NCBI RefSeq assembly: GCF_026184235.1
Contig: NZ_CP110806.1
Location: 186,001 to 250,000 of the forward strand
Length of the DNA stretch: 64,000 bases
Direction: 5' to 3'
Source: Cellulomonas sp. S1-8
GTDB taxonomy: Bacteria; Actinomycetota; Actinomycetes; Actinomycetales; Cellulomonadaceae
Every line of letters begins with the position of its first letter. Position 1 is the stretch's first letter. Below are positions 1 through 64,000 of this stretch, one piece after another. Position numbers and translations under genes: made by a program. The notes under the pieces were generated by a model that was not told the origin of the DNA, searched no databases, and saw nothing but the letters and a program-made list of their open reading frames with translations.

Positions 1-1
1 C

Positions 2-625
2 GACAACGGGACCGAGGAGGGCAAGGCGGTCAACCGCCGGGTCACGGTGTCGCTGACGTCGACCGTCATCACGCGGACCGACGTGACGACGACGGGCGAG
101 CTGCCGCCGTTCGGCGCCTACGTGGGCACCGCGGGGACGCCCCTGCGGGTGGAGAACTTCGCGCGTGCGTGGGACGTCGACGCGACGGCCCGTCGTGTCC
201 ACGGGCACGTGGTCGTGGACCTGACCGTGCACGGCGCGGACGACGAGGACGGCCTCGGCTGGGCCGTCAGCTTCCTGCGCGGGTTCTCGAGCCACCGCCC
301 GGGGGAGACGGTCACCCCGCACGACCTCACGGCCCGCGGCACGGTGCTGCAGGGGGCGTCCCGCCTGTTCCCCCTGGACTACCGCGTCGGCGTGAACGAG
401 ACGTGGCCCGACGGCGAGTGGTTCACGGCCTCCGACCTCGACGCCGGGGCGTGGATCGACGGCGGCCAGACGCGGACCTACACGTTCGTGTACCCGCGGC
501 TCGACGTGGAGTCGGTGGTCTTCCAGGCCGGCACCGGCGTCGCGTTCGACGACGACTTCCGTCTCCTCGACGTGCCGGTCGCGGCCGACGGCGCGGCGAC
601 ACCCACCCCCGACCCGACCGACTGA
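2..625 (+). CDS. OmpA-family protein, C-terminal part (cut by window start)
   Basis: The reading frame is open from the first bases, so the start lies outside the window. The first visible residues (DNGTEEGKAVNRRVTVSL) match the end of an OmpA-like peptidoglycan-binding domain. They align with NDSEENRALNRRVTVTL in the next gene. About 180 residues follow with no family I recognise; they contain FARAWDVDATARRVHGHVVV, the same segment as in the downstream paralogue. The protein ends in a short Thr/Pro/Asp tail. By analogy with its neighbour it is probably an envelope lipoprotein that grips peptidoglycan. The next gene starts 17 nt downstream, so the two are a tandem duplication and probably one transcript. 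Confidence 0.8.
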   Translation, partial: DNGTEEGKAVNRRVTVSLTSTVITRTDVTTTGELPPFGAYVGTAGTPLRVENFARAWDVDATARRVHGHVVVDLTVHGADDEDGLGWAVSFLRGFSSHRPGETVTPHDLTARGTVLQGASRLFPLDYRVGVNETWPDGEWFTASDLDAGAWIDGGQTRTYTFVYPRLDVESVVFQAGTGVAFDDDFRLLDVPVAADGAATPTPDPTD

Positions 626-642
626 CGAACGGACCCGACGAC

Positions 643-2250
643 GTGCGGACCCTGCGCCCGGCGACCCTGATCGCCGCGACACTGACCCTGACGCTCGTGG
701 CCTGCACCGGCGGTGACCCGGCACCAGGCCCGGACCGCACGACCACCCCGACCGTCACCCCCGGCCCGCAGCCGGAGGATGTGGTGGCGACGGCTGCGAT
801 CCCCAGCGACGGGATGGAGATCGAGGTGGGGGTGCACCCGGTGGTCCGGGTCGGCGACCTCGCGGTGCTCACGCTCGACCTCACCGCGCAGGACCCGATC
901 CCGGAGATCGGGTGGGTGCACGTCGAGGGCTTCGGCACCCAGGGGATCACGCACCATGTCACGCGGCACGAACCGAGCAACGTCCGGCTCGTGGACCTCG
1001 AGCGGGACGTCGTCCTGCACGTCGCCACGGACGCGGCGGGTGACCCCGTCGTCGCACCGGAACGTTGGGGCACGCTCGACGAGCCCGAGGGCGGGCGTCT
1101 GCAGATCGCGTACGCCGCCCCGGACCCGCGGGCGACCGAGGTCGCGGTCTTCCTGCCCGGCGCGCCGATGGTTGCGGCCGTGCCCGTGATCGACGGTGAC
1201 GTGCCGTCGAGCGTGCGTCCGGCGACTGCGTCGTCGAGCGCGACCGCGACGTCCGACGTCGACGTCCTGGACCTCGACGCCGTCGCCGACGCCCCCGTCT
1301 TCTCGCTGGAGTCCAGCAGCGCCGAGCTCGAGGGCGCCGTGCAGACGGTGGAGTCGACCGAGAAGGTCGACATCGCCCTCGGGTCCGACGTGCTGTTCGA
1401 GTTCGACCAGGCGGTGCTGACCCCGGCGGCGGACGCGGCGCTGCGACTCGTGGCGCAACGGCTCACCGAACGTGAGCCGGGGACGGTGGGCGTCGTCGGG
1501 CACACCGACGACCAGGGCGACGACGCGTACAACGCCGACCTGTCCCTGGCGCGGGCGCAGACGGTCGCCGACGCGCTCGGCGCGCTGGTCGACACGGCGT
1601 CGTACCCGATGACCGTCGACGGCCGCGGCGAGGCCGAGCCCTTCGTGCCGAACGACTCCGAGGAGAACCGCGCGCTCAACCGCCGCGTCACGGTGACCCT
1701 GACCTCGACCGTCGTCACCCGGACCGACCTGACCACGACGGGCGAGCTGCCTCCCTTCGGGGAGGACGGCCAGGTCGGGCCGGCCGGCACCCCGCTGCGG
1801 ATCGAGGGCGGGCGACGCGTGTGGGAGGTCGACGCGACCGCACGGCGTGTCCACGGGCACGTCGTCGTCGACGTCACGGTCCACGGCGCCGACGACGAGG
1901 AGAACGGCATGGGGGACACGATCGGCTCGCTCGACGGCGGTCCGCGCGGGCGGGGCGCCGGCACCTCGTCGCCCGACGCGTCGGCGCGCGGCGTCCTGCT
2001 CCACGGCGCTACGCGGCTGTTCCCCCTGGACTACCGCACCGGGGAGTCCGAGCAGCACCCCGGTGGCGAGTGGTTCCCGCTCACCGACCTGGCGTCCGGC
2101 GGCCGCATCGACGGCGGCCAGACCCGCACCTACACGTTCGTGTTCCCGTCGCTGGACGTGGACAGCGTGACCTTCCAGGCGGGTGACGGTGACATGTCCA
2201 CCCGCGACTTCCGGCTCGTCGATCTACCCGTGACCCCGGGCGGCGCGTGA
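643..2250 (+). CDS. OmpA-domain lipoprotein
   Basis: I start this 535-aa protein at GTG 643 because it gives a signal peptide with a clean lipobox (LTLVACTGG) about 25 residues in. The N-terminal 240 residues are an unassigned beta-rich region. An OmpA/MotB peptidoglycan-binding domain follows at about residues 245-360, with VLFEFDQAVLTPAAD, the VVGHTDDQGDDAYN motif and the closing NRRVTVTL. About 185 residues after the domain resemble the end of the preceding gene. Having the OmpA domain in the middle rather than at the C terminus is unusual. It is inferred to be membrane-anchored and to bind peptidoglycan in the cell wall. No catalytic motif is visible. Confidence 0.82.
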   Translation: MRTLRPATLIAATLTLTLVACTGGDPAPGPDRTTTPTVTPGPQPEDVVATAAIPSDGMEIEVGVHPVVRVGDLAVLTLDLTAQDPIPEIGWVHVEGFGTQGITHHVTRHEPSNVRLVDLERDVVLHVATDAAGDPVVAPERWGTLDEPEGGRLQIAYAAPDPRATEVAVFLPGAPMVAAVPVIDGDVPSSVRPATASSSATATSDVDVLDLDAVADAPVFSLESSSAELEGAVQTVESTEKVDIALGSDVLFEFDQAVLTPAADAALRLVAQRLTEREPGTVGVVGHTDDQGDDAYNADLSLARAQTVADALGALVDTASYPMTVDGRGEAEPFVPNDSEENRALNRRVTVTLTSTVVTRTDLTTTGELPPFGEDGQVGPAGTPLRIEGGRRVWEVDATARRVHGHVVVDVTVHGADDEENGMGDTIGSLDGGPRGRGAGTSSPDASARGVLLHGATRLFPLDYRTGESEQHPGGEWFPLTDLASGGRIDGGQTRTYTFVFPSLDVDSVTFQAGDGDMSTRDFRLVDLPVTPGGA

Positions 2251-2427
2251 CGAGGTCGTCGACGCGCCGGGGTGCCGGGCTCCGTCCGTGATGTCACCGG
2301 ATGTCGTGACTTTCCGGACCCCTCCTGCCTACGTTGTGCTCGACGCCGTTCGGGTGCACCCGTCCGGGCGACGTCCACGGTCCCGGCCGACCGGCCGCGG
2401 GCCTCGCGTGGAGAAGGGGACACCACC

Positions 2428-3996
2428 GTGGCAGCTCGACGCACCGCCGGCTTCGCCGGCACCCTCGCCGTCCTCGTGCTCGGCACGAGTGCACTGCTCG
2501 TCCCACCGGCGGCCGCGCACGGCCGCGGGGGTGGGCCAGGCCCGGGTCCGGGCCATGCCATCGACGCCGAGCGGTTCGCACGGCAGGTCACGACGCGCGG
2601 CGTCTGGAAGCACCTCGAGGCGTTCCAGCGGGTCGCCGACCAGAACGACGGCAACCGCGCTGCTCTCACCGACGGGTACGAGGCCAGTGCGGTCTACGTC
2701 GAGCGCACGCTCCGGAGGGCGGGCTACACCACGACGCGGGACCCGTTCACGTTCGGTCTCGAGGTGATCGACGCCGCGAGCCTGACGCTCGGGACGGGCG
2801 AGACGTTCGAGGTCGACCAGATGCTGTACGCGCCGAACAGCGCCGAGGGCGGTGTGACCGCTCCCGGTTCGCTGCCGGGTGACACGACGGGCTGCACGGC
2901 CGACTCGTGGGCGGGCGTGGAGGCGGTCGGCACGATCGCCGTCATCAGCCGCGGGGTCTGCTCGTTCGCGGAGAAGGCCGTCGCGGCGGCGGACGCGGGG
3001 GCGGTGGGCGTCGTCGTCTACAACAACATCGAGGAGATGCTCTTCGGGACGCTCGGCGCGGAGGGCGTCGTGCAGGTGCCGGTCGCGGGCATGAGCCTGG
3101 CCGACGGGCAGGCCGTCGTGGCGGCCGTGACCGCGGGCACGCCCCTGACCCTCGACACCCGGTTCCACCCCGAGGAGCGCGAGAGCTTCAACGTCCTGGC
3201 GGAGACGCGCGCGGGCCGCGACGACAACGTCGTCATGCTGGGGGCACACCTCGACAGCGTCGAGGACGGTGCGGGTCTGAACGACAACGGGTCGGGCTCG
3301 GCGGTGCTCCTCGAGGTTGCGGTGCAGCTCGGCAAGCAGAAGAAGCTGAACAACACCGTGCGGTTCGCGTGGTGGGGTGCCGAGGAGCTGGGCCTGATCG
3401 GCTCGACGGCGTACGTGGACGAGCTCGCGACGCAGGAGGGTGAGCTCGACCGCATCGCGACGTACCTCAACTTCGACATGGTCGGGTCGCCCAACTACAT
3501 CATCGGCGTCTACGACGCGGACGAGTCGACGTACCCCGCACCGGTCGAGGTGCCGGAGGGGTCGGCGCAGACGGAGGCGGTCCTGACGGACTGGTTCGAC
3601 TCGACGGGCCAGCCGTGGGTGGACACCGAGTTCTCCGGGCGCTCGGACTACGAGGCGTTCATCCTCAACGGCGTGCCGGCCTCGGGTCTGTTCACGGGTG
3701 CGGACGACATCAAGACGCCCGAGGAGGTCGCGCTGTTCGGCGGCACCCCCGACATCCGTCACGACCCGAACTACCACACCCCCGCCGACGACCTGGCGAA
3801 CGTGAGCCGCGAGGCGATCGGGATCATGGCTCCGGCGGTGGCGTTCGCGACGGCGAGCCTGGCGCGTGACACCTCGGCGATCAACGGGGTCTCGGGCCCC
3901 GGCGACCAGGGTCACCACCACGGTCCGTGGAAGCCCGGCAAGGGCAAGGGCCACTGGCGCGGCCACGAGAACGGCACGATGGAGAAGGCTGCCTGA
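2428..3996 (+). CDS. Secreted M28 family aminopeptidase with PA domain
   Basis: A zinc-dependent exopeptidase of 522 aa. GTG 2428 is chosen for its GAGAAGGGGA ribosome binding site and the Sec signal peptide (TLAVLVLGTSALLVPPAAA). A protease-associated (PA) insert lies at about residues 140-250, containing VISRGVCSFAEKA and GAVGVVVYNN. The M28 catalytic region has the metal ligands in GAHLDSVEDGAGLNDNGSG, the catalytic WGAEELGLIGS, FDMVGSPN and the late ligand in NYHTPADD. It belongs with Streptomyces-type aminopeptidases that remove N-terminal residues outside the cell. The last 30 residues form an odd His/Gly/Lys/Trp-rich tail (HHHGPWKPGKGKGHWRGH) that could bind metal or wall polymer. Confidence 0.92.
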   Translation: MAARRTAGFAGTLAVLVLGTSALLVPPAAAHGRGGGPGPGPGHAIDAERFARQVTTRGVWKHLEAFQRVADQNDGNRAALTDGYEASAVYVERTLRRAGYTTTRDPFTFGLEVIDAASLTLGTGETFEVDQMLYAPNSAEGGVTAPGSLPGDTTGCTADSWAGVEAVGTIAVISRGVCSFAEKAVAAADAGAVGVVVYNNIEEMLFGTLGAEGVVQVPVAGMSLADGQAVVAAVTAGTPLTLDTRFHPEERESFNVLAETRAGRDDNVVMLGAHLDSVEDGAGLNDNGSGSAVLLEVAVQLGKQKKLNNTVRFAWWGAEELGLIGSTAYVDELATQEGELDRIATYLNFDMVGSPNYIIGVYDADESTYPAPVEVPEGSAQTEAVLTDWFDSTGQPWVDTEFSGRSDYEAFILNGVPASGLFTGADDIKTPEEVALFGGTPDIRHDPNYHTPADDLANVSREAIGIMAPAVAFATASLARDTSAINGVSGPGDQGHHHGPWKPGKGKGHWRGHENGTMEKAA

Positions 3997-4017
3997 CGCC
4001 CCGGCGGCAGGCCTGAC

Positions 4018-4052
4018 CGGTGGCCCGGGTGCCTGAGGCGCCCGGGCCACCG
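4018..4052 (+). terminator. Hairpin terminator after the M28 gene
   Basis: A perfect 12-bp inverted repeat (CGGTGGCCCGGG at 4018-4029 and CCCGGGCCACCG at 4041-4052) around an 11-nt loop, 21 nt after the stop codon. It has no U-tract, as is common in high-GC actinobacteria. The remaining bases to 4367 hold no gene I can support. Confidence 0.7.
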
Positions 4053-4367
4053 CACGTCCGGCGGGTTGCCCGGCGCTCGTGCGGTGCCGACGTCGTCGTT
4101 GGCGTGGCCGCCCAGCCCCGCTGTTGACGGGCGCCATCTTGCTCCTCCGGGCGGTCTCTGCCAAGACCCTGCATGACCTTTTCTTGACCTGGAGCCCGAG
4201 TTTCACCAAGACGAGTCCCCCAGCCGCGGGTTGAATCGTCATGATGTGATGAAAATGTGAAGATTCTCACCCGGCTCTGCCACGCGATTCGGTCAAGGTG
4301 CAGGATGCAGGTGGCCGCCCAGCCTCGCGCCCAACCTGACGCGGACACCGCCGTCCGGGACCGCACG

Positions 4368-4511
4368 TCACCACAGCAGCGGGTAGACCGCGTGCACCAG
4401 GGCCACGAGCGTCGCGACGCACACCGCCGCACCCGCCCACACCAGGACGCGCACACGTCGCCGGGTCCGCCGGTCGCCGTCGTCCGGGCGGTCCACGTCG
4501 CCCCCCGTCAT
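4368..4511 (-). CDS. 47-aa single-pass membrane protein
   Basis: A very small gene whose ATG overlaps the stop of the upstream Xre regulator in an ATGA overlap. The product starts with an acidic/arginine-rich N terminus (MTGGDVDRPDDGDRRTRRR). One hydrophobic helix follows (VLVWAGAAVCVATLVALVHA), and the protein ends in YPLLW. It is the last gene of the ABC exporter operon. The positive-inside rule puts the N terminus in the cytoplasm. It is not a family I recognise. Coupling by start/stop overlap with three real genes is the main support for it being translated. It may modulate the exporter or the regulator, but this is inference only. Confidence 0.6.
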   Translation of the reverse strand: MTGGDVDRPDDGDRRTRRRVRVLVWAGAAVCVATLVALVHAVYPLLW

Positions 4512-4771
4512 GCCGACGGAGCGCCGATCCGCGCGAACGGCTCGATCGAGAACGCGACCTCGACCGGCACGTCGAAGAACGCGGCGATGCGCAGCGCGAG
4601 GTGCAGCGACGGGCTGTACTCGCCGCGCTCGAGGTACCCGACGGTCTGGTAGTGCACCCCCAGCGCGTCGGCGAGCTCACGCCGGCTGACGCCGCGCTCC
4701 GCGCGCAGCACCGCGATCCGGTTGTGGACCGAGTCGCCCGACTGGGGTCCGCGCCGTTCGTCGTCCGCCAC
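4508..4771 (-). CDS. Xre-family helix-turn-helix regulator
   Basis: An 87-aa DNA-binding protein starting at GTG 4771, one base after the permease stop. It is a bare HTH_3 (Cro/C1-type) domain covering residues 17-75: IAVLRAERGVSRRELADALG, then HYQTVGYLERGEYSPSLHLA. It ends with FDVPVEVAFSIEPF, which is typical of the short Xre regulators found with membrane or exporter genes. It is inferred to control its own operon. The perfect palindrome at the ATPase start (6537-6556) is a candidate target, although Xre proteins usually prefer shorter sites. It overlaps the 47-aa membrane gene by 4 nt. Confidence 0.87.
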   Translation of the reverse strand: MADDERRGPQSGDSVHNRIAVLRAERGVSRRELADALGVHYQTVGYLERGEYSPSLHLALRIAAFFDVPVEVAFSIEPFARIGAPSA

Positions 4772-4772
4772 G

Positions 4773-5630
4773 TCAGCGGCCCACGAGGGCGTCGAGGCGG
4801 GCGGCGAGCGCGCTCGCGGTCGCACGCGCGTGGGTACGGCGCAGCACGGCGGGCGCGGCGAGCAGCCCCACGACGGCCCACGCCAGCAGCACGAGCGCGG
4901 CGATCCCCGGGTACCAGGCGTCGCCGATCTCCAGGCCCTCGGCCCCCGCGGGCAGCGTCGTCGAGCGCAGGCCGTGCGCCAACCAGTACAGCGGGAACGC
5001 CTGGACGGGGCCCGCCGCCCACGGCGGGATGGTCTGCGGGCCGAAGACGCCGGAGAGGAAGGCGAGCGCGACCACGGGTGCCATGACGAACAGCAGGACG
5101 CGCGTGGGCCGTCCGGCGAGCGCGCCGCCGACGATGCCGATCGGCAGCGTGGCGAGCGTGCCGAGCAGCAGCCAGCCGACGACCGCGACCCACCCGCCCG
5201 CGCCGCGGTGCATGGGGTCGCCGAGCAGGAAGGGCCACGGAGCCAGCAGGAGCACGAGCATCGGCAGCGCACCGAGCACCTGGCTGACGACCATGCCGAC
5301 GGTGTACGTCGTCGTGCCCCGCGGGATCGTGCGCATCCGCAGCACGGTCCCGTCCTCGATCTCCGTCGACAGCGCGAACGCCGGGCCCATGACCATGCCG
5401 AACAGGATGAGCGACGCGAGGATGCCCGGCAGCGCGACGTCGGGGAGCGTCAGCCCCCCGCTGCCGGGGATCGCGGTGTCCCGCTGCGTGACGAGGTACA
5501 CGAGGATCCCGATCCCGATGACGACGTTCCAGCCGATGTCCTCGGGGTTGCGCAGCATGTGGCGGAACTCGACGACGCCGCGGCGCACTCCCGTGCGGAC
5601 GGCCCAGGCGCGGGGGGTGGGGGTGCTCAT
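4773..5630 (-). CDS. ABC-2 type exporter permease
   Basis: A 285-aa membrane protein whose ATG overlaps the ATPase stop (ATGA). About six transmembrane helices are visible, including NVVIGIGILVYLV, LASLILFGMVMGPAFAL, LPMLVLLLAPWPFLL and AALVLLAWAVVGLLAAPAVL. The soluble segment STEIEDGTVLRMRTIPRGTT between helices is typical of ABC-2 permeases. It would pair with the ATPase encoded just upstream to form a drug- or antibiotic-type exporter. The substrate cannot be told from sequence. Confidence 0.88.
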   Translation of the reverse strand: MSTPTPRAWAVRTGVRRGVVEFRHMLRNPEDIGWNVVIGIGILVYLVTQRDTAIPGSGGLTLPDVALPGILASLILFGMVMGPAFALSTEIEDGTVLRMRTIPRGTTTYTVGMVVSQVLGALPMLVLLLAPWPFLLGDPMHRGAGGWVAVVGWLLLGTLATLPIGIVGGALAGRPTRVLLFVMAPVVALAFLSGVFGPQTIPPWAAGPVQAFPLYWLAHGLRSTTLPAGAEGLEIGDAWYPGIAALVLLAWAVVGLLAAPAVLRRTHARATASALAARLDALVGR

Positions 5631-6538
5631 CGTGCGACCTCCAGGTCCGGGTGGTGCGCGCCGGCCTCGTGGCGGCGGACGATCTCGAGGTAGGCGTCCT
5701 CGAGGCTCGCCCGGACCACCTCGAGGTCCTCGACGTCGCCGCCGGCGAGCAGGTCGCGTGTGAAGGCGACGGGGTCGTGGGTGCTGTGCACGTGGCGGGC
5801 GCCGTCGGCGTTCCAGCGCACCTCCGCCGGCCCGGCGACCTGGCGGGCGACGGCGGCGGGGCTGCCGTCGGCGACGATGCGTCCGCCGGCGAGCAGCAGG
5901 ATGCGGTCGGCGACGGTCTCCGCCTCGGCGAGGTCGTGGGTGGTCATGAGCACGACGGTGCCGTCGCGGTCCACGACCTCGTGGACGAGCTCGTGGAACT
6001 CGCGGCGCGCGGCGGGGTCGAGGCCGGCGGTGGGCTCGTCGAGGATCAGCAGGTCGGGTCGTCCGACGAGCCCGACGGCGACGTCGAGCCGACGTCGCTG
6101 GCCGCCGGACAGGGTGGCCGTGCGCTGCCGTGCGGCGTCGGTGAGCCCGACGCGCTCGAGCAGCTCGTCGACGTCCCGGGGTCGCGGACCCCGGTCGTCG
6201 GCGTAGGGGCGGTAGGCGTCGGCGAGGTGCGTGAGGAGCTCGCGCACGCGCCACCGGCGGTGGTCGCGCCAGGACTGCAGGACGACGCCGATGCGGGCCC
6301 GCCAGGCATCGTCGCCGCGTGCGGGGTCGACGCCGAGGACCTCGACGTCGCCCGCGTCGCGGTGCCGGAAGCCCTCGACGATCTCGACGGTCGTCGTCTT
6401 GCCGGCGCCGTTGGGCCCGAGCAGGGCGACGACCTCACCGTGCGCGACCTCGAAGTCGACGCCGTCGAGCACGGTGAGGTCGCCGTACGCCATGCGCAGG
6501 CCGGCAACGCGGACGGCGGCGTTCTCGATGCGCTCCAT
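5627..6538 (-). CDS. ABC exporter ATP-binding protein
   Basis: A 303-aa ATPase. Walker A is GPNGAGKTTT (about residue 43). The Q-loop is VVLQSW, the signature is LSGGQRRRLDVA, Walker B is LLILDEPTAGLDP and the switch His is in TTHDLAEAE. A C-terminal extension of about 85 residues follows the nucleotide-binding domain, as in DrrA/CcmA-type exporters. It is the first gene of a four-gene operon (ATPase, permease, Xre regulator, small membrane protein) with every junction overlapping or 1 nt apart. Its ATG lies inside a palindrome and has no clear Shine-Dalgarno sequence, so the mRNA may be leaderless. Confidence 0.92.
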   Translation of the reverse strand: MERIENAAVRVAGLRMAYGDLTVLDGVDFEVAHGEVVALLGPNGAGKTTTVEIVEGFRHRDAGDVEVLGVDPARGDDAWRARIGVVLQSWRDHRRWRVRELLTHLADAYRPYADDRGPRPRDVDELLERVGLTDAARQRTATLSGGQRRRLDVAVGLVGRPDLLILDEPTAGLDPAARREFHELVHEVVDRDGTVVLMTTHDLAEAETVADRILLLAGGRIVADGSPAAVARQVAGPAEVRWNADGARHVHSTHDPVAFTRDLLAGGDVEDLEVVRASLEDAYLEIVRRHEAGAHHPDLEVAR

Positions 6539-6556
6539 GTAGTAGGTGTACTACAT
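6537..6556 (-). promoter_or_regulatory. Palindrome over the start codon of the ABC operon
   Basis: A perfect inverted repeat with 8-bp arms and a 4-nt centre (ATGTAGTA GGTG TACTACAT on the + strand). Its inner end includes the ATG of the ATPase gene. It is AT-rich compared with its surroundings. Bound repressor would cover both promoter and start codon. The regulator encoded third in the operon is the obvious candidate, but a GntR/YtrA-type protein elsewhere is also possible. Confidence 0.65.
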
Positions 6557-6593
6557 ACCGTCGCACTCCCGCTACCTCTGGAGAGCGATGACC

Positions 6594-6974
6594 TCAGCCG
6601 ATCGGCGAGCTGATCACCCACCGGTGCCCGAACGGGTCGACGAGCCACCCGCGCCGCTCGTCGCCCTGGTCGCTCGGCTCGCGATCGACCGTGGCACCCG
6701 CGGCGATCGCCCGCGCGTACGCCGCGTCGACGTCCGCCACGGTCAGCGCGAGCGACGCCGTCGCCTGCCCGAGCGTCGCCGGCGCCCACGCGCCGTACTC
6801 GTGGGCCTCGTCGGACAGGAACAGGGGCGCGCCGTCGATCGTCAGCGCGGCGAAGCCGATCTTCCCGTCCTCCTCGTACCGCTCCCCCGTCTCGACCGCG
6901 CCGAACGCGGCCGCGTAGAACGCGATCGCCGTGCTGCCGTCGTGGACGGTCAGGTAGGGCGTGAGCGTGGTCAT
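6594..6974 (-). CDS. VOC superfamily (glyoxalase-like) protein
   Basis: A 126-aa protein of the vicinal-oxygen-chelate fold. It starts with TLTPYLTVHDGSTAIAFYAA and ends with WLVDPFGHRWVISSPIG, the classic first and last motifs of PhnB-like VOC proteins. ATG 6974 has a strong GAGGGGGAG ribosome binding site. It follows another VOC gene by 17 nt and is probably cotranscribed. The substrate is unknown. The end motif FGHRW keeps the possible metal-ligand His. Confidence 0.85.
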   Translation of the reverse strand: MTTLTPYLTVHDGSTAIAFYAAAFGAVETGERYEEDGKIGFAALTIDGAPLFLSDEAHEYGAWAPATLGQATASLALTVADVDAAYARAIAAGATVDREPSDQGDERRGWLVDPFGHRWVISSPIG

Positions 6975-6991
6975 GGGCTCCCCCTCTCGTC

Positions 6992-7420
6992 TCAGTCCTG
7001 CGGCGCACCCGCGACGTTGATCATCCAGCCGACGCCGAACCTGTCGGTGACCATGCCGAACTCGTCGCCCCACGGCGCGACCTCCATCGGCACACCGGGG
7101 GTGCCGCCCTCCGAGAGCCGCGCGAAGACCGCGCGCAGGGCCTCGGCGTCCGCGGCCTCGCCGAACAGCGCGACGGACGACGACGACTCGTCCGGGGCCG
7201 GCTGCGCGGCCGGCGCGTCGGACGCCATGAGGGTCCCGCCGCCGCTCGGCAGCTCGAGCTGGGAGTGCATGATCTTGCCCGCGTCCGCCGGGTCTTGCGC
7301 CATGCCGTACTCGTCGAACGTGCTGAACGTCGGCTCGGCGCCGAACACCTCGCCGTAGAACTCCATGGCGGCGCGGGCCTGGCCGCTGAAGCCGAGGTAC
7401 GGGCTGATGCGTGCGGTCAT
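6992..7420 (-). CDS. VOC superfamily PhnB-like protein
   Basis: A 142-aa VOC-fold protein. I start at ATG 7420, with GGAGG 7-8 nt upstream, rather than at the longer upstream option. Motifs are ISPYLGFSGQARAAMEFYGE at the N terminus and WGDEFGMVTDRFGVGWMINV near the C terminus, where PhnB-like proteins usually carry such a signature. In this lineage these are small cytoplasmic proteins of unassigned substrate. It is first in a two-gene unit with the VOC gene downstream. Confidence 0.85.
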   Translation of the reverse strand: MTARISPYLGFSGQARAAMEFYGEVFGAEPTFSTFDEYGMAQDPADAGKIMHSQLELPSGGGTLMASDAPAAQPAPDESSSSVALFGEAADAEALRAVFARLSEGGTPGVPMEVAPWGDEFGMVTDRFGVGWMINVAGAPQD

Positions 7421-7543
7421 GCGGTCCTCCAGGTGGGTGCGGGCTGACAGGACGTACCGACCGGCGCCGCCGTCCCGACTCATCGGGCACGCCGGTGGCC
7501 GCGCGCGCCGCGGCTACAGTGATCGTGACCCCGGAGGACCCTC

Positions 7544-7687
7544 ATGTGCTACCCCACCCCCTGCCCCACCTGCGGGCGGACCACCTGGGCCGGCTGCGGC
7601 GAGCACGTCGAGGCGGTGCGGGCACAGGTCCCGGACGCGCAGTGGTGCCGCTGCGACGGCGACGCGTCGGACGCCCCTGTCACCTGA
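7544..7687 (+). CDS. 47-aa cysteine-rich zinc-ribbon miniprotein
   Basis: A short gene with a strong CCGGAGGACC ribosome binding site and a -10-like TACAGT at 7515-7520. The product begins MCYPTPCPTCGRTTWAGCG. It carries CPTC, then CGEH, and later WCRCDGD, the spacing expected for a small zinc-binding knuckle. It ends 18 nt before the S9 peptidase gene and may be its transcriptional leader partner. Tiny actinobacterial zinc ribbons of this type are common but unassigned. Support is the ribosome binding site, the Cys pattern and the good spacing. Confidence 0.7.
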   Translation: MCYPTPCPTCGRTTWAGCGEHVEAVRAQVPDAQWCRCDGDASDAPVT

Positions 7688-7705
7688 GGGTGGTAGGACG
7701 GTGCC

Positions 7706-9820
7706 ATGACGACACCTCCCGGCGGCGACACCCCGGCCGCCACGCCCTTCCACGACCTCGACGCGTACGTCGCGCTCCCGCGACTGTCGGGCCTCGTACT
7801 CTCGCCCGACGGCACACGGCTGGTGACGGCCGTGCAGACCCTCGACCGCAAGCGCACCGCGTACGTCACGGCGCTCTGGGAGGTCGACCCGACGGGTGAG
7901 CGCGCGGCGCGGCGCCTGACACGGTCCGCCAAGAGCGAGGCGTCCGCGGCGTTCACGCCCGCAGGCGACCTGCTGTTCACGAGCGCGCGCCCCGACCCGG
8001 ATGCGCAGGACACCGACGAGGACCCGAAGGCCGCGCTGTGGCTGCTGCCCGCCGACGGCGCCGAGGCCCGCGTCGTCGCCGACCGCGGCGCCGGGCTCGG
8101 GGGCGTGCAGGTCGCGACCGACGCGCCGACGGTGCTGGTCCTGTCCGAGGTCCTGCCGTCGGCGAGCGACCCGACCGACGACGACCGCCGCCGCAAGGAG
8201 CGCAAGGACGCAGGCGTCGCCGCGATCCTGCACACCGGGTACCCGGTGCGGTACTGGGACCACGACCTGGGTCCGGGGTCGCCCCACGCGTTCGTCGCGA
8301 CCGTCGCCGCGGACGTCGCGGCCCCCCGCGCCGGTGAGCGCGACCCGCGCCTCGACCTGACGGACGTGACTCCCGGCGCCCGCACCGAGCTGCTCGAGCA
8401 GACCCCCGCGCTGAGCCCCGACGGGCGCACCGTCGTCACGCCGTGGAACCGCGCGGGTGCGCGCGGCGAGCTGCGCACGCACCTGGTCGCCGTCGACGTC
8501 GCGAGCGGCGAGCGGCGGGTGCTCGTCGACGACGAGGGCGCGGACATCGGCCACCCGGTCGTCTCGCCGGACGGGCAGTGGGTCGCCTACGCGCGCGAGA
8601 CGCTGTCGACGCCGCACGTGGCGCCGGCCGTCGAACTGTGGGTCGCGCCGCTCGCCGGCGGTGAGCCCCGCCGGCTGGCCGCGGGCTGGGACCGGTGGCC
8701 GTCGACCCCGGTCTGGCTGCCGTCGTCCGACGCCCTGCTGGTCGTCGCGGACGACGACGGCCGCGCGCCGGTGTTCCACGTGGAACTGAGCTCCGACACG
8801 GTCACGCGCGTGACCAGCGACGACGCGGCGTTCTCCGACGTGCGGGTCAGCCCCGACGGGCGGACCGCGTACGCGCTGCGCACGTCGTACGCGGTGCCCG
8901 CGCACCCCGTGCGGATCGACCTCGCGGCCGCGCTCGTCGGCGCGCCCGTCGCGGCGCAGGCCCTCCGCTCGCCCGCGCCCGACGTCCCGCTGCCGGGACG
9001 CCTCGACGAGGTCGTCGCGACGGCCCCCGACGGCACCCGGGTGCGCGCGTGGCTCGCCCTGCCCGAGGGCGCCGGCCCGGAGGCGAAGGCCCCGCTGCTG
9101 CTGTGGATCCACGGCGGCCCGCTCGGCTCGTGGAACGCGTGGTCGTGGCGGTGGAACCCGTGGCTGATGGTCGCGCGCGGCTACGCCGTGCTGCTGCCGG
9201 ACCCCGCGCTGTCGACCGGCTACGGCCAGGACTTCGTCCAGCGCGGCTGGGGCGCGTGGGGCGCGGCGCCCTACACGGACCTGCTGGCCGCGACCGACGC
9301 CGCCCTCGAGCGCGACGACGTCGACCCCGAGCGCACCGCCGTCATGGGCGGGTCGTTCGGCGGGTACATGGCCAACTGGGTCGCCGGGCACACCGACCGC
9401 TTCCGCGCGATCGTCACGCACGCGAGCCTGTGGGCCCTCGACCAGTTCGGCCCGACGACGGACGCCTCGTACTACTGGCAGCGCGAGATGACCCCCGAGA
9501 TGGCGCTGGAGAACTCACCGCACCGGTTCGTCGGCGACATCGTCACGCCCATGCTCGTCGTCCACGGCGACAAGGACTACCGCGTGCCCATCGGCGAGGG
9601 CCTGCGCCTGTGGTACGAGCTGCTGTCCGCGTCCGGCCTGCCCGCCGACGACGAGGGCCGCACCCCCCACCGCTTCCTGTACTACCCGGACGAGAACCAC
9701 TGGATCCTCAAGCCGCAGCACGCCAAGGTCTGGTACGGCGCGGTCGAGGCGTTCCTCGCCGAGCACGTCCTGGGCCGCACGGGCGAGGACGCGGTGGCCT
9801 ACCCGGAGGTGCTGGGCTGA
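7706..9820 (+). CDS. S9 family prolyl oligopeptidase / acylaminoacyl-peptidase
   Basis: A 704-aa cytoplasmic serine peptidase. The N-terminal 420 residues form the beta-propeller, with WD40/TolB-like strands such as SPDGRTVVTPWN, SPDGQWVAYARE and SPDGRTAYALRT. The C-terminal alpha/beta-hydrolase domain carries the triad: Ser550 in GGSFGGYMANW, Asp624 in GDKDYRVP and His665 in ENHWILKP. The oxyanion motif is WIHGGPLGSW. It would cleave short or N-acylated peptides. The gene stands alone after the zinc-ribbon miniprotein and is followed by a hairpin at 9845-9861. Confidence 0.93.
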   Translation: MTTPPGGDTPAATPFHDLDAYVALPRLSGLVLSPDGTRLVTAVQTLDRKRTAYVTALWEVDPTGERAARRLTRSAKSEASAAFTPAGDLLFTSARPDPDAQDTDEDPKAALWLLPADGAEARVVADRGAGLGGVQVATDAPTVLVLSEVLPSASDPTDDDRRRKERKDAGVAAILHTGYPVRYWDHDLGPGSPHAFVATVAADVAAPRAGERDPRLDLTDVTPGARTELLEQTPALSPDGRTVVTPWNRAGARGELRTHLVAVDVASGERRVLVDDEGADIGHPVVSPDGQWVAYARETLSTPHVAPAVELWVAPLAGGEPRRLAAGWDRWPSTPVWLPSSDALLVVADDDGRAPVFHVELSSDTVTRVTSDDAAFSDVRVSPDGRTAYALRTSYAVPAHPVRIDLAAALVGAPVAAQALRSPAPDVPLPGRLDEVVATAPDGTRVRAWLALPEGAGPEAKAPLLLWIHGGPLGSWNAWSWRWNPWLMVARGYAVLLPDPALSTGYGQDFVQRGWGAWGAAPYTDLLAATDAALERDDVDPERTAVMGGSFGGYMANWVAGHTDRFRAIVTHASLWALDQFGPTTDASYYWQREMTPEMALENSPHRFVGDIVTPMLVVHGDKDYRVPIGEGLRLWYELLSASGLPADDEGRTPHRFLYYPDENHWILKPQHAKVWYGAVEAFLAEHVLGRTGEDAVAYPEVLG

Positions 9821-9841
9821 GTGCACTACCTGGGTCCGTGT

Positions 9842-9863
9842 CCGCGGAGGCATCGCCTCCGTG
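9842..9863. terminator. Hairpin between convergent genes
   Basis: A 7-bp perfect stem (CGGAGGC atc GCCTCCG at 9845-9861), 25 nt after the S9 peptidase stop and ahead of a convergent gene. It could end transcription from either side. It has no U-tract. Confidence 0.45.
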
Positions 9864-9925
9864 GACGCACGATCCGGCTGGCAGAAGAGACCGCAGATGG
9901 GACCCGACTGTGGTGCGTCAGCTCG

Positions 9926-10225
9926 TCAGACAGGATCGGTGAACGAGACCCGCTTGCCGGTGGCGTGGGCATGGGCGATCTCTCTGCTCGTGGACTCGCC
10001 GACGTACCCGCCCGGGTTGACAACCAGGACCCGGTCAGCCAGCTCGATCTTCCGCAGGTGGAGGGCGCCCAGCGCGGCCTTCTGCGCCTCGGTCATCACC
10101 TCGTTCGCTTCGCCCCGCGCGACGACGATGACGCCTGCCAAAGTCAGGTCACGGTTCGCCGCACGCATCTCGTCGACGAACCGGCTGGAGCCGCAGATGC
10201 AGACGATCTCAGGTCGGTCGGGCAC
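9926..10225 (-). CDS. Nucleoside 2-deoxyribosyltransferase-like protein
   Basis: A 99-aa protein starting PEIVCICGSSRF, with KIELADRVLVVNPGGYVGES and STSREIAHAHATGKRV near the C terminus. This resembles the Rossmann-like nucleoside 2-deoxyribosyltransferase/DUF4406 group, in which small proteins bind nucleotides or nucleosides. The actual reaction is not known for such short members. It lies downstream of the VapBC-like pair on the same strand. Confidence 0.65.
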   Translation of the reverse strand: MPDRPEIVCICGSSRFVDEMRAANRDLTLAGVIVVARGEANEVMTEAQKAALGALHLRKIELADRVLVVNPGGYVGESTSREIAHAHATGKRVSFTDPV

Positions 10226-10296
10226 GCCTCAATCCTCTTCGGTCGAACGGGAAGCCGTCAGCCTGCACCCGGCTCACGGGCTTCCAGCAGCACGGT

Positions 10297-10746
10297 CTAG
10301 CGGCCCGCGCCCGACGACACGTAGTCGAGGACGGTGGCTGTGGTGTGACCCTGGGCGGCGAACCACGACCAGTACCTGTCGCGCGTGACGACCTTGACAC
10401 CCAACCGCTCGACGGTCGCGAGGATCAGAGCGTCACCGAGCGACAGCGTGGCGTGATGGGGACCGGGGTGGGCGTCGGAGGCCTCCCGCAGCTCTGCTGC
10501 GCGCAGCAGGTCGTCGTCCTCGGGGTGAGCGATCACGGCGCCGTGGGCGGAGAAAGCCGTCCAGAGCTGTGACGGGGTCGAGGTGTTGCCGTCGACCCGC
10601 GCACGGTGGACGACCTCCGTTAGGACCGGGCCGGCGAGGACAGGGGTGATCTGCGGGTTGCTCAGCAAGGCGTCGACACGTTGCCAGGTCGGTTCTTGCA
10701 GGATCCAGGTGAGCAGCACCGAGCTGTCGAACGCGACGTTCGTCAT
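10297..10746 (-). CDS. vapC: PIN-domain ribonuclease toxin (VapC-like)
   Basis: A 149-aa PIN domain. Conserved acidic residues are visible in NVAFDSSVLL (Asp7), VLTEVVHRA, LGDALILA and VVTRDRYW. VapC toxins are Mg-dependent RNases that cut tRNA, rRNA or mRNA when their antitoxin is degraded. The ATG overlaps the antitoxin stop by 4 nt (ATGA), the standard coupling for such modules. The RNA target is unknown. Confidence 0.85.
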   Translation of the reverse strand: MTNVAFDSSVLLTWILQEPTWQRVDALLSNPQITPVLAGPVLTEVVHRARVDGNTSTPSQLWTAFSAHGAVIAHPEDDDLLRAAELREASDAHPGPHHATLSLGDALILATVERLGVKVVTRDRYWSWFAAQGHTTATVLDYVSSGAGR

Positions 10747-11084
10747 GCCACCCCGAGCTCGGCGAGCAGGTCGGCAGCGCTGAGGTCCAGGTCTGCCGGA
10801 GCAGGCGTGCTGCGGTTGAAGCCGGCCTCCTCGAGCCGTTGGTCCTCGGTGCGCGCCGCCCGAACCTTGGCCGTGGAGTCACCGGCGTCACCGCCTGTGT
10901 TGTTCGCCCACACGGCCATGGCAGCGGCGCGTGCCGTCACGAGCCGGACGCCGTCGTCCTCGACCACGAACTCGACGCGGTCACCGGCCTCGAGTGCGAG
11001 CGCAGCGCGGACCTCTGCGGGGATCACGACCCGCCCCTGCTTGTTGACCGTTCCGTGGGCGCGGCGTGCTCGATCTGTCCTCAT
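10743..11084 (-). CDS. vapB: AbrB/SpoVT-type antitoxin
   Basis: A 113-aa protein with a swapped-hairpin AbrB DNA-binding domain at residues 10-50 (GTVNKQGRVVIPAEVRAALA, then GDRVEFVVEDDGVRLV). An acidic C-terminal tail (PADLDLSAADLLAELGV) is expected to wrap the toxin. The tail is longer than in typical VapB (about 75-90 aa). A TACACT -10 box lies 8 bases before the ATG, so the message is probably leaderless. An inverted repeat upstream (11113-11138) is a likely autoregulatory site. Confidence 0.83.
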   Translation of the reverse strand: MRTDRARRAHGTVNKQGRVVIPAEVRAALALEAGDRVEFVVEDDGVRLVTARAAAMAVWANNTGGDAGDSTAKVRAARTEDQRLEEAGFNRSTPAPADLDLSAADLLAELGVA

Positions 11085-11092
11085 GAGTTCCG

Positions 11093-11138
11093 AGTGTACG
11101 TGGGGGCAGACAGTGTCACAACATCGATCCCGTGACAC
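11093..11138 (-). promoter_or_regulatory. Promoter and operator of the VapBC-like pair
   Basis: On the minus strand a TACACT -10 hexamer (11093-11098) sits 8 nt before the antitoxin ATG, the geometry of a leaderless promoter. Just upstream is a perfect 7-bp inverted repeat, GTGTCAC (11113-11119) and GTGACAC (11132-11138). It would cover the -35 region and fits binding by a dimeric AbrB-type antitoxin. Confidence 0.6.
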
Positions 11139-11172
11139 CGGGTTGCTTGCGAGGTCCGCCGGGGCAGCCGAC

Positions 11173-11925
11173 TCAGTGCGGTTCGCAGACGTAGAGCTGG
11201 AGCGCCGCACCTGCGGTGAGTGGCGCACGGGACCAGTCACCGAAGCGCTCGACCACCCGCAGACCGCCGAGCGAGAGCAGCAGCGGCAGCTCCTGGGGAA
11301 AGATGCTCCTGATCTCGAGCGGCATGACGACGAAGTCGGCCTCGGAGTCGGTCGAGAAGTACCACCTGCCGCGAGTGACCTGCGCGGCCGCGTCGTACTC
11401 GTCCGCGACGTCGACGTGCACCACGCCACGATCAGGGTCCACGAACGACAGCGCGTCGCGTCGTCGTCGGATGCCGTCGGCCTGGGCGAGCACGCCGACG
11501 CTCGGGTTGAACACGTCGAAGACGAGCCGCGCTCCGGGCGCCAGGTGCCGTCGCACCAACCGGAAGCAGGCCACCAGGTCCTCGGCAGCGTGCAGGTGGA
11601 GCAACGAGTTGGCGGCGATGAGCACGAGGTCGAACGTCCGGCCCAGGTCGAACTCGCGCATGTCGCCCTGCACCCACTCCACCTCCACGCCACGCTCGGC
11701 CGCTTTGCGCCGAGCCTCGGCGAGCATGGCCGCTGAGAGCTCGAGGCCCGTGCACGCGTGCCCGTCGGAGGCGATCGGGATCAGCTTGTTCCCGGTGCCG
11801 CTCCCGAGCTCCAGGACGCGCCCGCCGTGCCGACCGGCCTCGGCCCTGTAGAACTCGACGGCCTGCTCGCTCCCGGGGAACAACCGGTCGTACAACGTCG
11901 CATCCGAGTAGAACTGCCCGCTCAT
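11173..11925 (-). CDS. Class I SAM-dependent methyltransferase
   Basis: A 250-aa Rossmann-fold methyltransferase. Motif I is VLELGSGTGNKLIPIA (about residue 36), followed by TGLELSAAMLAEARR, VQGDMREF and DLVLIAANSLLHL. ATG 11925 has AAGGAAGG at good distance, so I prefer it to the longer open frame. The beta-sheet C-terminal half (GRWYFSTDSEADF) resembles small-molecule methyltransferases. The substrate is unknown. It is followed by the VapBC-like promoter region. Confidence 0.88.
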   Translation of the reverse strand: MSGQFYSDATLYDRLFPGSEQAVEFYRAEAGRHGGRVLELGSGTGNKLIPIASDGHACTGLELSAAMLAEARRKAAERGVEVEWVQGDMREFDLGRTFDLVLIAANSLLHLHAAEDLVACFRLVRRHLAPGARLVFDVFNPSVGVLAQADGIRRRRDALSFVDPDRGVVHVDVADEYDAAAQVTRGRWYFSTDSEADFVVMPLEIRSIFPQELPLLLSLGGLRVVERFGDWSRAPLTAGAALQLYVCEPH

Positions 11926-11986
11926 GAGGCGACACCTTCCTTGCGGGGTCTCGGGCCACCGGCGTCTCCGGCAGACGAGCGCCGCC

Positions 11987-13141
11987 TCACAGGTCCGTCG
12001 GGTCCACCAGGAAGTCGGCCTCGTCGGCCACCTCACCACCGGCGACGGCGTGCAGCGCCTTGGTGAGGGTCGCGATGAGCGGCGCCGACCGGCTGCGCGC
12101 GACGCGGTGCTCGAACGACGGCTTCTCGCGCTCGATCTGCTCGATCTCGAACGGCTCCCAGCGCACCCGGTAGGCCACGACGCCGGCCTTCGTCCAGGGC
12201 AGGTCCTCCATGAGCGGCGGCAGCTGCTCGCACGCCGCGACCTCGACGGCCAGCATGCCGTCCATGCCCAGGTCGACGAGCACGCCGAACGCCTCGGCGG
12301 GCGGCGGCGCGGCCAGCACGAGCTCGTCGTACGCGTCGGCCTCGGCCATGAGGCGGCGGCGGTCGTCGGGGTCCGCGACGCCGTGCTCCTCGAGCGCCGC
12401 GCGCAGCCCTGACCCGCCGACCTCGGACACCCCGCCGACAGCGCCGTGCGACCCGCGGCCGGCCAGGACCGTCGGTCCCGCCCACGAGCCGGGCGTCGCG
12501 ACCGAGAGGTAGGCCCTGGGCTGGACGGTCTGCACGACCGCCAGCACGACCGCCGGCTCGAGCCAGCGGTCGGTCAGCACGGTCAGGTCGGTGGCGGCGT
12601 CCGGGTCGGGGGTCAGGACGACGCCGGTCTGCGTCCGCACCGCGCCGCCGAGCCGGCGCGCAGCGGCGACGAGCCACTGCAGCACCCGCTCCTCCTCGCG
12701 GATCGGCAGGCCGTCGGGGAACGCGCGCTTGAGGCCGTCGCGGTCGCCGCCCGGCCAGGGGCGCTCCCCGCGCTCGCGTGGCGCCTGCAGGACCCAGACC
12801 ATGACGGTCGAGGCGGGCAGGCCGAGCGCGATCGCGTCGTGCGCGACGATGCCGTACGGCCCGGCGAGCGACGACAGGCGCGCGAGCCGCAGGGCGCGGG
12901 CCGGCCGGGCGGACGCCCGCGGCACGGACCGGATCCCCAGCGCAGCGGTCACGGCGGGCAGCATGCCGGTGCGCGTCGGGGCCTCGGACGCGGCGCGGTC
13001 CTCCCAGCGCACGTTGCGGAACCGGCTGGCGGCGAGGACCTCGATCTCCTCGGGCTCGACGCCGGCGGGCAGCGCGAGCAGGTGCCGGTCGGCCAGCGTC
13101 GGGTCGCCGAGCGCCAGGGGAGGCAGGGAGAGCGCCGCCAT
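11987..13141 (-). CDS. Uncharacterised protein, paralogue of the 36.5-37.4 kb gene
   Basis: A 384-aa soluble protein that I cannot assign. Its start overlaps the dcd stop by one base (TGATG), so the two are translationally coupled. Alignable segments with the protein at 36510-37418 include YRVRWEPFEIEQIEREKPS against YRVAWRPHDPLELEMSHPS. The ends also match: TLTKALHAVAGGEVADEADF against TLWRTAGGTVVDAGGF. The N terminus resembles neither a signal peptide nor a known enzyme motif. Mid-sequence there is DRWLEPAVVLAVVQTVQPRAYLS. Confidence 0.75.
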   Translation of the reverse strand: MAALSLPPLALGDPTLADRHLLALPAGVEPEEIEVLAASRFRNVRWEDRAASEAPTRTGMLPAVTAALGIRSVPRASARPARALRLARLSSLAGPYGIVAHDAIALGLPASTVMVWVLQAPRERGERPWPGGDRDGLKRAFPDGLPIREEERVLQWLVAAARRLGGAVRTQTGVVLTPDPDAATDLTVLTDRWLEPAVVLAVVQTVQPRAYLSVATPGSWAGPTVLAGRGSHGAVGGVSEVGGSGLRAALEEHGVADPDDRRRLMAEADAYDELVLAAPPPAEAFGVLVDLGMDGMLAVEVAACEQLPPLMEDLPWTKAGVVAYRVRWEPFEIEQIEREKPSFEHRVARSRSAPLIATLTKALHAVAGGEVADEADFLVDPTDL

Positions 13142-13716
13142 CACAGCTCCGTCCGGTGGAACCCCTGCCAGGAGCGCGACGCCGTCGGCCCGCGCTGCCC
13201 CTGGTAGCGCGAGCCGTACGCGCTCGAGCCGTACGGGTTCTCGGTGGGCGACGTGAGGCGGAAGAAGCAGAGCTGCCCGATCTTCATGCCGGGCCACAGC
13301 AGGATCGGCAGGGTCGCGACGTTCGACAGCTCGAGCGTGACGTGCCCGCTGAACCCGGGGTCGACGAACCCGGCGGTCGAGTGCGTGAGCAGCCCCAGGC
13401 GGCCGAGGGAGGACTTGCCCTCGAGGCGCGCGGCGACGTCGTCGGGCAGGGTTACCTGCTCGTACGTCGCACCCAGGACGAACTCCCCGGGGTGCAGCAC
13501 GAACGACTCCCCGCTCTCGACCTCGACGAGGCGCGTGAGGTCGGGCTGCTCGGCGGCCGGGTCGATGAACGGGTACTTGTGGTTGTCGAACAGCCGGAAG
13601 TACCGGTCGAGGCGCACGTCGATGCTCGACGGCTGGACCATCGTGGGCTCGTAGGGGTCGAGACCGACCCTGCCCGACTCGAGCTCGGCACGGATGTCGC
13701 GGTCGGAGAGCAGCAC
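13141..13716 (-). CDS. dcd: dCTP deaminase
   Basis: A 191-aa trimeric enzyme that deaminates dCTP. Its motifs are [20 protein letters not shown] at the N terminus, [50 protein letters not shown] and the C-terminal nucleotide-binding [10 protein letters not shown]. In mycobacteria the homologue also hydrolyses dUTP and gives dUMP directly, and this may apply here. It is the first gene of a unit with the uncharacterised gene downstream (1-nt overlap). Confidence 0.95.
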
Positions 13717-13853
13717 GCGCCCACCGTAGTGGGAAGCGCGGGGCGCCCGTCGACATCGTGGAGCGCCCGCACACGTTCCTCACACGACCGGGTGCACACC
13801 GGCTGCCTCGTCGGGCAGCGGTGACGGGTGCAGCGGTGAAAGGTCACGGGTCG

Positions 13854-13912
13854 TTCCGGCGGGCGAGCCTTCGGGATATGCTGTGCCCGCTTCGCCTGTG
13901 GGAGCGCTCTCG
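13854..13912 (+). promoter_or_regulatory. Promoter and CebR-like operator for the cellobiose genes
   Basis: TTCCGG (13854-13859) and TATGCT (13877-13882) are 17 bp apart and form a plausible promoter. TGGGAGCGCTCTCG at 13899-13912 matches 11 of 14 bases of the CebR/CelR box TGGGAGCGCTCCCA known from actinobacterial cellulose and cellobiose genes. It lies just after the predicted transcription start, a position suited to repression released by cellobiose. The rest of the gap from 13717 to 14075 shows no gene. Confidence 0.6.
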
Positions 13913-14075
13913 CCCAGAGCAGGCGACGCGCTTCGACGGCGAGCGCGCGCGGGACGTCCCGCGATGTAGTTCCGTAGGACGACCAGGTACCTGAGCAGGG
14001 TCGCTGACGCCTGGCGTGCACCCCACCGGTGACGCCCGGGAGACGGACCGTGCAACGAGGCACGAGAGGCATGCG

Positions 14076-16544
14076 ATGCGGTTCGGCCACTTCGACGACG
14101 AGGCGCGCGAGTACGTCGTCACGACGCCCCACACCCCCTACCCGTGGATCAACTACCTCGGGTCGGAGCAGTTCTTCTCGCTGCTGTCCCACCAGGCCGG
14201 CGGGTACTCCTTCTACCGCGACGCCAAGATGCGGCGTCTGACGCGGTACCGGTACAACAACGTCCCCGCCGACACCGGCGGCCGCTACCTGTACGTCAAC
14301 GACGGCGGCGACGTGTGGACCCCGTCGTGGCTGCCGGTCAAGGCGGACCTCGACCACTTCGAGGCGCGCCACGGCCTGGGCTACTCCCGCATCACGGGGG
14401 AGCGCGGCGGCCTGCGGGTCGCGACGACGTTCTTCGTGCCGCTGGGCGAGGACGCCGAGGTGCAGCGCGTCGCGGTGACGAACACCTCCGACGTCGAGAA
14501 GACGGTGACGCTCTTCTCGTTCGTCGAGTTCTGCCTGTGGAACGCGCAGGACGACCAGACGAACTACCAGCGCAACCTCTCCATCGGCGAGGTCGAGGTC
14601 GAGCAGGACAGCCCCCACGGGTCGGCGATCTACCACAAGACCGAGTACCGCGAGCGGCGCGACCACTACGCCGTGTTCGGCGTGAACACCCGCGCGGACG
14701 GCTTCGACACGGACCGCGACACGTTCGTCGGCGCGTACAACTCGCTCGGTGAGGCGGCCGTGCCGCGCGCGGGTGCCTCGACGGGCTCGGTGGCGTCGGG
14801 CTGGTACCCGATCGGCTCGCACTCGGTGCACGTGACCCTCGCCCCGGGCGAGACGCGCGACCTCGTCTACGTCCTGGGCTACCTGGAGAACGCGCAGGAC
14901 GCCAAGTGGGCCGACGACGCGCACCAGGTGGTCAACAAGGAGAAGGCGCACGCGCTGCTGGGCCGGTTCGCGACGGCCGAGCAGGCCGACGCCGCGGTCG
15001 AGGCGCTGCAGAGCTACTGGACCGACCTGCTGTCGACGTACTCCGTGCGTTCGGGCGACGAGAAGCTCGACCGGATGGTCAACATCTGGAACCAGTACCA
15101 GTGCATGGTCACGTTCAACATGTCGCGCTCGGCGTCGTACTTCGAGACGGGCATCGGACGCGGCATGGGCTTCCGCGACTCGAACCAGGACCTGCTGGGC
15201 TTCGTCCACCTGGTCCCCGAGCGGGCACGCGAGCGGATCATCGACATCGCGTCGACGCAGTTCGACGACGGGTCGGCGTACCACCAGTACCAGCCGCTCA
15301 CCAAGCGCGGGAACAACGACATCGGCTCCGGCTTCAACGACGACCCGCTGTGGCTCATCGCCGGCGTCGCGGGGTACATCAAGGAGACCGGCGACTTCTC
15401 GATCCTCGACGCGCCCGTGCCGTTCGACAACGAGCCCGGGTCCGAGGTGCCGCTGTTCGAGCACCTGACGCGCTCGTTCGACTTCACGGTCCACCACCGC
15501 GGCCCGCACGGCCTGCCGCTCATCGGCCGGGCCGACTGGAACGACTGCCTCAACCTCAACTGCTTCTCGACGACACCGGGCGAGTCCTTCCAGACCACCG
15601 AGAACCAGGCCGGCGGGCACGCGGAGTCGGTCTTCATCGCCGCCCAGTTCGTGCTCTACGGCGAGCAGTACGCCGAGCTCGCGGAGCGCCGCGGCCTCAC
15701 GGAGGTCGCGTCGCAGGCGCGCAAGGTCGTGGGCGAGGTCCGCGAGGCCGTGCTCGAGCACGCGTGGGACGGCCGCTGGTTCCTGCGCGCGTACGACTTC
15801 TACGGCAACCCCGTCGGCACCGACGCCAAGCCCGAGGGCAAGATCTGGATCGAGCCGCAGGGCTTCGCCGTCATGGCGGGCATCGGTGTCGGCGACGGTC
15901 ACGACGACGTCGAGGCACCTGCCATCCAGGCGCTCGACGCGGTCGACGAGATGCTCGGCACGCCCCACGGCCTGGTGCTGCAGTACCCGGCGTACACCAC
16001 CTACCAGGTGGAGCTCGGCGAGGTCTCGACGTACCCGCCGGGGTACAAGGAGAACGGTGGCATCTTCTGCCACAACAACCCGTGGGTGATCATCGCCGAG
16101 ACGGTGGTCGGCCGCGGCGACAAGGCGTTCGACTACTACAAGCGGATCACCCCGGCGTACCGCGAGGAGATCAGCGACGTCCACAAGCTCGAGCCGTACG
16201 TGTACGCGCAGATGATCGCGGGCAAGCAGGCGCCGCGCGCCGGTGAGGCCAAGAACTCGTGGCTCACGGGCACGGCGGCGTGGAACTTCGTCGCCGTCTC
16301 GCAGTACCTGCTGGGCGTCCGGCCCGACTACGACGGCCTGGTCGTGGACCCGCAGATCGGTCCCGAGGTGCCGTCGTTCACGGTCACGCGCGTCGCCCGT
16401 GGCGCGACGTACGAGATCACCGTCACCAACTCGGGTGCGCGGGGCTCGCGCGGTGCGCTGGTCGTCGACGGGACCCCCGTCGAGGGCAACCACGTGCCGT
16501 ACGCGCCGGCCGGGAGCACCGTCCGCGTGGAGGTCACGCTCTGA
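14076..16544 (+). CDS. cbp: Cellobiose phosphorylase (GH94)
   Basis: An 822-aa cytoplasmic enzyme that splits cellobiose with phosphate into alpha-glucose 1-phosphate and glucose. ATG 14076 is chosen over the upstream frame because it gives the family start ([14 protein letters not shown]) and 822 residues, the length of the Cellulomonas enzyme. The catalytic acid is Asp490 in [10 protein letters not shown]. Other family segments are [34 protein letters not shown] and [17 protein letters not shown]. The protein is highly conserved throughout. An epimerase gene follows after 46 nt. A CebR-like box upstream suggests induction by cellobiose. Confidence 0.97.
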
Positions 16545-16590
16545 CCGGGGCCCTCGCGCACCCGGTGCCGACAGCAGGGGGCTGCCGCCG

Positions 16591-17598
16591 ATGACGATCA
16601 CCGCGCCGATCACCGAGCTCGCGCCCGCCCCGGTCACCCCGGCCGTGGCGGCGCCCCCGAGCGCCGTCACGCTGCGCAACGACCGCTGGGAGGTCGACGT
16701 GCTGCCGGGCACCGGCGCGGCGCTCGGCGCCGGCCGCATCCGCACGTCCGACGGCGTGTGGCGCGACCTGCTGCGCCCGACGCGGCGCACCGGGTCGGGC
16801 GACCCGGAGAAGTGCGCGAGCTTCCCGATGGTGCCGTGGTCCAACCGCATCCGGGACGGCGTGCTGCCGTTCGCGGGGCGGCGCTGGCAGCTGCAGCGCA
16901 ACGCCGCGGACGGCACGGCGATCCACGGTGCGGTGCGGTACGCGCACTGGGACGTCGTCGAGCAGTCGGGCACGGGCGTGACGCTCGCCGTCGACACGGC
17001 CGAGCAGATCGGCATCAACTTCCCGTGGCAGTTCGGCGCGACGGTCCGGTACGCGGTCGACGGCGACGACCTGGTCGTCACGACGTCGGTGCGCAACACC
17101 GACGTCGAGCCGTTCCCCGCGGGCTTCGGCCACCACCCCTACCTGAGCCGCGCGCTGCTGCCCGTCGGCGCGCCCGCGCGCGAGTACCCGCCGACCGCGG
17201 GCCCCCTGCTGCAGGTCGACGCGGCCGCCGGGTACCGGCTGACGGGTGCGCTGCCGGACGGGCCCGCCGGGCCGGTGCCGCCGCGCGCGGACTTCCGGGC
17301 GCAGCGGCCGCTGGGCACCGGGTTCGTCGACGACGTCCTGACGAGCCTCGCGCCGGGCGCGCCCGTGCACGTCGAGTACCCCGAGGAGGGCGTCGCCGTC
17401 GACCTCACCGTCGACCCGGTGTACCGCCACCTCGTCCTGTACGCGCCGCGCCGCCGCTGCTACTTCGCGGTCGAGCCGGCCACCAACGTCAACGACGGGT
17501 TCGCGCTGCACGACGCTGGCGTCCCCGGCACGGGCGTCTTCGTGCTGGAGCCCGGCGAGGAGCGGTCGGGCACGTTCCGGCTGGGCGTCACGGTCTGA
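16591..17598 (+). CDS. galM: Aldose 1-epimerase (mutarotase)
   Basis: A 335-aa protein of the aldose epimerase family, which interconverts alpha and beta anomers of free sugars. Visible motifs are FPMVPWSNRIRDGVLPFAG, IHGAVRYAHWDV (conserved His), GFGHHPYLS and the late VEPATNVNDGFAL. It begins with about 30 residues of Ala/Pro-rich sequence. Cotranscription with cellobiose phosphorylase suggests it equilibrates glucose anomers released from cellobiose for glucokinase. Three copies of a 15-nt repeat follow its stop. Confidence 0.92.
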   Translation: MTITAPITELAPAPVTPAVAAPPSAVTLRNDRWEVDVLPGTGAALGAGRIRTSDGVWRDLLRPTRRTGSGDPEKCASFPMVPWSNRIRDGVLPFAGRRWQLQRNAADGTAIHGAVRYAHWDVVEQSGTGVTLAVDTAEQIGINFPWQFGATVRYAVDGDDLVVTTSVRNTDVEPFPAGFGHHPYLSRALLPVGAPAREYPPTAGPLLQVDAAAGYRLTGALPDGPAGPVPPRADFRAQRPLGTGFVDDVLTSLAPGAPVHVEYPEEGVAVDLTVDPVYRHLVLYAPRRRCYFAVEPATNVNDGFALHDAGVPGTGVFVLEPGEERSGTFRLGVTV

Positions 17599-17619
17599 CC
17601 CGCACAGGGACCACACCAC

Positions 17620-17716
17620 CCCACCCACATGGGCGCGAGAGAGCAATCCAGCCCACCCACATGGGCGCGAGAGAGCAATCCAGCCCCACCCACATGGGCG
17701 CGAGAGAGCAATCCAG
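17620..17716 (+). repeat. Tandem intergenic repeat, three copies
   Basis: Three copies of a 32-33 nt unit (CCCACCCACATGGGCGC followed by GAGAGAGCAATCCAG), in the gap between the epimerase and the convergent YibE gene. The 15-nt core lies at 17637-17651, 17669-17683 and 17702-17716. The periods of 32 and 33 nt rule out a coding repeat. The same core recurs at 19.1-19.4 kb and 58.9 kb. Confidence 0.9.
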
Positions 17717-17721
17717 TCCGC

Positions 17722-19026
17722 TCAGTGCGAGTGACCGGACCGTGAGTGGTCCGGTGGCACGCCGACGGCAGCGATCGCCGCGACCACCGTCGTGAGCGGG
17801 ATCGCGAGCACCAACCCCGTCGCCCCGGCGAGCGTGCGCACGATCTCCTCGGCGAACGCGCCGCCGGTGAGGGTGATGAGCAGCGGCTGCTCGTACAGCT
17901 CGAGCAGCAGGAGGAGCGGCAGCGACGCCCCCGCGTAGGCGAACGCGATCGTGTAGACGGTCGACGCGATGTGGTCGCGCCCGATGCGCATACCGCGCGT
18001 GGTGAGCGTCCGCCACGACGCCGACGGGTCCGCGGCGCGCAGCTCCCACACGGCCGACGCCTGCGTGATCGTCACGTCGTTGAGCACGCCGATGCCCGCG
18101 AGCACCACCCCGCACAGGAACACGCCGCGCAGCACGCCGACGCCGTCCGCGCCGAGCGCCCGCGCGAGCGCGAACGTGTCCTCCGACGTCACAGGCTGCA
18201 GCCGCGCGGCATGCGCACCCAGCAGACCGAGCCCCGTGACCATCGCGAGCCCCAGCAGGGTCCCGACGAGCGCGGTCGTGGTGCGCAGCGAGATCCCGTG
18301 CGCGAGGTACAGCACGACGACGACGATCACGGTCGACCCGGCCAGCGCGACGGTCAGCCCGTCCTGCCCGGCGACCAGCGCAGGCAGGACGTACGCGCCC
18401 AGGACCGCGAACGCCAACCCGAGGCCGATGATGGCGCGCAGGCCTCGCAGCCCGGCGACGAGGGTCGTGACCAGCGCGAACGCGAGGGCGAACGTGCCCA
18501 GCGGCAAGGTCCGGTCGACGTCGTGCCAGGCCCAGACCTCCGGGTCGCCGCCGGCGGCCGGGTAGTGCTGCACCAGCACGCGCGTGCCGGGCGGGACGTC
18601 GGACGCCTCGGTGCCGCCCGTCGCGAAGACCTGGACCTCGCGCCCCGTCGACGTGCGGACGGTGACCTGGAGGCAGTCGACGTCCTGCGGGACGGTGCCG
18701 TCCGGCAGGACGTCCTCGATGGTCCCCTCGCAGGACTCCATCCCGGACTCCACGACCTGCCCCGCGACGTACTCGACGCCCACGTCGACCAGCCCGGTGT
18801 CGGGGCCGTCGCCGGTGGGCCACGTCAGGACCATGCCGAGCGCCGCTGCGACCGACGCCACGACGACGACCGCGGCGAGCACGAGACGCGTCGGACCTCC
18901 GGACCGCCGCGAGGTGCCGCTGCCGACGTCGGTACGGACTCGGGGCAGCCCTCGTCGGCGAGGGCGCTCCGGCTCGCTGGCTCCGGCTTCGGTCGGCACG
19001 GGCGACGCGGGCTCGATCGGACTCAC
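17722..19026 (-). CDS. YibE/F-family multipass membrane protein
   Basis: A 434-aa integral membrane protein. The cytoplasmic N terminus is Arg/Pro-rich and is followed by one helix (LVLAAVVVVASVAAALGMVL). A soluble OB-like segment comes next (VRTSTGREVQVF). Then seven or eight helices follow, including TFALAFALVTTLVAGL, STVIVVVVLYLAHGISL and LVLAIPLTTVVAAIAAV. Family hallmarks are GVLNDVTITQASAVWELRAA and GRDHIASTVYTIAFAYAGA. The function of YibE/F proteins is unknown; transport is presumed. It ends in HSRSGHSH. A second member lies at 29616-30956. Confidence 0.88.
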   Translation of the reverse strand: MSPIEPASPVPTEAGASEPERPRRRGLPRVRTDVGSGTSRRSGGPTRLVLAAVVVVASVAAALGMVLTWPTGDGPDTGLVDVGVEYVAGQVVESGMESCEGTIEDVLPDGTVPQDVDCLQVTVRTSTGREVQVFATGGTEASDVPPGTRVLVQHYPAAGGDPEVWAWHDVDRTLPLGTFALAFALVTTLVAGLRGLRAIIGLGLAFAVLGAYVLPALVAGQDGLTVALAGSTVIVVVVLYLAHGISLRTTTALVGTLLGLAMVTGLGLLGAHAARLQPVTSEDTFALARALGADGVGVLRGVFLCGVVLAGIGVLNDVTITQASAVWELRAADPSASWRTLTTRGMRIGRDHIASTVYTIAFAYAGASLPLLLLLELYEQPLLITLTGGAFAEEIVRTLAGATGLVLAIPLTTVVAAIAAVGVPPDHSRSGHSH

Positions 19027-19084
19027 GGGGTGATCCTGCCCTGTCTCGTTCCGCGGGGCCGCCCTCCCGCCCGGCGTGCTGGGT

Positions 19085-19377
19085 GCTGGATTGCTCTCTC
19101 ACCATCAGGGGGTGGGCGGCGTCCCCCGATGGTGGTGAGAGAGCAATCCAGCACCAGGGGTGGGCGGCGTCCTCCGATGGTGGTGAGAGAGCAATCCAGC
19201 ACTAGGGGTGGGAGTCGTCCCCCCGATGGTGGTGAGAGAGCAATCCAGCACTCGTCGGGCGTCGCTGGATTGCTCTCTCACGGCCATGTGGGGGTGGGGG
19301 TGGGGGGCTGGATTGCTCTCTCACGGGTGAGGGGGAGGCGGTGGCCTGCCCCTGCTGTGGTGAGAGGGCGATCCAGC
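19085..19377. repeat. Cluster of direct and inverted 15-nt repeats forming large hairpins
   Basis: Seven copies of the core GAGAGAGCAATCCAG or its complement. Forward copies are at 19137-19151, 19185-19199, 19234-19248 and a degenerate one at 19362-19376. Reverse copies are at 19086-19100, 19265-19279 and 19308-19322. The first two copies face each other and can form a roughly 28-bp imperfect stem (GTGCTGGATTGCTCTCTC pairing with GAGAGAGCAATCCAGCAC, with further pairing inside). The cluster fills the space between two minus-strand genes (YibE and the AztD-like gene). No gene is supported here. Confidence 0.9.
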
Positions 19378-19402
19378 ACCGCGTCCGGCGGGTGCCGCCG
19401 TG

Positions 19403-20680
19403 TCAGTGGGCGTGGGTGTCGCCCTCGCCCGTGGCGATGGCGACCTCGTCGGGGACGACGTCGAGGGTGACGGAGCGGTAGACCTCGCCGGTCTGGATGT
19501 CGACCGCGTGGATCGCGCGGGCGGCGGGGTCGGTGACGTAGGCGGTGCCCGCGTGGACCTTCACGCCCGGGCGGGCGACCTGCCAGTCCGCGGGCTCCTC
19601 CCACGCGGCGACGACGGGCATCGAGCGGACGAGGGTGCCGGACTCGGCGTCGATGACGTGCAGGGCGCCGTCGGTGCCGAGCACCAGTGCCTCGCCGTCG
19701 TCGCCGCGGGCCAGCGAGCGGAACGTGTACGACGCGGGCAGGTCGACGAGCCGCAGGGTCGCGGTGCGGGTGTCGACGAGCGAGATGCGCGTGGGGCGCT
19801 CGAGCTCGGCGTCCGGGTCGGACTTGTAGTCGCCGAGGACGATCGCCGACGCCTCGCTGCCCGCCTGGTTGCCGATGCGGCCGTACGCGTCGGGGCTCTG
19901 CACCTTGGTGAACGCGCCCTCACGGTAGAGCACGACGCCGTCCTCGCAGCCGATCGCGACGACGTCGTCGGCCGCGACGGACTCGCCGTGCACGCCGGGG
20001 CAGGCGTCGGTCGCGGCGATCTCGGTGTCGTCGGCGTCGAGCGCACGGACGCCGGTGCGGGCGTCCTGCGTGCCCTCGGAGACGACGAGCGTGCCGTCGT
20101 GGAGCTCGACCGCGACGCCGTGGTGCGCCGACGGGGTCGTGTACGTGCGGGCGTCGTCCGACGGGCCGTCGCCGACGTGCGCGGCGTCGAGGACCGTGAC
20201 GTCGCCCGTGCCGTCGGCGAACAGCGCGGTGCGGCCGTCGTGGACGACGACGTGGCCGGGCTTGGTGGCCGGGAAGGTGATGTCGGTGAGCTGCGGGTCG
20301 GCGGTGTAGTGGTGGGCGTGGTCGCCATGGGGCTCGCCCCACGTGCCGGAGTCGAGCAGCTGGAAGCCCTCGCTCGTGGAGACCATGACGTGGCGGCCGT
20401 CGCCCGCGGGGTTGACGCGCAGGTAGCCCGCGGCGGGCAGGTCGGCGACGACCTCGAGCGAGGTGGCGTCGAGCACGAGGACGCCGCCCTCGTGCGTCAC
20501 GGTCAGGCGGGGCGTCGCGGTGGCGCGCTCGACGGGTGCCGCGGTGGTGGCCTCGGGGGTGGGGTCCGCGGACGTGGCGTCGCCCGGGGTGCCGGCGCAG
20601 GCGGCCAGCAGGGCGGTCGTCAGCGCGAGAGCGAGGGCCGCCGTCGCGCGGCGGGCGTGGGTGGGCAGGGCAGTCGTCAT
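19403..20680 (-). CDS. aztD: AztD-like zinc metallochaperone lipoprotein
   Basis: A 425-aa lipoprotein with a signal peptide and lipobox (TTALLAACAG). The rest is a predicted beta-propeller with repeated strands such as LRVNPAGDGRHVMVS, TDITFPATKPGHVVVHDGRT and YVTDPAARAIHAVD. The metal-binding look is strong: HGDHAHHY near residue 120 and a C-terminal DTHAH. This matches the AztD family, which hands zinc to the AztC solute-binding protein of a zinc importer. No aztABC genes are visible nearby. A promoter with an inverted repeat lies upstream, consistent with metal control. Confidence 0.75.
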   Translation of the reverse strand: MTTALPTHARRATAALALALTTALLAACAGTPGDATSADPTPEATTAAPVERATATPRLTVTHEGGVLVLDATSLEVVADLPAAGYLRVNPAGDGRHVMVSTSEGFQLLDSGTWGEPHGDHAHHYTADPQLTDITFPATKPGHVVVHDGRTALFADGTGDVTVLDAAHVGDGPSDDARTYTTPSAHHGVAVELHDGTLVVSEGTQDARTGVRALDADDTEIAATDACPGVHGESVAADDVVAIGCEDGVVLYREGAFTKVQSPDAYGRIGNQAGSEASAIVLGDYKSDPDAELERPTRISLVDTRTATLRLVDLPASYTFRSLARGDDGEALVLGTDGALHVIDAESGTLVRSMPVVAAWEEPADWQVARPGVKVHAGTAYVTDPAARAIHAVDIQTGEVYRSVTLDVVPDEVAIATGEGDTHAH

Positions 20681-20737
20681 GGCGTGGTGGGGCGCGGGCG
20701 CGCCTGATCCTCTCGGTTCGGTGGCGGGGCGCCGCGA

Positions 20738-20764
20738 ACCTAACAGATAGTGAGAGGCGCTATC
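20738..20764 (-). promoter_or_regulatory. Promoter and inverted repeat upstream of the AztD-like gene
   Basis: On the minus strand a TTGATA -35 and a TAGGTT -10 (20738-20743) are 18 bp apart. The spacer is covered by an imperfect palindrome, GATAGCG and CACTATC (20746-20764). A repressor bound there would block RNA polymerase. A Zur-type regulator would be logical for a zinc chaperone, but the site does not match the usual Zur consensus closely. The AT-rich motif also includes the stop codon of the GNAT gene. Confidence 0.55.
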
Positions 20765-21374
20765 AATAAGAGTCTCGGCGCAGGTCGAGCACCAGCCGGT
20801 GACCCCAGTCGTACGTCGTCTCGCGGCGGAACCCCAGGTGCTCGTAGAACGCGATCGCCCGCGCGTTCGCCGCCGAGACCCCCAGGTGCACCCCCGGCAC
20901 GTCGCGCGCACGCAGGGCGTCCGCGAGGCCCGCGATCAGCCGACGCCCCCAGCCCTGCCCCTGCAGGCGCGGCAGCAGGTCGATGTGCAGGTGCGCCGGG
21001 GCGTCCGACGGCGCGGGCGCGACGTCCGGCTCGTGCAGGCGCGTCCGCAGCACGTGGTCCTGCGTGCCGTCGCCCGGGTCGTCGGTACGGGCGTACCGGG
21101 TGCGAAGCACCGGCCACCAGGCCCGCTCGCACCACGCCTGGAACGCGGCCGTGTCGGCCGTCGCGACGACGTACCCCGCGACGCCCTGCGCGTCGACGAC
21201 GACCAGGCTCAGGTCCGGGTCGGCCGTCGGGTACGGCCCGCAGTACACGTGGCCGAGCAGCTCGGGGTCGCGGTAGAGGGCGGTGGCGTCCTGGCCGGCC
21301 GCGCCCGTGAGCAGGCACACGCGGTACATGCCGGGCAGGTCGCTGGGGTGGAACGGGCGCATCGTCGTGGTCAC
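20763..21374 (-). CDS. GNAT family N-acetyltransferase
   Basis: A 203-aa acyltransferase. The GNAT motif A is HIDLLPRLQGQGWGRRLIAG (acetyl-CoA pyrophosphate loop QGQGWG), followed by VSAANARAIAFYEHLGFRRE. It starts with MRPFHPSDLPGMYRVC. GTG 21374 is the longer start, and ATG 21362 is possible. The length and the central insertion (TRYARTDDPGDG) resemble the human O-GlcNAcase C-terminal-type acetyltransferases found in actinobacteria. The substrate is unknown. Confidence 0.85.
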   Translation of the reverse strand: MTTTMRPFHPSDLPGMYRVCLLTGAAGQDATALYRDPELLGHVYCGPYPTADPDLSLVVVDAQGVAGYVVATADTAAFQAWCERAWWPVLRTRYARTDDPGDGTQDHVLRTRLHEPDVAPAPSDAPAHLHIDLLPRLQGQGWGRRLIAGLADALRARDVPGVHLGVSAANARAIAFYEHLGFRRETTYDWGHRLVLDLRRDSY

Positions 21375-21496
21375 CCGCCCGACCCTGCCACCGCGGCGGG
21401 GCCCCGACCAGGCCGACCCGCCCGTGCTGCCGACCGGGTTGGAGGAGCCCCCCGCCTTCCGGGTAGGATCGTCGCTGCAGCGCTCCCGGGCGCCGC

Positions 21497-21570
21497 GCGG
21501 GTGTAGTTCAGTGGCAGAACTTCAGCTTCCCAAGCTGATAGCGCGAGTTCGATTCTCGTCACCCGCTCCA
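21497..21570 (+). tRNA. tRNA-Gly (anticodon CCC)
   Basis: A complete cloverleaf can be drawn. The acceptor stem is GCGGGTG / CACCCGC, the anticodon arm is TCAGC TTCCCAA GCTGA with anticodon CCC, and the T-loop is TTCGATTC. The 3' CCA is encoded. It reads glycine GGG codons. It sits directly upstream of an atypical two-gene module, a common arrangement for integration at a tRNA 3' end. Confidence 0.95.
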
Positions 21571-21781
21571 GGCTGACTCCGGCTGCTGGGGCTTGAGGTC
21601 TCGGCTCCGGAGGTCATGCGGCCCCTCGACCTACGCCCACCGTGCCGGGATCCCAGATGCTGCTCTGCGGGCTCTCCGCCACACCTGGGCCCGCGGATGC
21701 TTCCCGGGCACTCGGGCTGGCCCGCTCCCGAGGTGGACGTGAGGCTGAGGTCGTGGAGATGTGGAGTGGCACCCCAGGGCG

Positions 21782-21820
21782 GATAAGCAAAAACTGCCAC
21801 AGGCTAGTATTGCTTATATC
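21782..21820 (+). promoter_or_regulatory. Inverted repeat and promoter of the AbiE-like pair
   Basis: An 8-bp perfect inverted repeat, ATAAGCAA (21783-21790) and TTGCTTAT (21810-21817), flanks a TAGTAT -10-like hexamer (21805-21810). It is strikingly AT-rich for this genome. A further half site, TGCTTATC, occurs inside the first gene at 21884-21891. AbiEi antitoxins bind such repeats to repress their own operon, so this is the likely autoregulatory operator. Confidence 0.6.
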
Positions 21821-21837
21821 TCGTGGGAGTGACCACC

Positions 21838-22896
21838 ATGGACCTCCGCGGGCCCATCAGCAAGATCAGAGGACGGCAGATCGTGCTTATCGATGAGGTG
21901 TGGGCCCAGTTGGCGCTCACCCATGGCGTCACCCTGGAGACCCCACGAGACCCTGCAGTCGACGTGCTGCTGCGAGTGCCCGGCTGGCCCGAGGCAGTCG
22001 CCTACGACGTCAAGGTGTTCGGCTCGCCGATGGCCCCGACCACGCTCGCCCAGATCCACAGCCGTCACCGGCCCCGGAGCGCTCAGTCCCGGCTCCTGCT
22101 GTTCGTCCCGGCGGCCACCGAGACCCTCTTGGAGAAGGCCGCCGAGCACGGGGTGTCCGTGCTACGCGCCCCGAAGAGAGCGGGTGAGCCGATCGAAGGG
22201 ATGCTCGTCAGCCCCGACGGGGCGACCCTGCGGCTGCGCGCCGACCCTGACCCGGAGCGGCAGCCTCGCCGGCGTGGTCGCATCCCGTGGGGGACCTACG
22301 CGGTGGCCTTCGAGGTCCTGGCCGCCGACGCCCGACCCGTCAGGCAGCGCGAGCTGGCCGACAAGTTCGGCATCAGCCAACCCCGGGTCAGCCAGATCCT
22401 CCGCGAGCTTCACCCTGTGGCGACGAAGGGCCCGGACGCCTCCGAGGTCGACCGCTTCGCCCTGGCCCAGTGGCTGGTCGATGAGTACCCGCGTGACCCG
22501 CGGGTCTCCACCAGCTGGATGACGCTGGTACCCACGAACCTGGCGGTCGTCAGTGTTCACCAGCACCTTCGCGTGGCGGGCGTCGAGCACGCCGTGTCCG
22601 GTCAGGTGGCAGCGGACTGGTTGGCGCCCTGGGCGCGACCCCAGACGCTGTGGATGTGGACGCGGTCTGCGGTGGACATGACCGCCGCTGCCGCCACCCC
22701 GGTCAGCCCCCGGGATGCCACTCTCACCGTGGCCGTCGCGGACGACCCCTACCTGCTGGCTTCCGCGCGCCAGGTGGGCACCCACGCGTCGCCGGTCCTT
22801 GCACCGTGGAGGGTGTGGGTCGACCTGGTCCACCAGGGTCACCATGACGCTGCCGACGTGCTGCTCAGCGCTCTGCTCGAGGGCAAGCTCCGATGA
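21838..22896 (+). CDS. AbiEi-like antitoxin with winged helix
   Basis: A 352-aa protein. ATG 21838 is chosen for the GGGAG site 8 nt upstream. Residues 35-110 resemble a small alpha/beta nuclease-like fold (VDVLLRVPGWPEAVAYDVKV). Residues about 160-200 form a winged helix (QRELADKFGISQPRVSQILR). The C-terminal half (LAVVSVHQHLRVAGVEHAVS, then AADWLAPWARPQTLW) resembles the AbiEi antitoxin domain. Gene order and a 4-nt overlap with a nucleotidyltransferase fit a type IV AbiE toxin-antitoxin system. Remote similarity only; the N-terminal domain is not part of standard AbiEi. Confidence 0.6.
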   Translation: MDLRGPISKIRGRQIVLIDEVWAQLALTHGVTLETPRDPAVDVLLRVPGWPEAVAYDVKVFGSPMAPTTLAQIHSRHRPRSAQSRLLLFVPAATETLLEKAAEHGVSVLRAPKRAGEPIEGMLVSPDGATLRLRADPDPERQPRRRGRIPWGTYAVAFEVLAADARPVRQRELADKFGISQPRVSQILRELHPVATKGPDASEVDRFALAQWLVDEYPRDPRVSTSWMTLVPTNLAVVSVHQHLRVAGVEHAVSGQVAADWLAPWARPQTLWMWTRSAVDMTAAAATPVSPRDATLTVAVADDPYLLASARQVGTHASPVLAPWRVWVDLVHQGHHDAADVLLSALLEGKLR

Positions 22897-23663
22897 GCAC
22901 GCTGCAGATGCTGTCCCCCTCGGCGGCGACCGACGCAGCCTGGTTGGCGGCGGCCGACGTCGCCGCCATCGCCACCGACCTCGACTTCCGGTATCGGCTC
23001 GTGGGCGGCATCTCCATCACCCTGCTGGCCCACCACTACGGCGTGGAGGACGTGGTGCCTGCGCGGGAGACAGCCGACGCCGACATGGGCGTGCCCAGAG
23101 ATGTGTGCGCCGATGAACGCCTCCTGATCGCTCTGGAGGACCGTCAATACAAGCGCGAGGGTGGGAACCGGTTCGTGCGCCAGGACGGCGACCGCGAGCT
23201 CGTCATCGACGTGCTCGCACCCGCACCCGGGCGGGACCTCGAAGCCAACCACGAGATCGGGAGTCTGTCGGTCGACCTGATCCCCGGGCTGCTTCAGGCG
23301 TTCCTCCTGCCGGCAGTCGAGGTGAAGATGGTCGCGCACCTGACCGACGGCACCGAGCTGCCCATGACGGTGGCACTCTCGGACCCGCGAGGCGCCCTGA
23401 TCCTGAAGGCGTTCGCGTACGCCGGGCGATTCACGGACCGGGACGCACTGGACGTCTGGCGGCTGCTGGAAGTTACCTACAAAGCAGGGTTGACGGCTGC
23501 CGACTGGCCTGACCGGCCGATCGCGCTGGAGGCCGCTCACCTGCTGCACCGGTCGTTCGCTGCACCTCCGGCGATGGGAGCCACGCGAGCCACCCCCCGG
23601 CCTGCCGAGCAAGCCCGGATGCGCCTGCTCGTGCAGACGATCGTCCCCAAGCCGGTGGTCTGA
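22893..23663 (+). CDS. AbiEii-like nucleotidyltransferase toxin
   Basis: A 256-aa protein of the nucleotidyltransferase fold. The N-terminal active-site pattern is RLVGGISITLLAHHY, then RETADADMGV, that is, a GG helix followed by a TxDxD-type metal site. AbiEii proteins use such a site to transfer nucleotides and arrest growth or abort phage infection. Later segments are LSDPRGALILKAFAYAGR and RDALDVWRLLEV. The latter resembles the KxxAxxxR..KDxxD helix of this group. ATG overlaps the antitoxin stop by 4 nt. Function is inferred from fold and context. Confidence 0.65.
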   Translation: MSTLQMLSPSAATDAAWLAAADVAAIATDLDFRYRLVGGISITLLAHHYGVEDVVPARETADADMGVPRDVCADERLLIALEDRQYKREGGNRFVRQDGDRELVIDVLAPAPGRDLEANHEIGSLSVDLIPGLLQAFLLPAVEVKMVAHLTDGTELPMTVALSDPRGALILKAFAYAGRFTDRDALDVWRLLEVTYKAGLTAADWPDRPIALEAAHLLHRSFAAPPAMGATRATPRPAEQARMRLLVQTIVPKPVV

Positions 23664-24085
23664 GCCCGACGCTCACGAACCGCCCGGTGATGCGGCGGCC
23701 AACGCTATGGCGGTAGCCGGTGCGCCGGTTGCCATGGCGGCGCGAACGCGACATGGTCGTCCTGACCACCGGCAAGCGTGCCCTTTCAACGCCAGGACGA
23801 CGTCGCCGTGGTCCCTCTCGCGCTTCTTAGGCCGTGACCTGCGCGGCGACCGGCGCGGTCGGGCCGTTCACCTGGCGCGGCCGGGCGACCAGATCACCAG
23901 ATCACCAGATCACCAGAGTGCCAAGCGCCCAGCGACACGGCAGACGAGAGACGGGACGACCAGTGCCGCCCCTCGGTCGTCCTTGCACGTGGACCCGCGC
24001 CGACGCGCCGGCCCCCGGCGGACGGCTCGGGCGGAGGGTGCCGGACGACTCGGGCTGACGAGGATCGAGCCGAGGGCGTCAGCGC
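23664..24085. other. Gene-free stretch after the AbiE-like pair
   Basis: About 420 bases between the AbiE-like toxin and the convergent kinase gene. It holds a short tandem repeat (23889-23916, see separate entry) and a near-duplication of ATGGCGG around 23707-23740. I see no gene, RNA or attachment-site repeat here. It may be the scarred outer edge of the tRNA-linked island. Confidence 0.5.
23889..23916. repeat. 8-nt tandem repeat
   Basis: Three and a half head-to-tail copies of CCAGATCA, in a gene-free region. It could change copy number by slippage. No function is apparent. Confidence 0.9.
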
Positions 24086-25771
24086 TCAGTCGTCGTCGTC
24101 CTTCTTGTCGTTGCCGCGCCCGTTGCCGCCGCCGCTCTCCGGAAGAGTTCCGAAGCTGGTCACCAGGGCCGTCGTCAGGGCCTGGCCGTCGGACGCTGCC
24201 ATCTCGCCGTCGGCGACCAGCCCGGCGACGACCTGGCTCAGCTCAGCCACCTTCTCACCGGCCTTCTCGGCGCCCTTCCCCGGCTTGCCCCCGGCTGCGG
24301 ACGCGGCTGCCTCCTCGTACCTCTTCAGGAGGTCGGACCGGGTCGACTCCTCGAGGTTCATCCCGGACAGGAGCGTCGGGAAGTCCTGGGTCGGCGGCGG
24401 CTCGGCGGGGGCCTCGGCGGGCGGCTCCCCGGCGGGCGCCTCGGCCGGCAGCTCCTCGGCGGGAGCTTCGGCGACGCCGCCGTCCGCGGGCGCATCGGCA
24501 GCGGGCTCGCCCTCGGCTGCCGGCGCGGCAGGTGTGGTGCCGCCCCCGGGCGGGTTGGAGCCGAGCGCGAAGGCGAGGACGGCCAGCAGGACGACCGCCA
24601 CCCCCGCCGCGATCAGAGCGGGACGGCGCCGACGCCCCGCCACCGGAGGCGTGACCCCAGGCGGCCGGCGCGGCGGCAGGCTGCGGGGGGCGCCGGCCGG
24701 TGGACGGACCGCGCCGGAGGGTGCGTGATCCCCGGGACGACCCGCCGGGGTCGCGCCGTCGACCGGCGTCGGCATGACGCTCGTCGCGGGCATGACGCTC
24801 GTCGTCGGCATGACGCTCGTCGCGGGAAGGACGGAGGAGCTGGCGACAGCCGCGTCGGCCGTCGCCGCGGACGCCGCGGGGCCCGCTCCGGCGGCACCGG
24901 CCGGCAGCACCTGGGTCCGGGCCTCGTCCGGCGGCACGGCCACGGCGGCGACCGCTGGCGCCCCGGCGAGCTCGGTGAGCACCTGCTGAGTCTCGCGCGC
25001 CGACGGGCGCTGCGCCGGGTCCTTGTCCAGCAGCCCGTGCACGAGGTCGTCCAGACGTCCCGGGACGTCGGGCACGCGGTCCGCCAGGCGGGCAGGCTCG
25101 GCCGACACGTGCTGGTTGAGCAGCGCCAGAGGCGCCTCCCCCGCGAACGGCGGCGTGCCGGTCACCAACGCCATGAGCAGGCAGCCGAACGAGTACATGT
25201 CGCTGGCGGGAGTCGCTCGCCGACCCGACGCCTGCTCGGGCGAGATGTAGGTGGCGGTCCCCAGGATGGTGCCCGGCGTCGTCATCGACGTCTCGGCGGC
25301 ATGCGTGGCAGCGGCGATGCCGAAGTCGACCACGGTCACCTGCGCGCCGTGCACGAGGACGTTGCCCGGCTTGACGTCGCGGTGGACGAGCCCCGCCTCG
25401 TGGGCGGCGGCGAGCGCCCCGGCGACGCGCGCACCGATCCGTGCGGCCTCCTCGACCGGGACGCGGCCGTCGCTGATGACGGCCGCGAGGTCGCGTCCCT
25501 CGAGGAGCTCCATCACGACGTAGGCGGTCTCCCCCTCGAGCCCGGCGTCGAACACGGTGACGATGTCGGGGTGCGCGAGGGTGGCCAGGGTGACGGCCTC
25601 GCGCTGGAGCCGAGGCCCCAGGGTGGAGTCGTTCGAGCCCGCGAGGTCGACGGTCTTGACGGCGACGGACCGCTTCAGCACCGCGTCGTACGCCTCCCAG
25701 ACCTGGGCCATCCCGCCGCGGGCGATCAGCTCCCGCAGCTCGTAGCGACCCTGGAGGGTGTGCGTGGTCAT
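24086..25771 (-). CDS. PknB-type transmembrane Ser/Thr protein kinase
   Basis: A 561-aa eukaryotic-like kinase. The kinase domain covers about residues 7-270: glycine loop IARGGMAQVWEA, Lys in SVAVKTVDL, catalytic loop HRDVKPGNVLVH, VVDFGIAAATH and PEQASGRRATPASDMYSFG. A low-complexity segment with hexapeptide repeats (SVMPTTSVMPATSVMP) leads to one helix (LIAAGVAVVLLAVLAFALG). The outer part is an Ala/Glu/Pro-rich stalk and a C-terminal helical domain ending in NDKKDDDD. There are no PASTA domains. ATG 25771 is preferred, and an upstream ATG at 25783 is possible. The signal sensed is unknown. Confidence 0.9.
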   Translation of the reverse strand: MTTHTLQGRYELRELIARGGMAQVWEAYDAVLKRSVAVKTVDLAGSNDSTLGPRLQREAVTLATLAHPDIVTVFDAGLEGETAYVVMELLEGRDLAAVISDGRVPVEEAARIGARVAGALAAAHEAGLVHRDVKPGNVLVHGAQVTVVDFGIAAATHAAETSMTTPGTILGTATYISPEQASGRRATPASDMYSFGCLLMALVTGTPPFAGEAPLALLNQHVSAEPARLADRVPDVPGRLDDLVHGLLDKDPAQRPSARETQQVLTELAGAPAVAAVAVPPDEARTQVLPAGAAGAGPAASAATADAAVASSSVLPATSVMPTTSVMPATSVMPTPVDGATPAGRPGDHAPSGAVRPPAGAPRSLPPRRPPGVTPPVAGRRRRPALIAAGVAVVLLAVLAFALGSNPPGGGTTPAAPAAEGEPAADAPADGGVAEAPAEELPAEAPAGEPPAEAPAEPPPTQDFPTLLSGMNLEESTRSDLLKRYEEAAASAAGGKPGKGAEKAGEKVAELSQVVAGLVADGEMAASDGQALTTALVTSFGTLPESGGGNGRGNDKKDDDD

Positions 25772-26099
25772 GGGGTCGATCATCGCCCGTCCCCACACGG
25801 AGTGCGTCATCGGCCCGGTGGGCGACGGCCGCGCGGCATGGCAGGCGAAGGCGCCCCGTCGGTCCGGTCATGCGTCGCCGACGTCGCTCACGAGTCCGGT
25901 TCGACGCCGGTCCAGCAGCCCGCCCGCCGGGGCTCGTCGATCTCGAACGGCGTAACCCCAGGTCACAGACCGGCCACACTGCGGCCTCCCCGGATACGGA
26001 AGCCCATCGGTCCGGTCACGACCCGGCAACTCCCGCCATGCACGACCCGCCTGGCCCCTAGCGTCGGCCCCACGCCACGACGACCGAGATGGGGCCCCG
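25772..26099. other. Intergenic region between divergent kinase and VWA genes
   Basis: About 330 bases with no supported gene. It must hold both promoters. CCCTAGCGT near 26056-26064 could provide a -10 (TAGCGT) for the VWA gene. Nothing else stands out. Confidence 0.4.
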
Positions 26100-27608
26100 A
26101 TGAGGATCAGCCAGCGCAGGATGACGGGTCTCGCCGGAGCCGCGCTCGTTGCCGCGCTCGCCCTGACAGGCTGCAGCGCGGGTGACGGCTACTCGGACGC
26201 CGTCGGCGCCTCCGACCCCGGCCTCGACGAGGCCGTGCCGCCGTACCCGGACCCTGCGCCCACGGAGCCCACGGCCGAGTTCGAGATGACCGACCCCACC
26301 CAGGACGCGCTGTCGACGTTCGCGCTCGACATCGACACCGGCTCGTACACCCGGTTCCGCGACGCGATGTCCCAGGGGATGTCGATCGACCCGAGCGAGG
26401 TCCGCACCGAGGAGTTCGTCAACTACTTCGACCAGGACTACGCGAGCCCGGAGGACGGCCTCGGCGTCAGCATCGACGCCACGGCGCTGCCCTTCCGGCC
26501 CGAGCACCGGCTGGTCCGCGTGGGCATCAGCAGTGCGCCGTCCTCCAGCGTCTCCCGCGACGACGCCGACCTCGTCCTCGTCGTCGACTGCTCGGGGTCG
26601 ATGGGCGAGGCCGGGAAGATGGAGACGACCAAGGCGGCTCTCCGCACGCTGGTCACCGCGCTGCGGCCCACGGACCGGGTCGCCATGGTCTGCTACTCCA
26701 CCGAGGCGCGGGTGGTCCTCGAGCCGACGCCGGCCTCGGAGCGTGACGGGATCCTCGCGGCCGTCGACGAGCTCGCGCCCCAGGAGTCCACGAACGCCGC
26801 AGCCGGTCTCGCGCTCGGCTACGACGTGGCGCTGTCGATGGGCACGGAGGGCCGGATGACCCGGGTCGTCCTCATCAGCGACGGGGTGGCGAACGTCGGC
26901 GAGACGGACCCCGACGGGATCCTGTCGCGCATCAGCACGCAGGCGAAGGCCGGCATCAACCTCATCTCGGTCGGCGTCGGCATCACGACGTACAACGACC
27001 ACCTGCTCGAGCAGCTGGCCGACCAGGGCGACGGGTGGCACGTCTACATCGACACCGCCGCCGAGGCCGAGCGGGTGTTCGCGACGGGACTCACCGGCTC
27101 GCTCGTCGTGGCCGCGACGGACGCGAAGGCCCAGGTCGAGTTCGACCCCACCCAGGTCTCCGGCTACCGGCTCCTGGGCTACGAGAACCGCGCCGTCGCC
27201 GACGGGGACTTCCGCAACGACGCCATCGACGGTGGGGAGGTCTTCGCGGGCCACGCCACCACCGCCCTCTACGAGGTCGCCCTGCGCGAGGGGGCGTCGC
27301 GCGAGGGAACGTCGCGGGAGCCGTTCGTCACGGCGACGGTGCGCTACCTCGACGACGCGGGCGAGCCGGTCGAGCGCTCCGAGACCCTGGCCGGTTCCGC
27401 CAGCGCCACGTCGCCCCGCGAGGCGTCGCCTCGGCTGCGTCAGGACCTCGTCGTCGCGCTGCTGACCGATCGCCTGCTCGGCGGGCCGTGGTCCGAGATC
27501 ATCAGCGACGCCGACCTGCGCGCCGAGGCCGAGTCCCTGCCGGCAGCCCTCGACGGGGACCCCGACGTGACACAGCTGATCGAGCTGATCGAGCGGGCGA
27601 CCGCCTGA
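26100..27608 (+). CDS. VWA-domain lipoprotein (YfbK-like)
   Basis: A 502-aa lipoprotein with lipobox ALTGCSAG. The N-terminal segment FALDIDTGSYTRFRDAMSQG and VRTEEFVNYFDQDYASP is the hallmark region of YfbK-type proteins. The von Willebrand A domain follows, with MIDAS motif DCSGSMGEA and TKAALRTLVTALRPTDRVAM. ISDGVANVGETDP and NLISVGVGITTYND are also typical. The C-terminal DUF3520-like region ends RAEAESLPAALDG. The MIDAS implies a metal-dependent protein partner at the cell surface; the partner is unknown. Confidence 0.9.
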   Translation: MRISQRRMTGLAGAALVAALALTGCSAGDGYSDAVGASDPGLDEAVPPYPDPAPTEPTAEFEMTDPTQDALSTFALDIDTGSYTRFRDAMSQGMSIDPSEVRTEEFVNYFDQDYASPEDGLGVSIDATALPFRPEHRLVRVGISSAPSSSVSRDDADLVLVVDCSGSMGEAGKMETTKAALRTLVTALRPTDRVAMVCYSTEARVVLEPTPASERDGILAAVDELAPQESTNAAAGLALGYDVALSMGTEGRMTRVVLISDGVANVGETDPDGILSRISTQAKAGINLISVGVGITTYNDHLLEQLADQGDGWHVYIDTAAEAERVFATGLTGSLVVAATDAKAQVEFDPTQVSGYRLLGYENRAVADGDFRNDAIDGGEVFAGHATTALYEVALREGASREGTSREPFVTATVRYLDDAGEPVERSETLAGSASATSPREASPRLRQDLVVALLTDRLLGGPWSEIISDADLRAEAESLPAALDGDPDVTQLIELIERATA

Positions 27609-27664
27609 CGCCGTCCTCCCGCCGTGCCTGCCCTGCGGCAGGTCGACCTGGATACGCTGCCCAG

Positions 27665-28051
27665 ATGGCGGATCTCGAGGACGTCCAGCGGCTCGTCACC
27701 TCGCTCCCCGACGTCACCGACGTCGAACGGCGCGAGCGCCGCGCGTGGGCGGTGGCCGGCAAGACGTTCGCCTGGGAGCGGGCGTTCAGCAAGGCCGACA
27801 TCAGGCGCTACGCCGGGGCCCCCGTGCCGTCGGGTCCGATCCTGGCGCTCGCGACGGACGGACTCGAGGACAAGGAGGCCCTGCTGCAGGCGCATCCGGG
27901 GTACCTGTTCACGATCCCGCACTTCGACGGCTACGCCGCCGTGCTGCTGCACCTGGAGAGCGCGGACGAGACCGACCTGCGCGACGCGCTCGAGAACGCC
28001 TGGCTGGTGCACGCGCCCGCCGACGTCGCCGAGCGCTACCTGGAGGCGTAG
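27665..28051 (+). CDS. MmcQ/YjbR family protein
   Basis: A 128-aa protein of the CyaY-like/YjbR fold. Typical features are VTSLPDVTDVERRERRAWAV, TFAWERAFSKADIRR and the end DLRDALENAWLVHAPADVAE. Proteins of this group bind DNA weakly or remain unassigned. It begins 56 nt after the VWA gene and may be transcribed with it. Confidence 0.82.
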   Translation: MADLEDVQRLVTSLPDVTDVERRERRAWAVAGKTFAWERAFSKADIRRYAGAPVPSGPILALATDGLEDKEALLQAHPGYLFTIPHFDGYAAVLLHLESADETDLRDALENAWLVHAPADVAERYLEA

Positions 28052-28078
28052 GAGCGGGGAACTCCTGCCTCTAAGCAC

Positions 28079-28095
28079 TATAGTTCTCACGTGAG
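28079..28095 (+). promoter_or_regulatory. -10 box and palindrome upstream of the winged-helix gene
   Basis: TATAGT (28079-28084) is a near-consensus -10 within the palindrome ACTATAGT. It is followed by the perfect 10-bp palindrome CTCACGTGAG (28086-28095), which would overlap the transcription start. The palindrome may be the autoregulatory site of the regulator encoded from 28120. Confidence 0.5.
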
Positions 28096-28119
28096 TCATC
28101 CAGCGATCACGGGAGAGCG

Positions 28120-28818
28120 ATGGACCTGGTGAACCCCCTGGCGGACGTCGTGCCGTCGGCGCACGGCCCGGTGCTCGCCGTGCTGGCATCTGCGACGACG
28201 CCGTTGACGGGACGCGCGATCGCCGGGCTCACGCACCCTCGCGTCTCCCAGCCGCGGGTGGCCCGCATCCTCCACGACCTCGCCGACGCGGGCCTGGCGA
28301 CCCGCGTGCCGGCCGGGTCGGCGTCGCTGTTCTCGCTCAACCGCGAGCACGTGGCCGCCGGCGCGGTCGAGGCGCTGGCGTCCCTGCGTGACCGGCTGTG
28401 GGAGCGCATCGCGACGCACGTCGACGGCTGGAACCACGAGCCCGATGCCGTCGTCGTCCACGGTGCGGCCGCGGGGGGCGCGGGCGACGCGCGCGGGGAC
28501 GTCCGCCTCCTCGTCGTCCGACCGTCCGCTCTCGACGAGGACGACGAGGACTGGCGCCGGGACCTGGCCGACCTCGCCGACCGGGTGGCGCGCTGGACCG
28601 GGAACCGCTGCGCGGTGCTCGAGCGCTCGGCGGACGAGCTGCGGACGATGGCGGCGGCCGGGGAGCAGCTGCTCACCGAGATCGGCCGTGACGGTCGCGC
28701 GGTCGTCGGCGCGATCTCGCTCGTGCCCACGTCCGGGCGGGCGGGCGTCGCCGGGCAGCAAGGTGAACGCCGGGAAGATTCGTCCCACCATTCGGACGTT
28801 CCTGTGAAGATCATGTGA
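28120..28818 (+). CDS. Winged-helix regulator with degenerate nucleotidyltransferase domain
   Basis: A 232-aa protein. The N-terminal 70 residues are an ArsR/MarR-like winged helix (LTGRAIAGLTHPRVSQPRVA, RILHDLADAGLATRV). From about residue 105 comes a nucleotidyltransferase-like segment. VHGAAAGGAGDARGDVRLLV resembles the usual GSxARGxxxxxSDIDLLV, but Ser/Arg and the second catalytic Asp are replaced. It is therefore probably a sensor rather than an enzyme. ATG 28120 follows GGGAGAG closely. It may repress its own promoter. Confidence 0.75.
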   Translation: MDLVNPLADVVPSAHGPVLAVLASATTPLTGRAIAGLTHPRVSQPRVARILHDLADAGLATRVPAGSASLFSLNREHVAAGAVEALASLRDRLWERIATHVDGWNHEPDAVVVHGAAAGGAGDARGDVRLLVVRPSALDEDDEDWRRDLADLADRVARWTGNRCAVLERSADELRTMAAAGEQLLTEIGRDGRAVVGAISLVPTSGRAGVAGQQGERREDSSHHSDVPVKIM

Positions 28819-28885
28819 CGGCGGGACTTTCGGACCGTCACTCGCGTGGCCCACGATGATGGGCCACACGAGTGTGACGCGATCG

Positions 28886-28960
28886 CGTCGTCGCAGGTCA
28901 GGGCCGGCACGCTCGGTCGACAACCGGGCATAAGGGGGCACGGGTGACCGGTGCTACGTT
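28886..28960 (+). promoter_or_regulatory. Promoter region shared with the 32.2-kb lipoprotein gene
   Basis: CGTCGTCGCAGGTCAG at 28886-28901 is repeated exactly at 32016-32031. In both places it stands 68-69 nt before a matching extended -10 (TGCTACGTT here, with TACGTT at 28955-28960). It is likely an activator or repressor site shared by the two paralogous genes. Confidence 0.6.
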
Positions 28961-28966
28961 GACGAC

Positions 28967-29066
28967 GGCCCTGGGGGAGCCGACGCATCAGGCGTCGCGC
29001 CCCCCGCACCGCCGCGCCGGGTCGTAGTCGCGTCACGCATCGCGTGTCGCCCGGTGCGCGGGTTCG
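28967..29066 (+). ncRNA. Structured mRNA leader, copy 1
   Basis: The 5' untranslated region after the TACGTT promoter holds two hairpins. Hairpin I has GGGGG (28973-28977) pairing with CCCCC (29001-29005), and an inner CGACGC / GCGTCG helix. Next come the conserved blocks GCACCGCCGC (29006-29015) and CCGGGTCGTAGTC (29017-29029). Hairpin II has CGCACCG (29005-29011) with CGGTGCG (29052-29058) and an inner CACGC / GCGTG helix. The same arrangement with different paired bases occurs at 32096-32188. No known riboswitch consensus fits to my reading. Confidence 0.55.
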
Positions 29067-29112
29067 CGTGTCGGCCCTGGCTGCGGCTGGGCACCGATCC
29101 GAGGAGCCCCGC

Positions 29113-29646
29113 GTGACCAGCTCATCCCCCACCCGCCGTCGCACGTTCGCCGTCGTCGCCGCTGCCGCCGCTGGTGTGCTGCTCGCCGCCGGCTGCACGT
29201 CCGCCGCCAGTGCCGACAACAACGCGACGCCCGACAGCGTCGTCTACGAGGGTGGGCAGACCGGCTTCGGCCAGTCGTTCACCTACGCCGACGGCCTGAT
29301 CGTGGAGGTCAAGAAGCCGGTGGAGTTCACGCCGACGCTGCAGGCCGAGGGCCTCGACGGGGTCGAGGGCGACACCGTCAAGGTCCGCATCAGCATCATC
29401 AACGGCACCGACGAGGAGTTCACCCCGGACACCCTGGGCGTGACCGTGACGTCCGACGGCCAGGAGGCCGTGCAGATCATCGACCCGGGTTCGCGCATCG
29501 ACCTCACCGGCCCGGCGCACCCGCTGGACCGCTCGGGCGTCGCTGCGTTCGACCTCGCGTTCGTCGTGGCGGACGTGGACGACGTCACGCTGAGCCTTGT
29601 CCCCGCCCTCCTCGGCTACGACCCGCTGGTCGTCACCGCCGGCTGA
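29113..29646 (+). CDS. Lipoprotein of a three-member paralogous family (member 1)
   Basis: A 177-aa lipoprotein. The signal peptide ends in a lipobox (LLAAGCTSA). The mature part has a beta-sandwich pattern: FGQSFTYADGLIVEVKKPVE, VKVRISIINGTDEEFTPDTL, then PGSRIDLTG and LSLVPALLGYDPLVV. This resembles telomeric-repeat-binding-factor-2-like DUF4352 lipoproteins of actinobacteria, which are extracellular and unassigned. GTG 29113 has GAGGAG 8 nt upstream. The 3' end overlaps the convergent YibE/F gene by 31 nt. A structured leader precedes it. Confidence 0.82.
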   Translation: MTSSSPTRRRTFAVVAAAAAGVLLAAGCTSAASADNNATPDSVVYEGGQTGFGQSFTYADGLIVEVKKPVEFTPTLQAEGLDGVEGDTVKVRISIINGTDEEFTPDTLGVTVTSDGQEAVQIIDPGSRIDLTGPAHPLDRSGVAAFDLAFVVADVDDVTLSLVPALLGYDPLVVTAG

Positions 29647-30956
29647 CGCCCGACGCGGGGGCCGGCGAGCTCCGCGGACGGGGCAGCGCTGAGCCGCACG
29701 AACGTCGCGGCCAGCGCGGTGGTCACGGGGATCGCCAGGACCAGGCCGACGGACCCGACGAGGGTGCGGACGACCTCCTCGGCGATCTCCCCGCTGGTCA
29801 GCAGGCCCAACAGGTCGCGGTCGGACAGGCTGACCAGCAGCACGAGCGGCAGGGCCGCGCCGACGTACGCGAAGACGATCGTGTAGACGGTCGACGCGAT
29901 GTGGTCGCGGCCGATCCGCATGCCCTGGGAGTACAGCGAGCGCCACGACCGCCCGGGGTTCGCGGCGTGCAGCTCCCACACCGCGGACGCCTGCGTGATG
30001 GTCACGTCGTTGAGCACGCCGAGCCCGGCCAGGACCATGCCGCAGACCAGGACGGCGCGCAGCCGCACCTCGGGCGCGACGGACATGAGGTCGAGCGCGT
30101 ACTCCCCCGACAGACCCGTCAGGTGCGCCGAGCCGCCCGCCCAGGCGGCGATGCCGGCGGTCGCGACGAGCCCCACGAGCGTCCCGGCGAGCGCGGTGGA
30201 CGTGCGCACCGACACCCCGTGCGCCAGGTAGAGGACCGCGAACATGACCGCGACGCCGGTGACCAGCGCGACGGGGATGGCGGGTCGGCCCTGCAGCAGC
30301 GCCGGCAGGGTGAACCCGGCGACGACGGACAGCCCCACCGCCATGCCGACGAGCGCCGCGAGCCCCCGCCACCGGGCGACGAGCACGACGAGCAGCGCGA
30401 ACGCGGCCGCGAGCAGCGCCATCGGCGGCCCGCGCACGAAGTCGACGAAGACGTACTGCGTGGTCATCGCCTCGGGGTCGGCGGCCGGGTCGAACGCGAT
30501 CGCCGCGACCGCCATGCGGGCCGCCCGCACGGTGTCGCCCACGGCCAGCTCCGGGACGTACTCCGGCGGCACGTTCAGGTCGACCTGCTCACCGTCCGCG
30601 AGGCGGACGACGGCCTGATCCGTCGCGGTCGAGTCGGGACGCACCTCGACGACGTCGCCGCGCACGTAGGAGACCCCGGGTCCGTCGGTCGCGAACTGCG
30701 GGGGGTGGGCGTCGGGGTCGGGCCACAGCAGCCACGCGCCGAGCCCGGTGAGCAGGGCGACGGGCACGAGCACCCACGCCAGCAGCACCCGGGCGCGGTG
30801 CACCGACGCCACGGGCAGCGGGGTGCCGCCGTGCCCGTGGGCGTGCGCCTGCCACGCGTCCGGCTCGACGGCCACGTCCTCGTCCTGCGCCACCGCCACA
30901 CCCTCGCCGCCGACCGCGCCACCGCGCCGCACGCCACGCCGCGGACCGCAGGTCAC
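29616..30956 (-). CDS. YibE/F-family membrane protein (second member)
   Basis: A 446-aa integral membrane protein. The N-terminal tail has a His cluster (WQAHAHGHGG). After one helix (VLLAWVLVPVALLTGLGAWL) there is a soluble segment (VRLADGEQVDLNVPPEYVPE). Seven or eight helices follow. It shares the family core with the 17722-19026 protein: GVLNDVTITQASAVWELHAA and GRDHIASTVYTIVFAYVGAA. The start GTG 30956 is uncertain, and internal GTGs exist. It converges on, and overlaps, lipoprotein member 1, and it is divergent from member 2. The role is unknown. Confidence 0.86.
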   Translation of the reverse strand: MTCGPRRGVRRGGAVGGEGVAVAQDEDVAVEPDAWQAHAHGHGGTPLPVASVHRARVLLAWVLVPVALLTGLGAWLLWPDPDAHPPQFATDGPGVSYVRGDVVEVRPDSTATDQAVVRLADGEQVDLNVPPEYVPELAVGDTVRAARMAVAAIAFDPAADPEAMTTQYVFVDFVRGPPMALLAAAFALLVVLVARWRGLAALVGMAVGLSVVAGFTLPALLQGRPAIPVALVTGVAVMFAVLYLAHGVSVRTSTALAGTLVGLVATAGIAAWAGGSAHLTGLSGEYALDLMSVAPEVRLRAVLVCGMVLAGLGVLNDVTITQASAVWELHAANPGRSWRSLYSQGMRIGRDHIASTVYTIVFAYVGAALPLVLLVSLSDRDLLGLLTSGEIAEEVVRTLVGSVGLVLAIPVTTALAATFVRLSAAPSAELAGPRVGRQPAVTTSGS

Positions 30957-31038
30957 AGCCCGCGCTCACCTGGTGAGAGCCTGATGTGAAAGCCCGTTTT
31001 GTAACCGTTTAGGCACCTGCTTTCGAACGGCGCCACGC

Positions 31039-31089
31039 TACTTTTCGGCAGTCGGGGACGCGAGACGGAGCGCCCCGACCCCCTCCGTC
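31039..31089 (+). ncRNA. Leader with potential H-type pseudoknot
   Basis: After a TACTTT -10 (31039-31044) two perfect 7-bp helices interlock. GTCGGGG (31051-31057) pairs with CCCCGAC (31073-31079). GACGGAG (31064-31070), in the loop of the first, pairs with CTCCGTC (31083-31089). This is the geometry of an H-type pseudoknot. It lies about 105 nt before the coding region of the paralogous protein 2. Confidence 0.45.
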
Positions 31090-31193
31090 GCCGCATCAGC
31101 CCTGGCTGTGCCATGCCCGACGACGGGGCCCGTCACGGTGGGCGCCGGCGCGACCGGACCAGCCCGCCGGTCCGCCGAGCTCAGGGAGAGCGT

Positions 31194-31892
31194 GTGACCA
31201 CCGAACGATCCGACGCCCGCAGCGCGCCCGCGCACACGATCGACTCCGTCCCCACCCCGCGCTCCGGAGTCCGCACGGGCTTCGGCGTCGCGACCGGCCT
31301 GCGCTCGTCGGAGGCCGTCGTCCTCCCTGCGGAGGAGCCGGAGCGCCGCAGCCGGGCCGTCACGATCGCGGCGGCACTGCTCGCGGTCGTCGCGGTCGTC
31401 GCGGCCGTCGTCGCGTTCCGCATCATCGTGCCGACCACCCCCGTGGCAGAGGCGCGGTCGAGCGCGGTCGAGCAGGCCACCGGCGAGATCCGGGAGCAGC
31501 CGGGCTCGATCGTCGACTTCGGCCAGGAGTACACGTACGGGGACGGGCTCGAGGTCGCGATCAACCTGCCGCAGGGCTACGAGCCCAGCAGCAACGCCAC
31601 CGGGGTCGAGAGCGGTGTGCCGACCAAGGTGCAGGTGGTCCTCACCAACCGCACGACGGAGCCGTTCCGTCCCAACACCCTGCAGGTGTACGCGACGGCC
31701 GCCGGTCAGGAGGCCCCCGCGGTCTGGGACCCCGACCAGGGCGTCGGTCTGACCGGGCCCGACGTCAGCGTCCCGGCGGGGTCGACCATCCAGTTCAACA
31801 TGGCGTTCGCCCCCGTCGACCCGCTGGACCTGCGGCTCGAGATCACGCCGGCGCTGTACGGCTACGGGCCGATGATCGTCCAGCGCCCCTGA
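31194..31892 (+). CDS. Membrane-anchored paralogue of the lipoprotein family (member 2)
   Basis: A 232-aa protein that replaces the lipoprotein signal with a cytoplasmic N terminus of about 75 residues and one helix (AVTIAAALLAVVAVVAAVVA). The outer domain aligns with the neighbours: FGQEYTYGDGLEVAINLPQG, TKVQVVLTNRTTEPFRPNTL, DPDQGVGLTGP and LEITPALYGYGPMIV. GTG 31194 follows GGGAGAG. It is therefore the transmembrane version of the same unknown extracellular fold. A GGGACGTCCC palindrome near 31904 may help end transcription. Confidence 0.8.
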   Translation: MTTERSDARSAPAHTIDSVPTPRSGVRTGFGVATGLRSSEAVVLPAEEPERRSRAVTIAAALLAVVAVVAAVVAFRIIVPTTPVAEARSSAVEQATGEIREQPGSIVDFGQEYTYGDGLEVAINLPQGYEPSSNATGVESGVPTKVQVVLTNRTTEPFRPNTLQVYATAAGQEAPAVWDPDQGVGLTGPDVSVPAGSTIQFNMAFAPVDPLDLRLEITPALYGYGPMIVQRP

Positions 31893-31984
31893 GCGCGGGC
31901 GCGGGACGTCCCGTCCCGCATGGTGGACAGCGTGTCAACAGCGTGTAACGAGTCCCTCCCTCGAGGTCGCCCGACCGGCCCAGC

Positions 31985-31996
31985 GACCGGCCGGTC
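31985..31996. promoter_or_regulatory. Perfect 12-bp palindrome GACCGGCCGGTC
   Basis: A perfect palindrome 20 nt before the conserved CGTCGTCGCAGGTCAG box of the member 3 promoter. Such GC palindromes occur by chance in this genome, so a role as an operator is only possible. Confidence 0.3.
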
Positions 31997-32015
31997 GGTC
32001 GAGCGTGGGACGGTA

Positions 32016-32089
32016 CGTCGTCGCAGGTCAGAGCCCTTGTTTCGAGACTGCTACGCGTCCCCGGCTGCCGGGTGAGCCCCTGCTAGCTT
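32016..32089 (+). promoter_or_regulatory. Promoter region matching that at 28.9 kb
   Basis: CGTCGTCGCAGGTCAG (32016-32031) stands 68 nt before TAGCTT (32084-32089), in a TGCTAGCTT extended -10. The match in sequence and distance to the copy at 28886-28960 shows that the whole regulatory region was duplicated or kept under selection. Confidence 0.6.
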
Positions 32090-32095
32090 GGCGAT

Positions 32096-32200
32096 CGCCC
32101 ACGGGGAGCCGCACGGTCACGACCGTCGCCTCCCCGCACCGCCGCACCGGGTCGTGGTCACGCCGCACGTCGCGGCGAGGCGGTGCGGGTGCCCGCGCGT
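32096..32200 (+). ncRNA. Structured mRNA leader, copy 2
   Basis: Hairpin I has CGGGGAG (32102-32108) paired with CTCCCCG (32130-32136), and an inner ACGGT / ACCGT helix. It is followed by GCACCGCCGC (32136-32145) and CCGGGTCGTGGTC (32147-32159). Hairpin II has CCGCACCGCC (32134-32143) paired with GGCGGTGCGG (32179-32188), and an inner CGCCGC / GCGGCG helix. The inner helices differ in sequence from copy 1 but keep pairing. The feet of hairpins I and II overlap by three bases and could compete. Confidence 0.55.
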
Positions 32201-32236
32201 CGGGGCCGCGCCGGGGCAAGGACCCAGGAGTCACGC

Positions 32237-32797
32237 GTGACCACTCCCACCCCCGCTCCCACCGGTGCCGCCGCCCGCCGCCTGCGGACGCGCGCCACCG
32301 CGGCGGTCGCCCTCGCCGCCGCCGCGCTCCTCGTCGCCTCGGGCTGCGCCGCCACGGCGAACGCCGAGTCCGGGACCCCCGACGCGGCCGCGACCCACGC
32401 GGGCGCCGAGCTGACGTTCGGCACCCCCTTCGAGTACGCCGACGGCCTGTTCGTGCAGGTCAAGCAGCCCGCGCGCTTCACGCCGACGGCCCAGGCGGAG
32501 TGGGACCGCAGTGTCGAGGGCGTGCCCGTGCGCATCCGGCTGACGATCACCAACGGCACGCGCGAGGAGTACATCGCGCACACGCTCAGCGCGACCGTCG
32601 AGTCCGGCGGCCAGGCGGCGGCGCAGATCGTCGACCCGGGCACCCAGATCGACCTGACAGGCCCGAGCCTCACGCTCACGACCGCCGGCGTCGTGAACTT
32701 CGACCTCGCGTTCGTCGTGCAGGACCCCTCCGACGTCACCCTGACGGTAGTCCCGGCGCTCGGTGGGTACGAGCCGCTGGTGCTCACGACCGGCTGA
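32237..32797 (+). CDS. Lipoprotein of the three-member family (member 3)
   Basis: A 186-aa lipoprotein with lipobox LVASGCAAT. The mature part is FGTPFEYADGLFVQVKQPAR, VRIRLTITNGTREEYIAHTL, PGTQIDLTG and LTVVPALGGYEPLVL, closely matching member 1. GTG 32237 follows CAGGAG at 7 nt. It shares promoter, leader and coding similarity with the gene at 29113. The two are presumably a duplicated transcription unit separated by the YibE/F gene and member 2. The function is unknown; it is extracellular. Confidence 0.82.
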   Translation: MTTPTPAPTGAAARRLRTRATAAVALAAAALLVASGCAATANAESGTPDAAATHAGAELTFGTPFEYADGLFVQVKQPARFTPTAQAEWDRSVEGVPVRIRLTITNGTREEYIAHTLSATVESGGQAAAQIVDPGTQIDLTGPSLTLTTAGVVNFDLAFVVQDPSDVTLTVVPALGGYEPLVLTTG

Positions 32798-32910
32798 TCG
32801 AACGTGGCGCCGGGGTGGCGGGTGGGGGTGACGTCGCACGTCACCGGCACCTCGCGCCGCGGCGAGCGGTTCGGGGCGCGCCGCGCCCCCGCGCCGCGAC
32901 GAGCGCGCCG

Positions 32911-35562
32911 ATGAGTCAGACTGCCGGGGTGACCGACCTGCTCTCGTCGCCGCGCCTGCTCGGCGACGGGGCGACGATCGCGCACCGGCCCGACTGGACG
33001 TGGCTCCCGTCGGGGGCCGCGCCGACCGACGCGGACCTCGTGCGCGCCGCCCGCCAGGCCGAGCAGCTGCTCGCCGAGCACGGCGTCACCTACGGCGCCG
33101 ACCTCACCGAGCGGGACCACCAGTGGCGCCTCGACCCGCTGCCCGTGGTCGTCGACGAGCCCGAGTGGGCCCGCCTGGACGCGGCGCTCGTGCAGCGCGC
33201 CGAGGTGCTCGACGCGGTCCTGCACGACCTGTACGGCGCGCGCCTGCTCCTCGACGACCGGGTGCTGCCCCCGACGGCCGTGCTGTCCCACCCGGGGTTC
33301 CTGCGGGCCGTCGACGGGCTGCGGCTGCCGGGTGGCCGTGAGCTCGTGCTCACCGCCACCGACCTGGTGCGCGACGCGGCGGGCGACTGGTGCGTCGTCG
33401 CGGACCGCACGCAGGCGCCGTCGGGAGCGGGGTACGCGATGGAGGACCGGCGCGTCACCGCGCAGGTCCTCGCGCCCGTGTACCGGCAGGCGTCCATCGC
33501 GCGGCTCGGGCCGTTCTTCCACGCGCTGCGCAAGGCCCTGCACGAGGTCGCGCCCCCGACCGCGGGCGACGAGCCCCGCGCGGTGCTGCTGTCGCCCGGG
33601 CCCGCCAGCGAGACCGCGTTCGACCAGGCGTACCTCGCGTCGATGCTCGGCCTGCCGCTCGTCGAGGGCAGCGACCTGCTCGTGCGCGCCGGGCGCCTGT
33701 ACCTGCAGGGCATCGACGGCCTCGAACCCGTCGACGTCGTCCTGCGCCGCGTCGACGGCGACTGGTGCGACCCGCTGGACCTGCGCGCGGGCTCCCGCCT
33801 GGGGGTCCCGGGCCTCGTGCACGCCGTGCGGAACGGCGCGGTCAGCGTCGTCAACCCGCTGGGTGCGTCCGTGCTGGAGAACCCCGCCCTGCTCGGCTAC
33901 CTGCCGCGGATCGCGCGCGCCGTGCTCGACCAGGACCTCACGCTCGCGTCCGCGCCCACCTGGTGGTGCGGCGAGGAGCGCGCGCTGCGCCACGTGCTGT
34001 CCCGGATCGACCGGCTCGTCATCAAGCCCACCGTGCACGGGCCGCGGACCACGACGGTGCTGGGCTGGACGCTGTCCGCCGCGGAGCGTGACGAGCTCGC
34101 GGCGCGCATCACCGCCGAGCCGTGGGCGTGGGTCGGGCAGGAGCCCGTCGGGCCGACCCTCGAGCCCGCCGCGGACGCCGGCGTCGGCGCCGTCCGACCC
34201 GGCGCGTCGGATCTCGGGGCCGACGACCTCGGACCGCGCGCCGCGGTCATGCGCACGTACGCCGTCGCGCACGCCGGGACCTACACCGTCATGGCGGGCG
34301 GTCTGGCACGGGTCGCCGACGACCACGTCGTGTCGTCGTCGTCCGCGGGCGCACTGGCCAAGGACGTGTGGGTGCTGGCGTCGCAGCCCCCGGTGCCGGC
34401 CGTCGCGCTGCGGGAGGACGCCGTCGTCGGGGTGGGCCGCACGGCCGGCTACGGCGTCTCGCCGCGCGCCGCCGAGAACCTCTACTGGATGGGCCGGTAC
34501 GCCGAGCGTGCCGAGGACGGCGTGCGCGTGCTGCGCGCCGTCACGGACCGCTGGGACGACTTCCACCGTGTGCCGGACAGCGCGGGCGGCCAGGCGCTCG
34601 CGGTGCTGCTGCAGGCGCTGACGCCCGCGGCGCTCCCCGACGGCGGCGAGGTCGTCGCGACGGACCCGCTGGCCGAGCACGTCGGCCCGCGCGTGCCCGC
34701 GCTGCGTGACCTGCTGCTCGACCAGCGCACGCCCGGGTCCGTCGCGCGGGCCGTCAAGCGGCTCGGTGCGTCCGCCGCGACCGTGCGCGACCAGCTCTCG
34801 ACCGACACCTTCGGGCCGCTCGCCCGCATCGAGCGCACGCTGCGGGCCGAGCGCTCGCGGGTGCGCTCGCGCCAGCAGCCTGGTGAGGGGCTGGACGTGG
34901 GGGACGTCCCCCCGGCCTCCGTCACGGCAGGGCTGCGCCCCACGCTCGACCGCGTCCTGGAGAGCCTGCTCGCGATCTCCGGCATCGCCGCCGAGGGGCT
35001 GACCCGGGACGTCGGCTGGCACCTGCTCGACGCGGGCCGCCGCATCGAGCGCGCCCAGCGGCTCGTCGCGATGCTCGCGGCGACGCTCGTCGAGCGCCGG
35101 CCCGGCGACGTCGAGGACCTGGTGCTGGAGTCGGTGCTGCTCTCGACGGAGTCCGCGATCACGTACCGCCGACGCCACCAGTCGGGCGCGAGCGTCGCCA
35201 GCGTCCTGGACCTGCTGGTGCACGACCGCACCAACCCGCGCTCGCTCGCCTTCGCCCTCGACCGCCTGCTCGCGGACCTGGAGGCGGTGCCCGCGCCGCG
35301 GTCTGCCGCGCAGCGCGACCACCTGCTGCACGGCGTCGCCGACCTGGTCGCGGAGCTCGACACGGTCGCCGTCGGCAACGAGATCTCCGAGGACGGGCGC
35401 CGCGTGCGGCTCGCCGACACGCTCGAGTCGATGCTGTGGCGGCTGCGGGAGGCGTCGGACGAGATCGAGCGCGTGCACTTCGTCCGCCCGGCACCCAGCC
35501 GCGCGCTCGCGGACCTGTGGGGGTCGACCTACGGCCGCCCGACCGAGGGGGGCGCCGAGTGA
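32911..35562 (+). CDS. Circularly permuted ATP-grasp protein fused to an alpha-E domain
   Basis: An 883-aa cytoplasmic protein. The first 500 residues are a circularly permuted type 2 ATP-grasp ligase (RDHQWRLDPLPVVVDEPEWA, VVADRTQAPSGAGYAMEDR, GPASETAFDQAYLASMLGL, VIKPTVHGPRTTTVLGW). The rest is an alpha-E helical domain (SPRAAENLYWMGRYAERAED, DAGRRIERAQRLVAML, ESVLLSTESAITYRRRH). In many genomes these are two genes. With the transglutaminase next door they form a conserved cluster predicted to make and process peptide amide bonds. ATG 32911 is chosen, and GTG 32929 is an alternative. Confidence 0.9.
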   Translation: MSQTAGVTDLLSSPRLLGDGATIAHRPDWTWLPSGAAPTDADLVRAARQAEQLLAEHGVTYGADLTERDHQWRLDPLPVVVDEPEWARLDAALVQRAEVLDAVLHDLYGARLLLDDRVLPPTAVLSHPGFLRAVDGLRLPGGRELVLTATDLVRDAAGDWCVVADRTQAPSGAGYAMEDRRVTAQVLAPVYRQASIARLGPFFHALRKALHEVAPPTAGDEPRAVLLSPGPASETAFDQAYLASMLGLPLVEGSDLLVRAGRLYLQGIDGLEPVDVVLRRVDGDWCDPLDLRAGSRLGVPGLVHAVRNGAVSVVNPLGASVLENPALLGYLPRIARAVLDQDLTLASAPTWWCGEERALRHVLSRIDRLVIKPTVHGPRTTTVLGWTLSAAERDELAARITAEPWAWVGQEPVGPTLEPAADAGVGAVRPGASDLGADDLGPRAAVMRTYAVAHAGTYTVMAGGLARVADDHVVSSSSAGALAKDVWVLASQPPVPAVALREDAVVGVGRTAGYGVSPRAAENLYWMGRYAERAEDGVRVLRAVTDRWDDFHRVPDSAGGQALAVLLQALTPAALPDGGEVVATDPLAEHVGPRVPALRDLLLDQRTPGSVARAVKRLGASAATVRDQLSTDTFGPLARIERTLRAERSRVRSRQQPGEGLDVGDVPPASVTAGLRPTLDRVLESLLAISGIAAEGLTRDVGWHLLDAGRRIERAQRLVAMLAATLVERRPGDVEDLVLESVLLSTESAITYRRRHQSGASVASVLDLLVHDRTNPRSLAFALDRLLADLEAVPAPRSAAQRDHLLHGVADLVAELDTVAVGNEISEDGRRVRLADTLESMLWRLREASDEIERVHFVRPAPSRALADLWGSTYGRPTEGGAE

Positions 35563-36485
35563 GCGCGCGCACGTACGACCTGGTGCACCGCACGACGTAC
35601 GAGTACGCGCAAGCGGTCACCGACTCCTACGGCCGGACCACGCTGACCCCGCGGGACCTGCCCGACCAGCGCCTGCTCACCAGCTCCGTGACCATCGACC
35701 CGCCGCCCGCCGACAGCGGGCAGCACGTCGACTGGTTCGGCAACACCACCACCTACTTCGGCGTGACCAGGCCGCACACCCGGCTCGTCGTCACCGCCCG
35801 CTCGACGCTCGAGGTCAGCCGCACGGTCCCGCCGCGCGAGCAGCTGCCCGACGTCGGGTGGCGCGCCGTGGCGCGGGCCGTCACCGCGGGCGACCTCGGG
35901 GTGCTGCACACGGACGCGGCCGGGGTCGTCGGGCTGCGCGAGGCCGTGCTGCCGTCCACGCACGTGACGTTCGTCGACGAGGTCCGCGACTGGGCCGCGC
36001 CGTCGTTCGCCGACGACCGCCCCCTGGCGGACGTCGTCGTGGACCTGGTCCACCGCATCCGCGTCGAGCTGACGTACCGGTCCGGGTCCACGACCGTCCA
36101 CACGACGCAGGCGCAGCTGCTCGCGCAGGGCGCGGGCGTCTGCCAGGACTTCGCGCACCTGATGATCGCCGCGCTCCGGCTGCACGGCGTGCCCGCGCGG
36201 TACGCCTCGGGGTACATCGAGACGCGCCCGCGGCCTGGCCGCCCCAAGCTGCGCGGCGCCGACGCGTCGCACGCCTGGGTCTCGGTGTGGCTGCCCGGGC
36301 ACGGCTGGCTCGACGCCGACCCCACCAACGACCAGCTCGTCGACGACCGCTACGTCGTGCTCGGCTGGGGCCGCGACTACCACGACGTGCCCCCGCTGCG
36401 GGGCGTCATCTTCACCGAGGGCGGCGGCGCGACACCACGCGTCGAGGTCGACCTGGTGCCGACGGGGTCGGAGCCGTTCGGCTGA
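35559..36485 (+). CDS. Transglutaminase-like cysteine protease
   Basis: A 308-aa protein. The N-terminal Bact_transglu_N domain starts YDLVHRTTYEYAQAVTDSYG. The catalytic core follows with Cys in GAGVCQDFAHLMIAALR, His in ASHAWVSVWLPG and Asp in DADPTNDQ, giving a complete triad. GTG 35559 overlaps the stop of the ATP-grasp gene (GTGA). Members linked to ATP-grasp/alpha-E genes are predicted to be peptidases that act on the ligase product. Confidence 0.93.
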   Translation: MSARTYDLVHRTTYEYAQAVTDSYGRTTLTPRDLPDQRLLTSSVTIDPPPADSGQHVDWFGNTTTYFGVTRPHTRLVVTARSTLEVSRTVPPREQLPDVGWRAVARAVTAGDLGVLHTDAAGVVGLREAVLPSTHVTFVDEVRDWAAPSFADDRPLADVVVDLVHRIRVELTYRSGSTTVHTTQAQLLAQGAGVCQDFAHLMIAALRLHGVPARYASGYIETRPRPGRPKLRGADASHAWVSVWLPGHGWLDADPTNDQLVDDRYVVLGWGRDYHDVPPLRGVIFTEGGGATPRVEVDLVPTGSEPFG

Positions 36486-36509
36486 GGCGGCCGGGCCGCC
36501 CGCCTGCCG

Positions 36510-37418
36510 TCAGCCGCGCACCCGCGCGCGGGCGTCGATCTCCTCCTGCGAGACGACGAACCCGCCCGCGTCGACGACCGTGCCGCCGGCCGTGCGCCAC
36601 AGCGTCGCGACGACGCGCGAGATGCTCGGCGTGACCCGCTGCCGCGCGATCACGTGCAGCTGGGACGGGTGCGACATCTCCAGCTCCAGCGGGTCGTGCG
36701 GGCGCCACGCCACGCGGTAGGCCCACGGACCGTGCTCGCGCCAGTCGAGGGTCGACAGCACGACGGGCACCTCGGTGGAGCGCGTGCAGCTCACGACGAC
36801 CGTGCCGTCGTACTCGTACGTCGCGGCCAGCGAGAACCCGACGCCGTGGGCGCCGTCGTGCTCGACGGGGCTCAGCCGGCTGCCCGACAGCGCGGGGCGG
36901 ACCAGCGGCAGGGCGTCGGCCGCGCGCAGGGGGACGGACGACCACAGCGTGAGGTCGACCGCGGACAGGGGATCGGGGACGACGGCCCGGTCCCGCGCGG
37001 CGGGCACGATCCCGCCGCCGGTGCGACGCGCCACGGCCGTGGCCCAGCCGGTGACGAGGCCGGGTGCCAGCGTCGCGCCCGGCACGGGCGTCGCGGGCAG
37101 CCCGTACAGGTCGCTGTCCTGCGCGGGGAGCGTCAGGGCGCGGGCGTCGGTCGCGTCGAGGGGGTAGGGGCCGACGACGTCGACGGCCCCGTCGAGGCTC
37201 AGCACGCCCGCGGTGCTGACGGGGGCGACGGCGATGCCGCGGAACCGGGCACCCGACATCGGCCGCGACGCCGGGGCAGCCTCCGCGGACGCCGGCTCGC
37301 GCGTCCAGTGCGCGACGGGGAACCAGGCGCGGGCCAGCGGCGCGAGGTCGGTGCCGCGGGGGACCGCGAGGACGTGGAGGCCGGCGAGCGCGGACAGCAC
37401 CGCAGGCGGTTCGGTCAT
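36510..37418 (-). CDS. Uncharacterised protein, paralogue of the 12-13.1 kb gene
   Basis: A 302-aa soluble protein with no family I recognise. Its C-terminal third (YRVAWRPHDPLELEMSHPS, RQRVTPSISRVVATLWRTAG) aligns with the end of the protein encoded at 11987-13141. There is no signal peptide. It lies convergent to the transglutaminase gene and is not clearly in an operon. The N-terminal segment LAGLHVLAVPRGTDLAPLA reads like a small alpha/beta start. Both paralogues may share an unknown house function. Confidence 0.75.
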   Translation of the reverse strand: MTEPPAVLSALAGLHVLAVPRGTDLAPLARAWFPVAHWTREPASAEAAPASRPMSGARFRGIAVAPVSTAGVLSLDGAVDVVGPYPLDATDARALTLPAQDSDLYGLPATPVPGATLAPGLVTGWATAVARRTGGGIVPAARDRAVVPDPLSAVDLTLWSSVPLRAADALPLVRPALSGSRLSPVEHDGAHGVGFSLAATYEYDGTVVVSCTRSTEVPVVLSTLDWREHGPWAYRVAWRPHDPLELEMSHPSQLHVIARQRVTPSISRVVATLWRTAGGTVVDAGGFVVSQEEIDARARVRG

Positions 37419-37598
37419 GGCCGGAAGTTACACAGTCTTTGCTGCGCCGGTGTTTCGCATCCGGACATCGCCGACCCCGGCCCCGGCGCGTCGCGCAGGG
37501 CGCGCCGGGGCCGTCCGGCAAGGTGTCCGCGTGCTGGGACGCGCCATGCCGTGGGGGCCGTGGCAAGCCCGGGTCGCGCGCCGGTCATCCCGCCGACG

Positions 37599-38156
37599 TC
37601 AGGCGTTCACGTCGTCCAGGTGGTGCACGACGTCGTGCAGGAAGTAGCGCGTGAGGGTGCGGACCGTGAACACCGAGCCGTTGCTGCGCCGGCCCGTGCG
37701 GTCCCACCCGTCGGCCGGCACGGCGTCGAGGCGGTCGGCCATCGCCGAGGAGGCGCGCGCGAGCTCGTCGGCGACCACGGCAGGGTCCTGCAGGTCGTAG
37801 CGGTCCGCCAGGGCGGTCGCGTCCTGGTCCCAGTCGTCGAACAGCGGGTCGTCCTGCTCGACCATGAGGCGCACGCGCGTCCCGAACACGCGCATCACGT
37901 CGCGCACGTGGGCGCCGTACTCCAGGGTCGACCAGACGCCCGGGGCGGGGCGCTCGCGGGCGTCGTCGCGGTGCAGCGCGGCCGTCCACCGCGGGATCAG
38001 GTCGCGCACAGTGCCGGCGATGCCCGTGGGCTCGACGTCCCAGGCGGCGAACCCGCACTCGGGGCAGCGGGTCTGCAGGACCCACGTCCAGTCCTTGGCG
38101 TCCGGCACGATGGCCGGGGGGAGCTCGGTGGCCTCGGCAGGGCGGTCGGTGTCCAC
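37599..38156 (-). CDS. DinB-like protein with zinc-knuckle start
   Basis: A 185-aa protein starting at GTG 38156. It carries an early RCPECGF motif, then the four-helix DinB/YfiT pattern: IPRWTAALHRDDARE, VWSTLEYGAHVRDVMRVFG, and the end YFLHDVVHHLDDV. The His residues in EYGAHVRD and FLHDVVHH are the usual metal ligands. This family includes mycothiol- or bacillithiol-dependent enzymes and unassigned members. The substrate is unknown. Confidence 0.85.
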   Translation of the reverse strand: MDTDRPAEATELPPAIVPDAKDWTWVLQTRCPECGFAAWDVEPTGIAGTVRDLIPRWTAALHRDDARERPAPGVWSTLEYGAHVRDVMRVFGTRVRLMVEQDDPLFDDWDQDATALADRYDLQDPAVVADELARASSAMADRLDAVPADGWDRTGRRSNGSVFTVRTLTRYFLHDVVHHLDDVNA

Positions 38157-38341
38157 GTCGCCACGTTAGCGGCCCGACCGGGGCACCCGTGCCAGGGGCG
38201 CCCGTGCGGGCGGCCGATCCGGTAGCGGTGATGGTCGGGCGACGCGCCCCCTCCCGCGCGCCGCCCGACCGGGCAACTGGGCGACGGACTCCCACGAGGG
38301 GCGTCGCCGTCGATGCCACCGCGGCTCACGCTAGAGGTCGG

Positions 38342-38363
38342 ACCGTTGCACAACCGTTGCACG
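38342..38363. repeat. 11-nt direct repeat ACCGTTGCAC
   Basis: Two head-to-tail copies of ACCGTTGCAC at an exact 11-nt period (38342-38352 and 38353-38363), about one helical turn. They lie between the GAF regulator gene and the DinB-like gene. This could be a tandem operator for a regulator binding one face of the DNA. The remainder of 38157-38427 shows no gene. Confidence 0.6.
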
Positions 38364-38427
38364 ACGAGATCCGTCATCGCGGCGGTCCTCGGTCGCCCTT
38401 GGGCGGCGGACGCCGGGACGTCGCGGG

Positions 38428-39771
38428 TCAGCGCAGGGTGCGGTCGAGCTGGGCGAGCCGCGTGTGCGCCCGCAGGTGCGCCGCGGACCCGATGGGGGCC
38501 ACGCGCGCCAGCGTCTGCCAGGCCTGCCAGTCCTCGGCGCCGTCGTCGCTCGCGGTCCAGCGGGCGACCAGGCTCGGGTCCCCGGAGGCGAGCGTGGCGG
38601 CGCGGACCTCGCCCAGCACGGTCTCGCGCAGGCGCGCGACGCCCGGTGCGGACGAGCGGGGCAGGACCGAGCCGGCGTACGACGACAGCGCGCCCTCCAC
38701 GTCGCCGACGGCCAGGGCGGCGCGCACGGCGTCGACGTCGGTCTGCAGCGGCGCCGTCAGCCGGTACGGCCGTGACTCGGACAGCAGCGGGCCGACGAGG
38801 CGGCGCAGCCGCGAGATCTCGGCGCGGACCGTCACCTCGGACAGCTCGGACTCGGAGAGCAGCACCGCGAGCTCGTCGCCGCGCAGGCCTGCGGGGTGCT
38901 CGGCGAGCAGGAGCAGGATCTCGGCGTGGCGGCAGGTCAGGCGGCGGCGACCGGCGGGCGTGTGCAGCGTGCCGCCCTGCCTGCCGAGGACCGCGAGCCG
39001 GGCACCCGGCGTGGTCCCGGTGGTCGCCGTGGTCGCGGAGATGGTCGCCTCGATCGCGGCGACGGTCGCCCGGACCAGGGCGAGCGCCATCCACGACGCG
39101 GCGTCGTCGCGCCCGGTGATGTCGAGCACGCCGAGCAGCCGGCCCTGCGGGTCGTGCACGGGCACGGCCGCGCAGTTCCACGGGTGCACGACGCGCGCCC
39201 AGTGCTCGGTGCTCATGACCTGCAGCGGTCGCCGGGTCGCGAGCGCCGTGCCCAGCGCGTTGGTGCCGACCGCGTCCTCGCGCCAGGCGGCGCCCTCGAC
39301 GAAACCGACGCTGTCGAGCGGGGCGCGCAACGCCGGGTCGCCGTCGACCCACAGCAGGCGACCGGACTCGTCGCTGAGCGCCGCGACCCAGCCCGCCCCC
39401 GGCTCGACGAGCAGGCGGCGCACGATGGGCACCGCACCGGACAGCGGGTGGGTGCTGCGCAGCTCGGCGAGGTCCGCGCCGACGACGTCGACGGGCGGTG
39501 TGGGGAGCTCGGGGTCGACGCCGTCACGGCGGCTGCGCCGCCAGGAGTCGGCGACGACCGGACGCACCTGGCGGCCGGGGTCGTCACCGGACGCGACGAA
39601 GCGCTCGTGGGCGGCGCGCACGACGGCCGACGGGCGTTCGGCGTTCTCCGCGACGTGCCAGTCCCCGGGGCGTTCGGCGGGCACGGGGGCGGGCACAGGG
39701 GCGGGCACCGGTCCGCCGTGCGCGGGGCCCCCGGGGGGCCCGTCCTGCGCAGGATGGACGTGTCGGCTCAT
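38428..39771 (-). CDS. GAF-domain transcriptional regulator
   Basis: A 447-aa protein. I use ATG 39771 because a TACAAT -10 sits at 39817-39822, and the longer GTG frame would start at or before the transcript. After a Pro-rich N terminus comes an AcoR-type sensor: VRPVVADSWRRSRRDGVDPE, the GAF segment WREDAVGTNALGTALATRRP and VHPWNCAAVPVHDPQGRLLG. The C terminus has no sigma-54 AAA domain. Instead it has a winged-helix part (CRHAEILLLLAEHPAGLRG, VRAEISRLRRLVGPLL). Related actinobacterial proteins regulate aldehyde or alcohol oxidation genes. Confidence 0.85.
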   Translation of the reverse strand: MSRHVHPAQDGPPGGPAHGGPVPAPVPAPVPAERPGDWHVAENAERPSAVVRAAHERFVASGDDPGRQVRPVVADSWRRSRRDGVDPELPTPPVDVVGADLAELRSTHPLSGAVPIVRRLLVEPGAGWVAALSDESGRLLWVDGDPALRAPLDSVGFVEGAAWREDAVGTNALGTALATRRPLQVMSTEHWARVVHPWNCAAVPVHDPQGRLLGVLDITGRDDAASWMALALVRATVAAIEATISATTATTGTTPGARLAVLGRQGGTLHTPAGRRRLTCRHAEILLLLAEHPAGLRGDELAVLLSESELSEVTVRAEISRLRRLVGPLLSESRPYRLTAPLQTDVDAVRAALAVGDVEGALSSYAGSVLPRSSAPGVARLRETVLGEVRAATLASGDPSLVARWTASDDGAEDWQAWQTLARVAPIGSAAHLRAHTRLAQLDRTLR

Positions 39772-39816
39772 GCGTTCCGGGCTCTCGTCGGACTGGTCGT
39801 TCGGGCGTGCGAACAC

Positions 39817-39822
39817 ATTGTA
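39817..39822 (-). promoter_or_regulatory. -10 box of the GAF regulator gene
   Basis: TACAAT on the minus strand, a near-consensus -10. It places the transcription start near 39810 and supports ATG 39771 as the translation start. The -35 is weak, which would fit activator control. Confidence 0.5.
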
Positions 39823-39895
39823 GGCGAAAGCGACGAACCGCCGTGAGGAATGTCACACTTCAACCAAACTCATCCCCCTTCCCTGCCCCTTTTCC

Positions 39896-39918
39896 TGACA
39901 CACTGTGTGAAGATGTCA
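39896..39918 (+). promoter_or_regulatory. Operator-like inverted repeat upstream of the TetR gene
   Basis: TGACA (39896-39900) and TGTCA (39914-39918) flank CACACTGTGTG, itself a perfect 11-bp palindrome (39899-39909). It lies 3-25 nt before the ATG. TetR repressors typically bind such a site over their own promoter. Confidence 0.55.
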
Positions 39919-39920
39919 GC

Positions 39921-40526
39921 ATGCCGAAGATCATCGGGGCGTCGCTCCACGAGCACCGCGAGCAGACCCGTCGCCGCCTGTTCGACGCCCTGTCCACGCT
40001 GATGAACGAGCGCGGCTTCGACGTCATCACGCTCGCCGACATCGCCGCCGCCGCCGGCGTGGGCCGCACGGCCGTGTACAACCACTTCCCCGACAAGGAG
40101 GCGCTGCTCCTCGGCTTCATCACGCACGAGACCGAGCAGTACGCCGCGGGCCTGCAGGCCTCCCTGGACGACATCGACGACCCGGTCGAGCAGCTGCGCG
40201 CCTACGTCCGCGCGCAGGCCTCGCTGACGCGCGTCTACCACGTGGCCCCGGGGCCGGAGCTGCGCTCGGTGCTCTCCCGCGGCGCGCAGCAGCGCGTCCG
40301 GGAGCACGTCGTGGTCGTGGAGCAGATCCTGTGCCGCATCCTCGACGCCGGCATCGCCTCCGGCGTCTTCCCCGAGCAGGACCTCGCCACCACCGTCCCG
40401 CTCGTCAACGCGTGCCTCACCGGCCGCGGCCTGCCCGAGGGCGGCGCCGCCCGCGAGCGCGCCGTCGAGCAGACGGCCGCGTTCGTGCTGCGCGCCGTCG
40501 GCGCCGGCGTCCCGGTGCCGGTCTGA
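39921..40526 (+). CDS. TetR family regulator
   Basis: A 201-aa repressor. The N-terminal HTH is RRLFDALSTLMNERGFDVIT followed by LADIAAAAGVGRTAVYNHFP and DKEALLLGFI, the classical TetR DNA-binding helices. The C-terminal ligand domain is AYVRAQASLTRVYHVAPGP and on. It is divergent from the GAF regulator gene with a shared 150-bp promoter region. No dedicated target gene is next to it. The ligand is unknown. Confidence 0.9.
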   Translation: MPKIIGASLHEHREQTRRRLFDALSTLMNERGFDVITLADIAAAAGVGRTAVYNHFPDKEALLLGFITHETEQYAAGLQASLDDIDDPVEQLRAYVRAQASLTRVYHVAPGPELRSVLSRGAQQRVREHVVVVEQILCRILDAGIASGVFPEQDLATTVPLVNACLTGRGLPEGGAARERAVEQTAAFVLRAVGAGVPVPV

Positions 40527-40651
40527 GCGCGCAGCGGGGCGGCCGGCCGGGCGGGCCCGGGCGCGGCGCGGGCCCTCGGCGCGCCGGTCCGGCGGGCGAC
40601 CGTCGGGCGACCGGGAACCGGTACGGCGATCGCCGCACGGCGCCCGCCCCG

Positions 40652-41728
40652 GTGCCGCTGACGTCCGTCGAGCTCACCTACCTGCCCGGCCTGCGCGACG
40701 TGCTGGCCGACGAGGTCGCGCAGGTGCTCCCCGGCGCGCGGGGCGTGCGCGACGTGCGCGACCGTGACGACGCGCTCGCGCTCGGGCTACCAGGGTCGCT
40801 CGCCGCCGTCGCGGGCCTGCGCACGGCGGTCGCCGCGTGGGTCGTCGTCCACCTCGACGTGCCGCGGCCGAAGTCCTTCACGAGCCCCGAGCACCTGCGC
40901 CGCATCGTCGACGCGATGTACGCCTCGCTGCGCGTCGGCGGCTCCTCGACGTTCCGGTTCGAGGCCGCGGGTGCCGACTCCCCGGCCTTCACCCGGCTCG
41001 GCGACCTGCTGCACGAGGCCACGGGCCTGCTGCACGACCCCGGCACGGGCGACCTCGTCGTGCGCGTGCGCCGCGGCCTGCGCCGCGGCGACGTCGACCC
41101 CGGGTGGGACGTGCTGGTGCGCGTCGGGCCGCGGCCGCTGTCGGCGCGGACGTGGCGCGTCGCGGACTTCCCCGGCGCCGTCAACGCGACCATCGCCGCC
41201 GCGGTCGCGCGGCTCGCGGAGGTGCGCCCGGCCGACCGCGTCCTCAACCTCATGGCGGGCTCCGGCACGCTGCTCGTCGAGCGGCTCCTCGCAGGGCCCG
41301 TCGCGGCGGCCGTGGCGGTCGACCGCGACGCCGCCGCGCTCGACGCGGCCCGGGCGAACCTCGAGGCCGCGCGGCTGCTGTCCCGCCCGCCGCGTCCCGT
41401 GCTCGTGCGCGCCGACGCGACCGACCCGGACGCGCTGCGCGCCGCGGTCACCGCGCCGCTGGGTGGTCCCGCGGACGTCGTGCTCGCCGACCCGCCCTGG
41501 GGCACGCTGCACGGCTCGCACGCCGACGCGCCCCGGCTGCACGCAGGCCTGCTGCGCGCGGCGCACGCCGTCGCCGCGCCCGGGGCGCGGCTCGTCGTGC
41601 TGACGCACGAGGTCAAGGTGATGGAGCGGGTCGTGCGCGGCGCGGCAGACCTGTGGGTGCCGCGCTCCGAGACCCGCGTCTTCGCCAAGGGTCACCACCC
41701 GCGGATCCACGTCCTCGACCGTCGCTGA
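40652..41728 (+). CDS. RNA/DNA methyltransferase of the UPF0020/TrmN type
   Basis: A 358-aa SAM-dependent methyltransferase. Start GTG 40652 gives the family start SVELTYLPGLRDVLADEVAQ. The N-terminal half is a THUMP-like RNA-binding region. The catalytic half has VNATIAAAVARL, the SAM motif VLNLMAGSGTLLVERLL and the base-flipping ADPPWGTLHGS (DPPW motif for N-methylation of a purine). Related enzymes methylate guanine 6 of tRNA or rRNA guanines. The exact target is unknown. Confidence 0.82.
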   Translation: MPLTSVELTYLPGLRDVLADEVAQVLPGARGVRDVRDRDDALALGLPGSLAAVAGLRTAVAAWVVVHLDVPRPKSFTSPEHLRRIVDAMYASLRVGGSSTFRFEAAGADSPAFTRLGDLLHEATGLLHDPGTGDLVVRVRRGLRRGDVDPGWDVLVRVGPRPLSARTWRVADFPGAVNATIAAAVARLAEVRPADRVLNLMAGSGTLLVERLLAGPVAAAVAVDRDAAALDAARANLEAARLLSRPPRPVLVRADATDPDALRAAVTAPLGGPADVVLADPPWGTLHGSHADAPRLHAGLLRAAHAVAAPGARLVVLTHEVKVMERVVRGAADLWVPRSETRVFAKGHHPRIHVLDRR

Positions 41729-41749
41729 CGCGGGCCCACGGAAGTGTGT

Positions 41750-41761
41750 CGAAACGCTTCG
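41750..41761 (+). promoter_or_regulatory. LacI-type operator-like site before LPMO gene 1
   Basis: CGAAACGCTTCG, palindromic except for one base pair around its CG centre, lies 66 nt before the ATG of the first AA10 gene. Similar sites precede the other three secreted polysaccharide-degrading genes in this window. Confidence 0.5.
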
Positions 41762-41826
41762 CCGCCTTCCGCCCGGCGGCGCCGCGCGCGAGCGTAGGGG
41801 CTCGCCCCCGACCACCGGAGAGCCGC

Positions 41827-42933
41827 ATGCACCGATCCACGTCCCCCCGCCGAGGCCTGCGCCGGGCAGCCCTCGCGCTGACCGTCCCCGTCGCCCTGCT
41901 GACGTCCGTCCTCGTCGCGACCCCCGCCGCCGCGCACGGCTCCGTGACCGACCCCCCGACCCGCAACTACGGCTGCTGGGAGCGGTGGGGCGACGACTTC
42001 CAGAACCGCGACATGGCGACCACCGACCCCATGTGCTGGCAGGCCTGGCAGGCCGACTCCAGCGCCATGTGGAACTGGAACGGGCTGTACCACGAGGGCA
42101 TCGGCGGCCGGCACGAGGAGCTCATCCCCGACGGCCAGCTCTGCTCCGGCGGGCGGACCGAGGGCGGCCGGTACAACGCGCTCGACACCCCCGGCGCCTG
42201 GACCATGAAGACGGTCCCGCAGAAGTTCACGCTCACGCTGACCGACCAGGCCAAGCACGGTGCGGACTACCTGCGCGTCTACGTCACCAAGGCGGGCTTC
42301 GACCCGACGACGAAGGCTCCCGCCTGGTCCGACATGCAGCTGCTCAAGGTCACCGGCTCCTACCCGACGACGGGCCTGTACCAGACGGACGTCGACCTGA
42401 CGGGCCGCTCGGGCCGCGCGATCCTCTACACGATCTGGCAGGCCAGCCACTCCGACCAGCCGTACTACCTGTGCTCGGACATCAACATCGGCGGCACCGC
42501 GGCGACCCCGACACCCACGCCGAGCGCGACCCCCTCGGCGACCCCGAGCCCGACTCCCAGCAGGACGCCCACGCCGACGCCCACGCCCAGCGTGACCCCG
42601 ACGCCGACGCCCAGCGTGACGCCCACGCCGACGCCCACGTCGACCGGCACGCCCGTGCCCGGCGCGTGCACGGCGACCGTCACCGCCTCGAACGCCTGGA
42701 GCGGCGGGTGGCAGGGCGCCGTCGTCGTGACGGCCGGCGCCGGCGGGCTGTCCGGGTGGAAGGTGACCGTCGCAGGGGCGACCGTCACGCAGGCGTGGAA
42801 CAGCACGGCCAGCGGGTCGGTGCTGACGAACGCCGCCTGGAACGGGACGCTCGCGGCCGGGTCGACCACCACGGCCGGCTTCCTGGCCTCGGGCGCTCCC
42901 GGTGCGCTGACGGCGACCTGCGCCGCGGCGTAG
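41827..42933 (+). CDS. AA10 lytic polysaccharide monooxygenase with CBM2 (LPMO 1)
   Basis: A secreted copper enzyme of 368 aa that oxidatively cleaves crystalline cellulose or chitin. The signal peptide ends AAA before His37, the first ligand of the copper His-brace (HGSVTDPPTRNYGCWERWGD). The second ligand is His144 in KHGADYLRVYV. The catalytic domain runs from 37 to about 222 and resembles the Thermobifida E8-type AA10. A Pro/Thr linker follows at about 223-277. A CBM2 then spans 279-368 (ACTATVTASNAWSGGWQGAV), ending in a Cys pair. A strong hairpin terminator follows. Confidence 0.95.
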   Translation: MHRSTSPRRGLRRAALALTVPVALLTSVLVATPAAAHGSVTDPPTRNYGCWERWGDDFQNRDMATTDPMCWQAWQADSSAMWNWNGLYHEGIGGRHEELIPDGQLCSGGRTEGGRYNALDTPGAWTMKTVPQKFTLTLTDQAKHGADYLRVYVTKAGFDPTTKAPAWSDMQLLKVTGSYPTTGLYQTDVDLTGRSGRAILYTIWQASHSDQPYYLCSDINIGGTAATPTPTPSATPSATPSPTPSRTPTPTPTPSVTPTPTPSVTPTPTPTSTGTPVPGACTATVTASNAWSGGWQGAVVVTAGAGGLSGWKVTVAGATVTQAWNSTASGSVLTNAAWNGTLAAGSTTTAGFLASGAPGALTATCAAA

Positions 42934-42949
42934 CCATCGGCCGGACGGA

Positions 42950-42993
42950 CGATCCGGACGCTCCCGTTGCTGGTGACGGGAGTGTCCGGATCG
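42950..42993 (+). terminator. Long hairpin terminator after LPMO gene 1
   Basis: An 18-bp stem with one G-U pair: CGATCCGGACGCTCCCGT (42950-42967) and ACGGGAGTGTCCGGATCG (42976-42993), around an 8-nt loop. It separates LPMO gene 1 from LPMO gene 2, so the two are probably independent units. Confidence 0.85.
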
Positions 42994-43016
42994 TGCCCGT
43001 CCGGGGTCGTACGTCC

Positions 43017-43033
43017 TGCTGAAACGGTTAGCA
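43017..43033 (+). promoter_or_regulatory. Operator-like site before LPMO gene 2
   Basis: TGCTGAAACGGTTAGCA, with TGCT/AGCA arms and a GAAACGGTT core like LacI-family half sites. It lies 132 nt before the ATG and is the weakest of the four sites in this set. A perfect 12-bp palindrome CGCATCGATGCG follows at 43101-43112. Confidence 0.4.
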
Positions 43034-43164
43034 GTCTCGCGTGCCCTGCGCGCAGGACGCACCGTGGTCGAGCCCTCGCGGCTACCCGTCGTCCCCCGAT
43101 CGCATCGATGCGACCCGGGCGGGCGTGCGCGGACGGGTGCCGTACACGAGTACAGGAGTCACCT

Positions 43165-44265
43165 ATGACCACACGCCCCCGGAGCAGGCTCGGCCGACTC
43201 GGTCGCCTCGCCCTCGCCATCCCCCTCGCCCTCGTGGCGACCGGGGTCGTCGCCACGTCGGCGTCGGCCCACGGGTCCGTCACCGACCCGCCGACCCGCA
43301 ACTACTCGTGCTGGGAGCGGTGGGGCGACGACCACCAGAACCCGGCCATGGCGCAGCAGGACCCGATGTGCTGGCAGGCCTTCCAGACCAACCCGAACAC
43401 CATGTGGAACTGGAACGGGCTGTACCGCGAGAACGTCGGTGGCCGGCACGAGGCCGTCATCCCCAACGGTCAGCTGTGCTCGGGTGGCAAGACGCAGAAC
43501 GGTCTGTACGCGTCGCTCGACACCGTGGGCAACTGGACCGCGAAGACGGTCCCGACCAACTTCACGCTGACGCTCACCGACGGCGCGAAGCACGGCGCGG
43601 ACTACCTGCGCATCTACGTCTCCAAGGCGGGCTTCAACCCGACGACCGAGGCGTTGGGCTGGGACGACCTCGACCTGGTCAAGGAGACCGGCCGCTACGG
43701 CACCACCGGTCTCTACCAGACGGATGTCAACCTGTCGGGTCGTTCGGGGCGTGCGGTCCTGTTCACGATCTGGCAGGCCAGCCACCTCGACCAGCCGTAC
43801 TACCTGTGCTCGGACATCAACATCGGTGGCACGGGCACCACGCCCACGCCGACGCCGTCCGTGACGCCGACCCCGACGCCGTCGGTCACGCCGACGCCCA
43901 CGCCGACCCCGACGCGGTCCGTGCCGCCGACGCCGACGCCGTCGCCCACGCCCACGCCCACGCCGAGCGTGACGCCGACCCAGGCGCCGGGTGGTGCCTG
44001 CACCGCGACGGTCAAGGCCGCCAACACCTGGTCCGGCGGCTGGCAGGGTGAGGTCGTCGTGACCGCGGGTTCCGCCGCGATCAGCGGGTGGAAGGTCACC
44101 GTCGGTGGCGCGACCATCTCGCAGGTCTGGAGCAGCACGGCCAGCGGCAACGTCCTGACGAACGCCTCCTGGAACGGTTCGCTGGGTGCCGGTGCCAGCA
44201 CGTCGGCCGGCTTCATCGCGTCGGGTGCTCCCGGTGCGCTGACCGCCACCTGCGCCGTGGCCTGA
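43165..44265 (+). CDS. AA10 lytic polysaccharide monooxygenase with CBM2 (LPMO 2)
   Basis: A 366-aa secreted enzyme, tandem paralogue of LPMO 1. The signal peptide ends SASA before His36 (HGSVTDPPTRNYSCWERWGD). The second copper ligand is His143 in KHGADYLRIYV. The catalytic domain is 36 to about 220, a Pro/Thr linker follows to 275 and a CBM2 to the end (GGACTATVKAANTWSGGWQG). ATG 43165 has CAGGAG 9 nt upstream. The loops differ from LPMO 1 (HEAVIPNGQLCSGG against HEELIPDGQLCSGG), which may shift substrate preference. Confidence 0.95.
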   Translation: MTTRPRSRLGRLGRLALAIPLALVATGVVATSASAHGSVTDPPTRNYSCWERWGDDHQNPAMAQQDPMCWQAFQTNPNTMWNWNGLYRENVGGRHEAVIPNGQLCSGGKTQNGLYASLDTVGNWTAKTVPTNFTLTLTDGAKHGADYLRIYVSKAGFNPTTEALGWDDLDLVKETGRYGTTGLYQTDVNLSGRSGRAVLFTIWQASHLDQPYYLCSDINIGGTGTTPTPTPSVTPTPTPSVTPTPTPTPTRSVPPTPTPSPTPTPTPSVTPTQAPGGACTATVKAANTWSGGWQGEVVVTAGSAAISGWKVTVGGATISQVWSSTASGNVLTNASWNGSLGAGASTSAGFIASGAPGALTATCAVA

Positions 44266-44342
44266 CGCACCACCCCATGACCCGCCGGTCCTCGACCGAC
44301 GGCAGCACCCCGCGGGGCACGACCAGCGGGTAGCAGGACCAT

Positions 44343-44384
44343 GACGACCGGGCACGGCCATCCCTCCGGCTGTGCCCGGTCGTC
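44343..44384 (+). terminator. Hairpin terminator after LPMO gene 2
   Basis: A perfect 13-bp stem: GACGACCGGGCAC (44343-44355) and GTGCCCGGTCGTC (44372-44384) around a 16-nt loop, 78 nt after the stop codon. It is not followed by a U-run. Confidence 0.75.
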
Positions 44385-44410
44385 GCACGTCGTGCGTCAC
44401 CGCCCTCCGC

Positions 44411-44480
44411 CGAGTGCGGGGGATACGGCTCGAGTGCAGGGGAAACAACACCCGCACTCGGGCCGTATCCCCCGCACTCG
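44411..44480. repeat. Nested inverted repeat built from one short word
   Basis: A 70-nt element. The outer arms are CGAGTGCGGGGGATACGG (44411-44428) and CCGTATCCCCCGCACTCG (44463-44480). The inner arms reuse the same word: CGAGTGCAGGG and CCCGCACTCG. Together they form a stem of about 30 bp. It lies between an LPMO terminator and the next gene. An element with the same plan but different sequence is at 58967-59036. Confidence 0.85.
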
Positions 44481-44534
44481 CGTGGCAGGGGGGCTTGAGG
44501 AGGGATGGCCGGCGCGTCGGGGAGAATGTGCGGC

Positions 44535-46448
44535 GTGACGTCGACCCGTGCCACCCGGCTGCCCCGTGTCCGTGCCTCCGAGCTCGTCGGGCGGGGCTGG
44601 CTCAACACCGGCGGCAAGGACGTCGCGCTCGCGGACCTGCGCGGCAAGGTCGTCATCCTCGACTTCTGGACGTTCTGCTGCATCAACTGCCTGCACGTCC
44701 TGGACGAGCTGCGGGAGATCGAGGCGCAGCACCGCGACGTGCTCGTCATCATCGGCGTGCACTCGCCCAAGTTCGTCCACGAGGCGGACCCGGTGGCGCT
44801 CGCGGCGGCCGTCGAGCGGTACGAGGTGCACCACCCCGTGCTCGACGACCCGGACCTCGTCACGTGGCAGGCGTTCACGGCCCGCGCGTGGCCGACGCTC
44901 GTCGTCATCGACCCCGAGGGCTACATCGTCGCGCAGATGGCCGGCGAGGGGCACGCGCACGCGGTCGAGACGCTCGTGCGGGACCTCGTCGTCGAGCACG
45001 AGGCGAAGGGCACGCTGCACCGCGGCGACGGCCCGTACGTCGCGCCCGCACCGGAGCCGACGACCCTGCGGTTCCCCGCCAAGGCCGTCGAGCTGCCGGG
45101 CGGGACGTTCCTCGTCGCCGACGCGGGGCACCACGCGCTCACCGAGGTCGCGGCCGACGGCGAGACGCTGCTGCGGCGCATCGGCACGGGGGAGCGCGGC
45201 CTGGTCGACGGCGGCCCGGACGACGCGCGGTTCAGCGAGCCGAACGGCCTGTGCCTCGTGCCGGACGAGCTGCGCGGGCGCCTCGGCTACGACGTGCTCG
45301 TCGCCGACACCGTCAACCACGCGCTGCGCGGCGTGCGCCTGGCCGACGGGCACGTGACGACGGTCGCCGGCACGGGTGAGCAGTACATGGTGGGCGCGGT
45401 CGACAACGTCGCCCCGCTGACCGCCGGCGAGCCGGCACCTGTCGAGGGGGGCGTCGGCGACCAGTGGGCGCCGCGCCAGGTCAAGCTGTCCTCACCGTGG
45501 GACGTCGCGTGGTCGCCGCAGCTCGCGGCGTTCGTCGTCGCCATGGCCGGCAACCACACGCTGTGGGCGTTCGACGACGAGCAGGGGTCGCTGCGCCACC
45601 TCGCCGGGACGATGAACGAGGGGCTCGTCGACGGCGCGCCGCAGGACGCCTGGTACGCGCAGCCGTCCGGGCTGTCCGTCGCCGCGGACGGGCGCGTGTG
45701 GCTCGCGGACGCCGAGACGTCGGCCCTGCGGTGGCTCGACCCGGCCGACGGGTCCGTGCACAGCGTCGTCGGGACGGGCCTGTTCGACTTCGGTCACCGC
45801 GACGGCACGGGCGACCAGGCCCTGTTCCAGCACCCGCTGGGCGTCGCCGCGCTGCCCGACGGGTCCGTCCTCGTCGCCGACACCTACAACGGCGCGCTGC
45901 GCCGCTGGGTCCCGGGGGCGGACGGCGGCACGGTCTCGACGCTCGCGACGGACCTCGCCGAGCCGAGCGGGCTCGTCCTGCCCGCGGGCGACGCCGACCA
46001 CGTGCTCGTCGTCGAGTCCGCCGCGCACCGCCTGACGCGCGTCCCGCTGCCCGCGGGCGCCGGCACGCAGGTCGACGGCGGCGCGCACCGCACGCAGCGG
46101 CCCGTCACCGAGATCGGCACGGACGTCGCGCTCGAGGTCGTGTTCCACCCCGCCGCCGGGCAGAAGCTCGACGACCGGTGGGGCCCGTCGACGTCCCTGC
46201 AGGTCGCGGCGACGCCGCCCGGGCTGCTGCTCGACGGCGGCGGCGACGACGTCGCGCTGACCCGCACCCTGCGCCTCGACCCGACCGTCGGCGAGGGCGT
46301 CCTGCACGTCACCGCACGCGCGGCGAGCTGCGACGCCGACCCCGCGATCGAGCACCCGGCCTGCCACCTGGCCGCACAGGACTGGGGCGTCCCGGTCCGC
46401 ATCACGACCGGCGCCCCGACCACCCTGACCCTCCCCCTCCACGGCTGA
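44535..46448 (+). CDS. Thioredoxin-fold/NHL-repeat protein (NHLRC2-like)
   Basis: A 637-aa protein. GTG 44535 is chosen for the GGGGAGA site upstream; ATG 44526 is also possible. The N-terminal 160 residues are a thioredoxin fold with FWTFCCINCLHVLDELREIE, where CINC is the redox motif. From about 170 to 520 comes an NHL beta-propeller (FSEPNGLCLVPDELRGR, QPSGLSVAADGRVWLADAET, HPLGVAALPDGSVLVADTYN). The C-terminal 90 residues are a beta domain. No signal peptide. The same architecture as eukaryotic NHLRC2; the substrate is unknown. Confidence 0.92.
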   Translation: MTSTRATRLPRVRASELVGRGWLNTGGKDVALADLRGKVVILDFWTFCCINCLHVLDELREIEAQHRDVLVIIGVHSPKFVHEADPVALAAAVERYEVHHPVLDDPDLVTWQAFTARAWPTLVVIDPEGYIVAQMAGEGHAHAVETLVRDLVVEHEAKGTLHRGDGPYVAPAPEPTTLRFPAKAVELPGGTFLVADAGHHALTEVAADGETLLRRIGTGERGLVDGGPDDARFSEPNGLCLVPDELRGRLGYDVLVADTVNHALRGVRLADGHVTTVAGTGEQYMVGAVDNVAPLTAGEPAPVEGGVGDQWAPRQVKLSSPWDVAWSPQLAAFVVAMAGNHTLWAFDDEQGSLRHLAGTMNEGLVDGAPQDAWYAQPSGLSVAADGRVWLADAETSALRWLDPADGSVHSVVGTGLFDFGHRDGTGDQALFQHPLGVAALPDGSVLVADTYNGALRRWVPGADGGTVSTLATDLAEPSGLVLPAGDADHVLVVESAAHRLTRVPLPAGAGTQVDGGAHRTQRPVTEIGTDVALEVVFHPAAGQKLDDRWGPSTSLQVAATPPGLLLDGGGDDVALTRTLRLDPTVGEGVLHVTARAASCDADPAIEHPACHLAAQDWGVPVRITTGAPTTLTLPLHG

Positions 46449-46464
46449 CCGGCACGAGGGACGA

Positions 46465-46509
46465 AGTGTGAAGGGTTGTTGCCGGGATCCGGCAACAACC
46501 CTTCACACT
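46465..46509. terminator. Perfect 21-bp hairpin between convergent genes
   Basis: AGTGTGAAGGGTTGTTGCCG and its exact complement, 21 bp of stem around a 3-nt loop (arms 46465-46485 and 46489-46509). It sits between the stop of the NHL protein (+) and the stop of the GGDEF protein (-), as expected for a bidirectional terminator. The stem is unusually AT-rich and long. Confidence 0.85.
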
Positions 46510-46526
46510 CTTGCGTGAGCTCGCGG

Positions 46527-47942
46527 TCAGGTCGACGCGGCGTCGTCGATCGCGATCGCGACGAGCGCGCGCAGGGCCGTCTGGACCTGACGGCCCGTCG
46601 ACGCCGCTGCCGCGACCGCGACCTCGACCACCCACTCGTCGCGCTCGACCGTGAGCATCCGCGTCTCGGACGCGTCCGCCGGGCTTCCGCCGCGCGCGAC
46701 CGTCGTGAACGTCTCCGACCCGGGCATGCGCTCGCGGACCGACCACGAGTCGCCGCCGAGCGTCTCGGTCGCGGCCGCGGCGAACGCGCACAGCCGCGGC
46801 ACCACGGCGGGGGCCGCCGCGCCGATCGCGACCGCACCGCCCGCGGTCAGCCGCTCGACGGCCTGCACGGGGTCGGCGATGGGCGGGGTCGTGCGGGCAC
46901 GGGCACGCGCCCGGCGCCGCTTGGCCTGGTACTGCGCCTGGTCCGCGCGGCGGAACAGGTGCCGCGCCTCGACCGAGCCCATGACGGCGGTCGACGCGAT
47001 GCCGTAGGAGATCGCCGCGCCGTGGGGCAGCGGGAACTTCGCGACCGTCGTGGCCATCGTCGTCGCGACGACCTCGCGCGGCTGGTCCACCGTCACGAGG
47101 CAGAACTCGTCGCCGCCGATGCGCGCGGCAGTCGCCCCGGGGATCGCGTCGGCCGCGCGGCGCAGCACGTCCGCGACGGCGCGCAGCAGGTCGTCGCCCG
47201 CGTCGTGGCCCAGCTCGTCGTTCACGCGCTTGAGGCCGTCGACGTCGCACATCACGACGCACGTCTCCCGGCCCGAGCCCAGCGCGGCCTCCGCGGCCTG
47301 GTCGGCGGTCCGCCGGTTGGCCAGCCCCGTCAACGGGTCGTCCGCGATCATGTGCCGCATCTGCTGCTCGAGGTCGACGCGGGCGATCGCGCCCGCCGCG
47401 AGGGCGACCAGCACCTCGGCCGTCGCGACGTCGTCGGCGTGGAACAGCGGGGAGTCGAAGTCGCGCACCACCGTGAGCTGACCCCACACCGCGTCGTTGA
47501 CGACGACGGGTGACGTCAGCGCGGAGGCGGCACCGACCTCGCGCAGCAGCTCGACCTCGACGCGGTCGCCCGCCGTCGTGTCGCCGGGGCGCACCGACCG
47601 GCCCTGGGCGTCGAACGCGTGCGCGACCCAGCTCTCGCGGTTGCGCAGCAGCGCGCGCAGCGCGGGGCGCTCGTCGGCGCGGTACGTGGAGCTGAGGAAC
47701 TGGTGCCAGCGGGGGTCCTTGCTGGGCGGCTCGAGGTGCACGACGCGGCAGGTCTCCTGGGAGATCCGGGACACCGCGCACGCGTCGGCGCCGAGCACGT
47801 CGACCGCGGCCTGGGCCGCTGCCTCGACGACCTCCTCGATGCGCCGGCAGGCGTCGAAGCGGTGGGCGGCGACGGACAGCCCGCGCACGCCACCGAGGTC
47901 CGCAGCCGAGAGACCGCCCCGGTGCGCACCCTTGGCAGCCAT
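46527..47942 (-). CDS. GAF-GGDEF diguanylate cyclase
   Basis: A 471-aa cytoplasmic signalling protein. A GAF-like sensor covers about residues 10-195. The GGDEF domain follows (DDPLTGLANRRTADQAAEAA, CDVDGLKRVNDELGHDAGDD), with an intact active site RIGGDEFCLV, so it can probably make cyclic di-GMP. No RxxD inhibitory site is clear. A C-terminal region of about 110 residues is a second beta domain. ATG 47942 is used; GTG 47957 is possible. Confidence 0.9.
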   Translation of the reverse strand: MAAKGAHRGGLSAADLGGVRGLSVAAHRFDACRRIEEVVEAAAQAAVDVLGADACAVSRISQETCRVVHLEPPSKDPRWHQFLSSTYRADERPALRALLRNRESWVAHAFDAQGRSVRPGDTTAGDRVEVELLREVGAASALTSPVVVNDAVWGQLTVVRDFDSPLFHADDVATAEVLVALAAGAIARVDLEQQMRHMIADDPLTGLANRRTADQAAEAALGSGRETCVVMCDVDGLKRVNDELGHDAGDDLLRAVADVLRRAADAIPGATAARIGGDEFCLVTVDQPREVVATTMATTVAKFPLPHGAAISYGIASTAVMGSVEARHLFRRADQAQYQAKRRRARARARTTPPIADPVQAVERLTAGGAVAIGAAAPAVVPRLCAFAAAATETLGGDSWSVRERMPGSETFTTVARGGSPADASETRMLTVERDEWVVEVAVAAAASTGRQVQTALRALVAIAIDDAAST

Positions 47943-48073
47943 GCCCCGTCGCGTCACGAGGCCATCATCGGGCCTCCACCCCCTATCCGCCGAGTGGCGT
48001 TCATGAGAGGTCGATGAGATCACTCGTCCGCGTGGCGGTCCCCACCGTCCCGAGAGAGGGGTGTTCCTCGTGC

Positions 48074-48087
48074 TGGAAACGTTTCGA
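48074..48087 (+). promoter_or_regulatory. LacI-type operator-like site before LPMO gene 3
   Basis: TGGAAACGTTTCGA, containing the perfect 10-bp palindrome GAAACGTTTC (48076-48085). It lies 123 nt before the ATG of the third AA10 gene. It is the best palindrome of the four related sites. Confidence 0.6.
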
Positions 48088-48210
48088 GGCCTTGTCGGGG
48101 GCAGTCCCGGTCCCCACCCTGAACGCCACGTCCTGAACGCACGTCGCACCACCAGGTGCGCAGCCCCCGGCGGCGACCGACGCCGCTCGCGTGAGAGGGA
48201 ACCCCCCGCC

Positions 48211-49425
48211 ATGCCTCGACACCCCACCCGACGACGTGTGCTGGGCGGCGTCGCCGCCACCGCGCTCGTCGCGACGGCCCTGGTCGTCATCCCCACCGCT
48301 GCCCAGGCGCACGGCGGCCTCACCAACCCGCCCACGCGCACCTACGCCTGCTACGAGGACGGCCTGGCCGGTGGCCAGGCCGCCGGCGAGTCCGGCAACA
48401 TGAAGCCGCGGAACGCCGCGTGCATCAACGCCTTCAACGACGGCAACTACTCGTTCTACAACTGGTTCGGCAACCTCCTCGGCACCATCGCCGGTCGCCA
48501 CGAGACGATCGCGGACGGCAAGGTCTGCGGGCCCGACGCCCGCTTCGACGCCTACAACTCCCCGTCGTCCGCCTGGCCCACGACCCGGGTCACCGCCGGT
48601 CAGAGCATGACGTTCCAGTACGCCGCCGTCGCGCGTCACCCCGGCTGGTTCACGACGTGGATCACCAAGGACGGCTGGAACCAGAACCAGCCGATCGGCT
48701 GGGACAACCTGGAGCCCGCACCGTTCGACCGCGTGCTGAACCCGCCGCTGCGTGAGAGCGGCCCCGCCGGCCCCGAGTACTTCTGGAACGTGAACCTGCC
48801 GTCGAACAAGTCCGGCAAGCACGTCCTGTTCAACATCTGGGAGCGCTCGGACAGCCCCGAGGCGTTCTACAACTGCGTGGACGTCGACTTCGGCGGTGGC
48901 GGTGGCGTGACCCCGACGCCGACGCCCACCCCGACGCGGACGTCCACCCCGACGCCCACGCCCTCGGTGACGCCGACGTTCACGCCGACGCCCACCCCCA
49001 CGCCGACGCGGACGTCGACCCCGACGCCCACGCCGTCCGTGACGCCGACGTTCACGCCGACGCCTACCCCGACCCCGACGCCCACCCCGACCCCGACGGT
49101 GCCGACGGACTCGGTGTGCGAGGTCGAGGTCGACGTGTCGAACGCGTGGCCCGGCGGCTTCCAGGGCAACGTCACCGTGTTCAACGCGACGATGGAGCCC
49201 GTCAACGGCTGGGACGTCACGTGGACCTTCGGCGGCAACGAGAAGGTGCTCCAGGCCTGGAGCTCGACCGTGACGCAGACCGGCGCGACCGTGTCCGCCA
49301 AGAACGTCGCGTGGAACTCGACGATCGCGCACCACAACGCGGTGTCGTTCGGCTTCATCGGCTCGGGCACGCCCCAGGCCGTGACGGCGGCGACTCTCAA
49401 CGGCAACGCCTGCATCGTCCGCTGA
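48211..49425 (+). CDS. AA10 lytic polysaccharide monooxygenase with CBM2 (LPMO 3)
   Basis: A 404-aa secreted enzyme of a different AA10 subgroup (Thermobifida E7-like). An RRR start and a signal peptide end in AQA before His34 ([20 protein letters not shown]). The second copper ligand is His143 in [11 protein letters not shown]. The catalytic domain is 34 to about 226. Two 60-nt-scale repeats of [20 protein letters not shown] form the linker. A CBM2 follows from 301 to 404 ([20 protein letters not shown]). It may complement the two E8-like paralogues in regioselectivity. Confidence 0.95.
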
Positions 49426-49447
49426 CACCCGTCGGCTGACCGCAGCG

Positions 49448-49485
49448 ACGAGGCGCCCGCACCCTGGAGGGTGCGGGCGCCTCGT
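49448..49485 (+). terminator. Hairpin terminator after LPMO gene 3
   Basis: A perfect 17-bp stem: ACGAGGCGCCCGCACCC (49448-49464) and GGGTGCGGGCGCCTCGT (49469-49485) around a TGGA tetraloop, 22 nt after the stop. It also faces the end of the small minus-strand gene and may serve both. Confidence 0.88.
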
Positions 49486-49528
49486 TCTGCGTGGCGTCAG
49501 GCGTGCGAGACGTCAGGAGTGCGTGACG

Positions 49529-49756
49529 TCAGGCCTGGGCGGTGACCGGGCCCGTCGGGCGGACGTGCACGGCGACACCGTGCACGCGCGCCGGCAGGTC
49601 GAGACGACGCGCGGCGACCGCGTCCCCCTGCACCCGGACCAGCAGGCCGTAGCCGTCGGCGTCGGGGGCGATCCCGATGCCGCTCACACCCGCACGGCCG
49701 CCGAGCACGGCCTTCAGCTCGTCCTTGGCCCGGCGGGCCTCGTCGAGGTCGGCCAC
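49529..49756 (-). CDS. Small protein homologous to the pro-domain of the neighbouring protease
   Basis: A 75-aa protein with a strong AGGAGGTG ribosome binding site before GTG 49756. DEARRAKDELKAVLGGRA, GIGIAPDADGYGLLVRVQGD and HVRPTGPV align with DEAREAKAHAAAMARMLAGR, VGLAPRADGGYAIALRYRLG and DVRRTGRIRPL in the first 90 residues of the upstream S1-like protein. It therefore looks like a stand-alone version of that N-terminal domain. A role as an inhibitor or chaperone of the protease is inferred. No other function can be read. Confidence 0.75.
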   Translation of the reverse strand: MADLDEARRAKDELKAVLGGRAGVSGIGIAPDADGYGLLVRVQGDAVAARRLDLPARVHGVAVHVRPTGPVTAQA

Positions 49757-49800
49757 TGCGCACCTCCTGTGCGCCCCGGGTGCGCGGGCCGCCGCCCGCG

Positions 49801-50817
49801 TCAGGCGAGCAACGTCGCGTCGAGCGCCCCGAGGACGGCATCGATGGGGTTGACGTACGTCAGCCCGCGACCATTGTCCCCCCCGGTCTCCGACCCGGCA
49901 AAGAGCAGCCCCAGCGCGACCCCGTCCTCGCGGTACACCAGCGACCCCGAGTCCCCGCCGCGGGAGAAGGGGGTGCGGCCCGTCCCCTCGATCTCGATCT
50001 GGTCGTCGAACCGCAGGTTGCCCAGGTCGTCGCCGTACCCGACGACGACGTCGTCGAGCTCGATCGCGGTGACGCGCCCCGCCGTGACGGAGGTCGTGCG
50101 GCCGATCTTGCCGACGTTCTCGCCACCCAGCGCGCGGGCCGTCGTCGTCACGGACCCGACCGGGTACGTCGCGTCGACCTCGTCGTCGTCGAGGAGCGCC
50201 AGCGCGGCGTCGACCAGCGCGGTCTCACCCGCGGCGAGCGGCACGAACGCCGCGAGGGTGCCGACGCGGTCGGCCGGGACGCGGCCGCCGTCCGCCGGAC
50301 CGGGCTGCAGGATCAGGTCGCCCGCGCTCGCACCGGGGACGCCGGCCAGGACGTGGTGGTTGGACAGCGCGTGCAGCACGCCGCCGACCTGCACGAACGC
50401 TCCCAGCGTCCCGGCGGTCACGTCGCGGTGCGCGATCGAGACACCCGGGCGCAGCGGGCGGGCCCGGCCCGTCTCACCGAGCGCCTGCGCGGTCACCACG
50501 GGGGGTCGCGGGCCCGGCACCGGCCCGCCGAGGCGGATCCGGGGCGCGCTCGCGAGCGGCCGGATGCGGCCCGTCCGGCGCACGTCCACCCCGGGGCCCA
50601 GCTCGGCGGCGACCTTGCGCGCGATGCTGCGCACCCCCGGCAGGCCCAGGCGGTAGCGCAGCGCGATCGCGTAGCCGCCGTCCGCGCGCGGCGCGAGCCC
50701 CACGGACAGCAACGACCCCGACGTCACGGTCGTCGACGCCCGCACCGCCCGTCCCGCCAGCATGCGTGCCATCGCGGCGGCGTGCGCCTTCGCCTCACGT
50801 GCCTCGTCGTGGTCCAT
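49801..50817 (-). CDS. Trypsin-like serine protease domain protein without signal peptide
   Basis: A 338-aa protein. ATG 50817 has GAAGGGGG upstream. Residues 1-90 are an alpha/beta domain shared with the small gene downstream. The chymotrypsin-fold domain follows: His in SNHHVLAG, Asp in ETALVDAALALLDDDEVDAT and Ser in SRGGDSGSLVYRE, a complete triad. It has no Sec signal, so it acts inside or is exported by an unknown route. The N-terminal domain resembles an inhibitory pro-region. The downstream gene is 44 nt away on the same strand. Confidence 0.85.
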   Translation of the reverse strand: MDHDEAREAKAHAAAMARMLAGRAVRASTTVTSGSLLSVGLAPRADGGYAIALRYRLGLPGVRSIARKVAAELGPGVDVRRTGRIRPLASAPRIRLGGPVPGPRPPVVTAQALGETGRARPLRPGVSIAHRDVTAGTLGAFVQVGGVLHALSNHHVLAGVPGASAGDLILQPGPADGGRVPADRVGTLAAFVPLAAGETALVDAALALLDDDEVDATYPVGSVTTTARALGGENVGKIGRTTSVTAGRVTAIELDDVVVGYGDDLGNLRFDDQIEIEGTGRTPFSRGGDSGSLVYREDGVALGLLFAGSETGGDNGRGLTYVNPIDAVLGALDATLLA

Positions 50818-51056
50818 GCGGCCCCCTTCGTCGTCGCCCCCTGCCCACGTGCCGCGGGCCACCCGCGCCGACCGGGGTCGGTGCACGGGTCGCCCATTGT
50901 GTCCGGCTCGTCCGACATGTGCCGGGCGTGACCGCACGGCGGACCCGGGCCCGCGCCGCGGGTGCGCCGCCCGGGCACGACGAGGCCGGGCACGACACCC
51001 GGGCACGACGACGCCCCGCCCGGTCGTGCGTGGGCGGGGCGTCGGTCGCGCGGTCG

Positions 51057-51344
51057 TCAGGCGGTCGGGGGCAGCGGGGGCTCCTGCCGGCGCTCGACGG
51101 TCTCACGGTGCACCGTGGTCGTGCTCGGGGGCAGCGGGGGCTCCTCCCGGTGCTCGACGACCTGCCGGTGCGTGGTGTTGGCGCGCTGCGAGTTCATCAC
51201 GATCGCGAGGACCAGCATGAGGGCACCGGCACCCATGCAGATGTAGCCGATGACCGTCAGGTCGATGCCCTCGAGCCGGTCGGAGATGCCGAACGAGAGG
51301 ATCGCCCCGACTACCAGGAGTGCGATGCCGCCACCGATGCCCAT
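51057..51344 (-). CDS. Small two-helix membrane protein (DUF6458-like)
   Basis: A 95-aa protein. Its two helices are IALLVVGAILSFGI and LTVIGYICMGAGALMLVLAI. The cytoplasmic tail has two copies of a PLPPS/T motif (HREEPPLPPSTTTVHRETVE and RRQEPPLPP). ATG 51344 has GGAG. Proteins of this type are frequent in actinobacteria and have no known role. The tail repeats could bind SH3-like or WW-like partners, which is speculative. Confidence 0.8.
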   Translation of the reverse strand: MGIGGGIALLVVGAILSFGISDRLEGIDLTVIGYICMGAGALMLVLAIVMNSQRANTTHRQVVEHREEPPLPPSTTTVHRETVERRQEPPLPPTA

Positions 51345-51515
51345 GTCGCTCCTTCGTCGTGCGTCTGAGCGGGCCGTCGCGGTCCGCCTGCGTCGAGAGT
51401 CTGGTCCCGGTCGGCGGGTCCCGCACCTCGAACGGGCCAGCAGCGGCCGTCCGGGTGACGGGTCGGGGCAGCGGCTCGGGGTGCCGACGGACGCCGGCAC
51501 CGGTAGACACGACGC

Positions 51516-51974
51516 ATGGGAGTCGTCATCCGCTCGGCCCTGCTGGGCCTCGCCACCGGGGGTCGGTCGTCGGTCGCCCTCGCCGTCCCGGTGCACGTCG
51601 CGACGCGCGGCCGCGACGACCGGACCTCGCGGGCGCTGCGGCTGCTGACGGTGCTCGCCGTCGCCGGTGAGATCGTCGCCGACAAGCTGCCCGCCACGCC
51701 CAGCCGGCTGGCGTCGCCGCAGATCGCCGCCCGGCTCGTCGCGGGGGCCGCGGGTGCGGCCGCGCTCGCGGTCGTCGAGGGGCGGCGGCTGCCCGCGGTC
51801 CTCGGTGCGGTCGTCGCCGGTGGGGCCGGTGCGTTCGCCGGGTCCGTCGCGGGGGCGTCGTGGCGGCAGTGGGCGGCCGACGACGGCCCCGCCGCGCTGC
51901 ACCCCGACGTGCGCGCCGCGCTCGTCGAGGACGTCGTGGTGCTGACCACGGCGCGCGCGCTCGTCGGTCGCTGA
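51516..51974 (+). CDS. DUF4126-like membrane protein
   Basis: A 152-aa hydrophobic protein with four helices, for example VIRSALLGLATGGRSSVALA, LTVLAVAGEIVADKLP, ARLVAGAAGAAALAVVE and LPAVLGAVVAGGAGAFAGSV. The GRSSxALA and GExxADKLP signatures fit the DUF4126 family. Function unknown. It ends 8 nt before the operator-like region of the GH43 gene. Confidence 0.75.
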   Translation: MGVVIRSALLGLATGGRSSVALAVPVHVATRGRDDRTSRALRLLTVLAVAGEIVADKLPATPSRLASPQIAARLVAGAAGAAALAVVEGRRLPAVLGAVVAGGAGAFAGSVAGASWRQWAADDGPAALHPDVRAALVEDVVVLTTARALVGR

Positions 51975-51981
51975 GAGGCGA

Positions 51982-52018
51982 CCGAGACGTTTCGGGGGGT
52001 GTCGGTCGAAGCGCTTGC
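51982..52018 (+). promoter_or_regulatory. Two LacI-type operator-like sites before the GH43 gene
   Basis: CCGAGACGTTTCGG (51982-51995) is a palindrome with one mismatched pair. CGAAGCGCTTGC (52007-52018) has a perfect AAGCGCTT core. They lie 25 bp apart, centre to centre about 24 nt, on nearly the same helical face, and just before ATG 52038. They resemble the sites before the three LPMO genes. Confidence 0.55.
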
Positions 52019-52037
52019 TCGCTACCGTCCGGGACTC

Positions 52038-53897
52038 ATGGTCGTCGTCGCAGCACTCGCCCCCCGTCCCTGCCGACGTGCCTCCCGCCGCGCCGTCGCG
52101 CGCCGCGCCGTCGCCGCCGCGGCCGGGGTGCTGACGGCGCTCGCCGGGCTCGTGGTCCCCGCGGCCGCCGTCGCGCCCGCGACCACCGCCGCGCCGCCGA
52201 GCGTCCCCCTCCCGGACGGTGCCCTGGCCGTCGTCGGCGACACGACGCCGGTCCACGACCCCGCGCTCGTCGTCGAGGGCGACACGTGGCACGTCCTGGG
52301 GACCGGGCGCGCGAACCGGGAGAACGGCGGCACGATCCAGCACTGGGTGTCCCGCGACGCGGGCGTGACCTGGGGGTACGCGCGCACGATCTGGCCGACG
52401 ATCCCGGCGTGGCTCGACCAGCGCATCACCGGACTCGACAACCTGTGGGCGCCGGAGGTGGTCGAGCACGACGGGACCTACTACCTGTACTACTCGGCGT
52501 CGCGCTTCGGCACCAACACGTCGGTCACCGCGCTGGCGACCAACACCACCCTCGACCCGGCCGACCCCGCCTACCGGTGGGTCGACCAGGGCGAGGTGAT
52601 CGCGTCCCCGCAGTCCGGGCTGCCGGGCGGCATGGCGTTCAACGCGATCGACGCGGGCGTCGTCGAGGCGGACGGGAAGCCGTACCTGGTGATCGGCTCG
52701 TTCTGGCACGGGATCTTCCTGGTCGAGCTGTCGTGGCCCAGCGGCAAGCCGGTGGCGGGATGGAGGTCGACCGCGCGGCACCTAGCCGGTGGCCGCCCCG
52801 ACGGCAACCCCGTCGAGGCGCCGTACCTGTACGCGCGCGACGGCTGGTACTACCTGTTCGTGTCGTTCGACGCGTGCTGCAGGGGGACCGACTCGACGTA
52901 CAGGATCGCGGTCGGACGCTCGCGGTCGGTGACCGGCCCGTACCTCGACCGCACCGGGCGCAACCTCGCCACCGGGGGCGGGACGGTGCTGCTCGACCGG
53001 CACGGCGTGCAGGTCGGCCCCGGCGGACAGTCCGTGTCCCAGGACGTCCTGGCGTACCACTACTACGCGTCGAACGCGGCGGGCGTGCCGACGCTCGGGC
53101 TGCAGAAGCTGCGGTGGGTCGACGGCTGGCCCGTCGCCGACACGCGCGCCGCCGCGCCGGCCGTCACGACGCAGCCCGCAGACGCGTCCGTGGGCGTCGG
53201 CGGGACGGTCGCGGTGACGCTGGGCGCGTCCGGCGGGCCCGCTCCCGTGGCCGTGTGGCAGGCGTCCACCGACGACGGCCGCACCTGGGCGTACGTCGGC
53301 AATCAGCGCGTCGTCGACGGACGGTCGACGCACACGCTGCGCGACGTGCGCGTCGGGACGCAGGTCCGCGCGTATCTCGTCAACGCGAGCGGCACCGTCC
53401 TCACGCGCGCCGCGAGCGTGCGGACGACGGCCGCGACGCCGACCCCCACGCCTTCCCCGACGCCCACCCCCTCCCCGACCCCGACGCCCACCCCCTCCCC
53501 GACGCCCACCCCCACTCCGACGCCCACCCCCTCCCCGACGCCCACCCCGACCCCCACCCCGACGCCCACCCCCGCACCGGGCGGGACGTGCGCGGTCCGC
53601 TACACGGCCGCGAGCTGGGGCGACGGATTCACGGCGTCCGTGCGGCTGACGAACACGGGGGCGTCGGCGCTGACGTGGCGGCTCACGTTCGACCTGACCG
53701 CCGGGCAGCGGGTGACGCAGGGGTGGAGCGCGCAGTGGACGCAGTCCGGGGCGACCGTGCAGGCCACGGGCGCGTCGTGGAACGCGACCCTCGCGCCGGG
53801 CGCGTCCGCCGAGGTCGGCTTCAACGGCTCGCACACGGGCCACAACCCTGCTCCCACGTCGTTCGCCGTCGACGGTGTGCCCTGCAGCGCGGCCTGA
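52038..53897 (+). CDS. Secreted GH43 arabinanase-type enzyme with Ig-like domain and CBM2
   Basis: A 619-aa secreted enzyme of the five-bladed propeller family, typically endo-1,5-alpha-L-arabinanase. ATG 52038 gives a Tat-like Arg-rich start and a signal peptide. The catalytic base is Asp74 in VHDPALVV. The pKa modulator is Asp in [12 protein letters not shown] and the acid is Glu in [32 protein letters not shown] is also a family signature. An Ig-like region follows at about 375-460, then a Pro/Thr linker (466-514) and a CBM2 ([20 protein letters not shown]). The operators before it suggest co-regulation with the LPMOs. Confidence 0.92.
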
Positions 53898-53936
53898 CGT
53901 GTCGGACGCCCTGCCCGCGCGGGTAGGTTCGGCGTC

Positions 53937-54488
53937 ATGGGCTGGCAGACCGTCTCCTCGCGCGTCGTGTACGAGAACCCGTGGATCACGGTCCGCGAGG
54001 ACGACGCCGTCGCACCCGACGGGAGCCCGGCGGCGTACGGCGTCGTCGAGCTGCGGCCGTCGGTGTTCGTCGTCGCGCTGACCGACGACGACGAGGTCGT
54101 GCTCGTCACCACCGACCGCTACACGACCGGGCCGGGATCCGTGGAGGTGCCCGCGGGCGGCACGGACGGGCAGGAGCCGCTGGTCGCGGCGCAGCGCGAG
54201 CTCGCCGAGGAGGCCGGGCTCGTCGCCCGCGACTGGACGCACGTCGGCACACTCGACGCGCTCAACGGCATCGCCCGGGCCGTCGAGCACGTGTTCGTGG
54301 CCCGGGGCCTCGCGCCGGTGACCGACGCCGCCGCGACCGCGCACGAGCAGGCGGCCGAGGGCATCACGGCCGTGAGGACGGTCCCGTTCGCCGACGCGCT
54401 GGCGATGGTCCGCTCCGGTGGGCTCCGCGACGGCGAGACGGTGGCCGCGCTCGCGCTCGCGGCCCTCCACCTCGGTCGCCTCGCCTGA
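53937..54488 (+). CDS. Nudix hydrolase (ADP-ribose pyrophosphatase-like)
   Basis: A 183-aa enzyme. The Nudix box region is GGTDGQEPLVAAQRELAEEA, with RELAEEAGL intact but the box one residue shorter than the usual spacing. TGPGSVEVPAGG just upstream is typical of ADP-ribose pyrophosphatases, which split ADP-ribose into AMP and ribose 5-phosphate. It follows the GH43 gene by 39 nt but is not obviously coupled. The substrate is inferred from the family only. Confidence 0.87.
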   Translation: MGWQTVSSRVVYENPWITVREDDAVAPDGSPAAYGVVELRPSVFVVALTDDDEVVLVTTDRYTTGPGSVEVPAGGTDGQEPLVAAQRELAEEAGLVARDWTHVGTLDALNGIARAVEHVFVARGLAPVTDAAATAHEQAAEGITAVRTVPFADALAMVRSGGLRDGETVAALALAALHLGRLA

Positions 54489-54541
54489 CGTGCGGCCGTG
54501 GGTCGGCTAGCGTGAAAGACGCAGCCCGGTGGCCGAGCTGG

Positions 54542-54575
54542 CCTCGACGACGAGGACGGAGGCTCGACGACGAGC
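54542..54575 (+). promoter_or_regulatory. Twin ACGA-loop hairpins before the tetrose operon
   Basis: Two small perfect hairpins 6 nt apart: CCTCG-ACGA-CGAGG (54542-54555) and GCTCG-ACGA-CGAGC (54562-54575). Both have an identical ACGA loop closed by a G-C pair. Twin ACGR hairpins are the hallmark of guanidine-II riboswitches, but the downstream genes do not fit and the stems are only 5 bp. A TAGCGT -10 (54508-54513) places them in the 5' untranslated region. Confidence 0.4.
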
Positions 54576-54637
54576 AGCACCCTGCGGCCCCGCGCTGACG
54601 TCCCCCCGCTGGAGACAACCGAAGAGGTCCCGTCCGC

Positions 54638-55603
54638 ATGAGCACGCCCGACACCCGTCCCACCAGCGCGCAGTGGCCGATCGCCGCCGCGATGCTCCCG
54701 TTCCCCGCGTCGCAGGACGCACCCGCGGACACCTGGGTCGACCACCTCGCGGAGGTCGCGTACGAGGGGTTCACCGAGGTGGACCTGACCGACTCGTGGG
54801 TCCGCGCCGGGGACCTGGCGCCCGCGCGCGTCGACGAGCTGCGTGACGCGCTGACGAGCGTCGGGCTCGACCCCGTCGCGCTGTCGGCGATCCGCCGCTC
54901 GGTGATCGACCCCGTGACGGGGGACGACAACCTCGCCTACTCGCACCGCACGATCGACGCGGCCGCCGCGCTGGGCGTCCGCGTCGTCAGCGTCGGGCTG
55001 CACCGGCCGCTGCTGCCCGCGCAGCGCGAGGCCTTCTGGTTCTGGACCGAGCAGGGCCCGGTCGACTCCAACGACGTCGACACCTGGGACCTGGCGGTCG
55101 GCCGGCTGCGCGAGCTGGGACGGCACGCCGCCGAGGTGGGCGTCGCCCTGTCGCTCGAGATGTACGAGGACACCCTGCTCGGCAGCGCCGCGTCGGCCGT
55201 GCGGCTCGTCCACGACATCGCCGACGACAACGTCGGCCTCAACCCCGACCTGGGCAACCTGTTCCGGCTGCACGGGCCCGTCGAGGACTTCCAGGCCGCC
55301 GTCGCCGCGTGCCTGCCCGTGTCGAACTACTGGCACGTCAAGAGCTACTACCGCGACGAGGACCGCGAGGCCGGCACGTACGTCGCGCTGCCGGCCCCCA
55401 TGGAGATGGGTTCGGTGAGCTACCGCACGGCCATCCGCACGGCCGTCGACGCCGGGTTCACCGGCCCGTTCTGCGTCGAGCACTACGGCGGCGACGGGCT
55501 GTCGGTCTCGGCGCGCAACGCGCGCTACCTGCGCCGCATGCTCGCGGTCGCCACGGGCGAGGCCCGCGAGTCCGTCCTGCACGCGGTCGGGGGTGCACGA
55601 TGA
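54638..55603 (+). CDS. Sugar phosphate isomerase/epimerase (TIM barrel)
   Basis: A 321-aa AP-endonuclease-2-like TIM-barrel protein. Metal ligands are suggested by SLEMYEDTLL, GLNPDLGNLF, YWHVKSYYRD and FCVEHYGGDG. Such enzymes isomerise or epimerise free sugars, sugar phosphates or inositols. First gene of a four-gene operon in which every junction overlaps by 4 nt (with a dehydrogenase, a DhaK/DhaL-type kinase and an RpiB-type isomerase). A four-carbon sugar pathway is inferred. Confidence 0.88.
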   Translation: MSTPDTRPTSAQWPIAAAMLPFPASQDAPADTWVDHLAEVAYEGFTEVDLTDSWVRAGDLAPARVDELRDALTSVGLDPVALSAIRRSVIDPVTGDDNLAYSHRTIDAAAALGVRVVSVGLHRPLLPAQREAFWFWTEQGPVDSNDVDTWDLAVGRLRELGRHAAEVGVALSLEMYEDTLLGSAASAVRLVHDIADDNVGLNPDLGNLFRLHGPVEDFQAAVAACLPVSNYWHVKSYYRDEDREAGTYVALPAPMEMGSVSYRTAIRTAVDAGFTGPFCVEHYGGDGLSVSARNARYLRRMLAVATGEARESVLHAVGGAR

Positions 55604-56490
55604 GCGCCCGTGTCGCCGTCCTCGGCCTCGGTGCGATGGGCCTGCCCATGGCGACGGCCCTCACCGGTGCGTTCGACGTCGTCGGGTTCGACGTCGCCCC
55701 GGAGCGCGTCGCGCTCGCCGTCGAGGCGGGGGCCACGGCCGCCGCCACGGTCGCCGAGGCGTGCCGCGGCACCGACGTCGTCGTCGTCGGGGTGCGGGAC
55801 GGGGCGCAGCTCGACGCGCTCGTCCTCGGTGCGGGCGGCGTCGCCGACTCGCTGCCGACCGGCGCCGTGGTCGTCGTGACCTCGACCGTCGGGGAGTCGG
55901 CCGTCCGCTCCGTCGCCGACGCGCTCGCGGCCCGCGGCATCCGCTGCGTCGACGCGCCCGTGTCCGGCGGGCCCGTCCGCGCCGGCACCGGTGACCTGCT
56001 CATCATGGTCGGCGCCGACGACGAGGCCCTCGCGGCGGCCCGGCCGGTGCTTGAGGCCCTGTCGTCGTCGCTCACCGTCGTCGGCGGCATCGGTGCAGGT
56101 CAGCAGCTCAAGACCGTCAACCAGCTGCTCTGCGGCATCCACACGGCCGCGGCGTCCGAGGCGCTCGCGCTCGCGCACCGCCTGGGGCTCGACCTCGACG
56201 CGTGCATCGAGGTGCTGTCGCAGGGTGCGGCCGCCTCGTTCATGCTCGCCGACCGCGGCCCGCGCATCGCCGCCCAGCTGCGCGGCGAGACGCCGCCGCT
56301 GCGCTCGCGGCTCGACGTCATCGGCAAGGACATGGGCATCGTCGGCGACCTCACGCGGCAGCTCAAGATCGCGACGCCCGTCGCCGCGGCCGCCGAGCAG
56401 CTGTACCGGACCGTGTCCGCCGCGGGGCACGACGCCTCCGACGACTCGGTCGTCGCGACGCTGCTCACCGCGCAGGAGCAGGCGTGGTGA
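55600..56490 (+). CDS. NAD-dependent 3-hydroxyacid dehydrogenase (LtnD-like)
   Basis: A 296-aa beta-hydroxyacid dehydrogenase. The NAD-binding motif is VAVLGLGAMGLPMATAL. The substrate motif is CVDAPVSGGPVRAGTGDLLI and the catalytic Lys is in GAGQQLKTVNQLL. Members with such neighbours include L-threonate dehydrogenase (LtnD), acting on four-carbon sugar acids. The ATG overlaps the upstream stop (ATGA) and the stop overlaps the next GTG. Confidence 0.9.
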   Translation: MSARVAVLGLGAMGLPMATALTGAFDVVGFDVAPERVALAVEAGATAAATVAEACRGTDVVVVGVRDGAQLDALVLGAGGVADSLPTGAVVVVTSTVGESAVRSVADALAARGIRCVDAPVSGGPVRAGTGDLLIMVGADDEALAAARPVLEALSSSLTVVGGIGAGQQLKTVNQLLCGIHTAAASEALALAHRLGLDLDACIEVLSQGAAASFMLADRGPRIAAQLRGETPPLRSRLDVIGKDMGIVGDLTRQLKIATPVAAAAEQLYRTVSAAGHDASDDSVVATLLTAQEQAW

Positions 56491-58403
56491 GGCCCCTGGC
56501 CGACGACCCGGCCCAGTTCGTCGACGACGCGCTCGACGGGTTCGTCGACCTGTACGCCGACCAGGTGCGGCGCGTGCCGGGCGGGGTGGTGCGGGCCGTG
56601 CCGGCGCCGCGGTCGCAGGTCGCCGTCGTCGTCGGCGGGGGGTCGGGGCACTACCCGGCGTTCTGCGGGCTCGTCGGGCCGGGGTACGCGGACGGTGCGG
56701 TGGTGGGCAACGTGTTCACGTCGCCGTCGACCACCGACGCGGTGTCCGTGGGCGCCGCCGCGGCCGGCGACGCGGGCGTCGTCCTGCTCACCGGCAACTA
56801 CGCGGGCGACGTCATGAACTTCACGCTCGCGCGCGACGAGCTGCGCCGGCGCGGAGTGCCCTGCGAGTACCTCGTCGTCACCGACGACATCGCGTCCGCG
56901 CCCGTCGACGAGGTGTCGCGGCGGCGCGGGATCGCGGGCGACCACGTCGTGTTCAAGGTCGCCGGGGCTGCCGCTGCGGAGGGCGCGTCCTTCGACGAGG
57001 TCGTCGCCGCTGTCCGGCACGCCAACGACCGCACGCGCACGCTCGGCGTCGCGTTCGACGGCTGCACGCTGCCCGGCGCCGACGCGCCCCTGTTCACCGT
57101 GCCCGACGGGATGGTCGGGCTGGGGGTCGGGATCCACGGCGAGCCGGGGATCGGTGAGGTGCCCGCGTGCACCGCGTCCGAGCTCGCGACGCTGCTCGTC
57201 GACCGGCTGCTGGGCGAACGCCCCGCGGGGTCGGGGCCGCGCGTCGGGGTGGTCCTCAACGGACTGGGGCGGACCAAGTACGAGGAGCTGTTCGTGCTGT
57301 GGCGCGCCGTCCGCGCGCGCCTCGACGCCGCTGGCCTGCAGGCCGTGCAGCCGGACGTCGGCGAGCTCGTCACCAGCCTCGACATGTCGGGGTGCTCGCT
57401 GACGCTCGTGTGGCTGGACGACGACCTCGAGCGGTGGTGGTGCGCGCCCGCGCACACGCCCGCGTACCGGCGGGGGACGGTGGGCGCGGCCGGGACGGTC
57501 GGCGGTGCACCGGGTGGGTCGACGGGCGCGGGAGCCGTCGCGGCGGGGGACGCCGCCCCCTCGGACGCGGGCGCGTCGGACGGGGGTGCGTCGAACGGGG
57601 GTGCGTCGGACGGGGGCGCGTCGGACGAGGCGGGGTCGGACGAGGGCACGTCGCAAGCGGGCGTGTCGGACGAGGTCGCGTCAGGCCTGCCCACGTCGGG
57701 CTCGCCGACGTCCGGAGGCGCGCCGCGCGTCGTCGATGCGGCGGACGCCGCCGAGGCGCCGGTCGTCGTGGCGGCGCTGGGACGCGTCGTCGCGGTGCTG
57801 ACGGAGCTCGAGACGGAGCTCGGGCGGCTCGACGCCGTCGCGGGCGACGGCGACCACGGCCGCGGCATGCTGCGGGGGGCCTCGGCTGCGGCCGAGGCAG
57901 CCGTGGCGGCGGCCGACGCGGGGCACGGCGCAGTCGCCTGTCTCCGGGACGCCGGCCGCGCGTGGGCCGACCGTGCCGGTGGCACGTCCGGCGTGCTGTG
58001 GGGTGCCGGCATCGGTGCCGCTGCGCACGCCCTGGCGGCGCGGCCCGTCGCCGATCCGTCGACGCGTGCGGCCGCGGCCGTCCGCGCGGGCGTCGCGGCC
58101 GTGGTCGCGCTCGGCGGGGCGAAGCCGGGCGACAAGACGATGGTCGACGCGGCCGAGCCGTCCGCGGCCGCGCTCGAGACCGCCGCCGCAGCCGGTGACC
58201 CGCTCGACGTCGCCTGGGACGCCGCTCTCGCCGCCGCGCGCGCCGCGGCGCAGGCCACCGCCGAGATGCGCCCCCGGCTGGGCCGCGCGCGTCCGCTCGC
58301 CGAGCGCAGCGTCGGCACCCCCGACCCGGGTGCCGTGTCCTTCGCGGCGGTCCTCGCGGCCGTCCGGCCCACCGGGGCATCCGAGGAAGAGGAGACGTCA
58401 TGA
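56487..58403 (+). CDS. DhaK-DhaL fusion kinase (erythrulose/dihydroxyacetone-type)
   Basis: A 638-aa ATP-dependent kinase. The N-terminal DhaK domain (about 1-330) has [20 protein letters not shown] and the substrate-binding His in [15 protein letters not shown] linker of about 80 residues is rich in Gly/Ala/Ser/Asp repeats ([20 protein letters not shown]). The DhaL domain (about 415-638) has the Asp cluster in [13 protein letters not shown] and [15 protein letters not shown] 56487 overlaps the upstream stop. With the RpiB-like gene next door, L- or D-erythrulose is a more likely substrate than dihydroxyacetone. Confidence 0.92.
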
Positions 58404-58867
58404 GCGTGGCGAGGATCGTCGTCGGAGCCGACGAGGCAGGGCTCGCGTACAAGGACGTCCTGGCGGACCTGCTGCGGGCCGACCCGCGCGTCGAGGTCGT
58501 CGAGGACGTCGGCGTGCACGACGGTGACGACACCGCGTACCCGCACGTCGCGGTTGCGGCGGCGCGGCGCGTCGCGGACGGGAGCGCCGATCGCGCGCTG
58601 CTGGTGTGCGGCACGGGCCTGGGCATGGCGATCGCCGCCAACAAGGTGCCCGGGGTGCGGGCGGTGACCGCGCACGACGCGTTCTCCGTGCAGCGTTCGG
58701 TGCTGTCGAACGACGCCCAGGTGCTGTGCCTGGGGCAGCGCGTCATCGGTGTGGAGCTCGCCAAGACCCTCGTCCGCGAGTGGCTGGACCACGAGTTCGA
58801 CCCGACGTCCGCGTCGGCCGCCAAGGTCGACGCCATCCGCGCCTACGAGCCCACCGACCCCACCTGA
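58400..58867 (+). CDS. RpiB/LacAB-type sugar phosphate isomerase (tetrose-4-phosphate-like)
   Basis: A 155-aa isomerase. Motifs: [40 protein letters not shown] and the Cys motif in [20 protein letters not shown]. The ANKVPGVRA signature is that of the D-erythrulose-4-phosphate isomerase (DerI) type in mycobacterial erythritol and threitol degradation. The ATG overlaps the kinase stop. It completes a plausible route from erythrulose to erythrose 4-phosphate. Confidence 0.88.
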
Positions 58868-58891
58868 CCCACCCGTCCCCCAACAGTCCGC

Positions 58892-58955
58892 GAGAGAGCA
58901 ATCCAGCTCAGCCCCGCCGAGCCCCCACCCCCACCCCCGCGAGAGAGCAATCCAG
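58892..58955 (+). repeat. Two copies of the 15-nt dispersed repeat
   Basis: GAGAGAGCAATCCAG at 58892-58906 and 58941-58955, each preceded by a CCCCCGC or CCGC stretch. It follows the tetrose operon stop, as the copies at 17.6 kb follow a gene stop. Confidence 0.9.
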
Positions 58956-58966
58956 TTTCACCGTCC

Positions 58967-59036
58967 CGAGCGCGGTACTCAGCAGCCGACCGCGGTACTC
59001 GTTGGTACCGCGCTCGGCGGTCGAGTACCGCGCTCG
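58967..59036. repeat. Nested inverted repeat built from one short word (second example)
   Basis: The outer arms are CGAGCGCGGTACTC (58967-58980) and GAGTACCGCGCTCG (59023-59036), a perfect 14-bp match. Inside are CCGCGGTACTCG and GGTACCGCGCTC, the same word again in both orientations. The plan mirrors the 44411-44480 element, but with a different word. Confidence 0.88.
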
Positions 59037-59147
59037 CCGGGGCTGTGCGGGCTCCGCAGGGGTGGAGGGTGGTGAGGTGCCGCACCATCCGGGCCGGGTG
59101 GGCGGTCGCGTGCGAGCATGGTGGTGGGCCCGCGTCAGCGCAGGTCC

Positions 59148-59190
59148 CCGGACGAGGGGCGCCGTACCCGGAGAGCGACAAGACGGCAGC
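59148..59190 (+). ncRNA. Guanidine-III riboswitch
   Basis: CCGGACGAGGGGCGCCGTAC at 59148-59167 continues with CCGGAGAG and ends with GACAAGACGGC. This closely matches the Thermobifida guanidine-III (ykkC-III) aptamer as I remember it. GCGCCGT pairs with ACGGC, and the 5' CCGG can pair with the internal CCGG to form the pseudoknot. The GGAGGT ribosome binding site of the exporter gene begins 5 nt downstream. Binding of guanidinium would therefore expose it and turn on expression. Confidence 0.9.
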
Positions 59191-59205
59191 CACCGGAGGT
59201 CTGCC

Positions 59206-59535
59206 GTGTCCGCCACGTCGGTCGCCTGGATCGTGCTCGTCGTGTCCGGGGTGCTGGAGGCCGTCTGGGCCACCGCCCTCGGCCGGTCCGAGGGCTTCAC
59301 GCGTCTTGCCCCGACCGTCGTCTTCGGCGTCGCCCTGCTCGCCTCGATGGGCGGCCTGGCCTACGCGATGCGCGAGCTCCCGACCGGCACGTCGTACGCC
59401 GTGTGGGTCGGCATCGGAGCGTCGATCACCGTCGCCTACGCGATGGCGACGGGCGCCGAGACTGCGAGCCTGGTCAAGATCCTGCTGATCCTCGGGATCG
59501 TCGGCTGCGTCGTCGGCCTCAAGCTCGCCCACTGA
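59206..59535 (+). CDS. gdx: SMR-family guanidinium exporter (Gdx)
   Basis: A 109-aa protein with four helices of the small multidrug resistance family. The GVLEAVWATALGRSEGFTR stretch (Glu18 as the central proton/guanidinium site, Trp21 nearby) is diagnostic of Gdx-type guanidinium exporters rather than EmrE-type drug pumps. GTSYAVWVGIGASITVAYAM is helix 3. GTG 59206 has GGAGGT. It is the first and only gene after the guanidine-III riboswitch, so it exports guanidine on demand. Gdx works as an antiparallel dimer. Confidence 0.93.
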   Translation: MSATSVAWIVLVVSGVLEAVWATALGRSEGFTRLAPTVVFGVALLASMGGLAYAMRELPTGTSYAVWVGIGASITVAYAMATGAETASLVKILLILGIVGCVVGLKLAH

Positions 59536-59553
59536 CGCCCGCGTGGGGTCGGG

Positions 59554-59955
59554 TCAGCGCGGGGTGTCGGAGCGCACACCCGGCAGGTCCGCGAACCGGG
59601 CGCGGGCGTCCAGCGACAGCACCGCGCGGTCGTCCTGTGCGGCGTGCGCCGCGATGATCAGGTCGTGGGCGCCGCGCGGCGTGCCCGTACGTCGGACGGC
59701 GGCGAGCAGACGCGCGTGCTCGGCGGCCGTCCGTTCGGTGTAGTCCAGCACCGTGAGGGTGTCCGTGATGACGGTGAGGACCCGGGCGCGCTCGGCGGCG
59801 CGTGCGGGGGTGTCGGCCAGCTCGATGCCGGTGCGGAACTCGGCGACGGTGATCGCCGCGATGGCGAGGTCGTCGTCGTCGAGCTGGGTGGTGTCGAAGC
59901 GGCCGCGCACGTAGGCGATCAGCGTCGTGGTGTCGAGGATCAGGCGTCGGCCCAC
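59554..59955 (-). CDS. vapC: PIN-domain ribonuclease toxin (second VapC-like)
   Basis: A 133-aa PIN domain. Acidic residues: Asp8 in LILDTTTLIAY, Glu in TVAEFRTG, Asp in GAHDLIIAAHA and Asp in LSLDARARF. GTG 59955 overlaps the antitoxin coding end by 16 nt. Together with a Phd-like partner it forms a standard type II module. The RNA target is unknown. It lies just after the gdx stop on the opposite strand. Confidence 0.85.
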   Translation of the reverse strand: MGRRLILDTTTLIAYVRGRFDTTQLDDDDLAIAAITVAEFRTGIELADTPARAAERARVLTVITDTLTVLDYTERTAAEHARLLAAVRRTGTPRGAHDLIIAAHAAQDDRAVLSLDARARFADLPGVRSDTPR

Positions 59956-60197
59956 GGGTCCCGCTCGGGCTCGGTGAGCAAGGCTGTCGCGGCGGCGATG
60001 TCGGCCTCGAACGCGTCGTCCAGGCGGGGGGTGTCCCGCAGCGCGGTCCGCAGCGCGCGGCCGGTGGTCGCGGCCACCGGCCGCAGCTCGGCGACGACGT
60101 GGCCCGCGCGGGTGATGCGGACGGTCTCCCCGCGCTCGACGGCGTCGAGCAGGTCGGAGAACCCGCGCGAGGCGTGGGTCGCTGTCAGGGTGCGCAC
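59940..60197 (-). CDS. Phd/YefM-type antitoxin
   Basis: An 85-aa protein. The N-terminal Phd/YefM fold is TATHASRGFSDLLDAVERGE, TVRITRAGHVVAELRPV. The C-terminal tail is acidic/helical (DAFEADIAAATALL) and would bind the PIN toxin. GTG 60197 is preceded at 6 nt by a TACCCT -10 (60204-60209), so it is probably leaderless. Overlap with the toxin gene fits translational coupling. Confidence 0.82.
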   Translation of the reverse strand: MRTLTATHASRGFSDLLDAVERGETVRITRAGHVVAELRPVAATTGRALRTALRDTPRLDDAFEADIAAATALLTEPERDPWADA

Positions 60198-60240
60198 GAC
60201 AGCAGGGTATCCGATTATCTGATTCGTGCCCAGGTGCTGA

Positions 60241-62136
60241 TCACGCAGCCGTCGGGCTCGGCGCGAACTGGGTGCGATAGAGGTCCGCGTACAGGCCGCC
60301 GCCCGCGAGCAGGGCGTCGTGCGTGCCCGTCTGGACGACGCGCCCCCCGTCCACCACGACGATGAGGTCCGCCTGGCGCACGGTCGACAGCCGGTGCGCG
60401 ATGACGAGCGACGTCCGCCCGACGAGCGCCTCGTCGAGCGCGGCCTGCACGGCGGCCTCGGACTCGGAGTCCAGGTGCGCCGTGGCCTCGTCGAGCACGA
60501 CGACGTCGGGAGCCTTGAGCAGCAGCCGCGCGATCGCGAGGCGCTGGCGCTCGCCGCCGGACAGGCGGTAGCCGCGGTCCCCGACGACGGTGTCGATGCC
60601 GTCGGGCAGGGACGCGACGAGGTCCCACACGTGGGCGCCGCGCAGGGCGCGCTCGATGTCGTCGTCGGTCGCCTCCGCGCGGGCGAAGCGCAGGTTGCCG
60701 GCGATCGTGTCGTGGAAGAGGTGCGCCTCCTGGCTGACGACGCCCACGGTGTCGCGCAGGGAGGCGGTCGTGACGTCGCGCAGGTCCACGCCGGCGATGC
60801 GGACGGCGCCGCGCGTCGGGTCGTACATGCGGGTGACGAGCTGCGAGATGGTCGTCTTGCCGGCGCCGGACGGGCCGACGAGCGCGACCATCGACCCGGC
60901 CGGCACCTGGAACGTGACGTCGTGCAGCGTGTCGGCGACGGCGTCGCGGCTCAGCGTCGCCACGGACTCGAGCGACGCGAGGGAGACCTCGCCGGCGGAC
61001 GGGTAGCGGAACGCGACGTGGTCGAGCTCGAGGGTCGCGCCGCGGGTGGCGACGGCTGCGCGCAGGTCCGACGCGTCGGGCTTCTCGGCCACCGTCGGCT
61101 CGAGGTCGAGGACCTCGAGGACCCGCTCGAACGACACGAGCGCCGTCATGACGTCGACCTGGACGTTGGAGATCGCGGTGAGCGGGCCGTACAGGCGCCC
61201 GAGGTACGCAGCGAGCGCGACGACGACGCCCACGGTGAGCTCGCCGCGGATGGCGAGCAGGCCACCGACGCCGTACACGATGGCCGTCGCGACCGCGGCG
61301 ACCGTGGTCAGTCCGATGCGGAACCACGTCGAGTACAGGGCGCGCTTGACGCCGATGTCCCGGACGCGGCCCGTCTGCTCCGCGTAGGCGGAGGACTCGC
61401 GGTCGGGGTCGCCGAAGATCTTCACGAGGTGCGCGCCGGCGACGTTGAACCGCTCGGTCATGGTCTGCGACGCCTCGGCGCCGAGCTCGTAGGACTCGCG
61501 CGTGATCGCGGCGATCTTGCGTCCGAACCACCGTGCGGGCAGCACGAACACGGGGACCAGGACGAGCGACAGGAGCGTGAGCTGCCACGACATCGACAGC
61601 ATCGCGGCGAGCACGAAGACGACGGTGAGCGAGTTGCTCACCACGTTGGACAGCGTGGACGTGAACGCCTGCTGCGCACCGAGGACGTCGCCGTTGAGGC
61701 GCTGCACGAGCGCGCCGGTCTTGGCGCGGCTGAAGAACGCGAGCGGCATGCGCTGCACGTGGTCGAAGACGGTGGTGCGCAGGTCGTGGATGAGGCCCTC
61801 GCCGATGCGCGCGGACACCCAGCGCTCGGCCACGCCGAGGATCGCGGACACGACGGCCAGCCCTGCGACGACGGCGGCGATCCCGACGACCGTGCGGGTG
61901 TTGCCCGTCGCGATGCCGTCGTCGATGAGCCGCTGGAACAGCAGCGGGGTGAGCGCGCCGGCGGCGGCGCCGAGCGCGATGAGGACGAGGAAGACCGCGA
62001 GCTGAGCGCGGTAGGGGCGGGCGAACGTGAGGATGCGGCGCAGCGTGCCGGCCGCGAGGCGCTGACGCGCGACGCCGCGGTCCTGGCTGAAGCCGCGCAT
62101 CCCGCGGCCGCCGGGCATGGGTCCAGGGTGGGTCAA
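60241..62136 (-). CDS. ABC exporter with fused membrane and ATPase domains
   Basis: A 631-aa half-transporter. The membrane domain (about 45-330) holds six helices with LAVFLVLIALGAAAGALTPL and MPLAFFSRAKTGALVQRLNG. The ATPase has Walker A GPSGAGKTTIS, signature LSGGERQRLAIARLLL and Walker B VVVLDEATAHLD. I use TTG 62136 because GGAGG sits 5 nt before it; ATG 62118 is the alternative. It works as a dimer exporting lipid or drug. It is divergent from a MarR regulator, which probably controls it. Confidence 0.9.
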   Translation of the reverse strand: MTHPGPMPGGRGMRGFSQDRGVARQRLAAGTLRRILTFARPYRAQLAVFLVLIALGAAAGALTPLLFQRLIDDGIATGNTRTVVGIAAVVAGLAVVSAILGVAERWVSARIGEGLIHDLRTTVFDHVQRMPLAFFSRAKTGALVQRLNGDVLGAQQAFTSTLSNVVSNSLTVVFVLAAMLSMSWQLTLLSLVLVPVFVLPARWFGRKIAAITRESYELGAEASQTMTERFNVAGAHLVKIFGDPDRESSAYAEQTGRVRDIGVKRALYSTWFRIGLTTVAAVATAIVYGVGGLLAIRGELTVGVVVALAAYLGRLYGPLTAISNVQVDVMTALVSFERVLEVLDLEPTVAEKPDASDLRAAVATRGATLELDHVAFRYPSAGEVSLASLESVATLSRDAVADTLHDVTFQVPAGSMVALVGPSGAGKTTISQLVTRMYDPTRGAVRIAGVDLRDVTTASLRDTVGVVSQEAHLFHDTIAGNLRFARAEATDDDIERALRGAHVWDLVASLPDGIDTVVGDRGYRLSGGERQRLAIARLLLKAPDVVVLDEATAHLDSESEAAVQAALDEALVGRTSLVIAHRLSTVRQADLIVVVDGGRVVQTGTHDALLAGGGLYADLYRTQFAPSPTAA

Positions 62137-62183
62137 GGGGACCTCCAGGGGTCGGAGGGCGCGGTGCGAGCCGCGCAACATGC

Positions 62184-62196
62184 TGAGGTTACCTCA
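62184..62196. promoter_or_regulatory. Operator-like palindrome between the ABC exporter and MarR genes
   Basis: TGAGGTTACCTCA, a perfect 13-bp palindrome (TGAGGT t ACCTCA), in the shared divergent promoter region. MarR dimers bind such sites. A further GTTCACCTC half-site lies at 62208-62216. Confidence 0.6.
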
Positions 62197-62268
62197 CGAT
62201 GAGCAATGTTCACCTCTTGGGTATTCCCGGGTAGCCTCGGTGCCGTGCCAGGACGGGGAGGTGACGAC

Positions 62269-62808
62269 GTGCCCGACGCCCCGTCGCGCCACGACGCGGC
62301 CCATCATGACGCTCCCCGCCACGATGCGGCGCGTCACGACGCAGCCCACCACGGCGCGGCCCACCGCGCGCGTCGGGACCCCGCCCGGCTCCCCGAGCCG
62401 TCCGAGGAGCTGCTCGAGCTCCTGCACGACGTGCTGCGCACCGCGCGCCGGGACGCCGCCGAGCGGCTCGGCCACGACATCACCCCCGGCCAGCTGCGCC
62501 TGCTGCGCACGCTCGACCGGTGCGACTGCCCGCGCAGGCTCGGGGAGCTCGCGGCCGCCCTCGACGTCGCGCCGCGGTCGGTGACGTCCAAGGTCGACCA
62601 GGCGGAGCAGGACGGCTGGGTCCGCCGCGTCCCCGACCCGGACGACCGCCGCGCGACGCTCGTCGAGATCACGGACGCCGGCCACGACCTGCTCGACCGG
62701 CTGTCGGCCCGGCGGCACGAGGGGGTGCGGGCGCGGCTCGAGGTGCTGGACGCCGATGAGCAGCGCACGCTGCTGGACCTCTTGCGCCGGGTTGCGAACG
62801 CCCCCTGA
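62269..62808 (+). CDS. MarR family regulator with His-rich N-terminal extension
   Basis: A 179-aa winged-helix repressor. GTG 62269 follows GGGGAGG at 7 nt. The N-terminal 35 residues are a His/Asp/Ala repeat (RHDAAHHDAPRHDAARHDAA), unusual for MarR. The MarR core follows: ELLHDVLRTARRDAAERLGH, TPGQLRLLRTLDRCDCPRR, VAPRSVTSKVDQAEQDGWVR and VPDPDDRRATLVEITDAGHD. It probably represses the divergent ABC exporter. The His-rich arm could sense metal, which is inference. Confidence 0.9.
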   Translation: MPDAPSRHDAAHHDAPRHDAARHDAAHHGAAHRARRDPARLPEPSEELLELLHDVLRTARRDAAERLGHDITPGQLRLLRTLDRCDCPRRLGELAAALDVAPRSVTSKVDQAEQDGWVRRVPDPDDRRATLVEITDAGHDLLDRLSARRHEGVRARLEVLDADEQRTLLDLLRRVANAP

Positions 62809-62819
62809 CCCCGGATCGA

Positions 62820-62867
62820 TGGAGCGCCTTCCACCGGCCCGCCACTGTCGCGTCCGAGGGCGCTCCA
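62820..62867. terminator. Hairpin between MarR and VOC genes
   Basis: TGGAGCGCC (62820-62828) and GGCGCTCCA (62859-62867) are perfectly complementary across a 30-nt GC-rich loop, 11 nt after the MarR stop. It may end MarR transcription. Confidence 0.45.
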
Positions 62868-62907
62868 GTCATGCCTGTGTCGGCGGTCGGTGGCAGCATC
62901 GTGCGCC

Positions 62908-63366
62908 ATGAGCGACGACGACCTCGCAACCGCACCCGCGCACAGCGCCGGGTCGTCGGCAGGGCGGCGGCCGATCCTGCGCGCCACGTCCGTCACGATC
63001 AGCACCGCGCACCCGCACGAGGCCGCCCACTTCTACGCCCGGCTCCTCGGGGGGCGAGTGGTGGTCGAGGAGGAGGCCGCCCCCGACGATCCCACCGGCA
63101 TCACGTGGGCCCAGGTCAAGCCGCCCGAGGGCGAGGACGGGTTGACGATCAACCTGGAGCACGAGCGCGAGTGGTCGCCGCCGGTGTGGCCCGCCCGGGC
63201 CGGGGAGCAGCGCTCGACGCAGCACCTCGACGTGCAGGTCGACGACCTGGACGCCGCCGTCGCGTGGGCGCGGGAGTGCGGTGCGCGCGAGGCGGACGTC
63301 CAGCCGCAGGAGGAGGTCCGGGTCCTGCTGGACCTCGACGGCCACCCGTTCTGCCTGTTCCTCTGA
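62908..63366 (+). CDS. VOC superfamily glyoxalase-like protein
   Basis: A 152-aa protein. ATG 62908 is preferred; the ribosome binding site is weak. After a 25-residue tail comes the VOC fold: SVTISTAHPHEAAHFYARLL and STQHLDVQVDDLDAAVAWAR, ending VRVLLDLDGHPFCLFL. The His in QHLDVQV and Gly-His-Pro near the end are typical ligand positions. The substrate is unknown. Confidence 0.84.
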   Translation: MSDDDLATAPAHSAGSSAGRRPILRATSVTISTAHPHEAAHFYARLLGGRVVVEEEAAPDDPTGITWAQVKPPEGEDGLTINLEHEREWSPPVWPARAGEQRSTQHLDVQVDDLDAAVAWARECGAREADVQPQEEVRVLLDLDGHPFCLFL

Positions 63367-63410
63367 TGCGCCCGGCCGCGACCCAGCCGTCCCCTGCACA
63401 GAGGTCCCCG

Positions 63411-64000
63411 ATGTCTCACGCGTCCGGTCCGAGCCGCCGGGGTGTCCTGCAGGTCGGCGCGCTCACGCTGCTGGTCGCTGCGTGCACCCCACAGCGCGGC
63501 CAGCGCGCGTCGTCGTCGCCCCCGACGGGGACGTCGACGCCGTCCGCGACGCCCGCCGCCGCCCCACCCGTCCTCGATCTCACGGCCGCGCTCGCGGACG
63601 TGGAGGCCCGGCACGGCGTGCGCCTCGGGCTGCACGCGGTGGACACCGCGCAGGGCCGCACGACCGGCCACCGGGCCGACGAGCGGTTCGCGTTCTGCTC
63701 GACGTTCAAGCCGCTCGCGGCGGCGGCCGTGCTGGCGTCCCGCGGGGTCGCAGGCATCGACGAGCCGGTCCCCGTGACGGCGGACGACCTCGTCGACTTC
63801 TCGCCGGTCACCGGGGAGCGGGTGGGCGGCACGATGACGTGGCGTGAGCTCGGCGACGCGGCGGTGCGGTACAGCGACAACACCGCCGGCAACCTGCTGC
63901 TGCGCGGTGCCGGTGGGCCTGCGGGTCTCACCGCGTACCTGCGCGGCATCGGTGACGAGGTCACGCGCAGCGACCGGTGGGAGCCGGACCTCAACGCCAC
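63411..64000 (+). CDS. Class A beta-lactamase lipoprotein (cut by window end)
   Basis: The frame is open to the last base, so the C terminus (with the KTG motif) lies outside the window. A signal peptide ends in lipobox LLVAACTPQ. The catalytic Ser97 and Lys100 are in FCSTFKPLA (Ambler Ser70/Lys73), the SDN loop is residues 155-157 (YSDNTAGN) and Glu191 in WEPDLN is the general base (Ambler Glu166). The enzyme would hydrolyse penicillins or cephalosporins on the outer side of the membrane. The upstream gap of 44 nt from the VOC gene suggests possible cotranscription. Confidence 0.93.
   Translation, partial: MSHASGPSRRGVLQVGALTLLVAACTPQRGQRASSSPPTGTSTPSATPAAAPPVLDLTAALADVEARHGVRLGLHAVDTAQGRTTGHRADERFAFCSTFKPLAAAAVLASRGVAGIDEPVPVTADDLVDFSPVTGERVGGTMTWRELGDAAVRYSDNTAGNLLLRGAGGPAGLTAYLRGIGDEVTRSDRWEPDLNA

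Follow-up and report, generated by a model that had tools for sequence, protein, structure and literature searches.

In actinobacteria, the c-di-AMP riboswitch ydaO precedes cell-wall genes; the leader described here likewise lies upstream of genes for exported proteins. Candidate RNAs with which it can further be compared are msiK, mraW and Actino-pnp, which are marked as cis-regulatory in actinobacteria in the table of PMC2864571. The likeness is that of a structured 5′ leader, here of a single gene family, and the contrast is that our leader has no Rfam match and so far occupies part of one genus. It occurs twice in the 64 000 nt window that we analysed (G000:C1:186001-250000, G000 being the 4.5 Mb genome of Cellulomonas sp. 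S1-8), each time before a lipoprotein gene (Table 1). We judge it to be a real, unclassified and genus-restricted structured 5′ leader, which is probably cis-regulatory.

The first-pass annotation of this DNA had recognized no known RNA class, and none of the 4227 families of Rfam 15 matched the leaders at its gathering score. The best match, mir-8338 (E-value 0.24), scored 22.3 bits, where 80 is needed at the gathering threshold; across the window, the Rfam 15 scan returned a tRNA plus a Guanidine-III riboswitch, each of them outside the leaders, and nothing else. The ydaO model gave no match at E ≤ 5 in positions 28850-32300 and none at E ≤ 1 in eight leader loci from relatives. The same result was obtained with ZTP (pfl, RF01750), the consensus of which presumably holds a GGGUCGUG-like string, as the leader does; the gene downstream of the ZTP riboswitch also differs from the lipoprotein gene found here. 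Cellulomonas and lipoprotein had zero mentions in the main text of PMC8632094, PMC11109978 and PMC2864571. Likewise, no title about the leader stood among those listed for candidate structured RNAs, for Cellulomonas riboswitches and transcription starts or for DUF4352, lipoproteins, MPT63 and YjhA. The titles listed for Cellulomonas include none on any leader RNA; one, listed for transcription starts, is on the small RNA Ms1 (PMC9130861).

Table 1. Features of the two leader-bearing loci, numbered from the first position of the window.
Feature	Copy	Position	Strand	Remarks
Conserved upstream element CGTCGTCGCAGGTCAG	1	28886..28901	+	Direct reading; possible activator site
Extended -10 TGCTACGTT	1	28952..28960	+	Predicted; inferred transcription start near 28967
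Hairpin P1	1	28973..29005	+	GGGGGAG...CGACGC/GCGTCG...CCCCCC; z -4.54, P = 0.002 versus dinucleotide shuffles
Near-invariant core GCACCGCCGCGCCGGGTCGTAGTC	1	29006..29029	+	Mean commonest-base frequency 0.96, 12 leaders
Hairpin P3	1	29030..29050	+	GCG.CACGC/GCGTG.CGC; z -3.85, P = 0.003
Putative P2 3′ arm CGGTGC	1	29052..29057	+	Complementary to GCACCG, 29006-29011
Lipoprotein gene 1		29113..29646	+	177 aa; GTG start; invariant lipobox-type cysteine
Conserved upstream element CGTCGTCGCAGGTCAG	2	32016..32031	+	Direct reading
Extended -10 TGCTAGCTT	2	32081..32089	+	Predicted; inferred transcription start near 32096
Hairpin P1	2	32103..32135	+	GGGGAG...ACGGT/ACCGT...CTCCCC; z -2.93, P = 0.012
Near-invariant core GCACCGCCGCACCGGGTCGTGGTC	2	32136..32159	+	Conservation over 12 leaders
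Hairpin P3	2	32161..32177	+	CGCCGC/GCGGCG; z -2.56, P = 0.017
Putative P2 3′ arm CGGTGC	2	32181..32186	+	Within best fold of copy-2 leader
Lipoprotein gene 2		32237..32797	+	186 aa

The two lipoproteins were 54% identical in a protein comparison. Between the two leader-bearing genes, at 31194-31892, lies the gene of another, more divergent paralogue (33% identity), the leader of which differs from the one common to genes 1 and 2. A YibE/F gene on the minus strand also lies between the two lipoprotein genes. No Pfam family matched the lipoproteins above its cut-off. The AlphaFold model of the gene 2 product (pLDDT 80.6, pTM 0.67) resembles two β-sandwich proteins, YjhA (3cfu) and MPT63 (1lmi), a predicted likeness that would name the fold and not the role. 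With lipoprotein 1 as query, matches were found in 21 of the 81 genomes of the genus. Both paralogue lineages carry the leader, and since the copy-1 and copy-2 types separate in the protein tree, it has seemingly been retained since the duplication.

A covariance model (R1) was built from 12 leaders found earlier upstream of lipoprotein matches. Its search yielded 13 leaders in 11 of the 81 genus genomes (E 4e-14 to 2e-5), 12 of which were the model's own input and one, in G184, was new. The lipoprotein gene follows directly in 12 of these 13, start codon and promoter being predicted; the G184 leader lies at a contig edge, and its lipoprotein begins another contig. Seen from the protein side, the 13 best matches (E ≤ 3.8e-39) had the leader directly upstream in 12 cases, G184 being cut at that point, while the next-ranked matches, in G188, G176 and G206, had a different leader. 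Both G000 and G173 hold two leaders, one per paralogue type (those of G173 are called G173a and G173b below).

Searches of whole genomes gave the leader no firm place outside the genus. The covariance searches of genus, family and phylum used stricter filters, with which some weak matches are lost; on these terms, no further leader appeared below E 0.02 in the 81 genus genomes, nothing firm beyond the genus in a family draw of 200 genomes (own included; G111 and G065 matched at E about 0.04), and the source genome alone at E ≤ 0.01 in a phylum draw of 296 (own included). Matches in G093, G187 and G202 (L111-L113) at E about 0.02 were judged to be chance and stand outside all counts; those at L111 and L112 lie on the strand opposite a small Lys/Arg-rich ORF, and L113 is the same stretch reversed. 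Locus L098, at 23 bits, was also kept out of the leader counts. When a second model, R2, was run on 35 further loci, the known G163 leader alone scored below E 0.1, and no leader match fell below E 0.69 in loci L174-L189, which hold relatives of the lipoprotein (14 from other genera, two from this genus). In an order draw of 396 genomes (own included), the core pattern with up to three mismatches matched in 86 genomes; the exact matches among those listed were two in G000 and one in G131, the others having two or three mismatches, and a reversed-pattern control gave counts of the same order, as judged by eye. BLAST matches of the leader DNA across many family genomes were set aside as mostly short and GC-rich; the one in G109 lies in apparent coding sequence and lacks the core.

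The promoter regions of the two copies are alike. The common upstream sequence that had been noticed, CGTCGTCGCAGGTCAG, reads identically before both genes, and the extended -10 follows, as claimed, at the same distance, equal to within 1 nt (the CGTCGTCGCAGGTCAG start is 66 and 65 nt upstream in copies 1 and 2). In the 12 aligned leaders (all but G184) the extended -10 reads TG(C/T)TA(C/G)(C/G)TT. Not all leaders keep the upstream element: seven of the 13 are preceded by an exact TCGNCGCAGGTCAG, G148 and G163 show one mismatch and G196 more, and the element is lost upstream of the G173a, G211 and G208 leaders. Two of the four exact sites of the upstream element in the source genome are those at these two loci.

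The first-pass annotation had also described stems that differ between the copies and stay paired. Both replacements are present, namely CGACGC/GCGTCG versus ACGGT/ACCGT in P1 and CACGC/GCGTG versus CGCCGC/GCGGCG in P3. As there are only two copies in the window, covariation is not demonstrable from these alone, and we turned to the relatives. In a table of pairs, P3 scored 0.234 for covariation against 0.031 in the null, and inner P1 scored 0.345 against 0.059; in each case none of 2000 tree-aware nulls, in which an equal number of changes was placed on the protein tree, was as high. These tables were paired by hand, which is a real bias, and the inner-P1 rows of G140, G184 and G173b have no clear helix and were mostly counted as unpaired. 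In P3, one pair is A-U or G-C, a second is C-G, U-A, U-G or G-U (and U-U in four of the 13 leaders) and a third is G-C or A-U. Inner P1 pairs change likewise, with 72% of cells paired.

How strongly covariation emerged depended on the alignment. None of 500 shuffles reached the covariation score of alignment A4, which had been fitted to the structure beforehand. In A2, aligned on sequence alone (12 leaders, all but G184), the covariation score was reached in 64 of 500 shuffles, the percentage paired in 67 of 500 and the number of cells changed on both sides in one of 500. RNAalifold on A2 preferred a pairing other than our P2 and P3, in which CCGGTGC is matched to the second GCRCCGG repeat and the core CGTGG to bases of the P3 region; one of its 21 pairs is changed on both sides. 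The covariation first proposed from two copies is thus borne out for inner P1 and P3 in the hand-paired and model-fitted data and stands weakly above shuffles in the sequence-only alignment. Homologues do exist in related genomes, and the stems do not change without compensation, though the signal in A2 is weak.

Folding of single leaders, a test independent of any alignment, agrees with P1 and P3. The P1 segment was more stable than its dinucleotide shuffles (P < 0.05) in nine of 13 leaders (the others being G173a, G140, G184 and G208), and the P3 segment in 11 of 13 (all but G140 and G173b). The linker did so in one of 13, G173b (Fisher P = 0.008, nine thinned leaders). Taken whole, the leaders of copies 1 and 2 are of ordinary stability beside their shuffles (z -0.75 and -0.39), and P2+P3 segments did no better than shuffles in 13 rows, where the G173a row is a second G173b and P3 is shortened in G140 and G184.

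Between the hairpins lies the most conserved part of the RNA. The blocks reported as invariant, GCACCGCCGC(G/A)CCGGGTCGT(A/G)GTC, were found in both copies, and over the 12 leaders (all but G184) the core GCACCGCCGCRCCGGGTCGTRGTC has a conservation of 0.96, above P1 (0.72), P3 (0.78) and the linker (0.76). The adjoining -10 element scores 0.97, and such like conservation, together with the partly conserved upstream element, would suit a DNA-level element, in which a DNA-binding protein occupies the block immediately after the promoter. The block is no palindrome on direct reading, however, and the flanking stems change yet stay complementary, which is more than a DNA site would need; we regard this explanation as improbable. 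Long open GC-rich frames span the leader, so a translated upstream peptide conserved as protein was also considered. Against it, the frame from core to gene takes all three values (mod 3 = 0, 1 and 2) among 12 leaders, length differences of 1-2 nt occur in or just after the block in G140, G173b and G148, and the copy-1 leader is devoid of start codons as far as the core end; the idea is barely credible. An attenuation leader based on an upstream ORF was rejected likewise, a conserved start codon and reading frame not being found in the 12 leaders.

Part of the core may itself be paired. GCACCG, at its 5′ end, is complementary to CGGTGC downstream of P3 in 11 of 13 leaders; in the two exceptions, G131 and G151, the 3′ arm is one base short. 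This complementarity is consistent with a helix P2, the pairs of which never vary, so that covariation cannot test it. Forcing P2 cost from 0 (copy 2, G148 and G208) to 7.6 kcal/mol (copy 1) above the best fold among 10 leaders. A further candidate helix would join GGGTCGTRGTC of the core to the promoter-proximal 5′ end, where 11 of 11 positions are complementary in G131, G151, G173a and G163, 10 of 11 in copy 1, G196 and G208, and fewer in the other six leaders. The blocks, described earlier as conserved and single-stranded, are thus conserved but not clearly single-stranded.

The match between core and 5′ end is specific for its register, with 90.0% of cells paired against 21.4-51.9% when slid (all leaders but G184), and mono-nucleotide shuffles, taken with a 5′ window one base offset from that of the complementarity count, gave P ≤ 0.02 in nine of 12 leaders (the exceptions being copy 2, G140 and G173b). 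This in-register complementarity, and a near-invariant core flanked by covarying hairpins, is what a riboswitch proper might look like, in which the core and P2 bind a metabolite, perhaps with the 5′-end helix crossing P2. Several observations weigh against it. None of the 11 pairs of the 5′-end helix is changed on both sides (283 of 500 shuffles are as good), and transcription may begin only after its outer half; we keep the helix as a possibility. Moreover, the leader accompanies a single, functionally uncharacterized gene family and, in the genomes searched, is confined to some members of one genus, and tests of RBS pairing (12 leaders) and linker folding (13 leaders) revealed no clear expression platform. 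We therefore consider a riboswitch in this narrow sense unlikely. Distinctly unlikely, in our estimation, is a sensory pseudoknot in which the 5′ end pairs with GGGUCGURGUC and CGGUGC with GCACCG, and which, as a new class of RNA restricted to the genus, binds an envelope signal (metabolite or protein) to set lipoprotein levels.

One of the routes to control that we explored was a switch that sequesters the RBS. For seven leaders of the copy-1 type, the RNAalifold consensus had matched the 3′ arm of P2 to a stretch that spans the Shine-Dalgarno sequence. This pairing proved to be at chance level (mean z -0.68, 1000 dinucleotide shuffles for each of 12 leaders; G173b alone had P = 0.02), and the model was discarded.

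We think it rather probable that the RNA is a conserved cis-acting leader, the core of which is read by a trans-acting factor to control the output of an envelope lipoprotein gene. What the computation establishes of this is the homology, P1 and P3, the invariant block and the tie to the lipoprotein gene. Specifically, the leader would take up the first ∼90 nt of each lipoprotein mRNA, with P1 close to the 5′ end, followed by the 24 nt near-invariant block and P3; the short helix P2 would close the block into a compact domain, and a variable linker of ∼50 nt would run from there to the ribosome site. The factor that reads the block may be an RNA-binding protein or else a small molecule, and the outcome would be control of the translation or lifetime of the message. 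A regulatory leader of this kind, of which a riboswitch proper would be a narrower form, is the most likely explanation. Second to it we place a passive 5′ stabilizer or ribosome standby site, the hairpins of which guard the mRNA end or space the ribosome and sense no signal. P1 does begin no more than about 10 nt from the inferred transcription start, and steady expression would be plausible for surface lipoprotein genes. Such a role leaves unexplained the 24 nt block, which is more conserved than the hairpins, and we hold it to be rather unlikely.

Collectively, these data describe a leader RNA that is new and unclassified, narrow in range and of a known general kind, an advance that is real but modest. 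It adds to the candidate leader RNAs one that is absent from Rfam 15, and ties it to a family of lipoproteins that has no assigned role. Its narrow range and two retained paralogues make it a small test case for the origin of structured leaders. If the leader is sensory, its signal would tell what these surface lipoproteins respond to.

The upstream element TCGnCGCAGGTCAG has four exact copies in the Cellulomonas sp. S1-8 genome, including the two in the window. One exact site (locus L150) lies inside a long open frame, and another (L151, minus strand) is found upstream of an ORF, at a distance of ∼250 bases; judged by eye, this ORF resembles one for a solute-binding lipoprotein. When one mismatch at most was allowed, 51 forward and 25 reverse sites were obtained; the reversed pattern gave 15 and 14, respectively.

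Features in the window
Feature	Position	Remark
Inverted repeat GTGACGG...CCGTCAC	28815-28841	overlaps 3′ end of upstream ORF
TCGnCGCAGGTCAG, copy 1	28886-28901	
TCGnCGCAGGTCAG, copy 2	32016-32031	
Conserved leader of another kind	31030-31193	5′ of middle paralogue gene
Guanidine-III riboswitch match	59125-59193	52 bits, above gathering score of 36

Sequences similar to the inverted repeat before leader copy 1 are present in several relatives, and the repeat is probably the terminator of the upstream ORF. For the leader of the middle paralogue, the third and more distant lipoprotein-family gene, an alignment of six genomes revealed a hairpin, which in the five relatives reads GACGC...AGCGTC, with a C-rich run after it. 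The blocks GTGAGAG....ATGTGA and CGTTTA are conserved upstream.

In three genomes of the genus, G188, G176 and G206 (loci L080, L081 and L082), a different leader, in which a GGCCGG-to-CCCCGG inverted repeat was seen by eye, occupies the same place upstream of the lipoprotein gene. Between lineages, the shared leader therefore appears to have been either gained or replaced.
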